Virus record (IMG/VR): IMGVR_UViG_3300013006_000002
Span: 1-41,254 of that record
Length of the DNA: 41,254 nucleotides
DNA from: a virus
Direction: 5' to 3' (one strand)
Part shown: positions 1 through 41,254 of the stretch, in pieces
Position numbering within the stretch: position 1 is the first letter of the stretch
Layout of the letters: every line of letters begins with the position of its first letter
The notes under the pieces: generated by a model
Databases searched by the model: none
Seen by the model: only the letters and a program-made list of their open reading frames with translations
What the model was told of the DNA's origin: nothing
Position numbers and translations under genes: made by a program

Positions 1-123
1 GTTGCTTAAAACCCTCACCCCAAAAGCCAGGAGATACGCTCCAGGCGCAAGCAAAAGACAATGGACTAAAGACTCTTCCCAGAAAAAACCTTCGTGTCGC
101 TATGGCGACCCCAGTGCTATTAA
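1..123. repeat. Left copy of 123-bp terminal direct repeat
   Basis: Bases 1-123 are identical to 41132-41254. This is either a real short direct terminal repeat or the overlap an assembler leaves on a circular contig; the sequence alone cannot decide. Either way the genome is probably complete at about 41.13 kb. Confidence 0.95.
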
Positions 124-139
124 TGGCGTCCCGCCATAG
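96..139. other. Mutually exclusive hairpins at left end
   Basis: CTATGGCG (100-107) and ATGGCG (123-128) can both pair with CGCCATAG (132-139). A third hairpin, GTCGC (96-100) with GCGAC (105-109), competes with the first arm. Alternative pairings of this kind suggest an RNA switch or a protein or packaging site. The hairpin begins inside the terminal repeat and ends outside it. No protein-coding gene is visible here. Confidence 0.45.
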
Positions 140-199
140 TATTACACTATCGCATCATAATATTTTTCCAGTATTACGGGATGCTCAGTGTCGAAATGT

Positions 200-234
200 C
201 CGTATTTAATACATATACGGGTGACTTCCGTCAC
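200..234. other. Two adjacent hairpins
   Basis: CCGTAT (200-205) pairs with ATACGG (215-220), followed directly by GTGAC (221-225) pairing with GTCAC (230-234) around a TTCC loop. A T-rich stretch (attcttta) follows, so a weak rightward terminator just before the late promoter is possible. The pairing is seen; the role is inferred. Confidence 0.4.
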
Positions 235-249
235 ATTCTTTATATCACA

Positions 250-296
250 CCGTTCGCTTTTTGCTTTTGAACGGGTTATACTATATAGACGAACGG
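250..296 (+). promoter_or_regulatory. Probable late promoter flanked by GAACGG sites
   Basis: TATACT (277-282) or the overlapping TATATA (282-287) could be the -10. TTCGCT (253-258) lies 18 bp before the first and TTGCTT (261-266) lies 15 bp before the second. The element CGAACGG is at 290-296, GAACGG is at 269-274 (22 bp earlier, about two helical turns), and the inverted form CCGTTCG is at 250-256. These sites bracket the promoter like operators. It would drive the terminase and structural genes. The -35 assignment is uncertain. Confidence 0.5.
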
Positions 297-315
297 AAAG
301 TACATAGTGAGTCTA

Positions 316-385
316 TCTCGTGTGAGAGGATGGCTTATTGCCATCCACGAACCCAAGGGGTTAGCGAGGCTTGCCAAAGCAAGCC
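316..385 (+). ncRNA. Chain of four hairpins in the terminase leader
   Basis: Four perfect hairpins follow one another: TCTC/GAGA (316-327), GGATGGC/GCCATCC (328-346), AACCC/GGGTT (350-362) and GGCTTGC/GCAAGCC (368-385). They lie between the probable promoter and the terminase start, so they would form the leader of the late mRNA or a separate small RNA. I see no tRNA cloverleaf. The pairing is direct observation; calling it an RNA element is inference. Confidence 0.5.
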
Positions 386-440
386 GAGCGATAAAGGGGA
401 TTTATTAACCTGCTAGATAAGGGTTTTTATAAGGGGAGTT

Positions 441-2312
441 ATGGCAGCGGGCAAAGGTAAAGAACATCACAATGTGATAGCCTTGAGAGAGGCAAAATCT
501 AAGGTAATCGAGTTCATCAAGCAGGGACTCAGCCTGGATGATGCTATTGCCAGGGCTGACCGTAAGCCTGATGTGATGAAGGTATGGCGTCAAGACCCTG
601 CCTTTATGAAGGAACTTGAGAAGGCTCGCACCGAGGGTGAGAAGACCCTCAGCATTGTGACAGGCGATGCCAAGTATAAGATTGGCTTTGAGCAGTTCTC
701 GAAAGAGTTCCTTGACTCGCCCATTTTCCCTCACCACCGTTCCTGGATTGACATCATCGAATCCCGTGAGCCAAGTTACATTCACTCTTCAATGGTCTAC
801 GAGCCTGCCAGCCCGAAACGACTATTGGTAAATGTGCCACCAGAGCATGCCAAGTCTACGGTCATCACAGTCAACTACTGTGTCTACCGTATTGCCATGG
901 ACCCGAACATTAAGATTACCATCGTCTCCAAGACTCAGGAGCGCGCTAAGGAGTATCTCTACTCCATCAAGCAGCGCCTCTCTCATGAACGCTGGGCTAA
1001 GATGCAAGCCGTCTACGGCTCGGCTGGGGGATGGAAAGAAGATGCGGATACTTGGAAGGCTGATAGGATTTACCTTTCTCGTGATTCTACCGAGAAGGAC
1101 CCGACGGTGCAAGCGCTGGGAGTTGGTGGGCAGATTACTGGCGCCCGTTCCAACCTCATCATCTTGGATGACGTTGTTACGACTTCAAACGCGCATGAAT
1201 GGGAAAAGCAACTCCTCTGGCTCCAGAGAGACGTAATCACTCGTCTCGGTGACTCAGGTAAGTTGCTGATTGTAGGCACACGTATTGCCTCGAATGACCT
1301 ATACCGTGAGATTAGGAATCCTGAACACTGGACTGGTGGCAAGACTCCTTTTACATACATGTCGATGCCTGCCGTATTGGAGTATGACGATGACCCAGAA
1401 AAATGGATTACATTGTGGCCCAAGTCCAATCTTCCTTGGGAAGGTTCTGACGAGGGTATCCTTCCTGATGAGAACGGTCTTTATCCTAAATGGAATGGGC
1501 CCGCGCTGTTTAGGCGGCGCTCTGAGGTTTCCCCGAGTGCGTGGGCATTGGTTTATCAGCAGCAAGACATCCAAGAAGACTCCATCTTTCCGCCTGCGTG
1601 TGTACAAGGTTCAGTCAACAGGATGCGCAAGCGTGGCAAACTAAAGCCAGGCACACCAGGACATCCTGCTGAGCAGGGTCAGTGGTACACCATCATGGGT
1701 CTTGACCCAGCGATGAGCGGTAACACTGCAGCGGTAATCATGACGGTTGACCGCCAGACTCGCAAAAGATATATTTTAGATGTAGAGAACATGCAAGAAC
1801 CTACCCCTCAGAAGATTCAAAAACTGATTGAGGATTGGTGTGAGAAGTATCGTCCTCATGAACTGCGTATTGAGATTAACGCGCACCAGAAGGCTTACGC
1901 CTTGGATGAGACACTTCGTACCTACCTAGCCTCTATGGGTGTAAAATTCTCAAGCCAGTTTACTGGTAAAAACAAATGGGACACATCATTCGGTGTGGCT
2001 GCTATCTCAGGTCTCTTTGGGACCATGCGTGGCACTACATTCAATCATGATAACCTGATGGAACTTCCCTCACAGGATGGTTCAGAAGGCGTAAAGGCTC
2101 TTATCCAGCAATTAATTACCTGGAAGCCTGACACTAAAGGTAAGACAGACTGCGTAATGGCGCTCTGGTTCTGTGAACTACGCGCACGTGAAGTCATCGG
2201 CACTACAAGAATTACTCAAAGTCACATCCCAAACAAGTGGGCGACACCTCGCCAAGAGGCTACTCGTTACATGGTAAATGTAAACGATTATGAATTTGGC
2301 GAATACGAATAG
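441..2312 (+). CDS. terL: Terminase large subunit
   Basis: This is the DNA-packaging motor and nuclease, which translocates genome concatemers into the prohead and cuts them. The 623-residue length is usual. An ATPase P-loop-like PPEHAKST sits at about residues 133-140, where a degenerate Walker A is common in TerL, and Walker B NLIILDDV at about 238-245. The nuclease domain starts with GLDPAMSGNTA near residue 418. The ATG follows AAGGGGAG, a good ribosome binding site. It is the first gene after the structured left end and is followed closely by the portal gene, the standard order. No separate small-terminase gene is evident upstream; residues 1-60 may include a small DNA-binding helix region, but that is a guess. 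Confidence 0.93.
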   Translation: MAAGKGKEHHNVIALREAKSKVIEFIKQGLSLDDAIARADRKPDVMKVWRQDPAFMKELEKARTEGEKTLSIVTGDAKYKIGFEQFSKEFLDSPIFPHHRSWIDIIESREPSYIHSSMVYEPASPKRLLVNVPPEHAKSTVITVNYCVYRIAMDPNIKITIVSKTQERAKEYLYSIKQRLSHERWAKMQAVYGSAGGWKEDADTWKADRIYLSRDSTEKDPTVQALGVGGQITGARSNLIILDDVVTTSNAHEWEKQLLWLQRDVITRLGDSGKLLIVGTRIASNDLYREIRNPEHWTGGKTPFTYMSMPAVLEYDDDPEKWITLWPKSNLPWEGSDEGILPDENGLYPKWNGPALFRRRSEVSPSAWALVYQQQDIQEDSIFPPACVQGSVNRMRKRGKLKPGTPGHPAEQGQWYTIMGLDPAMSGNTAAVIMTVDRQTRKRYILDVENMQEPTPQKIQKLIEDWCEKYRPHELRIEINAHQKAYALDETLRTYLASMGVKFSSQFTGKNKWDTSFGVAAISGLFGTMRGTTFNHDNLMELPSQDGSEGVKALIQQLITWKPDTKGKTDCVMALWFCELRAREVIGTTRITQSHIPNKWATPRQEATRYMVNVNDYEFGEYE

Positions 2313-2319
2313 GATAACA

Positions 2320-4062
2320 ATGGCAGACATCAAGACTATTGCACGGCGTGTAGACGCCATGAAGCATCGCGCCGTAGAGCGCGACGGCAAAATGGCTAGC
2401 ATCCTTGCAGTACGTAAGGGACAGATGGCTCAGGTATTCCCTGACATGTTCCCTACAGACATGCCTCATGCCATGGTTGCTAACTTTGTGGATGTTGCAG
2501 CCCGCGACTTGGCTGAAGTTCTAGCACCGCTACCTTCAATCAACTGCTCCACAACTAATGTTACATCTGACCGTGCCCGCACATTTGCGGATAAGCGCAG
2601 TATGATTGCAAACAACTACGTCTATACATCACGCTTGCAGACTCAGATGTACCCAGGTTCAGACCAGTACTTTACTTACGGCTTCTTGCCTATCCACGTA
2701 GAGCCTGATTGGGAGAACGACCTTCCACGTATCCGTGTTGAAGACCCAGTTGGTGCTTACTATGAGCGTGACCGATTTGGTCGCGTGGTTGCTTACGCTA
2801 AGCGTTACAACAAGAGCATGGGTGAACTCGTTAATGACTTCCCTGAATATGCTGGAGCAATCCTTGGTCAGTTTGGTATGGACCAGAATCTTAACCAGGA
2901 AATTGAAGTTATCCGCTATATGGATAAGAACAACATTATCCTGTATGTTCCTTCACGCAAGGATTTAATTTTAAGTCAGGCATCAAACCCAATGGGTCGT
3001 ATGTCTGTAGTTATTGCAGAGCGTCCTTCACTGGATGGTCAGCCACGCGGACAATTTGACGATGTTCTATTCGTACAACTTGCACGTGCTCGTTTTGCTA
3101 ACCTCGCTATGGAAGCCGCTGAAAAGTCAATCCAAGCGCCTCTTGTTGTACCTGATGATGTTATCGACCTGCCTATGGGTCCTGATGCAATCATTCGTAC
3201 AAATCAACCTAATGGTGTTGGGCGTGTCCGTTTGGATATTCCCGCTGCTACTTTCCAGGAGCAATCAGCACTCCAATCAGAATTAAGACTCGGTGCTCGA
3301 TATCCTGAAGGTAGAACTGGAAACATTGACGCTAGTGTTATCACTGGTCAAGGTGTCCAGGCACTGCTTGGTGCATTCGATTCTCAGATTAAGGCTGGTC
3401 AAACAGTTGTTGCTGAGGTACTTGAAGATGTTATCAAGTTGTGTTTTGAAATGGATGAAGTCCTTTTCAATAAGGAAAAGAGTGTCAGAGGTGTAGCACA
3501 AGGTACGCCGTACGAGTTAAAGTACATGCCAGGCAAGGACATTAAAGGCGATACTTCGGTAGAAGTCCGATATGGCTTGATGGCTGGATTAGACCCTTCT
3601 CGCGCCCTGATTTTCTCTCTCCAAGCGCTAGGTGCAGACCTAGTATCAAAAGATTTCATTCGTCGTGAATTACCATGGAGCGTTAACGTTACTATGGAAG
3701 AACAACGAATTGAAATTGAAAAGATGCGCGAGAACTTAACTGCAGCAATCACTGCAAGTGCGCAAGCAATTCCTGCTATGGCAGCACAAGGTCAAGACCC
3801 ATCTAAACTAATCCAAAATATTGCTGACGTTATTGAACGTCGTCGTAAAGGGGATAGTATCGAGGCTGCTGCGTTGGCAGTGTTTAAGGTGGAAACACCT
3901 GAACAACCAGCACAGCCAGAGATGGCTCCGCCAGGCACACAAGGCCCAGTTGAGCAAGCGCCCCCGTCCCCAGCGGCTCCTGGACAACCTTCTGGCGGGG
4001 CCCCTCAACAACAAGGAGCACCAGCAGATTTAGCAACAATGTTAGCAGGCTTAGGAGGCTAA
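2320..4062 (+). CDS. Portal protein
   Basis: The predicted portal is the dodecameric ring at the capsid vertex through which DNA enters and leaves. The call rests on position directly after the terminase, size (580 residues) and a family-like body, for example the AIIRTNQPNG and FQEQSALQSELRLGARYPEG-type stretches in the middle. The C-terminus is proline/glutamine/glycine rich (about residues 535-575), probably flexible. I chose the ATG at 2320, which follows AGGATAAC, over the in-frame ATG at 2290 that would overlap the terminase by 23 bases and lacks a ribosome binding site. Confidence 0.8.
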   Translation: MADIKTIARRVDAMKHRAVERDGKMASILAVRKGQMAQVFPDMFPTDMPHAMVANFVDVAARDLAEVLAPLPSINCSTTNVTSDRARTFADKRSMIANNYVYTSRLQTQMYPGSDQYFTYGFLPIHVEPDWENDLPRIRVEDPVGAYYERDRFGRVVAYAKRYNKSMGELVNDFPEYAGAILGQFGMDQNLNQEIEVIRYMDKNNIILYVPSRKDLILSQASNPMGRMSVVIAERPSLDGQPRGQFDDVLFVQLARARFANLAMEAAEKSIQAPLVVPDDVIDLPMGPDAIIRTNQPNGVGRVRLDIPAATFQEQSALQSELRLGARYPEGRTGNIDASVITGQGVQALLGAFDSQIKAGQTVVAEVLEDVIKLCFEMDEVLFNKEKSVRGVAQGTPYELKYMPGKDIKGDTSVEVRYGLMAGLDPSRALIFSLQALGADLVSKDFIRRELPWSVNVTMEEQRIEIEKMRENLTAAITASAQAIPAMAAQGQDPSKLIQNIADVIERRRKGDSIEAAALAVFKVETPEQPAQPEMAPPGTQGPVEQAPPSPAAPGQPSGGAPQQQGAPADLATMLAGLGG

Positions 4063-4063
4063 A

Positions 4064-4297
4064 GTGGCAGCAACTCGCAAGAAGCGCGTAGCGACAGTAG
4101 ATACCAACGAATACAATCGCTTAGAGATGTACTGCATCTGGCTTAATGAGTTCTACACCTCGCTAATTAGAGCAGGATTTAAACACGACATTGCACTTGC
4201 ACTCGTTGTTGACAAAGAAGCATATCCTGAATGGGTTGAATGGAAATTACCCACAAATTTAGATATTGCAAAATACATGGATGAAGATGAGGACTAA
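4064..4297 (+). CDS. Small conserved-type phage protein after portal
   Basis: This 77-residue protein is of unknown function. It starts at GTG directly after AGGAGG, one base past the portal stop. The N-terminus is basic (AATRKKR), the middle aromatic and helical (EMYCIWLNEFY), and the C-terminus acidic (YMDEDED). Position between the portal and structural genes suggests a virion or assembly role. No domain recognised. Confidence 0.8.
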   Translation: MAATRKKRVATVDTNEYNRLEMYCIWLNEFYTSLIRAGFKHDIALALVVDKEAYPEWVEWKLPTNLDIAKYMDEDED

Positions 4298-4299
4298 AA

Positions 4300-4737
4300 A
4301 TGGCAGAAGTAGTTTCAGGGGTTGGCAAAAACTCCAGTCGTACTGACAAGAACCTTAGTGCTCGTGTACAGCGTGTAGTTAATGATGCTAAAATTCAGAA
4401 CTCTACTGGTGGTGCGTACAATGAACGCGCTAATTTGACCAGTCTTGCACAGGGTGCTTCAACAGAACAGGCTATGCCTGCAGTTACAGCACCTATGGGT
4501 GATATGACTCCTCGTGGAATCCAGACTACTGGTGCTTTTTCTCCTGGTAATCCAGATACTCCACTTTCAGATGGTGCAAAGTATGGTCCTGGAGCAGATG
4601 ATTCAATCTTGCAGACTCCAGTTGATGCACCAGACCAAGGTTCTTTACTTGCCCGTGCTTTGCTACAGGCAAACCCTAACTCTCGTCAGTTAATGATGAT
4701 GGTAGAAGCATTTAACGAAATGGAATCAAATGGCTGA
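4300..4737 (+). CDS. Hypothetical structural protein, 145 aa
   Basis: Function unknown. The sequence is hydrophilic, rich in Ser, Gly, Pro and Asn, and looks largely disordered until a short helical C-terminus (about 115-142, RALLQANPNSRQLMMMVEAF). It starts two bases after the preceding stop and overlaps the giant virion gene by 8 bases, so the three are translated together. A connector, decoration or assembly role is plausible from position only. Confidence 0.75.
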   Translation: MAEVVSGVGKNSSRTDKNLSARVQRVVNDAKIQNSTGGAYNERANLTSLAQGASTEQAMPAVTAPMGDMTPRGIQTTGAFSPGNPDTPLSDGAKYGPGADDSILQTPVDAPDQGSLLARALLQANPNSRQLMMMVEAFNEMESNG

Positions 4738-7700
4738 TGTCAATGCAGCCATTAAAGGTTATTTAACTCAAACCGCAACGCCTTTGCAACGCATGCTTCA
4801 AATGCAGACTGCATCTTTGCGTGGCGATGAATTAGATAACTTTAACGGTATCCTTAAAAAGTATCCAGGCATGAGCAATGACCTTGTTATGTCTATGGTA
4901 CGACAGGGACTTAATGCTGATACACCTGGTCTTGGCAAGATTACTGCTATTGATGGTATTGCTGCACTCAAAAATGATGCATTTAAACTTGATAAAATTA
5001 AAAGTACAGTAAAACCTAACCGTGGTTTACTAGGTAGTGTCCAAAGTGTTGCACAACACTGGGGCTATGAGCCAATTAAGGGCTTCACGCGTACAGCATT
5101 TGCCGTACTTCGTTCTCCTTACGACCTTGCTACCACTATTGGACGCGATATAACAGCAATTGCTCGTGGTGAAAAGGGTGCTGGAGCGCAAACACTTAAA
5201 GATATTGCACAAGGTATTGGCGGAGAGAGTACAACTCTTGGTCAAATGATTCGTTCTGGTAATGCTGGAACAGGTTCTGGCTTTTTTGTATCACCTGAAA
5301 GTAAGGTTGGCAAAGCACAAGCCAAGGAAATGGCTCAGTATGGTCTTGTTAATGGCAAGTCATTTACTATTGGACGCGGTATTTTTAATGGCGTAGGTAT
5401 GAATCCTAACAGCAACGCCTATAATATTCTCTCAGGAATTGTTGATGCCACACTTAACGTGGCTGCAGACCCATCAATCTACTTTGGTCCTGGTGCTGTA
5501 GGTAAGATTATTACCCAAGGTAAGAAGGCTACAAGCATTATCAAGGAAGTTACACCTTATACAAAGTCTTACTTTGATGAAATGGCTAAAGCATCAATTG
5601 ATGACCTTGAAAAGACAGGTCAGATTACACGTAACAAGATTGATAAGAAGATTTCTAGTCCTTTTAAACGTATTGCTAACCAATATAAGTCTAAAGAGCA
5701 AGAAATTATTGCTGCAGAGCAGCAGATTGTTAATCGTCAGGTTGGTACTGCTCAAAAACTACTTAACTTTGAATCAAACAAGTGGATGCGCTGGGCTAAT
5801 GAGCCTGCAGATAGTGCTGTAAAGCAGACACTTTCTAATAAAAATATTGCTGAGTGGTTTGTAGGAAATCCAAAAACACAGACTGGTGAACTTACCCAGG
5901 CTATGGACTTACTTTCTGCTGATATGAAGAACACTGGTGGATTCTTTGATGGTCACATCATTCTTGATGAAATACCACAGTATGGCAAGATTAGTGCTGG
6001 AGCACATGGACTTGATGAGTACATTGTAACTGCTAATGATGCTAAGAAACTAAAACTTCTTGATTTGGCTGATGACTTTAAGAATGCTGATGATGCTACA
6101 CGCGCTGCTGAGGCAGTACGCCGTTCTAAGTTAGCAGATGCACTCGATAAGTTGGGCAAGAACGCTACAGACCCAGATTTTAAGATTTATAATGAACTTG
6201 CTACCAATCTTCGTGATGGTGCTGCAAACCTCGAGGGTTTTATTGGCTCATTGTTTAGCATGGGTGACTTACTTGTGGCAGCAAAGCCACTAGGTACTCT
6301 TATTGGCGAAGTTGCAGACTACAAGAACTTTGCCGTAATGAGCAAGATTACAACCACCATTGAAAAGATTTGGAAGCCAGACGGCTTCACTAACGTCCGT
6401 TCTATCTACGGCAAAGAAGGCGGAGTAGTCATCACTCGTGGTGAGCGTATCGCTGCTACTCGTGCTGAGGTTGGCAACGCTGCAGCAGAGTTTGCAGACC
6501 CAACTAATCTTGGTCCTAATGTAATGAAGTTGCTTGATTCAATTCAAGATACTAAGGCTTCAATTGCGGCACGTGAACAAGAACTCAACTCTCTTAGCAA
6601 TGAAGCACTTGATTTGAAAGATAAAGAAATCTGGTTCCAGCAACTTCGTGAGAAGGCTAATGGAGACCCAGATATGCTTCGTGAACTTATTCAAGACCCA
6701 GCAAATGCTGGTATCAGACCTTTACTTAAACTTGAAGCAGAACTAGCAGACAATGCGGTTCTAAAAGAATCTATTCAATCACAAGTTGGTATCACAGACG
6801 GTTTTATGGGTCGTGTTCTTGATACTCCTGGTGTCGAAGACGGACTTAGATTTATGCTTGGGCGTCAATTCCAGCCTGTTGCTGAGTTGCTTGCTAAAGA
6901 AACAGATGTAGTCAAAGTTCGTCGTCTATTTAACCGCAAGTTAAGTGATGATATGGTTAAAGAGATTACTGCTGCAGAAACAGTTGATGATGTATTTAAG
7001 GTATTTGCTAACCAGTTAATTCCTGGTGGAGATGTTATTAAAATCAAACAGTCTCTATCTGCTGGATTAAAGATTGCTACCAATCCTGCTGCTCGCATGA
7101 TTCCTGGGGTTAATCTTCGTGCTGTAAAGTTTGCAGAAGATGTTAATAAGGCTTTTGGTCGTTTCTATATCCGTTCAACTGCAGTTCCTCTTAATGACTT
7201 AAATCAGGTTAACAATGTAACTGAAGACTGGATGAGTTCTATTGGACTCACATCTAAGTTGGGCAGAATCATTCAACCTGCAATTCAAGAGAAGATTATT
7301 GCTGATACTCAGCGGGCTATCTTTAAGGCTACCACAAATGCTGAACGTGCTGCTGCAGTATCAAACGGCATTGGCAACCTTTTGGACGAAGTTGGCAGAG
7401 GCATTGGTCTAACAGCAAAAGATATTGACAGTCTTAAAGCAAGCACTAAATTAAGTGGTTCAGAGCAGGCAGAGTTTACATCTTACTCACTTGGCAACGT
7501 TGTCGGTAATAAGGGTGGGGCAAAGATTGTTACAGCAGAAAAAGCAATTGACCTTCCTGATGGTATTCTCGAGTCTCAGTTAGTTAACGATGTTATTAAC
7601 TTTCCTGATTCTAGAGGACTTAATGAGGCTATTACCAAGTTAAGAGTTAATCAAGGAATCTTTGGTGCTGCAAAGTCTTCTAAACTATTCCTTGAAGAAG

Positions 7701-10588
7701 TAGGCGACCTCTGGCGTACAGCACAGTTAGTATTCCGTTTTGCTTACATTACAAGAAACATTGCAGAAATGCAAATGCGTCAGTTCTTCTCTGGACACGA
7801 CAGCCTATTTAATAATCCTGTTGGATTCATATCTATGATGGTTGCTGACCCAGAAGGAAACGCTATTCAACAGATGTTGGCAAAGCGTTCTAAACTAGGC
7901 GTTAATGCTCTGGGTGATTCAATGAAGTCAGTAGATGCAGAAATAGAATTTTCAGAATCTCTTATTGCTCGTCAGTCTTTAATGCGCGGAACATCACGTT
8001 CAGATTACAGTGCAGCAGAGCGCAAAAAGGGTATTCTCTTTAAGTCATACAATGACATCACATCAGAACACCCAGACTTCCTACAGGGATTAGCCTGGAC
8101 GATGAACAGTTTCTCATCAGATAAATTCATGCCAGATGTAATTAGAATTCTTGAAAGACAGAATCCTGCACTACAGGCAGAGTATGTAGATAACCTAATT
8201 GCTACATTTGATGAGCCAGGAAATAAACTTAAGGAATTTGCATCAGCCATTTATGAAAAAAATACTGGCATGCGAGAGGTTCTACTTAAGAGCCCATCCA
8301 AGGAAATTGGTCCTGGTGTTGTTGCTGACAACATGAACAGAGACAACATCATTACATTTCTGTTTGATGTAAGCCAGCCAGATACATATGCTGGTCAACT
8401 CAACCTGCTTGGCGGAACAGGTGCTCAGCGCAACCTAGTCATGAATCTTATTCGTGATGGCAAGACTCAAGTAACAACAGCCAGTGGCAAGGTAATTACT
8501 ATTCAAACACCTTACCGTCAAAAGGGTCTTACAACAGAAGGCGTACTTGCTGCAGAGAAGATATTTCAGAAGCAGGTTGCTAACATATTTAAAGCGGAAG
8601 AACTTCAAGGTTCTGTAGTTAAGAATGTAACTGAAAAGTACATTACACAGGGTGCAGTTAAGACAGGTAAGAAGTGGGCAGACCAGTTCTTTAACCTTGC
8701 TGCTAGAGGTGAATCTAAGTTTAACTTCGGTCCTGAATTTGATGCATCATACTGGGACTTTATTGCAGGATATGCAGACATGCTAAGCACTGATGACTTG
8801 ATTAAGTTACGTGCTAATGCAAACAAGGCATTTGCCCCTACATCTAGAGGCGGAAGAAACATAATTGGTCGTGTGCCAGCACCACTTCGTACTATTAACA
8901 ATACTCTTAAAAAGCGTCAGGCTAATCCAGATTATGTACACCAAGGTGGAGCATCACTTAGGACTCTTGATTCAATTGCTGGAACACAGGCTGCTGACTA
9001 TGTTAAAGACTTGTTCTATGATGCTGCAAAGCAAAAGCAATGGGCTAATGCTGCACGTTTGGTAGCACCATTCGCACAGGCTCACTACAACACCATTGGA
9101 AAATGGTCTGAACTATTTGCTGGAAACCCACTTCCTTTGTACAAGGCTGGTAAAGCATTCGATGCTTTGACCAAAGAAGGTTCAAACGTTATTTACGATG
9201 CTACTGGCATGACATATGATGACAACCAAGGTTTCTTGTACAAAGACGAAGGTCAGAATCAAATCAAATTTAAAACACCTCTTGCTGGCAATATCCTTGG
9301 TGCTTTTGCTGGTGCTATGGCTGGACAAGGGCTTTCTGCTGGAAAAGGTTTACAGATTACCTCACCTGTTGAATCTCTTAACCTTGCATTTGGTTCTCTT
9401 AACCCAGTAGTCCCAGGGCTAGGACCTGCAATGGTTGCTGCGTATCAATTAACTGGACGTGCTAGCGCATTTAGTCCAGCAGATGATTTCTTACGCGATA
9501 TGCTTACACCATTTGGTCAACCAAAAACATTCCAAGATATCGTCTTGCCTGCTTGGTTCAAGAAAACATCTGCAGCAATTCTTGGTGACGATGCATCCAC
9601 CCAACGCGGTGTTAAAGACTGGGCTTCATACTTAGCATCTACTGGTGACTATGGAGATAATCCATTTGCATCAGATGCTACACGCACTAAGTTATTTAAC
9701 GATGCAGAACGTCTTTCAAAGAGCATAAATGGTTGGGGCGCTATCTTCCAATCTATCACACCTGCAACACCTATTCAAGAAGTTCTTGCTAATGTAAAAA
9801 ACCCTAACAACAAGATGAACTTCATGACAATGGCTATGTTGTACAAGGAATGGGATAACACTAACAAGAAGCATCCTGGAGACCGCAACGCAGCGGTTGT
9901 TGAGTTTGCCGATAAGTTTGGCATCAACAACATCCTTATTGGAGTAAGCGGAAGCACACCTGGAACATCAGGTTCTGCAGATGCATGGACATTCTTGAAC
10001 AACAATCCTGATGTGGCAGATAAGTACGCAACTGCTACAGGAGATATAGTTCCATACTTCTTCCCTGGTGGGGAATATTCTCTTAAGTATTACAACTGGC
10101 AGAAGCGTAGTGGTGCTCGTCGTGGGCTATCTACATCAGAAATTGCACAAGAAGCAGAGGGCATGGTCTATGCCATGCTTAAGAGTCAGATTGCTAATAA
10201 CCAGATTGCTGGCGGATATACAGACTACTGGTACAACGAGCAAATTGCTATTCTTGATAAGCAGTTTGGTGCTCGTCCTGCTGACACTATTGTAACAGGT
10301 ATCAACGACCAAAAGATAGCAAATATTGGACTTGCCCTGCAAGACCCTGCTTTCCAAAAGTCACCTGTCTATAAAGAAACAGCAGAGTTCTATGCAAAGT
10401 TTGATGAACTCAAAAAGGTATTAAACAGACAGAAGGCTTCTAACTATGCAGAACTCTCTGCTGGTGGAATTGCCATATTGATGCGTAATGAACTCGTTAC
10501 ACTAGGAGAAAAATTAATGACACAGAATCCTGAATTCTCCCGCATGTACTACGGGGTATTTGCTGGAATATTGAAGGAGGCTAAGTAA
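4730..10588 (+). CDS. Giant virion protein, putative internal/ejection protein
   Basis: At 1952 residues this is by far the largest gene, about 14% of the genome. It sits between portal and capsid genes, where short-tailed phages often keep proteins packaged in the head and injected with the DNA. The sequence is mostly alanine/lysine-rich helix. Candidate membrane-active glycine/alanine segments lie near residues 1515-1545 (AGNILGAFAGAMAGQG) and shortly after. I looked for polymerase, protease, transglycosylase and peptidase motifs and found none convincing. A tape measure is less likely because no tail-tube or chaperone genes accompany it. Codon use matches its neighbours. It overlaps both neighbours. 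Confidence 0.65.
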   Translation: MADVNAAIKGYLTQTATPLQRMLQMQTASLRGDELDNFNGILKKYPGMSNDLVMSMVRQGLNADTPGLGKITAIDGIAALKNDAFKLDKIKSTVKPNRGLLGSVQSVAQHWGYEPIKGFTRTAFAVLRSPYDLATTIGRDITAIARGEKGAGAQTLKDIAQGIGGESTTLGQMIRSGNAGTGSGFFVSPESKVGKAQAKEMAQYGLVNGKSFTIGRGIFNGVGMNPNSNAYNILSGIVDATLNVAADPSIYFGPGAVGKIITQGKKATSIIKEVTPYTKSYFDEMAKASIDDLEKTGQITRNKIDKKISSPFKRIANQYKSKEQEIIAAEQQIVNRQVGTAQKLLNFESNKWMRWANEPADSAVKQTLSNKNIAEWFVGNPKTQTGELTQAMDLLSADMKNTGGFFDGHIILDEIPQYGKISAGAHGLDEYIVTANDAKKLKLLDLADDFKNADDATRAAEAVRRSKLADALDKLGKNATDPDFKIYNELATNLRDGAANLEGFIGSLFSMGDLLVAAKPLGTLIGEVADYKNFAVMSKITTTIEKIWKPDGFTNVRSIYGKEGGVVITRGERIAATRAEVGNAAAEFADPTNLGPNVMKLLDSIQDTKASIAAREQELNSLSNEALDLKDKEIWFQQLREKANGDPDMLRELIQDPANAGIRPLLKLEAELADNAVLKESIQSQVGITDGFMGRVLDTPGVEDGLRFMLGRQFQPVAELLAKETDVVKVRRLFNRKLSDDMVKEITAAETVDDVFKVFANQLIPGGDVIKIKQSLSAGLKIATNPAARMIPGVNLRAVKFAEDVNKAFGRFYIRSTAVPLNDLNQVNNVTEDWMSSIGLTSKLGRIIQPAIQEKIIADTQRAIFKATTNAERAAAVSNGIGNLLDEVGRGIGLTAKDIDSLKASTKLSGSEQAEFTSYSLGNVVGNKGGAKIVTAEKAIDLPDGILESQLVNDVINFPDSRGLNEAITKLRVNQGIFGAAKSSKLFLEEVGDLWRTAQLVFRFAYITRNIAEMQMRQFFSGHDSLFNNPVGFISMMVADPEGNAIQQMLAKRSKLGVNALGDSMKSVDAEIEFSESLIARQSLMRGTSRSDYSAAERKKGILFKSYNDITSEHPDFLQGLAWTMNSFSSDKFMPDVIRILERQNPALQAEYVDNLIATFDEPGNKLKEFASAIYEKNTGMREVLLKSPSKEIGPGVVADNMNRDNIITFLFDVSQPDTYAGQLNLLGGTGAQRNLVMNLIRDGKTQVTTASGKVITIQTPYRQKGLTTEGVLAAEKIFQKQVANIFKAEELQGSVVKNVTEKYITQGAVKTGKKWADQFFNLAARGESKFNFGPEFDASYWDFIAGYADMLSTDDLIKLRANANKAFAPTSRGGRNIIGRVPAPLRTINNTLKKRQANPDYVHQGGASLRTLDSIAGTQAADYVKDLFYDAAKQKQWANAARLVAPFAQAHYNTIGKWSELFAGNPLPLYKAGKAFDALTKEGSNVIYDATGMTYDDNQGFLYKDEGQNQIKFKTPLAGNILGAFAGAMAGQGLSAGKGLQITSPVESLNLAFGSLNPVVPGLGPAMVAAYQLTGRASAFSPADDFLRDMLTPFGQPKTFQDIVLPAWFKKTSAAILGDDASTQRGVKDWASYLASTGDYGDNPFASDATRTKLFNDAERLSKSINGWGAIFQSITPATPIQEVLANVKNPNNKMNFMTMAMLYKEWDNTNKKHPGDRNAAVVEFADKFGINNILIGVSGSTPGTSGSADAWTFLNNNPDVADKYATATGDIVPYFFPGGEYSLKYYNWQKRSGARRGLSTSEIAQEAEGMVYAMLKSQIANNQIAGGYTDYWYNEQIAILDKQFGARPADTIVTGINDQKIANIGLALQDPAFQKSPVYKETAEFYAKFDELKKVLNRQKASNYAELSAGGIAILMRNELVTLGEKLMTQNPEFSRMYYGVFAGILKEAK

Positions 10589-11883
10589 TGGCTACTAAAC
10601 CAAGTACTCAGCAGACAGCAAACCAGATTCTTGGCATCTACGGAGATTCAACTAATCCTTTTGTAAGATTTGTTACAACTACTGACCTTGTTGCAAAGCA
10701 GGAAGCATTCCAGAACATTCAGCGTGCAATGTCAGGACCTGGACTTGGTGGATACACTACAGAGTTCCAAGCATTCCAAGATATGATGCGTAAGGCTAAG
10801 ATTAGCAAGTCAACTACGCCACTAGGCATTGTTGGTCTTGATGAAATGCTCGCTATGGATAAGGTTATCTCAGCCTCTATTGCCAGCCAGTTAGACCCTC
10901 TTGCATATCTTGCTAACTATAACGCTTCTATCAAGCCTAAAGAGATTAAGCAACCTGATATGACAACTCAGTACACGAAGCAGGTTCAATCTGCTTTGCA
11001 GTACAAGGACTTGGGTGATGCTCGTCAGGCTTACACAGATGCATACTTCAAGGCTTTCGGTCAGTTCCCTGATGCAGAACTTGATAAGAAGTTCCAGACT
11101 TCATGGAATGAACAAGTCAAGGCTCAGAATCAACCTACTACTACAGAAAGCAAGACTGAGAAAGTCTATCTTTATGATAAGAAGAGCAAGCCAGTTATTG
11201 ACAAGGCTACTGGTAAACAGAAGATTGACCTTGCTGGTCAGAAAGTATACACTGGCAAACTCAAAGATAAAGATGGAGTCTTCCGCACTAAGTCAATTAG
11301 CACTGGTGTTAGCAAATCTATGGGTGAAGGATTCACCACAGAAGAACAAACAAAGTTCCTTGCTGACTTTCTAGTTCAGAACTATCCAGATGCTAAGTTT
11401 AATGTTAATGATATTGGTGGCACTGCAAAGACTATTTATGACAGCATTGCTTCATACCATGATGGCAACTACGAAGGTAAGCCAGACTTTGCAACCGTTG
11501 CCCCACTAATTAAGAATATCCTTTCTAACCCTGATGAAGCAGTTCAGAAGGAAATGTTCAATCAATATGCTACAGACCTACAGAAGAAGGCTTCTACTCG
11601 CTTCATGTCTCTCCAAGGAATGTTACAACCAGGTGAGAATGCTAGCAAGTATGTTACTCCAGTATTGAAGTCAATTGGTGATGCTCTTGAAACAACAATT
11701 GATATTAAAGACCCATTGGCTTTGCAGGTTTTAAACTTTAAAGACGATAAAGGTAACTACAGACTTCCTAATGATTTTGAACTCAGTAGCATGGTCATGA
11801 ATGATAAGCGTTATGACGGAACTTCTGCAGCAATTAATACATCAGTCAATATGTTCCAGTCACTACAGAATGCGTTGAGGTAA
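10588..11883 (+). CDS. Putative virion protein, 431 aa
   Basis: No domain recognised. The start overlaps the last base of the giant gene's stop (TAATG) and is preceded by GGAGG, so the two are tightly coupled and probably act together in the virion. The sequence is soluble, with many Gln, Asp and Lys and helical runs (for example residues 50-110). A lysine/threonine-rich middle (about 185-240, with TGKQKIDLAGQK) looks like a beta insertion. A second internal head protein is a reasonable guess. Confidence 0.65.
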   Translation: MATKPSTQQTANQILGIYGDSTNPFVRFVTTTDLVAKQEAFQNIQRAMSGPGLGGYTTEFQAFQDMMRKAKISKSTTPLGIVGLDEMLAMDKVISASIASQLDPLAYLANYNASIKPKEIKQPDMTTQYTKQVQSALQYKDLGDARQAYTDAYFKAFGQFPDAELDKKFQTSWNEQVKAQNQPTTTESKTEKVYLYDKKSKPVIDKATGKQKIDLAGQKVYTGKLKDKDGVFRTKSISTGVSKSMGEGFTTEEQTKFLADFLVQNYPDAKFNVNDIGGTAKTIYDSIASYHDGNYEGKPDFATVAPLIKNILSNPDEAVQKEMFNQYATDLQKKASTRFMSLQGMLQPGENASKYVTPVLKSIGDALETTIDIKDPLALQVLNFKDDKGNYRLPNDFELSSMVMNDKRYDGTSAAINTSVNMFQSLQNALR

Positions 11884-11885
11884 TC

Positions 11886-13247
11886 ATGGCTATTGCAAAA
11901 GATACTGCTTTTGCTGACAAAGTTGCACAGACTAAGCCAGCACCTAAACCTGCAAAAGAGACAGCATTTTCTGAAAAGGTAGCGCAGTCAAAACCAGCAC
12001 CTTTGCCTACTGTTGCTGGAATTAATGCTTTTATTGCTACTCTACAAACAAAACTTGCAGATACTAATGTTTCTTTGGGACTCAATGCTGACGGAACTAC
12101 ACCAAAAGTAACTACTACCAGTCGTGTAGATGCTGCTCAGGCTAAGAAAGATGCTGGACCTCCATATACTGCCCCTGCTGGATTCCGTTGGACATGGATT
12201 GGCACAGACTATAAACTTTATGCAAATACCCCATCAGCAGGTGGTGGTGGTAATAACATGGGTAATAACACTGGTAACAATACTGGTAACAATACTGGCA
12301 ATAACACTGATGCAGGTACTCTAGGAACTCCTACAACTAGCGTAGATGTCCTTAAGGCTATGCTCAAGGGGCTAGGGTTCACATCCACAGTCATTGACAC
12401 ATCTGCAACGTATCTTAACTCACTGCTCAAGGACGGACTTGACTACGATAACGCAGTTCAAGTATTCCTCAACACAAAAGATTATACACTCAAGAATGGC
12501 ACAAAGATTAACTCTCCATTCTACGAGCAGTATGGTTTTCTCAATGAAGGACTTACAAAGCCTAAGACAGCATCAGAACTCTTCAATGCTGTAGAAGGAT
12601 ATAAGGGACTTAAGACTAAGTACGGATTCAGCGATAAGTATCTTTCAACTGACTCACTTAAGAATTATGTTAAGAACAATATATCAGTAGCAGAACTTGA
12701 TGAGCGCGCTAACGCTGCTCGTCTTGCTGCTATCAATGCAGACCCTGCTAAGGCAGAGGCTCTTATAAAGTTAGGTTATATTGCTCAGGCTGCTGACCTA
12801 CAGGACTTCTACATGGATGCTAAGGTCGGCAAAGAACAACTAGAACTTAACCGCAACACTGGAGTATTTGTAGCAGAGGCTATCCGCCGTGCTGGTTCAG
12901 GACTCCTTGTTGAAAATATGCAGGTGGCTAACTATAAGAAGATTGCAGCCAGCCTAACTGATAAGGGTTACACAGAGGCACAAGTCGCACAACTTGCATC
13001 TACTGGATTCCAAAATGTTGCTGAGGCGCTTAAGCCTACAGTTGCTCTCTCAGGTATTTATGAAAGAACTGCTGGAGATGCAGCAACTACATCTACTATC
13101 CAGTCAGAACTTCAAGACGAAGAATTTATGAACATGGCATCTGCTCGTCGCAAGAAACTTGCTGAGCAGAACATCCAAGCCTTTAAGGGCGCATCGGGTA
13201 CAACCCAAGGCTCTCTACGTTCTGTAAACGTAGGCGGACTACTATAA
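11886..13247 (+). CDS. Putative virion protein with N-terminal tandem repeat
   Basis: This 453-residue protein has unknown function. Residues 5-36 hold two copies of a 15-residue unit, DTAFADKVAQTKPAP and ETAFSEKVAQSKPAP. Residues 122-141 are five NNxG-type units from a 12-bp DNA repeat (12249-12308), probably a flexible linker. The remainder is alpha-helical. It begins two bases after the previous gene and ends in a hairpin region before the scaffold gene. The linker between two folded parts suggests a structural protein tethered at its N-terminus. Confidence 0.65.
   Translation: MAIAKDTAFADKVAQTKPAPKPAKETAFSEKVAQSKPAPLPTVAGINAFIATLQTKLADTNVSLGLNADGTTPKVTTTSRVDAAQAKKDAGPPYTAPAGFRWTWIGTDYKLYANTPSAGGGGNNMGNNTGNNTGNNTGNNTDAGTLGTPTTSVDVLKAMLKGLGFTSTVIDTSATYLNSLLKDGLDYDNAVQVFLNTKDYTLKNGTKINSPFYEQYGFLNEGLTKPKTASELFNAVEGYKGLKTKYGFSDKYLSTDSLKNYVKNNISVAELDERANAARLAAINADPAKAEALIKLGYIAQAADLQDFYMDAKVGKEQLELNRNTGVFVAEAIRRAGSGLLVENMQVANYKKIAASLTDKGYTEAQVAQLASTGFQNVAEALKPTVALSGIYERTAGDAATTSTIQSELQDEEFMNMASARRKKLAEQNIQAFKGASGTTQGSLRSVNVGGLL
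12249..12308 (+). repeat. 12-bp tandem repeat, five units
   Basis: Five consecutive 12-base units related to GGTAACAATACT encode Gly-Asn-Asn-Thr linkers. Third-base variation between units shows that the protein pattern is kept. Copy number could vary between related phages by slippage. Confidence 0.8.
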
Positions 13248-13253
13248 AGAATC

Positions 13254-13280
13254 CCCTCTGAATCTATCGGCCTCAGAGGG
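13254..13280. other. 8-bp hairpin between gene clusters
   Basis: CCCTCTGA (13254-13261) pairs with TCAGAGGG (13273-13280) around an 11-base loop, seven bases after a stop codon. No T-run follows, so it is not a textbook terminator; it may be an RNA processing or stability element before the highly expressed scaffold and capsid genes. Confidence 0.45.
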
Positions 13281-13362
13281 CGTACAAGACCGAGAGTACA
13301 AGCCAAGACAGATTCCCCATCTGGATTGAGGTGTGCGACAACTACTAAAAGGGAGAAATCGC

Positions 13363-13839
13363 ATGAGCGATAACCGCGACAACTACTGGGAAGATGAAGA
13401 AGACGAAGATACCACTATTGGTGGATTTGAGTCTGATACAGACCTCGTTAAGAAACTACGTAAGGCTCTAAAGGCTGAACAGCGTAAGAACAAGGACTTG
13501 GAAACTTCATATGGTGAATTAACCAAAGCCCAAAAAGAGCGGATTTTAAAGGACGTACTTGCGTCCAAGGGTGTCAATCAAAAGATTGCACAGTTTATTC
13601 CATCTGATATCGAAGCATCTGAAGATGCTATTAGCGCATGGCTGGACAACAATGGTGATGTCTTCGGATACACACCAACTGAAAAATCAGCTGTCAACCA
13701 AGAGGATATCAATTCATTGCGAAAGATGGACGCTGTGCTCACTGGAGCAGAGACATCCGCATCTTCTGATGATTTGATGAACCGCATCGCGGGAGCATCA
13801 ACCGAAGAAGAAATTTTATCCATCCTCAGCGGTCAGTAA
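13363..13839 (+). CDS. Capsid scaffolding protein (predicted)
   Basis: The 158-residue protein is very acidic at the N-terminus (WEDEEDEDTT), then has a charged coiled-coil-like helix (about 30-62, KLRKALKAEQRKNKDLE) and a helical C-terminus. Acidic, helical, and immediately upstream of the major capsid gene is the usual profile of a scaffold, which guides prohead assembly and then leaves. I chose the ATG at 13363, which follows GGGAGAA, rather than the GTG 30 bases upstream. Confidence 0.75.
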   Translation: MSDNRDNYWEDEEDEDTTIGGFESDTDLVKKLRKALKAEQRKNKDLETSYGELTKAQKERILKDVLASKGVNQKIAQFIPSDIEASEDAISAWLDNNGDVFGYTPTEKSAVNQEDINSLRKMDAVLTGAETSASSDDLMNRIAGASTEEEILSILSGQ

Positions 13840-13882
13840 AACAACCGCACACTAACCAATCAGAAAGAGAGGATATCTCCAA

Positions 13883-15070
13883 ATGGCAGATACCTTCACA
13901 ACTACAACCTCTGGTTTAGGTTCCAATCTTGTAACTATGGCTTACGATAAGTTGATTGAACTCAACCTTCGTTCAACACCACAGTTCCGCGCAATTGCAG
14001 ACAAGAAAATTGGCAATCCAACCCACGACGGTTCTTCAATCCGTTTCCAGTTCTACAACGATATTGCTGACACCACAATTGCTGGTGCAACACTCGCTGA
14101 AACTGTAGACCCAGATGCAGTAGCAATCCCAGCAACTACAACACTAGATGTCACACAGACAGAACTAGGTCGCGTAGTGCTTCCAACACGCAAGATGTCA
14201 CTTATGACACTTGCTGATGTTGACCCATGGATTGCTAACGCAGTTTCATTCAACATGGCTATGACCATGGATGCCGGAGTTGCTGCTATTCTTGATGCAG
14301 GAACAAACGTAATCCGTGAGTCTGCTGGTTCACTTTCAACAACTGCTGCTAAGTCAACAATTGTAGCATCAGATACAATTAAGGGCCGCGACATTCGTTT
14401 TGCAGTAACAAAGTTACGCACTGGAAATGTTAACACTCGCGGAGGAATGTATGTTTCATACATCCACCCAGAAGTTTCACACGACCTTCGCACAGAGACT
14501 GGCAACAACATCTGGCGTACACCACATGAGTACCAGAACGTTGGACCACTCTATGCTGGTGAACTTGGCGCATGGGAAGGTGTCCGTTTCATCGAGACAC
14601 CACGCATGACTAACTCAATCTCAGGTGGTTCTCTAACAGCACTCGCAACTGCATCAGCAGTAAGCGGTGCCTCAGGTGCATTTACTATCGTGGCAGCAAA
14701 CGCTGCATTCGGTGGTCTTGCTGAGGTTGGAGATGCCATCTCAGGAACTAACGTTGGTTCTGGTGCTTTGATTACAGCAATCTCAGTTGGTGCAACTAAC
14801 ACTACATTTACTGTAGATGTTGCTAACTCAGGAACTGTTGGAACAAACACACTTACAGTTACACCAAAGGCACGTGTTTACAACACTTACGTACTTGGAC
14901 AGCAAGCACTTGCTGAGGCAGTATGGAAGGAACCAGGCATTGAGTTTGGTAACGTTGTCGACAAGTTGAACCGTTTCCGTCCAGTCGGCTGGCATGGTAT
15001 CATTAACTGGGCTATCTTCCGTCAGGAAGCGCTCTATCGCATCGAGACTGCTTCATCAGTCCGTCCATAA
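13883..15070 (+). CDS. Major capsid protein, N4-gp56 type
   Basis: This is the main shell protein with the HK97 fold. The start (TTTSGLGSNLVTMAYDKLIE) and the AETVDPDA...ATTTLDVTQTELG pattern fit the N4-gp56 capsid family as I know it. At 395 residues it has an apparent extra beta-rich domain at about 250-330 (short Thr/Ala/Gly/Val strands such as GALITAISVGATNTTFTVDV) before the C-terminal KARVYNTYVLGQQALAEA segment, likely surface-exposed. A good ribosome binding site (AGAGAGGATA) precedes it. Codon use is strongly biased, as expected for a very abundant protein. Confidence 0.9.
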   Translation: MADTFTTTTSGLGSNLVTMAYDKLIELNLRSTPQFRAIADKKIGNPTHDGSSIRFQFYNDIADTTIAGATLAETVDPDAVAIPATTTLDVTQTELGRVVLPTRKMSLMTLADVDPWIANAVSFNMAMTMDAGVAAILDAGTNVIRESAGSLSTTAAKSTIVASDTIKGRDIRFAVTKLRTGNVNTRGGMYVSYIHPEVSHDLRTETGNNIWRTPHEYQNVGPLYAGELGAWEGVRFIETPRMTNSISGGSLTALATASAVSGASGAFTIVAANAAFGGLAEVGDAISGTNVGSGALITAISVGATNTTFTVDVANSGTVGTNTLTVTPKARVYNTYVLGQQALAEAVWKEPGIEFGNVVDKLNRFRPVGWHGIINWAIFRQEALYRIETASSVRP

Positions 15071-15091
15071 TCTAAGTAATTAGATGGGTGG

Positions 15092-15111
15092 GGCTAGGGG
15101 AAACTCTAGCC
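15092..15111 (+). other. Hairpin after the capsid gene
   Basis: GGCTAG (15092-15097) pairs with CTAGCC (15106-15111), 22 bases after the capsid stop codon. There is no U-tract, so at best it is a weak or factor-dependent terminator or an mRNA 3'-end stabiliser that raises capsid expression over the downstream genes. Confidence 0.4.
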
Positions 15112-15139
15112 TTATCCATAAAACGGCTTAGGAGGTCAA

Positions 15140-15391
15140 ATGGCATATAGATTCACAACACCCACAGTCAGCGAAGGACCTGCTGGCGAAGGGCGTCTAT
15201 TTGGGCGCTACAGGCTCGTACGAGGCATAACAGTCCTCAAGATAGACGGGCAGTACTACCAGATTCGCTTCCCCTCCTCAGAAGAGGTAGAGGCTGCTCA
15301 AGAGGCATATATCGGTGGTTACTCCTACGAGGTAAGTGCTGGAGAAAAGGCTGCCCTTGAAGCAGCAGGATACACAGTGGAGACGATATGA
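15140..15391 (+). CDS. Small protein, 83 aa, post-capsid
   Basis: Function unknown. A compact beta fold is likely: RYRLVRGITVLKIDGQYYQI followed by an acidic helix (EEVEAAQEAYIGGYSYEVS). It has a strong AGGAGG ribosome binding site. The stop overlaps the next start (ATGA). Small beta proteins next to the capsid gene can be decoration or head-completion proteins, but nothing in the sequence proves this. Confidence 0.8.
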   Translation: MAYRFTTPTVSEGPAGEGRLFGRYRLVRGITVLKIDGQYYQIRFPSSEEVEAAQEAYIGGYSYEVSAGEKAALEAAGYTVETI

Positions 15392-15702
15392 AACACAGAG
15401 AAAGCCATCCAGAAGATGTTGAAGGCTGCTTTGGGTGCAAGGTACTTGGACTTCAAATGAATCCAGGGGATGCATCATCACAGAAGGCAACAAGCAATAA
15501 GAAGTGGGACGGTGAGTTAAACGCCTATCGCGCAGCACGTGCCGAAGGAATCCAACCTGCTGGGACAAGCATGAAGAAGATTCAGGAAGCACGTCGTGCC
15601 TCTGATGTCATGGGCAAGGCATTTGATGCCAACACCATGGGTGATAGCAAAATAATTCAAAACAACACAGTATCTAAACTCAAAGAAGTGGGAGCAATAT
15701 AA
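15388..15702 (+). CDS. Small hydrophilic protein, 104 aa
   Basis: Function unknown. It has a single CFGC pair (residues 14-17) near the start, then a basic, helical body (KKIQEARRASDVMGKAFDAN). It overlaps the previous gene by four bases and the next by one, so it belongs to the run of small post-capsid genes. A single CxxC is not enough for a zinc site unless it dimerises or uses His7 or other ligands. Confidence 0.75.
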   Translation: MKHRESHPEDVEGCFGCKVLGLQMNPGDASSQKATSNKKWDGELNAYRAARAEGIQPAGTSMKKIQEARRASDVMGKAFDANTMGDSKIIQNNTVSKLKEVGAI

Positions 15703-15857
15703 TGAAGAGCAAAGCATACAAGATGGGCGAGAAGATGGAATCAAAGTCCATGAAGATGAAAGAAGCAAAAATGGGCAAGAAGACCATGAAGAAGACTGCT
15801 AAGAAGCCTATGAAGAAGGCTGCTCCAAAGCGTGGACTATTTGGTGGCATGTACTAA
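15702..15857 (+). CDS. Lys/Met-rich basic microprotein, 51 aa
   Basis: The sequence is dominated by Lys and Met (KMGEKMESKSMKMKEAKMGK) and ends GLFGGMY. It is linked to its neighbours by TAATG overlaps on both sides. A very basic, small, capsid-adjacent protein could bind packaged DNA or be a capsid-associated peptide. Hypothetical; coding status is supported by tight spacing and matching codon use. Confidence 0.7.
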   Translation: MKSKAYKMGEKMESKSMKMKEAKMGKKTMKKTAKKPMKKAAPKRGLFGGMY

Positions 15858-16081
15858 TGGCTAACTACGGTCAGAATTTAGGAAAAGAAGTAAAGCAATT
15901 TGGAAGCGCATGGTTAAAGACATGGCAGGCTAGCGGAGAAGTTGGTCCAGGAACAGATGCTCGTGCAAGCCGTCTTAGCAAGAAACAAGACAAAGCAATG
16001 GGTCAATTCTTTGGTGCAGCCCTTCAAGGTCGTCGTTATGATGACAAGACTGGCAAGCAGATAAAAGCAAAGAAGAAGTAA
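15857..16081 (+). CDS. Basic small protein, 74 aa
   Basis: Function unknown. The N-terminal half may form an amphipathic helix (GKEVKQFGSAWLKTWQAS); the C-terminal half is basic (RASRLSKKQDK ... KQIKAKKK). It is part of a run of small positively charged ORFs, each overlapping or abutting the next. DNA binding inside the head or a minor capsid role is possible. Confidence 0.7.
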   Translation: MANYGQNLGKEVKQFGSAWLKTWQASGEVGPGTDARASRLSKKQDKAMGQFFGAALQGRRYDDKTGKQIKAKKK

Positions 16082-16228
16082 ATGGCTAAAACTTCTAAAC
16101 ATTATCTCAAGAGTGGAAAACTCTACACAGGTGCTGTCCATAGAATGAATGGTCAAGTTCACACTGGCGCAAAGCACACAGCATCTAGCAAAGTACTTAC
16201 TCACACAAAGCCTAAGAAAGCAAAATAA
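16082..16228 (+). CDS. Basic microprotein, 48 aa
   Basis: It begins directly after the preceding stop codon and ends in a TAATG overlap. Lysine and histidine rich (TSKHYLKSGKLYTG, HTGAKHTASS). I recall similar short KTSKHYLKSGK-type proteins beside structural genes of environmental phages, but could not check. Likely coding, function unknown. Confidence 0.65.
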   Translation: MAKTSKHYLKSGKLYTGAVHRMNGQVHTGAKHTASSKVLTHTKPKKAK

Positions 16229-16407
16229 TGCCTAAAGCCAAATCTAAAGTAAATGCCGCTGGTAACTATACCAAGCCTGGCATGAGAGCATCACTGTTTA
16301 AGAAGATTAAGGCTGGCACTAAAGGCGGAGACCCTGGTGAATGGTCTGCTCGCAAGGCTCAACTATTGGCTGTTCAATACAAAAAGGCAGGCGGAGGCTA
16401 CAAATAA
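16228..16407 (+). CDS. Basic microprotein, 59 aa
   Basis: Contains NYTKPGMRASLFKKIKAG, then GDPGEWSARKAQLLAVQYKK and a glycine-rich end. This pattern (NYTKPGMR...KAG..GG.PG.WSARKAQ.LA..YK) recurs in environmental virus proteins as I remember them, which supports a real gene. The start overlaps the previous stop (TAATG). Function unknown; possibly nucleic-acid binding. Confidence 0.75.
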   Translation: MPKAKSKVNAAGNYTKPGMRASLFKKIKAGTKGGDPGEWSARKAQLLAVQYKKAGGGYK

Positions 16408-16643
16408 TGGCACTTGCTAAATCTCAAGAATCACTTAAGAAGTGGACTGCGCAGAAGTGGAAGACCTCTGACGGTAAGCCATCAAAAGGCAAGAAGAGAT
16501 ATCTACCTTCTGCTGCTTGGTCTGCATTGAGTGCATCTGAAAAGGCTGCAACCAATAAGGCTAAGGCAAAGGGAAATAGCAAAGGCAAACAGTTTGTAAA
16601 GCAACCAAAAGCAATCGCAAAGAAAACAGCAGGTTACAGATAA
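16407..16643 (+). CDS. DUF5872-like small basic protein, 78 aa
   Basis: The segments LKKWTAQKWKTSDGKPS, RYLPSAAWSALS and KGKQFVKQPKAIAKKTAGYR match my memory of the DUF5872 family, found in phages and some large viruses. I use the ATG at 16407 in a TAATG overlap; the upstream in-frame GTG would run back into the previous gene. Function is unknown. The charge suggests DNA or capsid-interior association. Confidence 0.75.
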   Translation: MALAKSQESLKKWTAQKWKTSDGKPSKGKKRYLPSAAWSALSASEKAATNKAKAKGNSKGKQFVKQPKAIAKKTAGYR

Positions 16644-16936
16644 TGACAGCAGCGTGGACACGTAAAGAAGGCAAGAACCCTAAAGGCGGACTTAACGCTA
16701 AGGGCAGAGCCTCATACAAGGGTGGCACATTAAAGGCTCCAGTTAAGTCTGGAGATAACCCACGCCGTGCATCTTTCCTAGCCCGTATGGGTGGTATGCC
16801 TGGGCCAGAACGTAAGCCTAACGGTGAACCAACAAGGTTACTCCTGTCGCTCAATGCGTGGGGAGCATCAAGTAAAGCAGACGCAAAGAAAAAGGCAGCA
16901 GCCATATCATCTAGAAATAAAAGGAAAACAAAATGA
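16643..16936 (+). CDS. DUF6321-like small basic protein, 97 aa
   Basis: The arrangement AWTRKEGKNPKGGLNAKGRA, SYKGGTLKAPV, SFLARMGGMPGP and a KPNGEPTR segment fits a widespread uncharacterised virus family that I associate with DUF6321. The C-terminus is a lysine-rich tail (KADAKKKAAAISSRNKRKTK). It follows the DUF5872-like gene with a one-base overlap; I have an impression, unverified, that these families co-occur. Confidence 0.75.
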   Translation: MTAAWTRKEGKNPKGGLNAKGRASYKGGTLKAPVKSGDNPRRASFLARMGGMPGPERKPNGEPTRLLLSLNAWGASSKADAKKKAAAISSRNKRKTK

Positions 16937-17391
16937 GAGAAGCAATGTCAGGCGGAAAAATGCCTAAGAAAGTAACAGTTCCATCAGCAAAGCGTACAGG
17001 AGATACTCCTACAAAGAAAAAAGTAACAGTATCACAGGCAACAATTGACCAGATTAAAAAGCAGGGTATGTCAGCAGCAATTAAGAAGGCTGCAGCGGGT
17101 GGCGTATCTGCTTCATACATGGAAGGCGTAAAGCGTATGTACGGTGCATCACGTGTTGCTAAGGCAACATCTGCAAACATCAATGCTGCTTCAAAGCCAA
17201 AGGCATACGGTGCAAACAATGCCCCTAAGTATCGCCCAGCAACTGCTAGTGCTACAAAGGCAGCGACAAACATGAATTCATCAAAGCCAGCAGCAAAAAA
17301 GAAGCCAGGAACTACTGACCCAGTTGCAAAGTTTGTATTTGGTGTAGGTCGCGCTGCTAAAGAACCTTTCACTTCAAAGCCAAAGAAGTAA
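16933..17391 (+). CDS. Basic Ala/Lys-rich protein, 152 aa
   Basis: No domain recognised. It has a histone-H1-like composition: Lys, Ala, Ser, Thr and Pro, a helical part at about 36-66 (ATIDQIKKQGMSAAIKKAAA) and a disordered basic tail. It overlaps the previous gene by four bases (ATGA). It is the last of the capsid-proximal basic genes. Packaged DNA condensation or head completion are candidate roles, both inferred from composition. Confidence 0.7.
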   Translation: MREAMSGGKMPKKVTVPSAKRTGDTPTKKKVTVSQATIDQIKKQGMSAAIKKAAAGGVSASYMEGVKRMYGASRVAKATSANINAASKPKAYGANNAPKYRPATASATKAATNMNSSKPAAKKKPGTTDPVAKFVFGVGRAAKEPFTSKPKK

Positions 17392-17413
17392 TTAACCCCT
17401 AAGAAGGAATTAA

Positions 17414-18319
17414 ATGACAACCACCTATGCCAATTTGGTAGATGAGATTACTCTCAATCTGTCAGGTTACACTTTACGACAAGACCGTACTACGCATCTG
17501 ACTGCAGATTTGTCTGCTTCATCTCTTGCGCTAAGTCTAGGTAGCACGACCAATATTGGCAAGGGTGTTGTCGAAATTGATGAAGAGTTGATATGGTTAG
17601 ATACATACGACAGAATCTCATCAACAGCAACTGCTGCGCCTTATGGACGTGGATACTTTGGTACAACCGCTGCCATACATACAGCAAACACCAAGGTAAC
17701 AATTGCTCCTACTTTTCCAAGGGCAACGATTAAGAAGGCTATCAACGATACAATCGATGCAGTCTTCCCTAACCTATTTGCAGTAGGCGTTCACACCTTT
17801 AGTTTTAATACAGTAAAGAGTACATACTCTCTTCCAGCAGAAGTCCAGACAGTGCTCTATGTATCACATAAGCCAACTGGTCCTACAGAAGAATGGCTCC
17901 CAGTTCGCAGTTGGCGTCCAGACCCATTTGCAAATACTACATCATTTACCACAGGACAGACTATCTCAATCTATGACAACATTGAGTCAGGTCGTACAGT
18001 TCAGGTATATTACAGCAAGAAGCCCACAACACTTACAGATGCTGCTAACAGTGCAGTGTTTGAGACAGTGACTGGATTGCCGTCATCATGCAAGGATGTA
18101 ATCCTTTATGGCGCTGCTTACCGACTTGCCTCATTCGTTGACCCAGGTCGCCTCAACTACTCCTCTGCAGAGGCTGATAATGCAGACACTAAGATTCAAT
18201 ATGGTTCTGGTGCTTCCACTTCTCGATTCTTGCTTGCTCTTTTCCAGCAGCGATTGAATGAGGAGACCAAGAAACTACGCGATGTTTATCCAGTCCGAAT
18301 CCACTACACGAGGTACTAA
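17414..18319 (+). CDS. Putative head-tail adaptor / neck protein
   Basis: The 301-residue protein starts TTYANLVDEITLNLSGY and ends with a helical part (RFLLALFQQRLNEETKKLRD). Residues 20-100 form a beta domain (LTADLSASSLALSLGS ... VVEIDEELIWLD ... GRGYFGTTAAIHTANTKVTI) that resembles the N-terminal domain of the adjacent tail fibre. The position after head genes and before tail genes fits an adaptor linking portal to tail. The ribosome binding site AAGGA is well placed. Confidence 0.55.
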   Translation: MTTTYANLVDEITLNLSGYTLRQDRTTHLTADLSASSLALSLGSTTNIGKGVVEIDEELIWLDTYDRISSTATAAPYGRGYFGTTAAIHTANTKVTIAPTFPRATIKKAINDTIDAVFPNLFAVGVHTFSFNTVKSTYSLPAEVQTVLYVSHKPTGPTEEWLPVRSWRPDPFANTTSFTTGQTISIYDNIESGRTVQVYYSKKPTTLTDAANSAVFETVTGLPSSCKDVILYGAAYRLASFVDPGRLNYSSAEADNADTKIQYGSGASTSRFLLALFQQRLNEETKKLRDVYPVRIHYTRY

Positions 18320-18322
18320 ACC

Positions 18323-20194
18323 ATGACAGTTCGCAAATATTCCTCTATCTCCCAAGAAACAACACTTACTGCAGCGTTGAACTCAAGTGCTACAACAATG
18401 ACTGTGGGTTCGGCCTCGGCACTGCTTGGTGGAATCACGCCAGCAAATACAAGCCCACTTGAGACATTCACAGTAGTACTTGACCCAGATACAGCGCTTG
18501 AAGAAATTGTAGATATTACTTACCCTTCTACACCTGGAAGCAATACAGTTACAATTGTTCGTGGTATTGATAGCAGTGCAGCAATCTCTCACTCTGCTGG
18601 AGCCAAGGTTCGCCACATGGCGATTGGTCGTGACTTCCGTGATATGAATACTCACGATGAAGGAACACTAGCAGAACACGCAGCAACAACTTCTGCTCAA
18701 CTTCGTGGTGTCATCTCTGATGAGACAGGTACTGGCTCTCTAGTATTTGCTACATCTCCTACTCTTGTAACTCCAGCGCTTGGTACTCCAGCCTCTGGTG
18801 TGCTCACCAATGCAACTGGACTTCCTCTAACAAGTGGTGTAACTGGAACTCTTCCTGTAGCCAACGGTGGAACTGGTATTACAGCATTAGGAACTGGCAT
18901 TGCTACATTCCTTGGAACTCCATCAAGTGCTAACCTTGCAGCAGCCTTGACTGATGAAACTGGTACTGGCAGTGTAGTACTTGCTACTAGCCCAACTATT
19001 TCTAGCCCAACCATTACTGGTACTGGTGCTATTGCAGGTACATTCACTGGTGGATTAACTGGCAATGTAACTGGTAACGTCACAGGCAATGTGACTGGTA
19101 ACGTGACTGGTAACGTCACTGGTTCATCTGGTTCTACTACAGGTAACGCTGCAACAGCCACAGCACTTGCTACAGGGCGTACAATCAGCCTTGCAGGTGA
19201 TGTAACAGGTACTTCTGCATCATTTGATGGAACTGGCAATGCCAGCATCACAGCAGCCATTGCTGCTAACAGCATTGTAAATGCGGACATTAATGCATCT
19301 GCTGCAATTGACTGGACAAAGTTAGGTATCTCGTCTACCGTCTCATCAACTGAGATTGGTTATGTGGATGGCGTAACTTCTGCTATTCAGACTCAAATTG
19401 ATTCTAAGTTAGCAACAGCCACAGCAGCAAGTACATATGCTCCGCTGGCTAGTCCAGCACTAACTGGTACACCTACTGCTCCTACTGCAGCAGCAAATAC
19501 CAATACAACACAGGTTGCTACAACCGCCTATGTTCAGACAGAGATTAATGACCTGATTGCTTCTTCCCCTGCAGCCCTTGATACTCTCAACGAGTTGGCA
19601 GCAGCACTTGGTAATGACGCATCATTCTCAACCACTGTAACTAACAGCATTGCTGGCAAGTTACCACTGGCTGGTGGCACAATGTCTGGTGCTATTGCTA
19701 TGGGTACTAACAAGATTACAGGTCTTGGAGACCCTACTAACGCACAGGATGCAGCGACTAAGTACTACATTGACAACGTAATCCTTGCTCCATCTAACTT
19801 GACTGGTCCTATCACATCTGTTGGCAATGCAACATCTATTGCCTCACAGACTGGTACTGGTACTAAGTTCGTAGTAGATACAAGCCCAACGCTTGTTACT
19901 CCTGTCCTTGGTGTGGCTACTGCTACATCTATTAACGGAACAACGATTCCATCAAGCAAGACTCTTGTGGCTACAGATTCAACCGTCTATGTTGTTCCTT
20001 CACAGACAAGCAACTCAGGAAAGTATCTGACTACAAACGGAACTGTATCTTCTTGGACACCTCCTACTGGAGCATCTGCTGGAACATATACACTTACCAC
20101 AGTAACTGTGGATTCAAATGGTAGAATTACTGCCATCTCATCAGGAACCGCACAAGGCGAAACATTCAACCCATTAATGCTAATGGGCGCTTAA
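18323..20194 (+). CDS. Tail fibre protein
   Basis: This 623-residue protein has the low-complexity Thr/Gly/Ala/Ser repeats typical of phage fibres, including SPTLVTPALGTPASGV, LPVANGGTG and repeated DETGTGS...TSPT blocks. Residues 1-115 are a separate beta domain that probably fixes the fibre to the tail. Residues 247-266 are five GNVT units. About 390-480 contains helix-prone sequence (DLIASSPAALDTLNELAAAL). No intramolecular chaperone or enzyme is seen at the C-terminus. It probably contacts the host surface, with the following small genes supplying more surface parts. Confidence 0.85.
   Translation: MTVRKYSSISQETTLTAALNSSATTMTVGSASALLGGITPANTSPLETFTVVLDPDTALEEIVDITYPSTPGSNTVTIVRGIDSSAAISHSAGAKVRHMAIGRDFRDMNTHDEGTLAEHAATTSAQLRGVISDETGTGSLVFATSPTLVTPALGTPASGVLTNATGLPLTSGVTGTLPVANGGTGITALGTGIATFLGTPSSANLAAALTDETGTGSVVLATSPTISSPTITGTGAIAGTFTGGLTGNVTGNVTGNVTGNVTGNVTGSSGSTTGNAATATALATGRTISLAGDVTGTSASFDGTGNASITAAIAANSIVNADINASAAIDWTKLGISSTVSSTEIGYVDGVTSAIQTQIDSKLATATAASTYAPLASPALTGTPTAPTAAANTNTTQVATTAYVQTEINDLIASSPAALDTLNELAAALGNDASFSTTVTNSIAGKLPLAGGTMSGAIAMGTNKITGLGDPTNAQDAATKYYIDNVILAPSNLTGPITSVGNATSIASQTGTGTKFVVDTSPTLVTPVLGVATATSINGTTIPSSKTLVATDSTVYVVPSQTSNSGKYLTTNGTVSSWTPPTGASAGTYTLTTVTVDSNGRITAISSGTAQGETFNPLMLMGA
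19061..19120 (+). repeat. 12-bp tandem repeat in the tail fibre
   Basis: Five 12-base units of the form GGYAAYGTNACN encode (Gly-Asn-Val-Thr)5. Synonymous differences between units argue for protein-level selection. Slippage here could change fibre length. Confidence 0.8.
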
Positions 20195-20214
20195 CCAACA
20201 CTAAGGAGAAATAA

Positions 20215-20544
20215 ATGGCAACGACTTACAAGGTGCTTGGTCAGGTCAATCCAAGCGCGACTACAGCAACAACTCTCTACACAGTACCTGCTTCTACGCA
20301 GACTGTAGTATCAACTATCTCAGTATGTAATCAGGCATCTACTGCTGCTACATACCGCATCGCGGTACGCGTTGCTGGTTCTGCACTATCTGCAGATGAG
20401 TACATTGTATACGGAGCAACAGTACCTGCATCTGATTCAACATTCATCACAGCAGGAATCACTCTTGGCGCAACAGATGTAGTGACAGTCTACGCATCTA
20501 GCGCAAATGTTTCATTCAACGCATACGGAAGCGAGATTGCATAA
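20215..20544 (+). CDS. Small beta-rich virion surface protein, 109 aa
   Basis: An all-beta sequence: TTYKVLGQVNPSATTATTLYTVP and SNVSFNAYGSEIA, with regular short strands. It follows the fibre with a strong AAGGAGA site and ends in a TAATG overlap with the next gene. Its composition resembles collar, fibre or capsid decoration proteins. No exact family identified. Confidence 0.7.
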   Translation: MATTYKVLGQVNPSATTATTLYTVPASTQTVVSTISVCNQASTAATYRIAVRVAGSALSADEYIVYGATVPASDSTFITAGITLGATDVVTVYASSANVSFNAYGSEIA

Positions 20545-20999
20545 TGGCTGTAGGTACAGTATCAGGTGTTAACCTTGAAGAACAATGGCAATTAATTTCA
20601 AGTACGACTGCATCAACCACATCTATGACATTTAATGGCTTTACAGGATATAAGCATATCTGGATTGTTGGAAATAGTATAACAAAAAGTGCATCAACTC
20701 CAATCAGAATTAGACCAAATAATGATACTGCTGTTGGTTCTTATGCTTGGTCTCAAAGTGGTAATGACAGCAGTTTTTACGTTGGAACAACAACTGCCAC
20801 TGCCCACGCTTTTAGTTTTAGGATTTACAATATTGACCAGGCAGCACCGCATAGAGTTGAAAGCGTAAGCGATAGCCTTTATAACGGTTACGATGCGTAT
20901 ACAAATCCAGTTGCTATTACAAGTATTATTGTTTATCCATACAATGGAACTGCATCATTTACTGGTGGAACAATTTCTGTCTACGGAATAGCAGCATAA
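20544..20999 (+). CDS. Surface protein of the paralogous set, 151 aa
   Basis: A beta-rich protein built like three following genes: an opening WQLISSTTAS...MTFNGFTGYKHIWIVG, middle strands, and a close NGTASFTGGTISVYGIAA. The terminal YGIA/YGIK and the TYxDLL/YKHL motif after the first strands are shared by all four. It probably forms trimeric fibre-tip or decoration domains. Start is coupled to the previous stop. Confidence 0.7.
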   Translation: MAVGTVSGVNLEEQWQLISSTTASTTSMTFNGFTGYKHIWIVGNSITKSASTPIRIRPNNDTAVGSYAWSQSGNDSSFYVGTTTATAHAFSFRIYNIDQAAPHRVESVSDSLYNGYDAYTNPVAITSIIVYPYNGTASFTGGTISVYGIAA

Positions 21000-21001
21000 C
21001 T

Positions 21002-21856
21002 ATGGCTATCAACAGAATATCTCCCAAGAAGGGTAAAGTTGTAGACATTCCTGATGCTACTATTACTATCGGTACACCTACCGCTGGTGCTAGTCAGGTG
21101 TCTGTAGCCTTTACCGTTGCCACTACTCCTGCTACTGGTGGTCCAGTACAGAAGTACACTGCTGTCTCTAATCCTGGTTCAGTCACTGTTAGTGGCTCTA
21201 CTAGCCCAATTGTTGTAACTGGTCTTACTAATGACACTGCATATACATTTACCGTGGCTGCTGGTAATGCTACTGGTAACGGTGTGTTCAGTTCTGCATC
21301 AGCATCTGCTACACCATTAGACCCAGCAGGATTTGCTTCTATTGCTACTACAACAGTTGGTGCTGGTGGAGCAAGTTCAATTTCCTTTACCTCAATTCCG
21401 CAGACTTACAAGCATCTTCAAATTCGTGGAATTGCACGAACAAATGACGCTGGACAAACCCAGGATATTATTGGTCTTCGCATAAACTCAGACACAACAA
21501 CTGCAAATTATGTAAGCCATAGAATTGCTGCTGATGGCACCAATAAAGTAGCAGCAGCACAAGCGGCTGGAACTTACAGTTCATCTTGGGCTGGGTATGC
21601 AACAGGTGTAAATGGGGTAGCCAGTGTATTTGGTGCAACTATTATAGATTTACTTGACTACACCTCAACTGTAAAAAATAAAGTTGGGCGTACCTTAGCA
21701 GGAAATAGCCAAAATAATACCACCGATAATCAAATTATATTAGGTTCAACTTTATATATATCAACTAATGCTGTAACAACAATTACTCTTGTACCTATTT
21801 TTGCAAGTGGATTTGTACAGTACACATCATTTGCACTTTATGGAATTAAGGGGTAA
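21002..21856 (+). CDS. Fn3-like domain plus surface domain, 284 aa
   Basis: Residues 15-108 look like a fibronectin type III/Ig-like domain (VSVAFTVATTPATGGPVQKY, VTGLTNDTAYTFTVAAGN). Residues 112-284 are a copy of the neighbouring surface domain: STTVGAGGASSISFTSIPQT, YKHLQIRG, then FVQYTSFALYGIKG at the end. It is thus a fusion of an adhesive domain to the repeated module. Such domains commonly sit on phage exteriors and bind cell-surface glycans weakly. Confidence 0.75.
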   Translation: MAINRISPKKGKVVDIPDATITIGTPTAGASQVSVAFTVATTPATGGPVQKYTAVSNPGSVTVSGSTSPIVVTGLTNDTAYTFTVAAGNATGNGVFSSASASATPLDPAGFASIATTTVGAGGASSISFTSIPQTYKHLQIRGIARTNDAGQTQDIIGLRINSDTTTANYVSHRIAADGTNKVAAAQAAGTYSSSWAGYATGVNGVASVFGATIIDLLDYTSTVKNKVGRTLAGNSQNNTTDNQIILGSTLYISTNAVTTITLVPIFASGFVQYTSFALYGIKG

Positions 21857-21862
21857 CAAACA

Positions 21863-22339
21863 ATGGCAGCAGGCAGTACATACGAACCAATAGCGACTCA
21901 AACATCTAATGGTAGCGCATCAACAATTACTTTCAGTTCAATACCATCTACTTACACAGATTTAATTTTTGTTGTAAAAAGCGCTGGCTCTGGAGGAAGC
22001 GTTGACACCACTCTAAGATTTAACGGAGATACAGGTTCTAATTATTCAAGAGTGTATGTGTATGGAGATGGTAGTTCAACGGTTACTGCTAGCGTTCCAA
22101 ATCAAACACAAATTGGTTCTGGGGTAAATGCAATTCATCATTTTATGAATTATTCAAATTCCACTACTTATAAAACAGTCCTTGGAAGATACTGGGAGGC
22201 ATCTAGCATTTCACTTGAAATGTGTATTTTGTGGCGTTCAACTGCCGCTATAAATAGTATAGCAATTAGCATTGCTGGAGGCGGTCAAACTTTTACAAAT
22301 GGTTCAACTTTTACTCTCTACGGAATTGCGGCGGCATAA
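21863..22339 (+). CDS. Surface protein of the paralogous set, 158 aa
   Basis: Opens YEPIATQTSNGSASTITFSS with IPSTYTDLIFVVKS and ends NGSTFTLYGIAAA, the same plan as its two upstream neighbours. The stop overlaps the next start (TAATG). Several A/T-rich codons make it look slightly less biased than the capsid genes. Function: probable exposed virion module. Confidence 0.7.
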   Translation: MAAGSTYEPIATQTSNGSASTITFSSIPSTYTDLIFVVKSAGSGGSVDTTLRFNGDTGSNYSRVYVYGDGSSTVTASVPNQTQIGSGVNAIHHFMNYSNSTTYKTVLGRYWEASSISLEMCILWRSTAAINSIAISIAGGGQTFTNGSTFTLYGIAAA

Positions 22340-22851
22340 TGGCAAATACATTTGAACTTATTGCTTCTTCTACTGTTGGAGCAGGTGGTGCTTCTTCTAT
22401 TGACTTTACAAGCATCCCATCTACTTACTCTGACTTACTAATTAAATGCAGTTTAAGAACAGGCGAAGCCGCTATTTACACTGATATAGATATTACATTT
22501 AATGGTGAATCTGCGCGACAATGGCGTGGTTTCTATGCTGTTACGACTTCTCTTGGAACTAGCACAAACACTTCTTTCAACATCGTAGCACCAGCAACAG
22601 CCGCAAATAGTACTGCTTCAAATTTTTCTAATTGCGATATTTATATTCAAAATTATACTTCTAGCGGTGTGAAAAGTATTGGGTCAGAAGGTGTTTCAGA
22701 AAATAATTCTGGCTCAAACTTTGTTTTGAATATGTCTGGAAATACAGTTACCAATGGCACTGCAGTTACAACTATTAACTTAGTTCCTTTCGGTGGCAAT
22801 TCATTCGTACAATACACAACAGCATACCTTTATGGTATCAAGAACTCATAG
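22339..22851 (+). CDS. Surface protein of the paralogous set, 170 aa
   Basis: Opens FELIASSTVGAGGASSIDFT with IPSTYSDLLIKCS, nearly the same as residues 112-145 of the Fn3-containing protein, and ends FVQYTTAYLYGIKNS. The high similarity shows recent duplication. A receptor-interaction or decoration role is inferred from position between fibre and tail genes. Confidence 0.7.
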   Translation: MANTFELIASSTVGAGGASSIDFTSIPSTYSDLLIKCSLRTGEAAIYTDIDITFNGESARQWRGFYAVTTSLGTSTNTSFNIVAPATAANSTASNFSNCDIYIQNYTSSGVKSIGSEGVSENNSGSNFVLNMSGNTVTNGTAVTTINLVPFGGNSFVQYTTAYLYGIKNS

Positions 22852-22861
22852 GGAAAATAAA

Positions 22862-23089
22862 ATGACAAAAGTAATCGAAGTAAACTGTGAAACAGGAGTC
22901 GTTACAGAACGCGACCTGACTGCAGAAGAAATTGCACAGCGTGAAGCAGATGCAACAGCACACGCTGCAGCAGAAGCAGAACGCACAGCAGCAGCAGAAG
23001 CACTTGCTGCACTCAAGACATCTGCTAAGGCTAAGTTGGTAGCAGGAACACCGCTTACCGAAGAAGAAGCAGCAACTCTAGTTATCTAG
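22862..23089 (+). CDS. Small acidic helical protein, 75 aa
   Basis: It begins with a short beta part (KVIEVNCETGVVTERDLTAE), then a long Ala/Glu helix with AEAERTAAAEALAAL. This layout is common in small proteins next to tail-fibre genes, which may act in fibre assembly. The ATG at 22862 follows GGGAAAA; an upstream in-frame ATG lies inside the previous gene and is ignored. Function otherwise unknown. Confidence 0.7.
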   Translation: MTKVIEVNCETGVVTERDLTAEEIAQREADATAHAAAEAERTAAAEALAALKTSAKAKLVAGTPLTEEEAATLVI

Positions 23090-23146
23090 TAAGTTCCCTG
23101 GGTATGGATAGAAACTACCCACTAATTTTTCTATCTAAGGAGTAAC

Positions 23147-25126
23147 GTGGCATCACCAGACATTACGCAAGATTTACCCTTAAACATAGGTAATCCTGGA
23201 ACCACAGGCTTTTGGACCAACAACGCAGAAGACTATGATATTGCTGTTGGTGGACTCCCATTCATGCTTGCTCCTACAGACCAAGTTCCATATCAGCGTG
23301 AGACTGCTCCGTATCGCAAAGACCAGTTTGACAATGGTACTGAGCCTGGAGAACAGTCACTCACAGGTTGGTGGATTCGTTCACAGTCATCTTTCCATGT
23401 TGGACAGGGCATCAAGTTCTACGACCCATCTGCAGGCGAAACAACTAAGTATCGCTTTAATGACTCACAGGGTGTCAATGTATGGACTAAGGGTGAAGTA
23501 AGCCTACTTAAGAATGTTTCAAGTGTTCATAATACAACTGGTGCAGTAACTGGTACAGACCATCAGCATCCTAATCAACATCTGCGCACCATTCAGTGGA
23601 GCGGAACTCAAGGAGTTTTACTCCACGATGAGTACGATGTAGATAAGATTGCAGCAAACGGCACAGTAACTCCTTTTATTGACTATATTGCAGGAACCAA
23701 TGAGGCTGTTTATGCTATCTGTGACGACGGCGTTTACGCATACTGGGTAACTAATGCAGTGGCTGGCGGAGCCAATAAGATACATATGTACAAGAAGTTG
23801 CTTACTGATAATACAACAACTATCCCGTCACCAATGTTTACTGCTACTGGTATTGTTATTACATATGCTGCTATGGAGTTCGTAAAGGACCGTATTGTGC
23901 TATGCGTTAATAACGCAGTCTACGAACTATCTCCTACCGCTACATCACTACCTACAGCAACTTATACTAATCCTAACACTAATTACCATTACACAACCGT
24001 AGCAGCATCTGGTCCTGCTATCTACACAGCGGGTCACTCAGGCATCTATTCAAGCATTCAGAAGTACACACTTACCTCTGGTGGCGCTATGCCAACGCTT
24101 ACACAGGCTGTGGTTGCTGCAGAACTTCCACCTGGTGAGATTGTTGAAAAACTCTACTACTATCTAGGCTATATGGCTATTGGCACAAGTAAAGGTGTCC
24201 GTGTTGCTGCTGTTAATGACCAAGATGGTTCTATTGGCTATGGTCCACTTATTGTTGAGACCACTCAGCCAGTCTATGACTTTGCTGCTCGTGACCGTTT
24301 CCTTTGGGCTACAACAACCATTGGAACCTACGATGCTGGACTTGTCCGTATTGACCTAGGTCAGACCATTGAGAACGAACCACTACGCTTTGCTTATGCT
24401 AATGACTTACAATATGCACAGACTACCAACCATTACACAACATCTGTAGCCTTTATTGGCACAACATCACGCCTTGCTTTTTGCACTGAGTATGAAGTTA
24501 CTGACGGTGCTGTATATTTTGAATCAGCAACAGAGTTAGCACCTACTGGCTATGTTACTACTGGTGCTATCCGCTATGGAACCCTTGAGCCTAAGAACTT
24601 CAAATTAATCCGTGGTCGTGGCGACTTTACCTACGGCGCTATGGACTTACGTGCCATTGACGCTGCAGGCAACCTCTATACAATCATCACATACAATTCT
24701 GCTGTAGGAACCCCAGAGGCTGCTACAACTAACCCAGAAGGTCCACAAGAGTACCTGTCATACAAGTTTACGCTCTCACGTAGCGCAAGCGATACCAGTC
24801 GCGGTCCCGTATTTAAGGGCTATCAAACAAAGGCTCTACCTGCCACTGAACGCCAGAGACTGATTCAATTTCCAGTTTGGTGCTTCGACGTAGAAACCGA
24901 CAGATACAATGTAAAGACTGGGTATGAAGGCCGTGCGTGGGAGCGTATTCAAACACTTGAACAAATAGAACGACTTGGTGACATCATCAACGTACAGGAC
25001 TTCACCACTGGTGAGCGTGTACAGGCTGTCATCGAGAAAATCAACTTCTCAAGAAAGACTCCACCATCTGGTAACTTCTCAGGTTTTGGTGGTCTTCTTG
25101 CTATCACAGTTAGGACTGTCTTATAG
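23147..25126 (+). CDS. Tail protein, probable beta-propeller nozzle/knob
   Basis: This 659-residue protein starts at GTG after TAAGGAG. Repeated aromatic/glycine strands with NEAVYAICDDGVYAYWVTNA, GIYSSIQKYTL and YDFAARDRFLWATTTIGTYD are typical of beta-propeller blades (about 180-420). A separate beta region follows (about 430-659, FKLIRGRGDFTYGAM). It is the last large structural gene before lysis, where short-tailed phages often put the tail nozzle and siphophages a tail-tip protein. No catalytic motif seen. Confidence 0.65.
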   Translation: MASPDITQDLPLNIGNPGTTGFWTNNAEDYDIAVGGLPFMLAPTDQVPYQRETAPYRKDQFDNGTEPGEQSLTGWWIRSQSSFHVGQGIKFYDPSAGETTKYRFNDSQGVNVWTKGEVSLLKNVSSVHNTTGAVTGTDHQHPNQHLRTIQWSGTQGVLLHDEYDVDKIAANGTVTPFIDYIAGTNEAVYAICDDGVYAYWVTNAVAGGANKIHMYKKLLTDNTTTIPSPMFTATGIVITYAAMEFVKDRIVLCVNNAVYELSPTATSLPTATYTNPNTNYHYTTVAASGPAIYTAGHSGIYSSIQKYTLTSGGAMPTLTQAVVAAELPPGEIVEKLYYYLGYMAIGTSKGVRVAAVNDQDGSIGYGPLIVETTQPVYDFAARDRFLWATTTIGTYDAGLVRIDLGQTIENEPLRFAYANDLQYAQTTNHYTTSVAFIGTTSRLAFCTEYEVTDGAVYFESATELAPTGYVTTGAIRYGTLEPKNFKLIRGRGDFTYGAMDLRAIDAAGNLYTIITYNSAVGTPEAATTNPEGPQEYLSYKFTLSRSASDTSRGPVFKGYQTKALPATERQRLIQFPVWCFDVETDRYNVKTGYEGRAWERIQTLEQIERLGDIINVQDFTTGERVQAVIEKINFSRKTPPSGNFSGFGGLLAITVRTVL

Positions 25127-25329
25127 TGAGTGCTACAGATTGGGCTGCGCTTATTGTAGCGGTCATGACAATACTGGGTGGTTTCGCCACCTCAGTACGC
25201 TGGTTAGTAAAGCATTACTTAAGTGAATTAAGACCAAACGGGGGCGGTTCCGTGAAAGACCAAGTTAATCGATTGGAATCCCGAGTTGACCAAATCTATC
25301 TCCTTCTTTGCGAGAAAGACCAACAGTAA
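25126..25329 (+). CDS. Small membrane protein, holin-like (DUF2746-like)
   Basis: The 67-residue protein has one hydrophobic segment (about 6-29, WAALIVAVMTILGGFATSV), then a basic stretch, a Gly linker and a coiled-coil-like tail (VKDQVNRLESRVDQIYLLL). This matches the layout of small DUF2746-type actinophage proteins often placed beside lysins. The GTG start shares a base with the tail gene's stop. Its last 44 bases overlap the start of the secreted proline-rich protein in another frame. Confidence 0.7.
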   Translation: MSATDWAALIVAVMTILGGFATSVRWLVKHYLSELRPNGGGSVKDQVNRLESRVDQIYLLLCEKDQQ

Positions 25330-26728
25330 ACTAGCAGTATTCTTTATCCTTCTGGGGACATCATTTTTCTGGAGTCCATCTGCTAATGCTGGTGCACCAC
25401 AGTTTATGGTTAGAGATGTAACAATTGTCTGTGCTAACCCTGCTGGAGAAACCTACACCGCACGTACTGGGTGGGACGCTGACAACTCTTTCTTTAATGG
25501 TAAGGGTGACATCGCTAGGTTGTTCTGCGAAGGTGGCTTTATTGGTGAATGGACAACTTTCATCTCATCCAGTTATTCTGGACCGCTTAGGTTCTATAAC
25601 GGAGTAAATCCAACTCCCGCTCCAGAGCCATCACCTTCTCCGACAGTTTCAGAATCTCCATCTCCTGAGCCACAACCGTCTCCAAGCGAGAGTGCAACTG
25701 CTTCGTCAAGCCCTTCGCCGTCTCCGTCGCCGTCTCCTGTACCCGATTCAAGTACCGCGACTGCTGAACCCAGCACGTCGCCCAGCCCAGTAGAAACCCC
25801 AACAGTATTAGCAACTCCATCTGACACCTCCACGGTTTTAGATACTTCTACAGCAGTAGTGATACCGAGTGTACCACAGGAGCCTGTAAACGTCCCTGTG
25901 ACCCCTCCAGCGCCTCCTGCGGTGGAACCTACACCTATTCCTGCTCCAGTATCCCCGCCAGTGTTGCAACCCGAGCCAGTGCCAACCCCAATTCCTGCGC
26001 CTCAGCCCGTGCCAGTACCAAGTCCTCAACCAGAACCTGTGGCAATTGCAGACCCTCCTCCAGCCCCTGAACCAGTTCCTCTTCCAAGTCCTGAGCCAGT
26101 CGCTGAGCCAGAGCCAATTGCTGAGCCAGCGCCCGTACCCGTACAGGAACCAATGCCTGTCGAGGAACCTTTACCGCCTTTGCCTTTAGACCCTCCTCCT
26201 GTACCAGTGGAGGAACCAATCGAAGATGTCGCTCCATTACCGCCACTTCCTGAAGAAGAACCACCAGCGGAACTTCCAATAGAGCCTATGCCACCTGTGC
26301 CTCAAGATGAACCTCCTGTTGCTGATAAAAATGCTACGGATGAAGAAAAACAGATTGTAGCACAAGCAATCATCGAACAGGCACAAGGCGAGCCAGTAAC
26401 TGCGCAAGCAATTGCTGATGCAGGTTTGACCTATGCAGATTTACCACCTGAGACACCAGTTGAGGTACGTGAAGATGAAAATGGTAATGAGGTTGTAATT
26501 ACAGCCGAAGTTGCTGCAGCATTGGTAATACTTGCTGACCCAGCAGCCCTCATTGAAGCAATCTTTACTGACCCTGCTCAGGCATTACTTGCTATTGCAA
26601 GCATCGGTGCTGACATGTCAGATGAAGAAAGAACAGAATCAGAAAAAATTATTGTCGCATCAGTTATCGCTGGACAGGCTGCCGTTAGTGCAGCAGGTGC
26701 AGCAGCAGCCTATAGGAGAAAACCATGA
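25286..26728 (+). CDS. Secreted, proline-rich, C-terminally anchored protein
   Basis: The 480-residue protein has basic RKTNSK, a hydrophobic run (16-30) and SANA|GA, a clear signal peptide cleaved near residue 35. Residues 37-106 form a small domain with two Cys. Residues about 109-345 are Pro/Glu/Val/Ser-rich (PEPSPSP, PVPVPSPQPEPV), enough to span a cell wall. Residues 350-455 are acidic and helical. The end is a hydrophobic helix followed by YRRKP, like a membrane stop-transfer tail; no LPxTG motif is present. The only start keeping the signal peptide is TTG at 25286, inside the previous gene. A +1 frameshift fusion with that gene is an alternative. Function unknown. Confidence 0.75.
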   Translation: MTKSISFFARKTNSKLAVFFILLGTSFFWSPSANAGAPQFMVRDVTIVCANPAGETYTARTGWDADNSFFNGKGDIARLFCEGGFIGEWTTFISSSYSGPLRFYNGVNPTPAPEPSPSPTVSESPSPEPQPSPSESATASSSPSPSPSPSPVPDSSTATAEPSTSPSPVETPTVLATPSDTSTVLDTSTAVVIPSVPQEPVNVPVTPPAPPAVEPTPIPAPVSPPVLQPEPVPTPIPAPQPVPVPSPQPEPVAIADPPPAPEPVPLPSPEPVAEPEPIAEPAPVPVQEPMPVEEPLPPLPLDPPPVPVEEPIEDVAPLPPLPEEEPPAELPIEPMPPVPQDEPPVADKNATDEEKQIVAQAIIEQAQGEPVTAQAIADAGLTYADLPPETPVEVREDENGNEVVITAEVAAALVILADPAALIEAIFTDPAQALLAIASIGADMSDEERTESEKIIVASVIAGQAAVSAAGAAAAYRRKP

Positions 26729-26895
26729 AGAAGATAATCAAAGATATGGTTGAACAACTATGGACTTTACTAGGCATGTTTATTGCTTGGGTAGTCCTTG
26801 ATGGTTCAGCAAAGACGGTAGTTGGTTATGCAATTGCAGGCACACTTGTTGCTTGGGCTGTTACCTATCCGTTACGCAATCCGAAGGACGAATAA
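26725..26895 (+). CDS. Two-TM microprotein, possible holin, 56 aa
   Basis: Two hydrophobic segments (about 11-26, LWTLLGMFIAWVVL, and 32-50, VVGYAIAGTLVAWAV) are joined by a short turn, with charged ends. It overlaps the previous gene by ATGA and the next by TAATG. The topology fits a class II-like holin or antiholin. Its place just before the endolysin supports a lysis role. Confidence 0.7.
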   Translation: MKKIIKDMVEQLWTLLGMFIAWVVLDGSAKTVVGYAIAGTLVAWAVTYPLRNPKDE

Positions 26896-27140
26896 TGGTA
26901 AACAGCGTATGGAACATACTTGCTCGGATAATTGCAGTATTTGCAGCATCAGGTCTATCGGTGATAGGTGCGGGTGCGGTTGTGGGAATCTCGACAGCGA
27001 AGGCTGTGGTACTTGCGGGTACTCTGGGAGTTGCAACTGTTGTTGAACGCCTTGCTCGAGGATTCCTCGATGATGGCAAATTAACTATATCGGAAATCAA
27101 TGCAGCCTTTGCGAAGGTTGACAAGAAGGCAGGGGAATAA
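26895..27140 (+). CDS. Small membrane protein, possible holin, 81 aa
   Basis: Residues 8-50 are Ala/Val/Gly-rich and hydrophobic (IIAVFAASGLSVIGAGAVVG, AVVLAGTLGVATVV), followed by an amphipathic charged tail. The start at 26895 (TAATG) is chosen over an in-frame ATG 42 bases upstream that lies inside the previous gene. It ends overlapping the endolysin start. Either this or one of its neighbours is likely the pore-forming holin. Confidence 0.7.
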   Translation: MVNSVWNILARIIAVFAASGLSVIGAGAVVGISTAKAVVLAGTLGVATVVERLARGFLDDGKLTISEINAAFAKVDKKAGE

Positions 27141-27649
27141 TGGGTCAGCGTAATGAATTTATCAAGATAGCCCGAGCAGAAATCGGTGTTGTCGAAGGTC
27201 CAAAGGACAATGAAACTAAGTATGGTGCTTTCACTAAGGCTAACTTCCTGCCTTGGTGTGGCTCTTTCGTGAATTGGTGTGCAAATGAAGTCGGTCTCAA
27301 GATTCCTAACTGCGTTTCAACACTTGCAGGCGCTCAGGCTTTCATCAAGAAAGACCAGTTCGAGAAAGCCGAAGAAGCGACTCCTTTTCCTGGCGATATC
27401 GTATTCTTCGATTTTCCTGGGGATGGGATTGACCGTATCTCACATGTTGGAATCGTGGTTCGAGACAACGGAGACGGAACTGTAACTTGCATCGAAGGCA
27501 ACACAGCCCCAGATAAGAAGGGCGACCAGCGTAATGGTGGTCAAGTATGCCTCAAGAAACGTGCCTACAAGAAAAAGAATGGCGCGGCTTTAAAGAAGTC
27601 TCTACCAGTCTATGTGGTAGGATTTGGCAAGCCTGTATTTAAATCATAA
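27140..27649 (+). CDS. Endolysin, CHAP-type peptidoglycan amidase/peptidase
   Basis: This lysin cuts peptidoglycan peptide bonds at the end of infection. In 169 residues the CHAP/NlpC-P60-like core is visible: Cys40 in LPWCGSFVNWC, His102 in RISHVGIVV, and an acidic or polar third residue at about 119-121 (IEGNT). There is no signal peptide, so it would need a holin to reach the wall. A lysine-rich end (KKRAYKKKNG) may help bind the wall. No separate cell-wall-binding domain is seen. Confidence 0.88.
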   Translation: MGQRNEFIKIARAEIGVVEGPKDNETKYGAFTKANFLPWCGSFVNWCANEVGLKIPNCVSTLAGAQAFIKKDQFEKAEEATPFPGDIVFFDFPGDGIDRISHVGIVVRDNGDGTVTCIEGNTAPDKKGDQRNGGQVCLKKRAYKKKNGAALKKSLPVYVVGFGKPVFKS

Positions 27650-27673
27650 GTACAGATTTACGAAGGAGAACAC

Positions 27674-27868
27674 ATGTTCGATACAGCAAAAATTAAGTCA
27701 ATTGGTCTGTCGTATTTCCGTGCTGCTGCAGCATCTGCAGTTGCGCTCTATACAGCAGGTCAGCATGACCCTAAGACCCTTGCTACAGCGTTCCTCGCTG
27801 GTCTAGTTGGTCCAATCCTAAAGGCGCTTGATACATCAGCACCTGAATTTGGACGTGGCTCTAAGTAA
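27674..27868 (+). CDS. Holin candidate, 64 aa
   Basis: Two moderately hydrophobic helices (about 13-28, YFRAAAASAVALYTAG, and 36-52, TLATAFLAGLVGPIL) with charged ends. A strong AAGGAGAAC site precedes the ATG and a strong terminator follows. Position immediately after the endolysin fits an actinophage holin. It is the fourth small membrane protein of this module, so which forms the hole is undecided. Confidence 0.7.
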   Translation: MFDTAKIKSIGLSYFRAAAASAVALYTAGQHDPKTLATAFLAGLVGPILKALDTSAPEFGRGSK

Positions 27869-27926
27869 GGCGAAAGCCTTTCAGAAACCCCCTGTTTTAG
27901 TAGAAATACTAAGATGGGGGGTTTTT
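27867..27926. terminator. Terminator at the end of the late operon
   Basis: AACCCCC (27886-27892) pairs with GGGGGTT (27917-27923), with an inner TTAGTA/TACTAA stem on a GAAA loop (27897-27912) and TTTTT after it. A small AAGGC-GAAA-GCCTT hairpin (27867-27880) precedes it. Genes converge here; on the opposite strand the element ends in GGGGGTTTCT, so it may work both ways. Confidence 0.9.
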
Positions 27927-27930
27927 CTGT

Positions 27931-28107
27931 TTATCCGCCTGTTGAGTAGAATCCACCAGCGTTAAACTTCACAGGTGGCGCAGTAAAGACACGTTTTAAC
28001 CTATCTCCACAAGTCTCACAGAAGTATTCACCTTCTGGCTCAGTCATTGGGCGAGTTACTAATATCGTCTCGCCATCGCCAGCACACTCGTATTGGTATG
28101 TAGCCAC
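27931..28107 (-). CDS. FmdB-type zinc-ribbon microprotein, 58 aa
   Basis: Starts ATYQYECAGDGET and contains FCETCGDRLKRVFTAP and a glycine/aromatic end (FNAGGFYSTGG), the pattern of FmdB-family putative regulatory zinc ribbons. The first cysteine pair is reduced to a single Cys, so metal binding may need another ligand. GTG start preceded by AGGGG and sharing a base with the stop of the gene upstream. It faces the late operon and shares its terminator. Confidence 0.75.
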   Translation of the reverse strand: MATYQYECAGDGETILVTRPMTEPEGEYFCETCGDRLKRVFTAPPVKFNAGGFYSTGG

Positions 28108-28235
28108 TACAGTTCTACCCCTATATACCAGAACCCTAATTCAATCCCGATGCTGTATCTGCTAATGTTAATTCCTAAAGCAAAGCCTGAGACTCGCCCA
28201 TACTGGAACCATCGGTTCCGAATCTTTTTTTCCAT
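28107..28235 (-). CDS. Microprotein with hydrophobic tail, 42 aa
   Basis: Starts EKKIRNRWFQYGR (basic), then GFALGINISRYSIGIELGFW and ends YIGVEL. I recall similar short GINISRYSIGI-type ORFs in actinophages. No ribosome binding site is visible, but an extended -10 lies exactly six bases before the ATG, suggesting a leaderless mRNA. The stop shares one base with the zinc-ribbon gene start, so the two form a small leftward operon. Confidence 0.7.
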   Translation of the reverse strand: MEKKIRNRWFQYGRVSGFALGINISRYSIGIELGFWYIGVEL

Positions 28236-28241
28236 GGTTGT

Positions 28242-28250
28242 AGTGTATCA
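28242..28250 (-). promoter_or_regulatory. Leaderless leftward promoter
   Basis: On the minus strand the sequence reads TGATACACT-ACAACC-ATG: an extended -10 (TGn then TACACT at 28247-28242) six bases before the start codon at 28235. Transcription would begin at the start codon itself. No clear -35 is seen, as is normal for extended -10 promoters. Confidence 0.55.
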
Positions 28251-28356
28251 TATTCGGGCGGGCAACCGTGGGGCGGAAACTTCAAATGAGGGATGACGGC
28301 AACGTCTGAATCCAACTCCCTGAACCACCATTATTTTCTATGGGGGGTAGGGGGGC

Positions 28357-28394
28357 GTTTCTTAAAATCAGGACTCAGGCAGGTTTTAAGAAAC
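28357..28394. promoter_or_regulatory. 11-bp inverted repeat, likely operator
   Basis: GTTTCTTAAAA (28357-28367) and TTTTAAGAAAC (28384-28394) are perfect inverted arms 16 bases apart. The right arm covers the -35 position of the following promoter. Centre-to-centre distance is 27 bp, so a dimeric regulator could bind. A G-rich tract (28341-28355) lies just upstream. Confidence 0.6.
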
Positions 28395-28410
28395 CCGTAT
28401 CGTAGGGTTG

Positions 28411-28426
28411 TGGTATAGTACTTCCA
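28411..28426 (+). promoter_or_regulatory. Leaderless rightward promoter of the replication module
   Basis: TGGTATAGT-ACTTCC-ATG: an extended -10 (TATAGT, 28414-28419) sits six bases before the start codon at 28426, the same spacing as the divergent promoter at 28242-28250. The mRNA would have no 5' leader. No ribosome binding site is present. Confidence 0.65.
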
Positions 28427-29166
28427 TGAATGAATTACCTAAGCATATTTCCTATTCCTCTTTCAGCACTTGGCAAGAATGTGGCTGGAAGTATTATCTA
28501 ACCAAGGTAGAGGGCGCATCAGAGCCTCATGCCGTATGGTTCACTGGCGGTACTGCCGTCCACAAAGCCACTGAAGTCTATGACCTTGAAGGTGGAACCT
28601 CTGAAGACATTTGGAACAAGGTGTGGTATGACCAAGTAGCCGAAGATGAAGCGCTACACGGTGACATGAACACTTGGCAGTACGCCAAGAAGGAAGACAT
28701 GTCATGGTGGTATGGCGAAGGCATTTGGATGCTGGATAAATGGATTGAGTTCCGCAAGAACTGGTCTGTCTATGAAGATTTTGTTGAAAAGCAATACGAG
28801 ATTGAACTTGATAACACAGTGGTCAAAATGGCAATTGACCGCGTTATGGTCGACTTCGAGGGGAATCGGGTGCTCCTTGATATCAAAACAGGTGCGTCAT
28901 CCCAGAGGCATCCTTTGCAACTAGCAGTTTATGCGTGGGCACTGCAGAAGCAAGGGATTTCTGTTCATCGAGCAGGCTTCTGGGATGCACGTACTGGTCA
29001 TGTGACCCTGTGGAACCTTGAGAACCTACATCCTGAACGCATAGAGGACATCCTCAATACTTTTGATAAGGCTAGGAAAGAGACTATCTTCCTGCCTAAC
29101 TTGTCTAACTGCGGTAGATGTGGTGTAGTATCTGCCTGTAAGTTTGTTAATGGACACGTTTCTTAG
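28426..29166 (+). CDS. Cas4/RecB-like PD-(D/E)XK nuclease with Fe-S cluster
   Basis: This predicted DNA exonuclease for recombination or replication has 246 residues. Motifs: GTAVHKATE (His46), Asp138 in AIDRVMVD, the catalytic LLDIKTG (Asp152, Lys154) and QLAVYAWAL at about 165. Cys19 (WQECGWKYY) plus Cys229, Cys232 and Cys238 (CGRCGVVSAC) match the Fe-S cysteines of Cas4/AddB-type nucleases. There is no CRISPR array here, so the Cas4 similarity means family only. First gene of the replication operon; start chosen from the leaderless promoter. Confidence 0.85.
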   Translation: MNELPKHISYSSFSTWQECGWKYYLTKVEGASEPHAVWFTGGTAVHKATEVYDLEGGTSEDIWNKVWYDQVAEDEALHGDMNTWQYAKKEDMSWWYGEGIWMLDKWIEFRKNWSVYEDFVEKQYEIELDNTVVKMAIDRVMVDFEGNRVLLDIKTGASSQRHPLQLAVYAWALQKQGISVHRAGFWDARTGHVTLWNLENLHPERIEDILNTFDKARKETIFLPNLSNCGRCGVVSACKFVNGHVS

Positions 29167-29263
29167 CAGTATAGTTCCGCTCATCAGGGACATAGATGAT
29201 ATGGTAGATGAAGTGGAAGAACTAGGGTTCAAACATGAACAAGAAAAGGAGAAACACCAATGA
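29150..29263 (+). CDS. Acidic microprotein, 37 aa
   Basis: A short helical, acidic ORF (LIRDIDDMVDEVEELGF) overlaps the nuclease gene by 17 bases and the next gene by ATGA. No clear ribosome binding site, so coding is supported mainly by coupling and composition. Function unknown. Confidence 0.45.
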   Translation: MDTFLSSIVPLIRDIDDMVDEVEELGFKHEQEKEKHQ

Positions 29264-29685
29264 CTGGTAATTTCCAAGTCAGTAGCAAGTTGCCTGACGG
29301 GAGAATCTTTGTAGTCGCACATGAGACTTACGCTGGATTCTGCGAGGCACTCGAATCAGTGGTAGGGGTAGAAGAATCCCAATCACTACTAACAGAGATG
29401 GGTAAGTCACTTTACGGTGCACCGTCTAACTCATCACAGGCAGTAGAGAATATCCGTGCACAGTTTCCTAACACACAGGTAGACCATACTGCACATCCAA
29501 CACAAACTGCTTCAACGGTTGGTCCAACTGGCAAGTCCTGTAAGCATGGTGTAATGTCACAGCGTACAGGTTCAGGGGCTAAGGGACCATGGAAGGCATA
29601 TATGTGCCCTTCACCTAAGGGAACTCCTGACCAGTGCGAACCAGTATGGCTTCGCCGTGGCGATGCAGAATGGAATAGTTTCTAA
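29260..29685 (+). CDS. Zinc-ribbon protein, 141 aa, putative DNA-metabolism factor
   Basis: Residues 1-50 form a beta-alpha start (VSSKLPDGRIFVVAHETYAG). A Ser/Thr/Pro linker follows, then a C-terminal metal-binding-like part with Cys95, His97, Cys117 and Cys126 (SCKHG, YMCPSP, DQCEPVWLRR). Strong AAGGAGA site. The position between a nuclease and a helicase-like ATPase suggests single-stranded DNA binding or recombination help; that is inference. Confidence 0.7.
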   Translation: MTGNFQVSSKLPDGRIFVVAHETYAGFCEALESVVGVEESQSLLTEMGKSLYGAPSNSSQAVENIRAQFPNTQVDHTAHPTQTASTVGPTGKSCKHGVMSQRTGSGAKGPWKAYMCPSPKGTPDQCEPVWLRRGDAEWNSF

Positions 29686-29688
29686 ACA

Positions 29689-30480
29689 ATGAGAACACTT
29701 GCCCGCGCCGTAGGCTCGAAGGACATAGGTGGCGAACCGCTACCAACAGTCTTTTGTACCTTTGATATCAATAAAATCGTATTTCGACGTGCCGAAATTT
29801 CGATGATTGCTGGTACACCTGGTGCTGGTAAGTCTTCCGTTGCTTTAGCCATTGCACTTCGTGCAAAGGTTCCAACATTATACGTGAGTGCTGATACCAA
29901 TGCTCACACTATGGCTATGCGCCTGCTGTCTATGATTACTGGCAAACCTCAAACTGATGCAGAACACTTGCTTGAGTCTGATGTTGCTGGTAGTCGTAAG
30001 ACCATTAACGAGAACTCGGGGCACATCTTTTGGTCATTCGAGTCAAGCCCAACGCTTGATGACCTTGACCAAGAGGTGTCTGCTTTCGAGGAGTTGTGGG
30101 GCTGTTCGCCAACTCTCATTGTTATTGATAACCTTATGGATATCGCTAACGATGGCGGAGAAGAGTTTGCGAATATGCGTTCAACTCTGAAAGAACTCAA
30201 GTACCTCGCAAGAGATACTAACGCTGCTGTTTTAGTACTTCATCATACGAAGGAGTCCTATACAGGTACACCGTGTCAACCACGCTCTGCTCTGCAGGGT
30301 ATGGTTGCACAGTTACCTGCTCTTATCTGTACCGTGGGTACTGATGCCCCTGGCTTTATTGCCATAGCACCAGTGAAGAATCGGTATGGAAAGGCAGACC
30401 CATCAGGCAATACTGCCTATTGGTTGAACTTTAACCCCGAATATATGGATGTCTCTGACATTGCTGAAAGGTTAAAATGA
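29689..30480 (+). CDS. RecA/DnaB-type ATPase (replicative helicase-like)
   Basis: 263 residues with Walker A GTPGAGKSS (42-50), an acidic residue in YVSADT (about 69), Walker B LIVIDN (143-148) and VLVLHHTKE (181-189), the motif order of the RecA/DnaB/RepA (AAA_25) superfamily. It lacks an N-terminal DnaB domain, so it is a core-only ATPase: a helicase, helicase loader or recombinase. Its neighbours are a Cas4-like nuclease, resolvase and primase, which favours a replication helicase role. Confidence 0.82.
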   Translation: MRTLARAVGSKDIGGEPLPTVFCTFDINKIVFRRAEISMIAGTPGAGKSSVALAIALRAKVPTLYVSADTNAHTMAMRLLSMITGKPQTDAEHLLESDVAGSRKTINENSGHIFWSFESSPTLDDLDQEVSAFEELWGCSPTLIVIDNLMDIANDGGEEFANMRSTLKELKYLARDTNAAVLVLHHTKESYTGTPCQPRSALQGMVAQLPALICTVGTDAPGFIAIAPVKNRYGKADPSGNTAYWLNFNPEYMDVSDIAERLK

Positions 30481-30566
30481 GCATCTTTGACCCAATTATT
30501 CCTGACCCTAACTGGGGTCTTCCTACAGTAGATGTAGACCCAGAAGAATGGGAAGACGATGACTAA
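30477..30566 (+). CDS. Very small acidic protein, 29 aa
   Basis: A 29-residue ORF ending EEWEDDD, overlapping the ATPase by ATGA and the next gene by 8 bases. The acidic tip resembles the protein-interaction tails of single-stranded DNA-binding proteins, but the ORF is too short to prove coding. Translational coupling is the main support. Confidence 0.45.
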   Translation: MSIFDPIIPDPNWGLPTVDVDPEEWEDDD

Positions 30567-30762
30567 ACATATAACAGAACTAAAACCAGATTATACAAGG
30601 GCGATGGATGTACGTGGTGAACCTACCAGTGTATGCATCTGTGGGAGTTTCATATGGAACCTGAAAGCATCATTCGATGAGTATGGTTCTATAAGTATGT
30701 ATTTTCTAGATATGGAGTGTGCTGACTGTGGAACACAGGCAACCGCACCAATTGAGGAGTAA
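30559..30762 (+). CDS. Zinc-ribbon microprotein, 67 aa
   Basis: CICG (about residues 26-29) and CADCG (about 54-58) form two C-x-C/C-x2-C pairs separated by beta strands (SFIWNLKASFDEYGSISMYF). It is one of several small zinc-binding-type proteins in this genome. Function unknown. Overlaps the preceding ORF by 8 bases. Confidence 0.7.
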   Translation: MTKHITELKPDYTRAMDVRGEPTSVCICGSFIWNLKASFDEYGSISMYFLDMECADCGTQATAPIEE

Positions 30763-30764
30763 TA

Positions 30765-31199
30765 ATGAAACTGACAACATACGCTTGGATAATGGCTGCT
30801 GTAGTCTTTGCGGGAACTCTACCCCACGCTGTGGGTGCGATGTTCCTAGAAGGACAAATGCGGGCAATCGACGCAACAGCAACATGCAAGAATCTAAGTT
30901 ACGTCTCTCTATCAGAAATGAAGAGACTAGCAAAGCGAGTCGCTAGGCACAAGGTGCTTACGACATACGAGAGCAAGCATGAGTGGAAAGCACTCTTTGC
31001 ATTGTGGGATAAAGAATCTCGCTGGGATTACACAGCAGACAACCCACGCTCAACTGCCTATGGTATCCCTCAACTACTAAACATGGATGAGAAGACTCCT
31101 ATGGTACGTCAGATTGATTTAGGATTGAAATATATCCAACACCGTTACGGAACTCCAACGAAGGCGTTAGCCTTCCATGACCGTCACGGCTGGTACTAA
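30765..31199 (+). CDS. Secreted lytic-transglycosylase-like protein
   Basis: A likely peptidoglycan glycan-strand hydrolase. Residues 1-25 look like a signal peptide or anchor (WIMAAVVFAGTLPHAVGA). The SLT-type core has the catalytic Glu84 in WDKESRWDY, then NPRSTAYGIPQLL and LGLKYIQHRYGTPTKALAFH, the usual motif series. At 144 residues it is a minimal domain. It lies in the replication module, 3 kb from the lysis genes, so early or middle expression and a role other than final lysis (wall remodelling, entry, superinfection exclusion) are possible. Confidence 0.82.
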   Translation: MKLTTYAWIMAAVVFAGTLPHAVGAMFLEGQMRAIDATATCKNLSYVSLSEMKRLAKRVARHKVLTTYESKHEWKALFALWDKESRWDYTADNPRSTAYGIPQLLNMDEKTPMVRQIDLGLKYIQHRYGTPTKALAFHDRHGWY

Positions 31200-31202
31200 G
31201 TA

Positions 31203-31544
31203 ATGGGTGGTCGCGCTGCCAAGGCTAAAGGTGCAGGAGCCGAACGAGATGTAGTAAAATACCTCAAGGAATGGTTTCCATATGTAGACCGTAGACTTGC
31301 TGGCGCGACCCTCGATAAAGGTGATATCTCTGGGATTCCTGGAGTTACCATCGAGATTAAGAACCATGCCAAGATGGATTTGGCTGGCTGGGTAGAAGAG
31401 TTGATAGTCGAGATGACTAACGACAAGGCGTGGACAGGTGTAGTAGTGCACAAGCGAAAGGGACGGGGTAATCCTGGAGATTGGTATGCTACTATGCCTG
31501 TACATGTATGGATTGACTTGCTTAGAAAGGTTCTAGATAAATGA
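31203..31544 (+). CDS. Holliday-junction-resolvase-like nuclease (Hjc type)
   Basis: A 113-residue PD-(D/E)XK fold with the expected residues: Glu14 in GAGAERDVVKYLKE, Asp41 in DKGDISGIPG and Glu51-Ile-Lys53. A Trp-rich C-terminal part (GDWYATMPVHVWIDLL) follows. Such enzymes resolve four-way junctions before packaging. It starts three bases after the previous stop and overlaps the primase gene. Confidence 0.8.
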   Translation: MGGRAAKAKGAGAERDVVKYLKEWFPYVDRRLAGATLDKGDISGIPGVTIEIKNHAKMDLAGWVEELIVEMTNDKAWTGVVVHKRKGRGNPGDWYATMPVHVWIDLLRKVLDK

Positions 31545-31921
31545 AATACGATAAACCTGATATCGCAGTTATCTTAGAATACTATGGGGCTAACGTGCCA
31601 ACTCGACGTGGTTGGTTTGGTATGAAGTGTCCATTCCATAGTGATAGTCACGCATCTGCATCAGCAACGAGAGACGATAACGCTTTCTGTTGCTTCGCCT
31701 GTCAGATGAAGGGTGATGGTTATGCTATAATTATGCAGAAAGAAGGAGTCGAATTCCGTGAAGCAATCAATATCGCAGAGAGAATCTTTAACCAAAGCGG
31801 CAAAGTTTTACCACAGCGCTCTACACGAGGCGGAGGACTATCTCGCAGAGCGGGGAATAACTCTCGAGCAGGCAACACGCGCTCGATTGGGCGTCGTTCT
31901 AGAGCCACTGACGGGGCATGA
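31541..31921 (+). CDS. DNA primase, CHC2 zinc-binding half
   Basis: 126 residues. The zinc site is Cys30-x2-His33 ... Cys51-x2-Cys54 (KCPFHSD, FCCFACQ), followed by GDGYAIIMQKEGVEFREAINI, as in bacterial DnaG N-termini. After about residue 85 the sequence turns into a low-complexity Arg/Gly/Ser tail, read out of frame over the start of the catalytic half. Either the two parts are separate proteins, or a frameshift near 31790-31815 joins them. Confidence 0.82.
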   Translation: MKYDKPDIAVILEYYGANVPTRRGWFGMKCPFHSDSHASASATRDDNAFCCFACQMKGDGYAIIMQKEGVEFREAINIAERIFNQSGKVLPQRSTRGGGLSRRAGNNSRAGNTRSIGRRSRATDGA

Positions 31922-32393
31922 GAACTATGTCAACAGACTTGCGATTCCGTACATCACGCGTTCAGGGGTGGTTGACCTTAGATTCCGTTCCATGGATTTA
32001 TCGGAGCCGAAGTATATGGGGCTTACGGGTGCGACTACCCATCTCTATAACGTTGGTGCGTTCTTCAAAGCCTCCTCATATATATCTATCTGTGAGGGTG
32101 AAATCGACACGATTACACTCGATACTGCTTGTGGCATACCTGCGGTGGGTGTCCCAGGAGTCAACAACTGGAAGAAGCACTACACGCGTCTCCTTGCTGA
32201 CTTTGATAAAGTATTTCTCTTTGCTGACGGCGACAGTGCTGGCACTGACTTTGCTAAGCATCTTGCTAAAGAACTAGGCAACCTAGTCGTGGTACAGATG
32301 CCTGATGGTGACGATGTGAACAGCATGTATTTAAAATATGGTGTAGAATATTTCCAACAGAAGATTGGAAGTGTTGTAGATGTTGTTTCCTGA
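31758..32393 (+). CDS. DNA primase, TOPRIM catalytic half
   Basis: 211 residues. TOPRIM motifs are ICEGEIDTIT (Glu113) and FADGDSAG (Asp157, Asp159), which bind metal for primer synthesis. The N-terminal part (HEAEDYLAERGITLEQATRA, RLGVV) is the usual DnaG linker helix. A strong AAGGAG nine bases before the GTG supports independent initiation at 31758, even though the ORF overlaps the zinc-half ORF by 164 bases in the +1 frame. Confidence 0.85.
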   Translation: MKQSISQRESLTKAAKFYHSALHEAEDYLAERGITLEQATRARLGVVLEPLTGHENYVNRLAIPYITRSGVVDLRFRSMDLSEPKYMGLTGATTHLYNVGAFFKASSYISICEGEIDTITLDTACGIPAVGVPGVNNWKKHYTRLLADFDKVFLFADGDSAGTDFAKHLAKELGNLVVVQMPDGDDVNSMYLKYGVEYFQQKIGSVVDVVS

Positions 32394-32733
32394 TAAAGAT
32401 GGCGTAGTCAACTGCGAGACCGCAGATTGCGACTACAAGACCACCGACCTGTTTGACTTTCTAGACCATGTAGGCGTTGAGTTTACATGGGATGTAAGAG
32501 TTACACCTAAATACTCATTCGATTTATTTCAGTTCCTACAGGTTCTATCCGACATGATAGACCATGGTGACTTAGAAGAAGCCTACCAAGTGGTACAAGA
32601 TACAGCATTCCTTTTTGTCAACGCCTCTAGTGATGAACTAGATGACTTCATTGAGGAGTCAGTGGTGGCAGAAGAAGCAGACGCAGGAATTAAAAACATC
32701 GAGAGGATGCTAAGAGAGAATGGACAAGAATGA
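32380..32733 (+). CDS. Acidic protein, 117 aa
   Basis: Function unknown. The N-terminus has CETADC (residues 12-17) and the remainder is acidic and helical (FDLFQFLQVLSDMIDHGD, EESVVAEEADAGIK). It overlaps both neighbours by 14 bases. Position after primase suggests replication or regulation. Could be a DNA mimic or an interaction partner; no evidence beyond charge. Confidence 0.65.
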   Translation: MLFPDKDGVVNCETADCDYKTTDLFDFLDHVGVEFTWDVRVTPKYSFDLFQFLQVLSDMIDHGDLEEAYQVVQDTAFLFVNASSDELDDFIEESVVAEEADAGIKNIERMLRENGQE

Positions 32734-33085
32734 GATGGGTGCTGTAAAAGCAGTGCTGTACAATGGTTTTAACGTATCTGATAGAGACGACTATGAACCT
32801 TCTCAACTAGAGTTAGATGTCTGGACAGTATCTGATGAACTGAATACTCTCCTGTTATCTAAGCATCATGACTATGGTCCAACTAATATTTCATTAGCCC
32901 CTGGCGGTGCTATCAATGGTCTGCGTGTTCGTATGCATGACAAGATGGCTCGCATCAATCATCTGCTAGACAGCAATCGCCACGACACACCCGCACACGA
33001 ATCCCTCGAGGATTCCTTTAGAGATTTAGCAAACTATGCTATCATTTCCATACTCGTACTGAAAGGTAAATGGCCCACAGAATGA
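32720..33085 (+). CDS. Nmad1/DUF1599-like protein
   Basis: The 121-residue helical protein has LLSKHHDYGPTNIS, RMHDKMARINHLL and SLEDSFRDLANYAIISILVL, the conserved blocks of the nucleotide-modification-associated domain 1 family as I know it. The family has been linked by context to modified nucleotides and looks like an all-alpha NTP pyrophosphatase. Here no base-modifying enzyme is adjacent, so pool cleansing or dNTP metabolism is equally possible. Confidence 0.75.
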   Translation: MDKNEMGAVKAVLYNGFNVSDRDDYEPSQLELDVWTVSDELNTLLLSKHHDYGPTNISLAPGGAINGLRVRMHDKMARINHLLDSNRHDTPAHESLEDSFRDLANYAIISILVLKGKWPTE

Positions 33086-33378
33086 AAATTTTCGGACCCT
33101 ATAAAGGCAGCAAACAAAATGGTGGGAGACCAATCTATGTCTTCAAGCGTAAGAAAAAAGATGGCACTACCACTACTACTTCTAGCAATAAGGCTCGTGT
33201 GGATTATGAAAAAGCCACAGGAAAAACCCTACCAAAAGGTTCAGAAGTAGACCACAAAAATAACAAAGGTCGCGCAGGCGATGACCGTATTTCTAATCTT
33301 CGTGTGATTAGTAAGAAGAAGAATGTCGGTATTGAGAACAAGCGACGTGCTAAGAAAACGACAAAGAAGAAGCCATGA
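33082..33378 (+). CDS. HNH endonuclease
   Basis: 98 residues. The HNH core is EVDHKNNKGRAGDDRISNLR plus a downstream Asn (KKKNVGIENKRR): Asp57-His58 and Asn72 are visible. Both ends are very basic, fitting DNA binding. I prefer the ATG at 33082 (ATGA overlap with the previous stop) over an in-frame ATG 12 bases upstream. It may be a homing-type nuclease or may help packaging. Confidence 0.82.
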   Translation: MKIFGPYKGSKQNGGRPIYVFKRKKKDGTTTTTSSNKARVDYEKATGKTLPKGSEVDHKNNKGRAGDDRISNLRVISKKKNVGIENKRRAKKTTKKKP

Positions 33379-34115
33379 AAAACATAGTTTGTATATCCGA
33401 CTTGCAGGTTCCATATCACGATGTAGAAGCCACGAAGGCAGTGGCTAAGTTTATCCAATGGTATCAACCTGAGACAGTCGTCTCTTGTGGAGACGAGATG
33501 GATATGCAGACAATCAGTAAGTGGTCAAAGGGTACTGAACTAGAGTATGAACGCTCTATTGGTCGTGACCGTGACCTTACACGCAGTGTGCTGTATGACT
33601 TAACGATTGAGCACATGGTGCGCAGTAACCATACTGACCGCTTGTTTAACACTGTTGCTATGAGAGCGCCAGGACTTCTTGGCTTGCCTGAGTTGCAGTT
33701 AGAAAACTTTCTTGGTCTCGATGAACTCGAGATTAAATATCATACTGACCCATACGAACTAGCACCTGGCTGGTTGCTTATGCACGGCGATGAAGGAAAC
33801 GTACAGCCTACGGCTGGCGCTACTGCATTGGGCTTAGCGAAGCGCTCAGGCATGTCTGTAGTGTGTGGTCACACGCACCGCATGGGCTTGACACATCAGA
33901 CCCAGACATACCGTGGTGGTAAGCCTAAGACTATCTGGGGCATGGAACTTGGTAATCTTATGGATTACCGTAATGCAAAGTATATCAAGGCAGGGCTATT
34001 CACATGGCAACAAGGCTTTGGTATCTTGCACATCGATGGTAAGAATGTAACCCCGCAGATAGTACCTATCATCAATCAGTCATTCACTGTTGATGGGAAA
34101 ACTTTTAAGTGGTAG
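33375..34115 (+). CDS. Calcineurin-type metallophosphoesterase
   Basis: 246 residues with the full motif set: SDLQVPYH (Asp9, His15), CGDE (Asp40), SNHTD (Asn85, His86), MHGDE (His137, Asp139) and CGHTHRMG (His166, His168). It should bind two metal ions and cleave phosphodiesters or phosphomonoesters. The substrate is unknown; in phage replication modules these are thought to process DNA, RNA ends or nucleotides. Overlaps both neighbours. Confidence 0.87.
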   Translation: MKNIVCISDLQVPYHDVEATKAVAKFIQWYQPETVVSCGDEMDMQTISKWSKGTELEYERSIGRDRDLTRSVLYDLTIEHMVRSNHTDRLFNTVAMRAPGLLGLPELQLENFLGLDELEIKYHTDPYELAPGWLLMHGDEGNVQPTAGATALGLAKRSGMSVVCGHTHRMGLTHQTQTYRGGKPKTIWGMELGNLMDYRNAKYIKAGLFTWQQGFGILHIDGKNVTPQIVPIINQSFTVDGKTFKW

Positions 34116-34813
34116 TTACTGAAACCTATTCAGGCGTTGTTGGTGCTATAGCCTACGAGTATTCTCGTAAGTATCACATGTGTGATGCCGATGATATTCG
34201 TCAGGAACTATGGGTATGGTTTCTTGAGCATCCTAACAAGGTTAAGACATGGGAAGAGTTAGAAAGTAAGCAGTGTATCAAACTGATTGCTAGGTCTCTT
34301 CGTAATGCTGCTAAAGATTATTGTCAGAAGGAAAAGGCTCGTGCTGTAGGCTACAAGGTTGAAGATAACTATTACTATGACCGTGAGGTTGTGGAAGTAT
34401 TGCTACCAGCAGTGTTGCGTAAGGATAAGTCTGCACCTGCTATGACGGATTTAGGATTTACCAATAGCAAGAAAGTCGCCTCTGAGGGTGGTAACTGGTT
34501 TGCTATGATGGCTGACATTGAACGGGCATTGGTCCGTTTAACCCATGAACAGTTAAGTATTATCTATCTGCGCTTCGGTGATGGATGTGATAATGTTACC
34601 TTGGCTAAGGAATTGTCAGTGACTGAGGATGCTGCGCGTATGCGTGTCAATCGTGCAGTCAACAATCTACTTAACTTTCTTGGTGGGCAACGCCCACGTA
34701 AGGAACGGGACTACACAGAGGAGCAGGTCAATGAGCAAGATAATGAAGATAGACGAAGTGATGGAGACGTACCAGAAGTTACAAGTGAAGATGCAGGACA
34801 AGACTTGGACTGA
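34109..34813 (+). CDS. Sigma-factor-like regulator
   Basis: The 234-residue protein has a region-2-like helix set (DADDIRQELWVWFLEHP, CIKLIARSLRNAAKDYCQKE) and a region-4 helix-turn-helix (LTHEQLSIIYLRF, TLAKELSVTEDAARMRVNRA). This layout is that of small sigma-70-family proteins. The C-terminal 35 residues are acidic and overlap the next gene. It could direct RNA polymerase to late or leftward phage promoters. GTG start, 7-base overlap with the upstream gene. Confidence 0.75.
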   Translation: MVVTETYSGVVGAIAYEYSRKYHMCDADDIRQELWVWFLEHPNKVKTWEELESKQCIKLIARSLRNAAKDYCQKEKARAVGYKVEDNYYYDREVVEVLLPAVLRKDKSAPAMTDLGFTNSKKVASEGGNWFAMMADIERALVRLTHEQLSIIYLRFGDGCDNVTLAKELSVTEDAARMRVNRAVNNLLNFLGGQRPRKERDYTEEQVNEQDNEDRRSDGDVPEVTSEDAGQDLD

Positions 34814-35132
34814 TGCTCTCGCTGAGGACGATGTTAAACTTTTGCAAGATGTAGAGGTCATGTCTGGCAATCTCATTAGTCAGGTGTATATTTTTATTGA
34901 CTTGTTCCACCAATACATAGACCTTGTACAGAGTGCTGCCATCTTCTCTCCAGACTTCGTGGAGCCATCAGAAAATGACGCCAATGTCTATCCAACACAA
35001 ACTTCCGCTACCGCGGGTTCAAATCGTGCTGACCGCAGGGCGCAAGAGAAAAAGAAAAGTCCACTACCTCAGGGTAAAAAGTTACCGTTTGATGTGGCAA
35101 AAGAAAAAGGACACACACCAAATGATATGTGA
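34731..35132 (+). CDS. Hypothetical protein, 133 aa
   Basis: Function unknown. A helical N-terminal part (MKIDEVMETYQKLQVKMQ, LISQVYIFIDLFHQYIDLV), then a Ser/Thr/Ala linker (YPTQTSATAGS) and a basic tail (NRADRRAQEKKK, PFDVAKEKG). I use the ATG at 34731 after GAGGAGCAGG; it overlaps the sigma-like gene by 83 bases. The basic tail suggests nucleic acid or polymerase contact. Confidence 0.65.
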   Translation: MSKIMKIDEVMETYQKLQVKMQDKTWTDALAEDDVKLLQDVEVMSGNLISQVYIFIDLFHQYIDLVQSAAIFSPDFVEPSENDANVYPTQTSATAGSNRADRRAQEKKKSPLPQGKKLPFDVAKEKGHTPNDM

Positions 35133-35256
35133 TAAGTGTACCGCAGGTGGCAAGGCTAATCAGATGAAAGAAACTTATATTGCTATTGCGTTGCATGACC
35201 AATGCAAAGGATGCGAGTGCCAGCATAAGACTGGCGAAGGTTGGTACAAAAAGTAG
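35122..35256 (+). CDS. Zinc-ribbon microprotein, 44 aa
   Basis: Starts ICDKCTAGG and has CKGCECQHKTG: cysteines 3, 6, 28, 31 and 33 with His35 make a compact zinc site. Overlaps the previous gene by 11 bases. Similar tiny proteins are common near regulators in actinophages. Last rightward gene of the genome. Confidence 0.75.
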   Translation: MICDKCTAGGKANQMKETYIAIALHDQCKGCECQHKTGEGWYKK

Positions 35257-35262
35257 GCATAG

Positions 35263-35293
35263 AAAAACCCCCCACCCAATTACGGGTGAGGGG
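35263..35293 (-). terminator. Terminator of the leftward operon
   Basis: Read on the minus strand, CCCCTCACCC (35293-35284), loop GTAATT and GGGTGGGGGG (35277-35268) form a stem with one mismatch, followed by TTTTT. On the plus strand there is no T-run, so rightward transcription from the replication operon has no clear terminator here. Confidence 0.85.
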
Positions 35294-35295
35294 CT

Positions 35296-35310
35296 GTTAG
35301 GATTCCTAAC
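35296..35310. repeat. 15-bp palindrome, copy 1
   Basis: GTTAGGATTCCTAAC, two bases beyond the stop of the last leftward gene and two bases before the terminator stem. Member of a nine-copy family with 7-bp arms around a single A/T centre. Confidence 0.9.
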
Positions 35311-35312
35311 GG

Positions 35313-35453
35313 CTAGTAGTCTTGAACTATATTCGTAACACGCAATATATTCTGAGACTCTAACCTCAACAGGATATAGTCCATCATGCCCTCCACAGAT
35401 AATGGGTCTATACCTGAATCTAGTTCTTCGACACTGATGCTAAAGGTCGTCAT
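35313..35453 (-). CDS. Microprotein, 46 aa, end of leftward operon
   Basis: Acidic N-terminal part (TFSISVEELDSGIDPLS) and a helical C-terminal part (GMMDYILLRLESQNILRV). The ATG overlaps the end of the upstream gene by 14 bases; the stop lies two bases from palindrome copy 1. Function unknown. Coding status rests on operon spacing. Confidence 0.6.
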   Translation of the reverse strand: MTTFSISVEELDSGIDPLSVEGMMDYILLRLESQNILRVTNIVQDY

Positions 35454-35577
35454 ACATCTCCTCTAGCGTATCGTATACAGACTCGGAGCATGTGCAATCA
35501 TCGTCTGATTGCTCACAGTCGTCACAGTCTTGATTCTTTCCTAGTGCTATGTCATCTTCTAGGCGTGGTTCACCCAT
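35440..35577 (-). CDS. Acidic Cys-rich microprotein, 45 aa
   Basis: Contains CDDCEQSDDDCTC and an acidic tail (EEMYDDL). The start at 35577 follows GAAGGAC; a longer in-frame version would run back into the upstream gene. Four Cys in a strongly acidic chain could bind a metal or mimic nucleic acid. Function unknown. Confidence 0.65.
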   Translation of the reverse strand: MGEPRLEDDIALGKNQDCDDCEQSDDDCTCSESVYDTLEEMYDDL

Positions 35578-35713
35578 TGAAGTGTCCTTCCGATAGTAGC
35601 CCTTCAAAGAAGTCGATGACTTCATTTATCTTTGCTACTTCTTCAGGAGTTGCTTCGATACCAACAAGATTGCTAATGAACTTCTGCAAATCTTTATCTG
35701 TGTATCCTAGCAT
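35570..35713 (-). CDS. Helical microprotein, 47 aa
   Basis: DKDLQKFISNLVGIEATPEE and VAKINEVIDFFEGLLSEG suggest two amphipathic helices. The start overlaps the preceding stop (TAATG) and the stop overlaps the next start by 8 bases. Its TPEE motif also appears in the upstream gene (VATPEEIAEY), hinting at a shared fold. Unknown function. Confidence 0.65.
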   Translation of the reverse strand: MLGYTDKDLQKFISNLVGIEATPEEVAKINEVIDFFEGLLSEGHFNG

Positions 35714-35904
35714 TAGGCGACCTCAACCCATTCTTGAGTCACGCGTAGGAGATTATCATAATCCCCACTCATGGCTTCCTTCTGATATTCTGCAATCTCC
35801 TCAGGAGTTGCTACATCACGAAGTGCTCGATTGACTTGCGCTAAGATATTGAAGGCGTTGCCGTCATTACCGATTAGTTGTACTGTTACATTATATTTTG
35901 GCAT
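35713..35904 (-). CDS. Small conserved-type phage protein, 63 aa
   Basis: YNVTVQLIGNDGNAFNILAQ then VNRALRDVATPEEIAEYQ and SGDYDNLLRVTQEWV. I remember this VTVQLxGxDGNAF...SGDYDxLL pattern from many phage genomes. A beta-hairpin plus helices is likely; function unknown. Palindrome copy 2 lies 22 bases upstream of its ATG. Confidence 0.75.
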   Translation of the reverse strand: MPKYNVTVQLIGNDGNAFNILAQVNRALRDVATPEEIAEYQKEAMSGDYDNLLRVTQEWVEVA

Positions 35905-35925
35905 TTATTTTCTTTCTGTTCGGGT

Positions 35926-35940
35926 GTTAGGATTCCTAAC
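35926..35940. repeat. 15-bp palindrome, copy 2
   Basis: GTTAGGATTCCTAAC. Its end includes the TAG stop codon of the upstream 40-residue gene, and it lies 22 bp before the next start codon. Confidence 0.9.
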
Positions 35941-36058
35941 GGATTGCTAGGAATATGATTATACTAACTGCGCCTACAGTTGCAAGCGAAGTCCAAAGCA
36001 TGAGCATCAGTTGCTCTGATACACTTCCAACGAAGTGGTCATAGTCATCTTGGCTCAT
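35936..36058 (-). CDS. Single-TM microprotein, 40 aa
   Basis: A hydrophilic start (SQDDYDHFVGSVSEQ) then one membrane segment (MLMLWTSLATVGAVSIIIFL). ATG overlaps the WhiB stop (TAATG); its stop codon is part of palindrome copy 2. Could be an envelope-acting early protein. Function unknown. Confidence 0.65.
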   Translation of the reverse strand: MSQDDYDHFVGSVSEQLMLMLWTSLATVGAVSIIIFLAIR

Positions 36059-36375
36059 TATGCAACCCCGTTATAGGAATAAGTTAACTCCCATGATTTG
36101 GTTGTTATTCGTAGTGCTACTTGCATATCGTGCCTCTCGTGTCTATCTAAACCGCCCCATATCCCAGTCAATCCGTGATACTTGAGAGCGTAGGTTCTGC
36201 ACTCTACCAGTAACGGGCATGACTTACAAATAGTGCGAGCAGTGTTAGCCTCGTATGTATGAGACCAGTCTATGCGACCTGCCTTCTCTATTGGAAACCA
36301 CCACTCAGGGTCGTACTGTTCGTTAGAGCAGTCTCCACATGTAGAGAAGTTGGGATTATCGTTGCTGATTCTCAT
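36058..36375 (-). CDS. WhiB-family Fe-S transcription regulator
   Basis: 105 residues. An aromatic WWFP motif, cysteines 13 or 16, 50, 53 and 59 (TICKSCPLLVECRTYAL) and the GIWGGL turn are the hallmarks of WhiB-like proteins, which hold a 4Fe-4S cluster and contact the host's principal sigma factor. WhiB proteins are restricted to actinobacteria and their phages, which fixes the host group. Preceded by GGAGG. It probably redirects host or phage transcription. Confidence 0.9.
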   Translation of the reverse strand: MRISNDNPNFSTCGDCSNEQYDPEWWFPIEKAGRIDWSHTYEANTARTICKSCPLLVECRTYALKYHGLTGIWGGLDRHERHDMQVALRITTKSWELTYSYNGVA

Positions 36376-36527
36376 ACGCCTAGACCTCCGCTTGGGGCGT
36401 TAGGAACGCTAACGCCACCAAACTTAGCCCAAGCACACGAATTGCAATAGAAGTCTGCGTTGTCATGCTCAAGTACAAGGATTGCACCTAAGCATTTACA
36501 ACATAACGCTTCTTTATATTTATTCAT
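36372..36527 (-). CDS. Zinc-ribbon microprotein, 51 aa
   Basis: CCKC (residues 9-12) and CNSC (28-31) form a zinc ribbon, with a Gly/Pro-rich tail (GGVSVPNAPSGGLGV). The tail is encoded by palindrome copy 3, in the same frame as copy 6 in the amidoligase. The stop overlaps the WhiB start (ATGA) and the start overlaps the upstream gene by 8 bases. Confidence 0.7.
   Translation of the reverse strand: MNKYKEALCCKCLGAILVLEHDNADFYCNSCAWAKFGGVSVPNAPSGGLGV
36399..36413. repeat. 15-bp palindrome, copy 3 (degenerate)
   Basis: GTTAGGAACGCTAAC keeps the outer arms but differs at two inner positions. It lies inside the zinc-ribbon gene and 24 bp upstream of the WhiB start. Confidence 0.7.
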
Positions 36528-36708
36528 TATCTTCTTTCTCTAGCGGAAGTTGACCCGCTAGTTCATAATACTCCGTGGCTCGAAGCATTAGTTGTGCGTG
36601 TTTGGTTGTATCTCCCTGCAGTAATGCTGTCTGAGCATCGTGCAGGAATAGTTCGGCTCTCTTGCCGTAGTAGTAGGGCGTTGGTGGTACTGGCTTATGC
36701 TTCTTCAT
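36520..36708 (-). CDS. Helical small protein, 62 aa
   Basis: YYYGKRAELFLHDAQTALLQ and AQLMLRATEYYELAGQLP look like a two-helix TPR-like hairpin. The ATG overlaps the upstream gene by 14 bases. Function unknown; possibly a protein-binding partner within the operon. Confidence 0.7.
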   Translation of the reverse strand: MKKHKPVPPTPYYYGKRAELFLHDAQTALLQGDTTKHAQLMLRATEYYELAGQLPLEKEDNE

Positions 36709-36844
36709 GACTCTCCGATTCTATCACTGCCATGACAGCATTGACAACTTTCTCGAGTGTAGTTTCTCGCATATAGATTGGGTCTTGCTCGATAGAGTAA
36801 GTGAGACCAGCATTGACGATTGCTCGTGCTATATCCTCGCGCAT
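36695..36844 (-). CDS. Helical microprotein, 49 aa
   Basis: REDIARAIVNAGLTYSIEQD then TTLEKVVNAVMAVIESESH. The start overlaps the amidotransferase stop (TGATG) and the end overlaps the next gene. The tight coupling to the amidotransferase suggests a shared process. No domain recognised. Confidence 0.65.
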   Translation of the reverse strand: MREDIARAIVNAGLTYSIEQDPIYMRETTLEKVVNAVMAVIESESHEEA

Positions 36845-37689
36845 CACCAGTCCCACCCACCTTGTCTAGCCCACCATTTAGCATCGTCTTTGCTACCCTT
36901 GTAGCATAGGTCATCTGCCATGTAAGTGTCACATTGGTAGCATGAGCCACACTGTGGGCAATAGTCATCACCTAGACCACTAGCCCATAGTTGCTCCTCA
37001 TCTACCACGAGTTCGCATACCTTGCACTCATAGAATACGACTTCTTCATCGTGCTTGGTTAGGAATCCTAACGGTTGCTTTGAGTACCATTTATTATCTC
37101 CGCTGTAGGTGTAAGGCTTAGGCAGATAGCATGTGTCATTAGACCACCACACATTGGTGTCATCACGCCAGCCCTTCTCCTCATGGAATAGGTAGCACTG
37201 GAACCTTGCATCAGGATGCACTGTAAGTACGCAGACCTTAGACCCAGTAGTGAAGTCCTCGATGAGATTCTGTACCTGTGGATTATCTAGTGAGGCTACG
37301 CCACCGATAGCAGGTAGCAAGTCCTCTGCAAAGATACGCGTATCGCTACGAGTATCACCATTAGGTTCGATGATAGGCAGGATACCGTTATGTGCTAGGT
37401 AAGTGCGCTCATCTTTGCCAACTTTGAACGGGTGACAGTTGTCAACTGTGGTTGAGCCATGAGTGGCGAATCTAGCATGCCATAGGGCATATCCTTCGGG
37501 ATACTTGCCACGCATCTCGATGAAGCGGTTGATAGATGTATCGGCGTTCATAGTACGCTCGACATGGATACGCTTCTCACTAGGGATAACGATAGCAAAC
37601 CCGAATCCGTGTGGATTGTTGAGAGCAGAGTTTTCTAGCATCTCACGAGACGGAATTACATTGGGTGGAACTACGCATAACATACACAT
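36844..37689 (-). CDS. Class II glutamine amidotransferase with zinc ribbon
   Basis: 281 residues. The N-terminal Ntn-type domain begins MCMLCVV, with Cys2 as the likely nucleophile after Met removal; NNPHGFGFAIV (24-34), HARFATHGST...CHPF (71-87) and LAHNGI (98-103) are the GAT-II motifs that release ammonia from glutamine. The C-terminus (from about 220) has a zinc-binding-type cluster: Cys222, 225, 244, 247, 250, 253 and 262. The acceptor is unknown; with the adjacent amidoligase it should supply or transfer ammonia for amide bond formation. Palindrome copy 4 is inside the gene and copy 5 lies 17 bp upstream. Confidence 0.82.
   Translation of the reverse strand: MCMLCVVPPNVIPSREMLENSALNNPHGFGFAIVIPSEKRIHVERTMNADTSINRFIEMRGKYPEGYALWHARFATHGSTTVDNCHPFKVGKDERTYLAHNGILPIIEPNGDTRSDTRIFAEDLLPAIGGVASLDNPQVQNLIEDFTTGSKVCVLTVHPDARFQCYLFHEEKGWRDDTNVWWSNDTCYLPKPYTYSGDNKWYSKQPLGFLTKHDEEVVFYECKVCELVVDEEQLWASGLGDDYCPQCGSCYQCDTYMADDLCYKGSKDDAKWWARQGGWDW
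37058..37072. repeat. 15-bp palindrome, copy 4 (intragenic)
   Basis: GTTAGGAATCCTAAC inside the amidotransferase gene, where the minus strand codes for PLGFLT. The reading frame differs from copies 3 and 6. Confidence 0.92.
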
Positions 37690-37706
37690 TTGTGATTCTC
37701 TTTTCT

Positions 37707-37721
37707 GTTAGGAATCCTAAC
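37707..37721. repeat. 15-bp palindrome, copy 5
   Basis: GTTAGGAATCCTAAC in the 34-base gap between the amidoligase stop and the amidotransferase start, just before the purine-rich ribosome-binding region of the latter. Confidence 0.92.
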
Positions 37722-37723
37722 GA

Positions 37724-39217
37724 TTAGTTATCTGTCTCATCGGGGTTGTTATCATTGGCGAACGATTCGCTCATGATTGTTACTAGGTTCGGATATAGTT
37801 CCGCATTGGTAGCGACATAACCTGTGAACTTGAGCCATGACAGTGCATGATTCTTGCTCGTTACTTTGATGTCTCGTGTGTATTCCACAGAGGCATGGAC
37901 GAACTCGATAGCGGATAGCACTCGCTCCTTGCGTAGTGAACCCTTGAACACACGAATCTCAATCGTGTCATCGTTCTCGGTGTTGATAGCAGAGAACCTA
38001 CCATTTTCTTGGTAGCCACTCTTAACCTTGCGAACGAGTTGCCCCTTATCTCCGAAACTTGCATAGCGGTCACTTGAACGACCCGATATGCGCTCCACTT
38101 GGCGTTGATTATCGTAGATAAGTTTCATGAACCTAAGTTCGTGAGACTGGCGCTGGAGAATCAACTGTGAACGGTGTCTGTTAGGTGTTCGATAATCCCA
38201 CGGGTCGCCATTACCGAAAGCGTTACGCGATACATGGACATGGATGCCACAAGTGTTGGTGTTCCATGACCGATAGCCTTGAGCCTTGAGTTTATCTAAC
38301 ACGCCCCAGTTGAAGTCAGTGTGATACTTCTCAAGCGTGTGTGGGTGAGTGACAATCTCGAAGCCGTCATTGAGAGAGCCGTCCTCTTTCAGATAGGCGT
38401 GACCGCCCAATGTATTCTGCACCAGCATAGCCCCGTCATAACGACCATTACCACGAGCCTCGACTTCTAACTCAAAGCCGAAGTGATACTTGCCCTCTCC
38501 AAAGAAGAAGGGGCTAGGTCGGTAGTTGTAATTATGGATGAGCGACTCGTCATCGTCATTGTCACCACTGTCACAGTAGTGGTCGTCACCTTCCCAGCGT
38601 TGCTCGCTACAGTCATCACAGTGGTAGACATTAGCCTCGATACATCCTTCACAGTATCGGGTTGAGTTCCACCACCCTGAATTGTCATCGTGGGTATGGG
38701 ATAGGCAAAACTCGCACTCGAAGTAATCATTTTCATCGTGCTCCTCCCAAAACTTCTTGGCACATGATTCACAATGGTTGTTCCCTTCGATGATTGTATT
38801 GCTGTTGAATTGGTCGTGAGAGATTGTGTAAATACTGCGCCACTGTCTCTGCTGGTTATGTGCATACCGCTTGTCGCATTGGTCGCATGATTTATTACTG
38901 CAACTGAAGTGTGCCACGATTTCAGTTGTGGCATCGTCTAGATATGCTGTGGTGAGTGACCAGTTGAGCGAATCCTCAAGTGCTGGCAGTTCACATACAT
39001 CACATCTTAGAATGTCCTCATTTAGCACAGGATAGGTCTCGCCGTTAGGAATCCTAACGCCTTCCAACTCACCGTATCTCTCGTGGCACTTGAGACATAA
39101 CTCGCGCTTGGCATATGACTCCACGAAAATGTGGTTAGGGCGATAGCATCCGTCACATAGACGCATGTCTATATACCCAAACCCTGTAGGGCTGTCTAGT
39201 TCTGATGTATCAGGCAT
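37724..39217 (-). CDS. Amidoligase with N-terminal zinc-ribbon array
   Basis: 497 residues. The C-terminal half (about 245-430) has amidoligase (COOH-NH2 ligase, glutamine-synthetase-like) motifs: FGFELEVEARG, EDGSLNDGFEIVTHPHT, GIHVHVSR and TIEIRVFKGS. Such enzymes use ATP to join a carboxylate to an amine in peptides or proteins. The first 215 residues carry eight C-x2-C pairs (21/24, 41/44, 72/75, 111/114, 149/152, 168/171, 189/192, 200/203), probably a row of zinc ribbons that bind the substrate. The CDVCELPALEDSL segment echoes CKVCELVVDEEQL of the amidotransferase. Start at 39217 follows GGAGG; an in-frame ATG at 39238 was rejected. Confidence 0.85.
   Translation of the reverse strand: MPDTSELDSPTGFGYIDMRLCDGCYRPNHIFVESYAKRELCLKCHERYGELEGVRIPNGETYPVLNEDILRCDVCELPALEDSLNWSLTTAYLDDATTEIVAHFSCSNKSCDQCDKRYAHNQQRQWRSIYTISHDQFNSNTIIEGNNHCESCAKKFWEEHDENDYFECEFCLSHTHDDNSGWWNSTRYCEGCIEANVYHCDDCSEQRWEGDDHYCDSGDNDDDESLIHNYNYRPSPFFFGEGKYHFGFELEVEARGNGRYDGAMLVQNTLGGHAYLKEDGSLNDGFEIVTHPHTLEKYHTDFNWGVLDKLKAQGYRSWNTNTCGIHVHVSRNAFGNGDPWDYRTPNRHRSQLILQRQSHELRFMKLIYDNQRQVERISGRSSDRYASFGDKGQLVRKVKSGYQENGRFSAINTENDDTIEIRVFKGSLRKERVLSAIEFVHASVEYTRDIKVTSKNHALSWLKFTGYVATNAELYPNLVTIMSESFANDNNPDETDN
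39044..39058. repeat. 15-bp palindrome, copy 6 (intragenic)
   Basis: GTTAGGAATCCTAAC inside the amidoligase gene; minus strand codes for VRIPN at residues 54-58, between zinc-ribbon segments. Confidence 0.92.
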
Positions 39218-39315
39218 TAGACTACCTCCATTCCGCAATCAGGGCAGAATTTATCGCCCCAACATATCTCGCAGGTGGAAATTGGCCAAGTATTTATAGA
39301 AATTTTCTTTTCCAT
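39217..39315 (-). CDS. Zinc-ribbon microprotein, 32 aa
   Basis: CEICWGDKFCPDCGMEVV contains four Cys in two pairs, a minimal zinc ribbon. Its stop shares one base with the amidoligase start (TAATG) and its own end provides the amidoligase ribosome binding site. It may be a detached zinc ribbon of the same system. Confidence 0.7.
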   Translation of the reverse strand: MEKKISINTWPISTCEICWGDKFCPDCGMEVV

Positions 39316-39468
39316 TTATGCTACCTTCTTTTCTCCTGTGCAGAAGCCACAGGCTAGTTGGTGTCCATCTCCAAGGTTATGGAGACGGGTGGCATCGGGT
39401 ACGCCACATGAGCGAAAGAGCAGACAGGCGAACTCGTCGTCTGTAAGACCTGCTTGGTTATTAGACAT
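39316..39468 (-). CDS. Microprotein, 50 aa
   Basis: SNNQAGLTDDEFACLLFRSC then LACGFCTGEKK. Four Cys, two of them close together near the end. Start preceded by GGTGAG; the stop abuts the next ATG. Function unknown. Confidence 0.65.
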   Translation of the reverse strand: MSNNQAGLTDDEFACLLFRSCGVPDATRLHNLGDGHQLACGFCTGEKKVA

Positions 39469-39474
39469 GGCTAC

Positions 39475-39696
39475 TCACCATGTCCTTGATAGTGCTTGAC
39501 GGACAGTTGTGCGGTTGGCTACATACTCCGAACCCCACACTTGGAAATCTAGGATGTCCTCAAAATCGAGGACTTGCTCATTACTGAGCATCCCAGCGTT
39601 ATCGTAGCCGAGGCGCAATCTCTCTAGACAGTAAGAGATGTGCATGGCTTGGTTGCGTGTGAGAGTGACTTTCTTCTCTTTACGGAATATAGACAT
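39475..39696 (-). CDS. Small protein, 73 aa
   Basis: Basic start (SIFRKEKKVTLTRNQ) then helices (AMHISYCLERLRLGYDN, QVLDFEDILDFQ). I start it at 39696, just after the upstream stop; a longer frame is unlikely. Function unknown. Confidence 0.65.
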   Translation of the reverse strand: MSIFRKEKKVTLTRNQAMHISYCLERLRLGYDNAGMLSNEQVLDFEDILDFQVWGSEYVANRTTVRQALSRTW

Positions 39697-39698
39697 GA

Positions 39699-39881
39699 TT
39701 ACTTCTGCTCCATGTCGGCGATGATGGATTCGTACTCTTTGGTGATTTCCCAACGCTGGGTGCGTAGTCGGTCAATCTTGCGCTGGAGTTTAGCGTTGGC
39801 TAGGGCGGTGGTGATTACTAGGGTTACAGACACTACTAGCGCAATCATTACTGCTAGCATGTCGCCTGTGGTTAGATACAT
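39699..39881 (-). CDS. Membrane-anchored coiled-coil protein, 60 aa
   Basis: One membrane helix (about 7-27, DMLAVMIALVVSVTLVITTA) followed by a charged coiled-coil-like helix (LQRKIDRLRTQRWEITKEYE). First gene of the leftward operon. AAAGG lies nine bases before the ATG at 39881. The topology could suit an early envelope protein (for example exclusion of other phages), which is speculation. Confidence 0.7.
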   Translation of the reverse strand: MYLTTGDMLAVMIALVVSVTLVITTALANAKLQRKIDRLRTQRWEITKEYESIIADMEQK

Positions 39882-39903
39882 GAGTGTTACCTTTCGAGTG
39901 AGT

Positions 39904-39918
39904 GTTAGGAATCCTAAC
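39904..39918. repeat. 15-bp palindrome, copy 7
   Basis: GTTAGGAATCCTAAC in the leader of the leftward operon, 23 bp before the first start codon and downstream of the -10. Confidence 0.92.
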
Positions 39919-39950
39919 GGTGCGAAGGCATGGTTGCCCCCACTCCCACC

Positions 39951-39986
39951 AGTATAGGTGATTAGGGTCACAGAACCAAATCTCCC
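39951..39986 (-). promoter_or_regulatory. Leftward operon promoter (A)
   Basis: Minus strand: TTGGTT (39979-39974), 17-bp spacer, TATACT (39956-39951). The -35 is embedded in GGGAGATTTGGTTCT (39986-39972), a 15-mer shared with promoter B with one mismatch. The leader of about 60 bases contains palindrome copy 7. Confidence 0.7.
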
Positions 39987-39993
39987 TAGTCCA

Positions 39994-40032
39994 CGCCGAT
40001 GACTGGATTTATCGAATAACGCCGATGGCTGG
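39994..40032. repeat. 13-bp direct repeats upstream of promoter A
   Basis: CGCCGATGACTGG and CGCCGATGGCTGG, 26 bp apart, lie just upstream of the promoter A -35. A related core, GCCGATGGC, occurs at 41092-41100 upstream of promoter B within the palindrome CTGCCGATGGCAG (41090-41102). Activator binding sites are a plausible reading. Confidence 0.6.
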
Positions 40033-40042
40033 CTTCCTGCCC

Positions 40043-40062
40043 CCGACACAAACCAACACAAA
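40043..40062. repeat. Tandem CCRACACAAA element
   Basis: CCGACACAAA (40043-40052) is followed directly by CCAACACAAA (40053-40062). Single copies of CCAACACAAA are at 40125-40134 and 41020-41029, and two more lie in rightward genes at 29497 and 34992. Iteron-like or regulatory. Confidence 0.65.
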
Positions 40063-40084
40063 TTTTTTCTTCGCTTGGTCGGTG

Positions 40085-40099
40085 GTTAGGAATCCTAAC
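40085..40099. repeat. 15-bp palindrome, copy 8
   Basis: GTTAGGAATCCTAAC in the intergenic control region, between two CCAACACAAA elements and about 100 bp upstream of the promoter A -35. Confidence 0.92.
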
Positions 40100-40124
40100 T
40101 CGCAACGCCATGTCTGCTGTACCT

Positions 40125-40134
40125 CCAACACAAA
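40125..40134. repeat. CCAACACAAA element
   Basis: Exact copy in the intergenic region between terminator and palindrome copy 8. Confidence 0.6.
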
Positions 40135-40187
40135 CTTTTCCGCGCCCCAATTTTGATTGGGAATTCTGCCCCGATTTTGGGCATGAG

Positions 40188-40217
40188 AAAACCCCCCACC
40201 GCCGAAGCGATAGGGGG
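40188..40217 (-). terminator. Terminator with UUCG tetraloop
   Basis: On the minus strand an 11-bp stem (CCCCCTATCGC with GCGGTGGGGGG, G-U pairs allowed) closes a TTCG loop and is followed by TTTT. It lies 15 bases after the stop of the 40233-40871 gene and isolates that gene from the operon downstream. Confidence 0.9.
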
Positions 40218-40232
40218 CTAACTCGTGGCGCG

Positions 40233-40871
40233 TTATGCGCTTACAGGGTGCGCCTTCATAGACTTAGCGAGTTCACCCTTTGAGAAGGTGACGGCTTGAG
40301 CCAAGCACTTAGCAAACGCTTCCGCTTGAGCAATCGCCTCAGGAGAATCGAGAGTGACATCTTCCAATTCTTGCCACAATCCGAAAGCCATGCTCACGAT
40401 AGCGTTCGCAGAAATCTCGCCCTCGATAGCGACCTTCTTTGACTTCTTGCCCTTGCCCTCAGGCTTGCCAGCCTTCTTGGTTGCTTCTGCCTCGCGTGTA
40501 GCGCTTGAGAACTCGCCCCATGAAGTCACACGAGCCACGAGAGCGAGAGCGCCCTCCTTCTTGAGTGTGCGTTGAGCGATAGCGACTTCCTTCATGAAGT
40601 CAGCAACCGCGACAGAATCGGCGCCCTTGAGTGAGAGGCAGGTATTCGCCAATCCAAAATAGTTTGCATAAGCAGGACGGATAGCAGAGATAGCGCCAGC
40701 CTTTGACGCTTCCTTGAGAGTTGCTTCCAAGTCGCGTGCTGGTGACTTGTGAGCCTTAACGATGAACGCACGAATCGCAGACTCGTTACCCTTCACGATG
40801 GCTTGGTAATCCTTCACGAGTGAAGCGATGACCTTGCCAGTTACCTTAGGTGTTGATGTTGTAGATGTCAT
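40233..40871 (-). CDS. Unknown protein, 212 aa, own transcription unit
   Basis: Not recognised. It is rich in Ala, Lys, Glu and Ser and almost wholly helical (ESAIRAFIVKAHKSPARDLE, SVAVADFMKEVAIAQRTLKK), with a basic linker at about 132-147 (KKAGKPEGKGKKSKK) splitting two helical parts. It has its own promoter and a strong terminator, so it is probably expressed strongly and early. The sense-strand codons are well biased. A host-takeover protein, DNA-binding protein or regulator of the palindrome family are all possible. No cysteine-rich or catalytic motif is seen. Confidence 0.75.
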   Translation of the reverse strand: MTSTTSTPKVTGKVIASLVKDYQAIVKGNESAIRAFIVKAHKSPARDLEATLKEASKAGAISAIRPAYANYFGLANTCLSLKGADSVAVADFMKEVAIAQRTLKKEGALALVARVTSWGEFSSATREAEATKKAGKPEGKGKKSKKVAIEGEISANAIVSMAFGLWQELEDVTLDSPEAIAQAEAFAKCLAQAVTFSKGELAKSMKAHPVSA

Positions 40872-40918
40872 TTTCTTTGCTTTCTATCGCCCAGCCACTT
40901 GCCGAGTTCGATAGGAGT

Positions 40919-40954
40919 ATTATTGCACAGAACCCCGAAAGAATCAAATCTCCC
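40919..40954 (-). promoter_or_regulatory. Leftward promoter (B)
   Basis: Minus strand: TTGATT (40947-40942), 17-bp spacer, AATAAT (40924-40919). The -35 lies in GGGAGATTTGATTCT (40954-40940), matching promoter A at 14 of 15 positions. Palindrome copy 9 lies about 20 bp further upstream. Confidence 0.7.
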
Positions 40955-40966
40955 CAAAGCGAGCCT

Positions 40967-40981
40967 GTTAGGAATCCTAAC
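40967..40981. repeat. 15-bp palindrome, copy 9
   Basis: GTTAGGAATCCTAAC, 20 bp upstream of the promoter B -35, the only copy placed just upstream of a -35. Confidence 0.92.
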
Positions 40982-41019
40982 GGGGAATCCCACGCTCAAA
41001 CCCCCATGCAGACAGTCAC

Positions 41020-41029
41020 CCAACACAAA
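41020..41029. repeat. CCAACACAAA element
   Basis: Exact copy upstream of promoter B and palindrome copy 9, matching the arrangement near promoter A. Confidence 0.6.
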
Positions 41030-41131
41030 CCCATGCGCATATCAAAGTCCGAAAAATTCGGCGCTCGCTCCCTTCGGTCGCTCGCGTGTCTGCCGATGGC
41101 AGAGATAATCACGGTACTTAAACAATAGTCA

Positions 41132-41254
41132 GTTGCTTAAAACCCTCACCCCAAAAGCCAGGAGATACGCTCCAGGCGCAAGCAAAAGACAATGGACTAA
41201 AGACTCTTCCCAGAAAAAACCTTCGTGTCGCTATGGCGACCCCAGTGCTATTAA
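41132..41254. repeat. Right copy of 123-bp terminal direct repeat
   Basis: Identical to 1-123. See the left copy for interpretation. Confidence 0.95.

What the first reader, a model, noticed from the sequence alone, without database searches (positions are those of the whole stretch)
36844..39315. Amidoligase, GAT-II amidotransferase and zinc-ribbon cassette of unknown substrate
The operon pairs an ATP-dependent amide-bond-forming enzyme with a glutamine-dependent amidotransferase, both carrying unusual zinc-ribbon extensions (eight C-x2-C pairs in one) with a similar CxVCELxxxE segment. A free 32-residue zinc ribbon is coupled to the amidoligase start. Amidoligase/GAT-II neighbourhoods in phages have been noted by comparative genomics and predicted to modify peptides, but I know of no defined substrate. 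Here it could tag host or phage proteins, alter cell-wall peptides, or decorate the virion. The zinc ribbons may select the target.
Basis: partly seen in the sequence, partly recalled or inferred. Interest (0 to 1): 0.8.

Follow-up and report, generated by a model that had tools for sequence, protein, structure and literature searches.

The report
Phage zinc-ribbon amide-forming enzyme pair
A freshwater phage carries two neighbouring, probably active enzymes that together should make new amide bonds on an unknown target during infection; the pairing is a known phage theme, but the zinc-binding extensions and a phage-specific DNA switch repeated through the same gene block look new.

Summary
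Window 36844-37689(-) encodes a class-II glutamine amidotransferase (GAT); 37724-39217(-) a glutamine-synthetase-fold amidoligase behind eight C-x2-C pairs. Catalytic residues are conserved across about 50 relatives. The genes adjoin in 62/62 testable amidoligase-anchored and 78/82 GAT-anchored loci, and in unrelated Mycobacterium, Methylophilales and other phages. Predicted folds match GlmS/EgtC (Z about 14) and YbdK/glutamate-cysteine ligase/glutamine synthetase (Z 10-12).

The idea is not new: such pairs are described in phiEco32-, LUZ24- and Marvin-type phages. This is a two-gene, zinc-ribbon variant of a known kind. The shared CxVCELxxxE motif and the free 32-residue ribbon are not conserved. 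The target remains unknown.

An unexpected feature surfaced. The block holds eight exact copies of one 15-bp palindrome, including one 18 bp before the GAT start and one inside each enzyme gene. Relatives carry the same array with other words (at least 11 in 55 loci). An unclassified 212-residue protein heading the block tracks the word, not the phage phylogeny (0 of 2000 permutations reach the observed value). It is probably the cognate regulator.

The parts
36844..37689 (-). Class-II glutamine amidotransferase (Ntn hydrolase), 281 aa: glutaminase domain about 1-190, C-terminal zinc ribbon (C222,C225,C244,C247,C250,C253,C262), low-confidence tail ending GGWDW
   Evidence: Pfam GATase_4; phrog_25883 5.6e-33; Cys2, R73, H77, N101, G102, D116 invariant in 51 sequences; AlphaFold pLDDT 77.6; GlmS Z 14.3, EgtC Z 14.0; W279 invariant in 48 sequences
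37724..39217 (-). Zinc-ribbon amidoligase, 497 aa from ATG 39217: N-terminal eight C-x2-C pairs (about 21-215), C-terminal glutamine-synthetase-fold ligase domain about 240-497
   Evidence: Pfam Amidoligase_2; phrog_16683 5.8e-40; E249,E251,D279,E287,H326,H328,S330,R380 invariant, E420,R422 at least 90%; pLDDT 83; YbdK Z 12.3, plant GCL 11.2, GS about 10, Dop 9.5
39217..39315 (-). 32-aa free zinc ribbon ORF, stop overlaps amidoligase ATG; not conserved in relatives
   Evidence: no tblastn hit in loci; absent upstream in closest relative L005
36520..36708 (-). 62-aa conserved operon protein (PPTPYYYGKRA motif) downstream of GAT
   Evidence: 65 of 86 loci
36372..36527 (-). 51-aa conserved zinc-ribbon microprotein
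   Evidence: 64 of 86 loci
36058..36375 (-). WhiB-family protein, same gene block
   Evidence: Pfam Whib 5.9e-14; 62 of 86 loci
39699..39881 (-). 60-aa membrane microprotein (one hydrophobic segment by eye) conserved upstream of amidoligase
   Evidence: 57 of 86 loci
40233..40871 (-). p213: 212-aa unclassified protein heading the block; candidate palindrome-binding regulator
   Evidence: no phage-record match, no confident Pfam, PHROG or PDB match; sequence tracks the palindrome word, partial rank r 0.59, 0/2000 permutations
35296..35310 (.). palindrome GTTAGGAATCCTAAC, convergent intergenic region
35926..35940 (.). palindrome, 22 bp upstream of the start of ORF 35713-35904(-)
36399..36413 (.). 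degenerate palindrome (2 mismatches), 24 bp upstream of whiB start
37058..37072 (.). palindrome inside the GAT gene
37707..37721 (.). palindrome in the amidoligase-GAT gap, 18 bp before the GAT start; the position is kept in relatives
39044..39058 (.). palindrome inside the amidoligase gene
39904..39918 (.). palindrome, 23 bp upstream of the membrane microprotein start
40085..40099 (.). palindrome in the gap between p213 and the membrane microprotein
40967..40981 (.). palindrome, 96 bp upstream of the p213 start

Best explanation
The two genes encode one amide-forming module in a reverse-strand phage gene block. The GAT, after loss of Met1, uses Cys2 to hydrolyse glutamine and release ammonia. 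The amidoligase uses ATP to activate a carboxylate as an acyl phosphate in its glutamine-synthetase-type site, and the ammonia attacks it, leaving an amide. The zinc ribbons (eight pairs on the ligase, one ribbon on the GAT) and the GAT's tryptophan tail most likely dock the two enzymes together and/or hold the target. The likeliest class of target is a peptide carboxylate of the host, with envelope peptides first and a host protein second, changed during infection to the advantage of the resident phage, for example superinfection exclusion. Shown by computation: families, predicted folds, intact catalytic residues, co-conservation, shared zinc ribbons. Inferred: ammonia transfer, complex formation, target class and biological role.
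For: Catalytic residues of both enzymes invariant or nearly so. GAT aligns with the GlmS glutaminase by sequence (E 4.1e-7) and predicted fold (Z 14.3). Amidoligase matches YbdK, GCL and GS by predicted fold; its GxHxHxS and ExR motifs resemble those I recall from glutamine synthetase. Genes adjacent in 62/62 and 78/82 testable loci, and in Marvin, MEP402, the Manatee Spring podovirus and a faecal phage. Zinc ribbons on both partners also in Marvin. Only one hit in 84,980 prokaryote genomes, a 3.3-kb MAG contig carrying both genes, with a stringent pattern scan. Literature predicts peptide or cell-wall modification for related phage cassettes (PMC5498523, PMC10580990).
Against: No substrate is demonstrated for any phage member in what I could read. 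GAT-II enzymes can act as stand-alone hydrolases (EgtC matches as well, Z 14.0). LUZ24-type cassettes carry extra enzymes (COOH-NH2 ligase, ATP-grasp, cyclotransferase) that I did not find among the window proteins I scanned. Zinc arrays suggest binding to a macromolecule and are not obviously needed for envelope precursors. No complex was modelled.
Confidence: 0.5

Rival explanations
1. Gamma-glutamyl cycle pair: the ligase attaches an amino acid such as glutamate to an amine, and the GAT-II protein is an EgtC-like Ntn hydrolase that trims or removes it; no ammonia transfer.
For: Ligase fold is nearest to YbdK and glutamate-cysteine ligase; GAT matches EgtC (Z 14.0) as well as GlmS and its best Pfam model is GATase_4; other phage cassettes include gamma-glutamyl cyclotransferase.
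Against: NCBIfam and sequence-profile matches are to GlmS-type glutaminases rather than EgtC. No cyclotransferase found among the window proteins scanned.
Confidence: 0.25
2. Protein-tagging module: the zinc-ribbon array recruits a specific host or phage protein and the ligase modifies its side chains, by analogy with Pup ligase/Dop, which share the ligase fold.
For: Dop matches by predicted fold (Z 9.5); eight conserved zinc-binding pairs with weak LIM-like resemblance (E 0.03); conserved small operon proteins.
Against: No tag peptide identified; LIM resemblance is insignificant; the Dop match is no better than many metabolic enzymes.
Confidence: 0.15
3. The pair is a remnant or a non-catalytic regulator.
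For: No activity shown.
Against: Strict conservation of active-site residues and adjacency across relatives only 40-90% identical.
Confidence: 0.05

Closest known systems
Marvin-type mycobacteriophage pair (gp105/gp106)
   Same: Adjacent amidoligase and GAT in the same order, zinc ribbons on both, about 32% identity
   Different: 5 rather than 8 C-x2-C pairs in the ligase; none of the repeated palindromes; otherwise different genome
LUZ24/phiEco32-type 'peptidoglycan modification' cassette (UFV-P2, tf, PSA-HP1)
   Same: Amidoligase_2 and GAT-II gene neighbours in a phage early region
   Different: Adds COOH-NH2 ligase, ATP-grasp and AIG2-type cyclotransferase; UFV-P2 amidoligase has no C-x2-C pair and is not matched by the profile
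Methylophilales phages MEP401/402 pair
   Same: Adjacent amidoligase-GAT pair, reported as auxiliary genes (PMC10580990)
   Different: Two C-x2-C pairs in the ligase and none in the GAT (MEP402)
Cluster A mycobacteriophage repressor/stoperators (for the palindrome network)
   Same: Many copies of one short site, with motif diversity between related phages and specificity set by a phage repressor (PMC6550527)
   Different: Stoperators are asymmetric and spread over the genome; these sites are palindromic, sit in one block, and the candidate protein has no similarity to a known family
Cluster K start-associated sequences (SAS/ESAS)
   Same: Short repeats just upstream of start codons (PMC3203893)
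   Different: SAS is a 13-bp asymmetric sequence conserved across cluster K; here the word differs between phages and is the same within one

Membership tests
Amidoligase_2 (PF12224) | Match to the Pfam model above its gathering score | tested here: met
   24.6 bits vs cut-off 22, E 2.7e-5
Amidoligase_2 (PF12224) | Glutamine-synthetase-like fold with conserved acidic, His and Arg active-site residues | tested here: met
   Predicted fold: YbdK Z 12.3, rmsd 4.2, 220 aligned; GS about Z 10; conserved residues
Amidoligase_2 (PF12224) | ATP-dependent amide-bond formation | not testable with these tools
   needs enzymology
Class-II glutamine amidotransferase | N-terminal Cys nucleophile after Met1, plus Arg, His, Asn-Gly, Asp of the glutamine site | tested here: met
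   C2, R73, H77, N101-G102, D116 invariant; alignment to GlmS 1xff
Class-II glutamine amidotransferase | Ntn-hydrolase glutaminase fold | tested here: met
   GlmS Z 14.3, rmsd 3.8, 175 aligned
LUZ24/phiEco32-type modification cassette | Amidoligase and GAT-II as gene neighbours | tested here: met
LUZ24/phiEco32-type modification cassette | Additional ATP-grasp, COOH-NH2 ligase and gamma-glutamyl cyclotransferase genes | tested here: not met
   none among the block proteins and early-region proteins scanned with Pfam; not every window ORF was scanned; the cassette is therefore not filed as this type
EgtA/EgtC-like gamma-glutamyl pair | Ntn hydrolase acting on gamma-glutamyl amides | tested here: inconclusive
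   EgtC and GlmS tie by predicted fold
Phage repressor/stoperator system (p213 and palindromes) | Repeated site whose sequence co-varies with one phage protein | tested here: met
Phage repressor/stoperator system (p213 and palindromes) | Sequence-specific DNA binding that represses transcription | not testable with these tools
   needs binding and reporter assays

The most novel reading that the evidence does not exclude
The amide-forming pair is one payload of a gene block governed by an undescribed regulatory system: an unclassified protein family (p213) that binds a palindrome repeated near gene starts and within genes of the block, with related phages having switched together, protein and all sites, to different words (at least 11 found), as heteroimmune repressors do.
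Probability: 0.6. Interest if true: 0.75.

Novelty: new variant of a known kind. Interest (0 to 1): 0.55.

Why it matters
Phage amidoligase/GAT pairs have been noted since 2009, but none of the papers I could read reports a substrate. This family reduces the problem to two proteins, gives a zinc-ribbon handle for finding the target, and sits in phages related to cultivated phages of 'Ca. Nanopelagicales', among the commonest freshwater bacteria. The palindrome/p213 system, if confirmed, would be a new diversified phage control circuit whose specificity code can be read from natural pairs of protein and site.

Tried and rejected
CxVCELxxxE as a shared functional motif: rejected, present in both proteins only in the window and two near-identical relatives. 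The 32-aa ribbon as an essential part: rejected, not conserved. Anti-phage defence system: no PADLOC match worth noting (best E 0.3). Host-derived metabolic gene: the genome scan found one 3.3-kb contig in a MAG carrying both genes, probably phage; that scan used two strict patterns and does not exclude distant homologues. A natural amidoligase-GAT fusion: one apparent case (L047/L116) lacks the catalytic Cys2 and is probably a deletion or assembly error. One GAT-anchored locus (L153) has no amidoligase by the profile, and a C. difficile phage has an amidoligase without a neighbouring GAT. Fold of p213: not predicted; sequence profiles gave no confident match. Palindromes as mere RNA hairpins: less likely because copies within a genome share one word and it tracks p213, but not excluded.

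Full report
WHAT IS THERE. The window is a 41,254-base virus record. On the minus strand, 36844-37689 encodes a 281-aa class-II glutamine amidotransferase and 37724-39217 a 497-aa amidoligase. The eight C-x2-C pairs are real.

ARE THE ENZYMES INTACT? Yes, as far as sequence can show. In 51 GAT sequences, Cys2, Arg73, His77, Asn101-Gly102 and Asp116 are invariant, and the profile aligns with the E. coli GlmS glutaminase. In 53 amidoligases, E249, E251, D279, E287, H326, H328, S330 and R380 are invariant and E420/R422 nearly so; the GxHxHxS and ExR motifs resemble those I recall from glutamine synthetase (own knowledge). Predicted structures (mean pLDDT 77.6 and 83.0) match GlmS (Z 14.3, rmsd 3.8, 175 aligned) and EgtC (Z 14.0) for the GAT, and YbdK (Z 12.3, rmsd 4.2, 220 aligned), glutamate-cysteine ligase (11.2), glutamine synthetases (about 10) and Dop (9.5) for the ligase domain 240-497. 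The zinc-ribbon regions were barely tested by these structure searches.

CO-CONSERVATION. From 63 IMG/VR loci found with the amidoligase, all 62 that reach far enough downstream have the GAT directly after it. In the reverse direction, 78 of 82 usable GAT-anchored loci have the amidoligase adjacent, two more have it on the same stretch but not adjacent, one is an apparent fusion and one (L153) lacks it. The two sets overlap heavily, so they are not independent samples. Independent support comes from Mycobacterium phage Marvin, Methylophilales phage MEP402, a Manatee Spring podovirus and a human faecal phage contig, where the pair is also adjacent. A C. difficile phage has an amidoligase without a neighbouring GAT. 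A scan of 84,980 prokaryote genomes with GAT patterns found one 3.3-kb contig in a metagenome-assembled genome, which carries both genes.

THE ZINC RIBBONS. Eight C-x2-C pairs occur in 44 of 61 amidoligases. Marvin has ribbons on both proteins; MEP402 and the Manatee phage have 2 and 7 pairs in the ligase and none in the GAT; the LUZ24-like UFV-P2 ligase has none. So the ribbon on the ligase is widespread in this subfamily, and the ribbon on the GAT is so far an actinophage trait. The GAT also ends in a low-confidence tail with an invariant Trp279 and usually a terminal aromatic residue, a candidate docking peptide. The CxVCELxxxE likeness and the 32-aa ribbon are not conserved. Conserved small neighbours are a 62-aa protein, a 51-aa zinc ribbon, WhiB and a 60-aa membrane protein.

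HOST. The terminase and major capsid protein are most similar (58% and 47%) to records OX376640/OX376641. OX376640 is titled LanE43-AprE7, which I identify with phage E7 isolated on 'Ca. Planktophila' LanE-43 (PMC10202952). With WhiB and 45% G+C, a freshwater actinobacterial host is likely but inferred. E7 itself matched neither the GAT nor the amidoligase profile, so the cassette is not universal in this wider group.

MECHANISM. The best-supported chemistry is glutamine-fed amidation of a carboxylate: the GAT makes ammonia and the ligase makes the amide with ATP. A gamma-glutamyl ligase/hydrolase pair is the main rival, because EgtC and GlmS tie in the fold comparison. Target and benefit are inferred. 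Published predictions for related cassettes favour peptidoglycan modification and superinfection exclusion (PMC5498523; PMC10580990; PMC11318856), without demonstration in what I could read. The founding 2009 paper (Iyer et al.) and the Marvin paper were not available.

THE PALINDROME NETWORK. The 15-mer GTTAGGAATCCTAAC occurs in eight exact copies (allowing either central base) at 35296-40981 and nowhere else in the window, plus a degenerate ninth copy before whiB. One lies 18 bp before the GAT start and one inside each enzyme gene. Of 87 non-redundant loci, 55 carry at least four copies of one palindrome in the same region and 54 of these have a copy just upstream of the GAT start. Fourteen arm sequences were listed; three are a known word read one base earlier, so at least 11 words are distinct. 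Shuffled sequences never gave more than two copies. Within a genome the copies share one word; between related genomes the word differs, with both arms changed.

THE LIKELY REGULATOR. The 212-aa protein at 40233-40871 (p213), first gene of the block, has no match in the phage records and no confident Pfam, PHROG or PDB match. Among ten neighbouring proteins, only its distance follows the word distance (partial rank correlation 0.57 given GAT distance; the others between -0.08 and 0.11). Permutation of words never reached the observed value in 2000 trials (maximum 0.26 against 0.59), and the nearest p213 relative has the same word in 47 of 49 phages, against 31 of 49 for the GAT; two of the words have a single member, so 47 is the most possible. 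Phages L018 and L033 share the window's word and have 40-45% identical p213, whereas phages with GAT at least 85% identical but a different word have almost unrelated p213 (median normalised score 0.09). Genes lying between p213 and the GAT site do not track the word, which argues against simple linkage. The permutations do not correct fully for shared ancestry. I infer that p213 recognises the palindrome; binding and the direction of regulation are untested. The closest analogy is the repressor/stoperator system of cluster A mycobacteriophages (PMC6550527), which uses asymmetric sites.

VERDICT. The cassette is real and probably active, a new zinc-ribbon, two-gene variant of a known phage theme with unknown target. 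The control network around it is the more surprising part.

Noticed in passing
window 35296-40981 (sites at 35296, 35926, 36399, 37058, 37707, 39044, 39904, 40085, 40967): Phage-specific repeated 15-bp palindrome with conserved positions but different sequence words in related phages.
   Followed up: yes
window 40233-40871 (-): Unclassified 212-aa protein whose sequence tracks the palindrome word; candidate cognate DNA-binding regulator.
   Followed up: partly
window 36844-36870 (GAT C-terminus): Low-confidence GAT tail with invariant Trp279 and usually a terminal aromatic residue (GGWGW-like), a possible docking motif.
   Followed up: partly
L054, L056, L057, L060: In one distant clade a gene resembling the window's SLT-like protein (30765-31199) lies directly upstream of the amidoligase, a weak hint of a cell-wall link.
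   Followed up: no
window 39699-39881 (-): Conserved 60-aa membrane microprotein upstream of the amidoligase in most relatives.
   Followed up: no
window 4730-10588 (+): Very large 1952-aa ORF in the structural region, upstream of the capsid gene; not examined.
   Followed up: no
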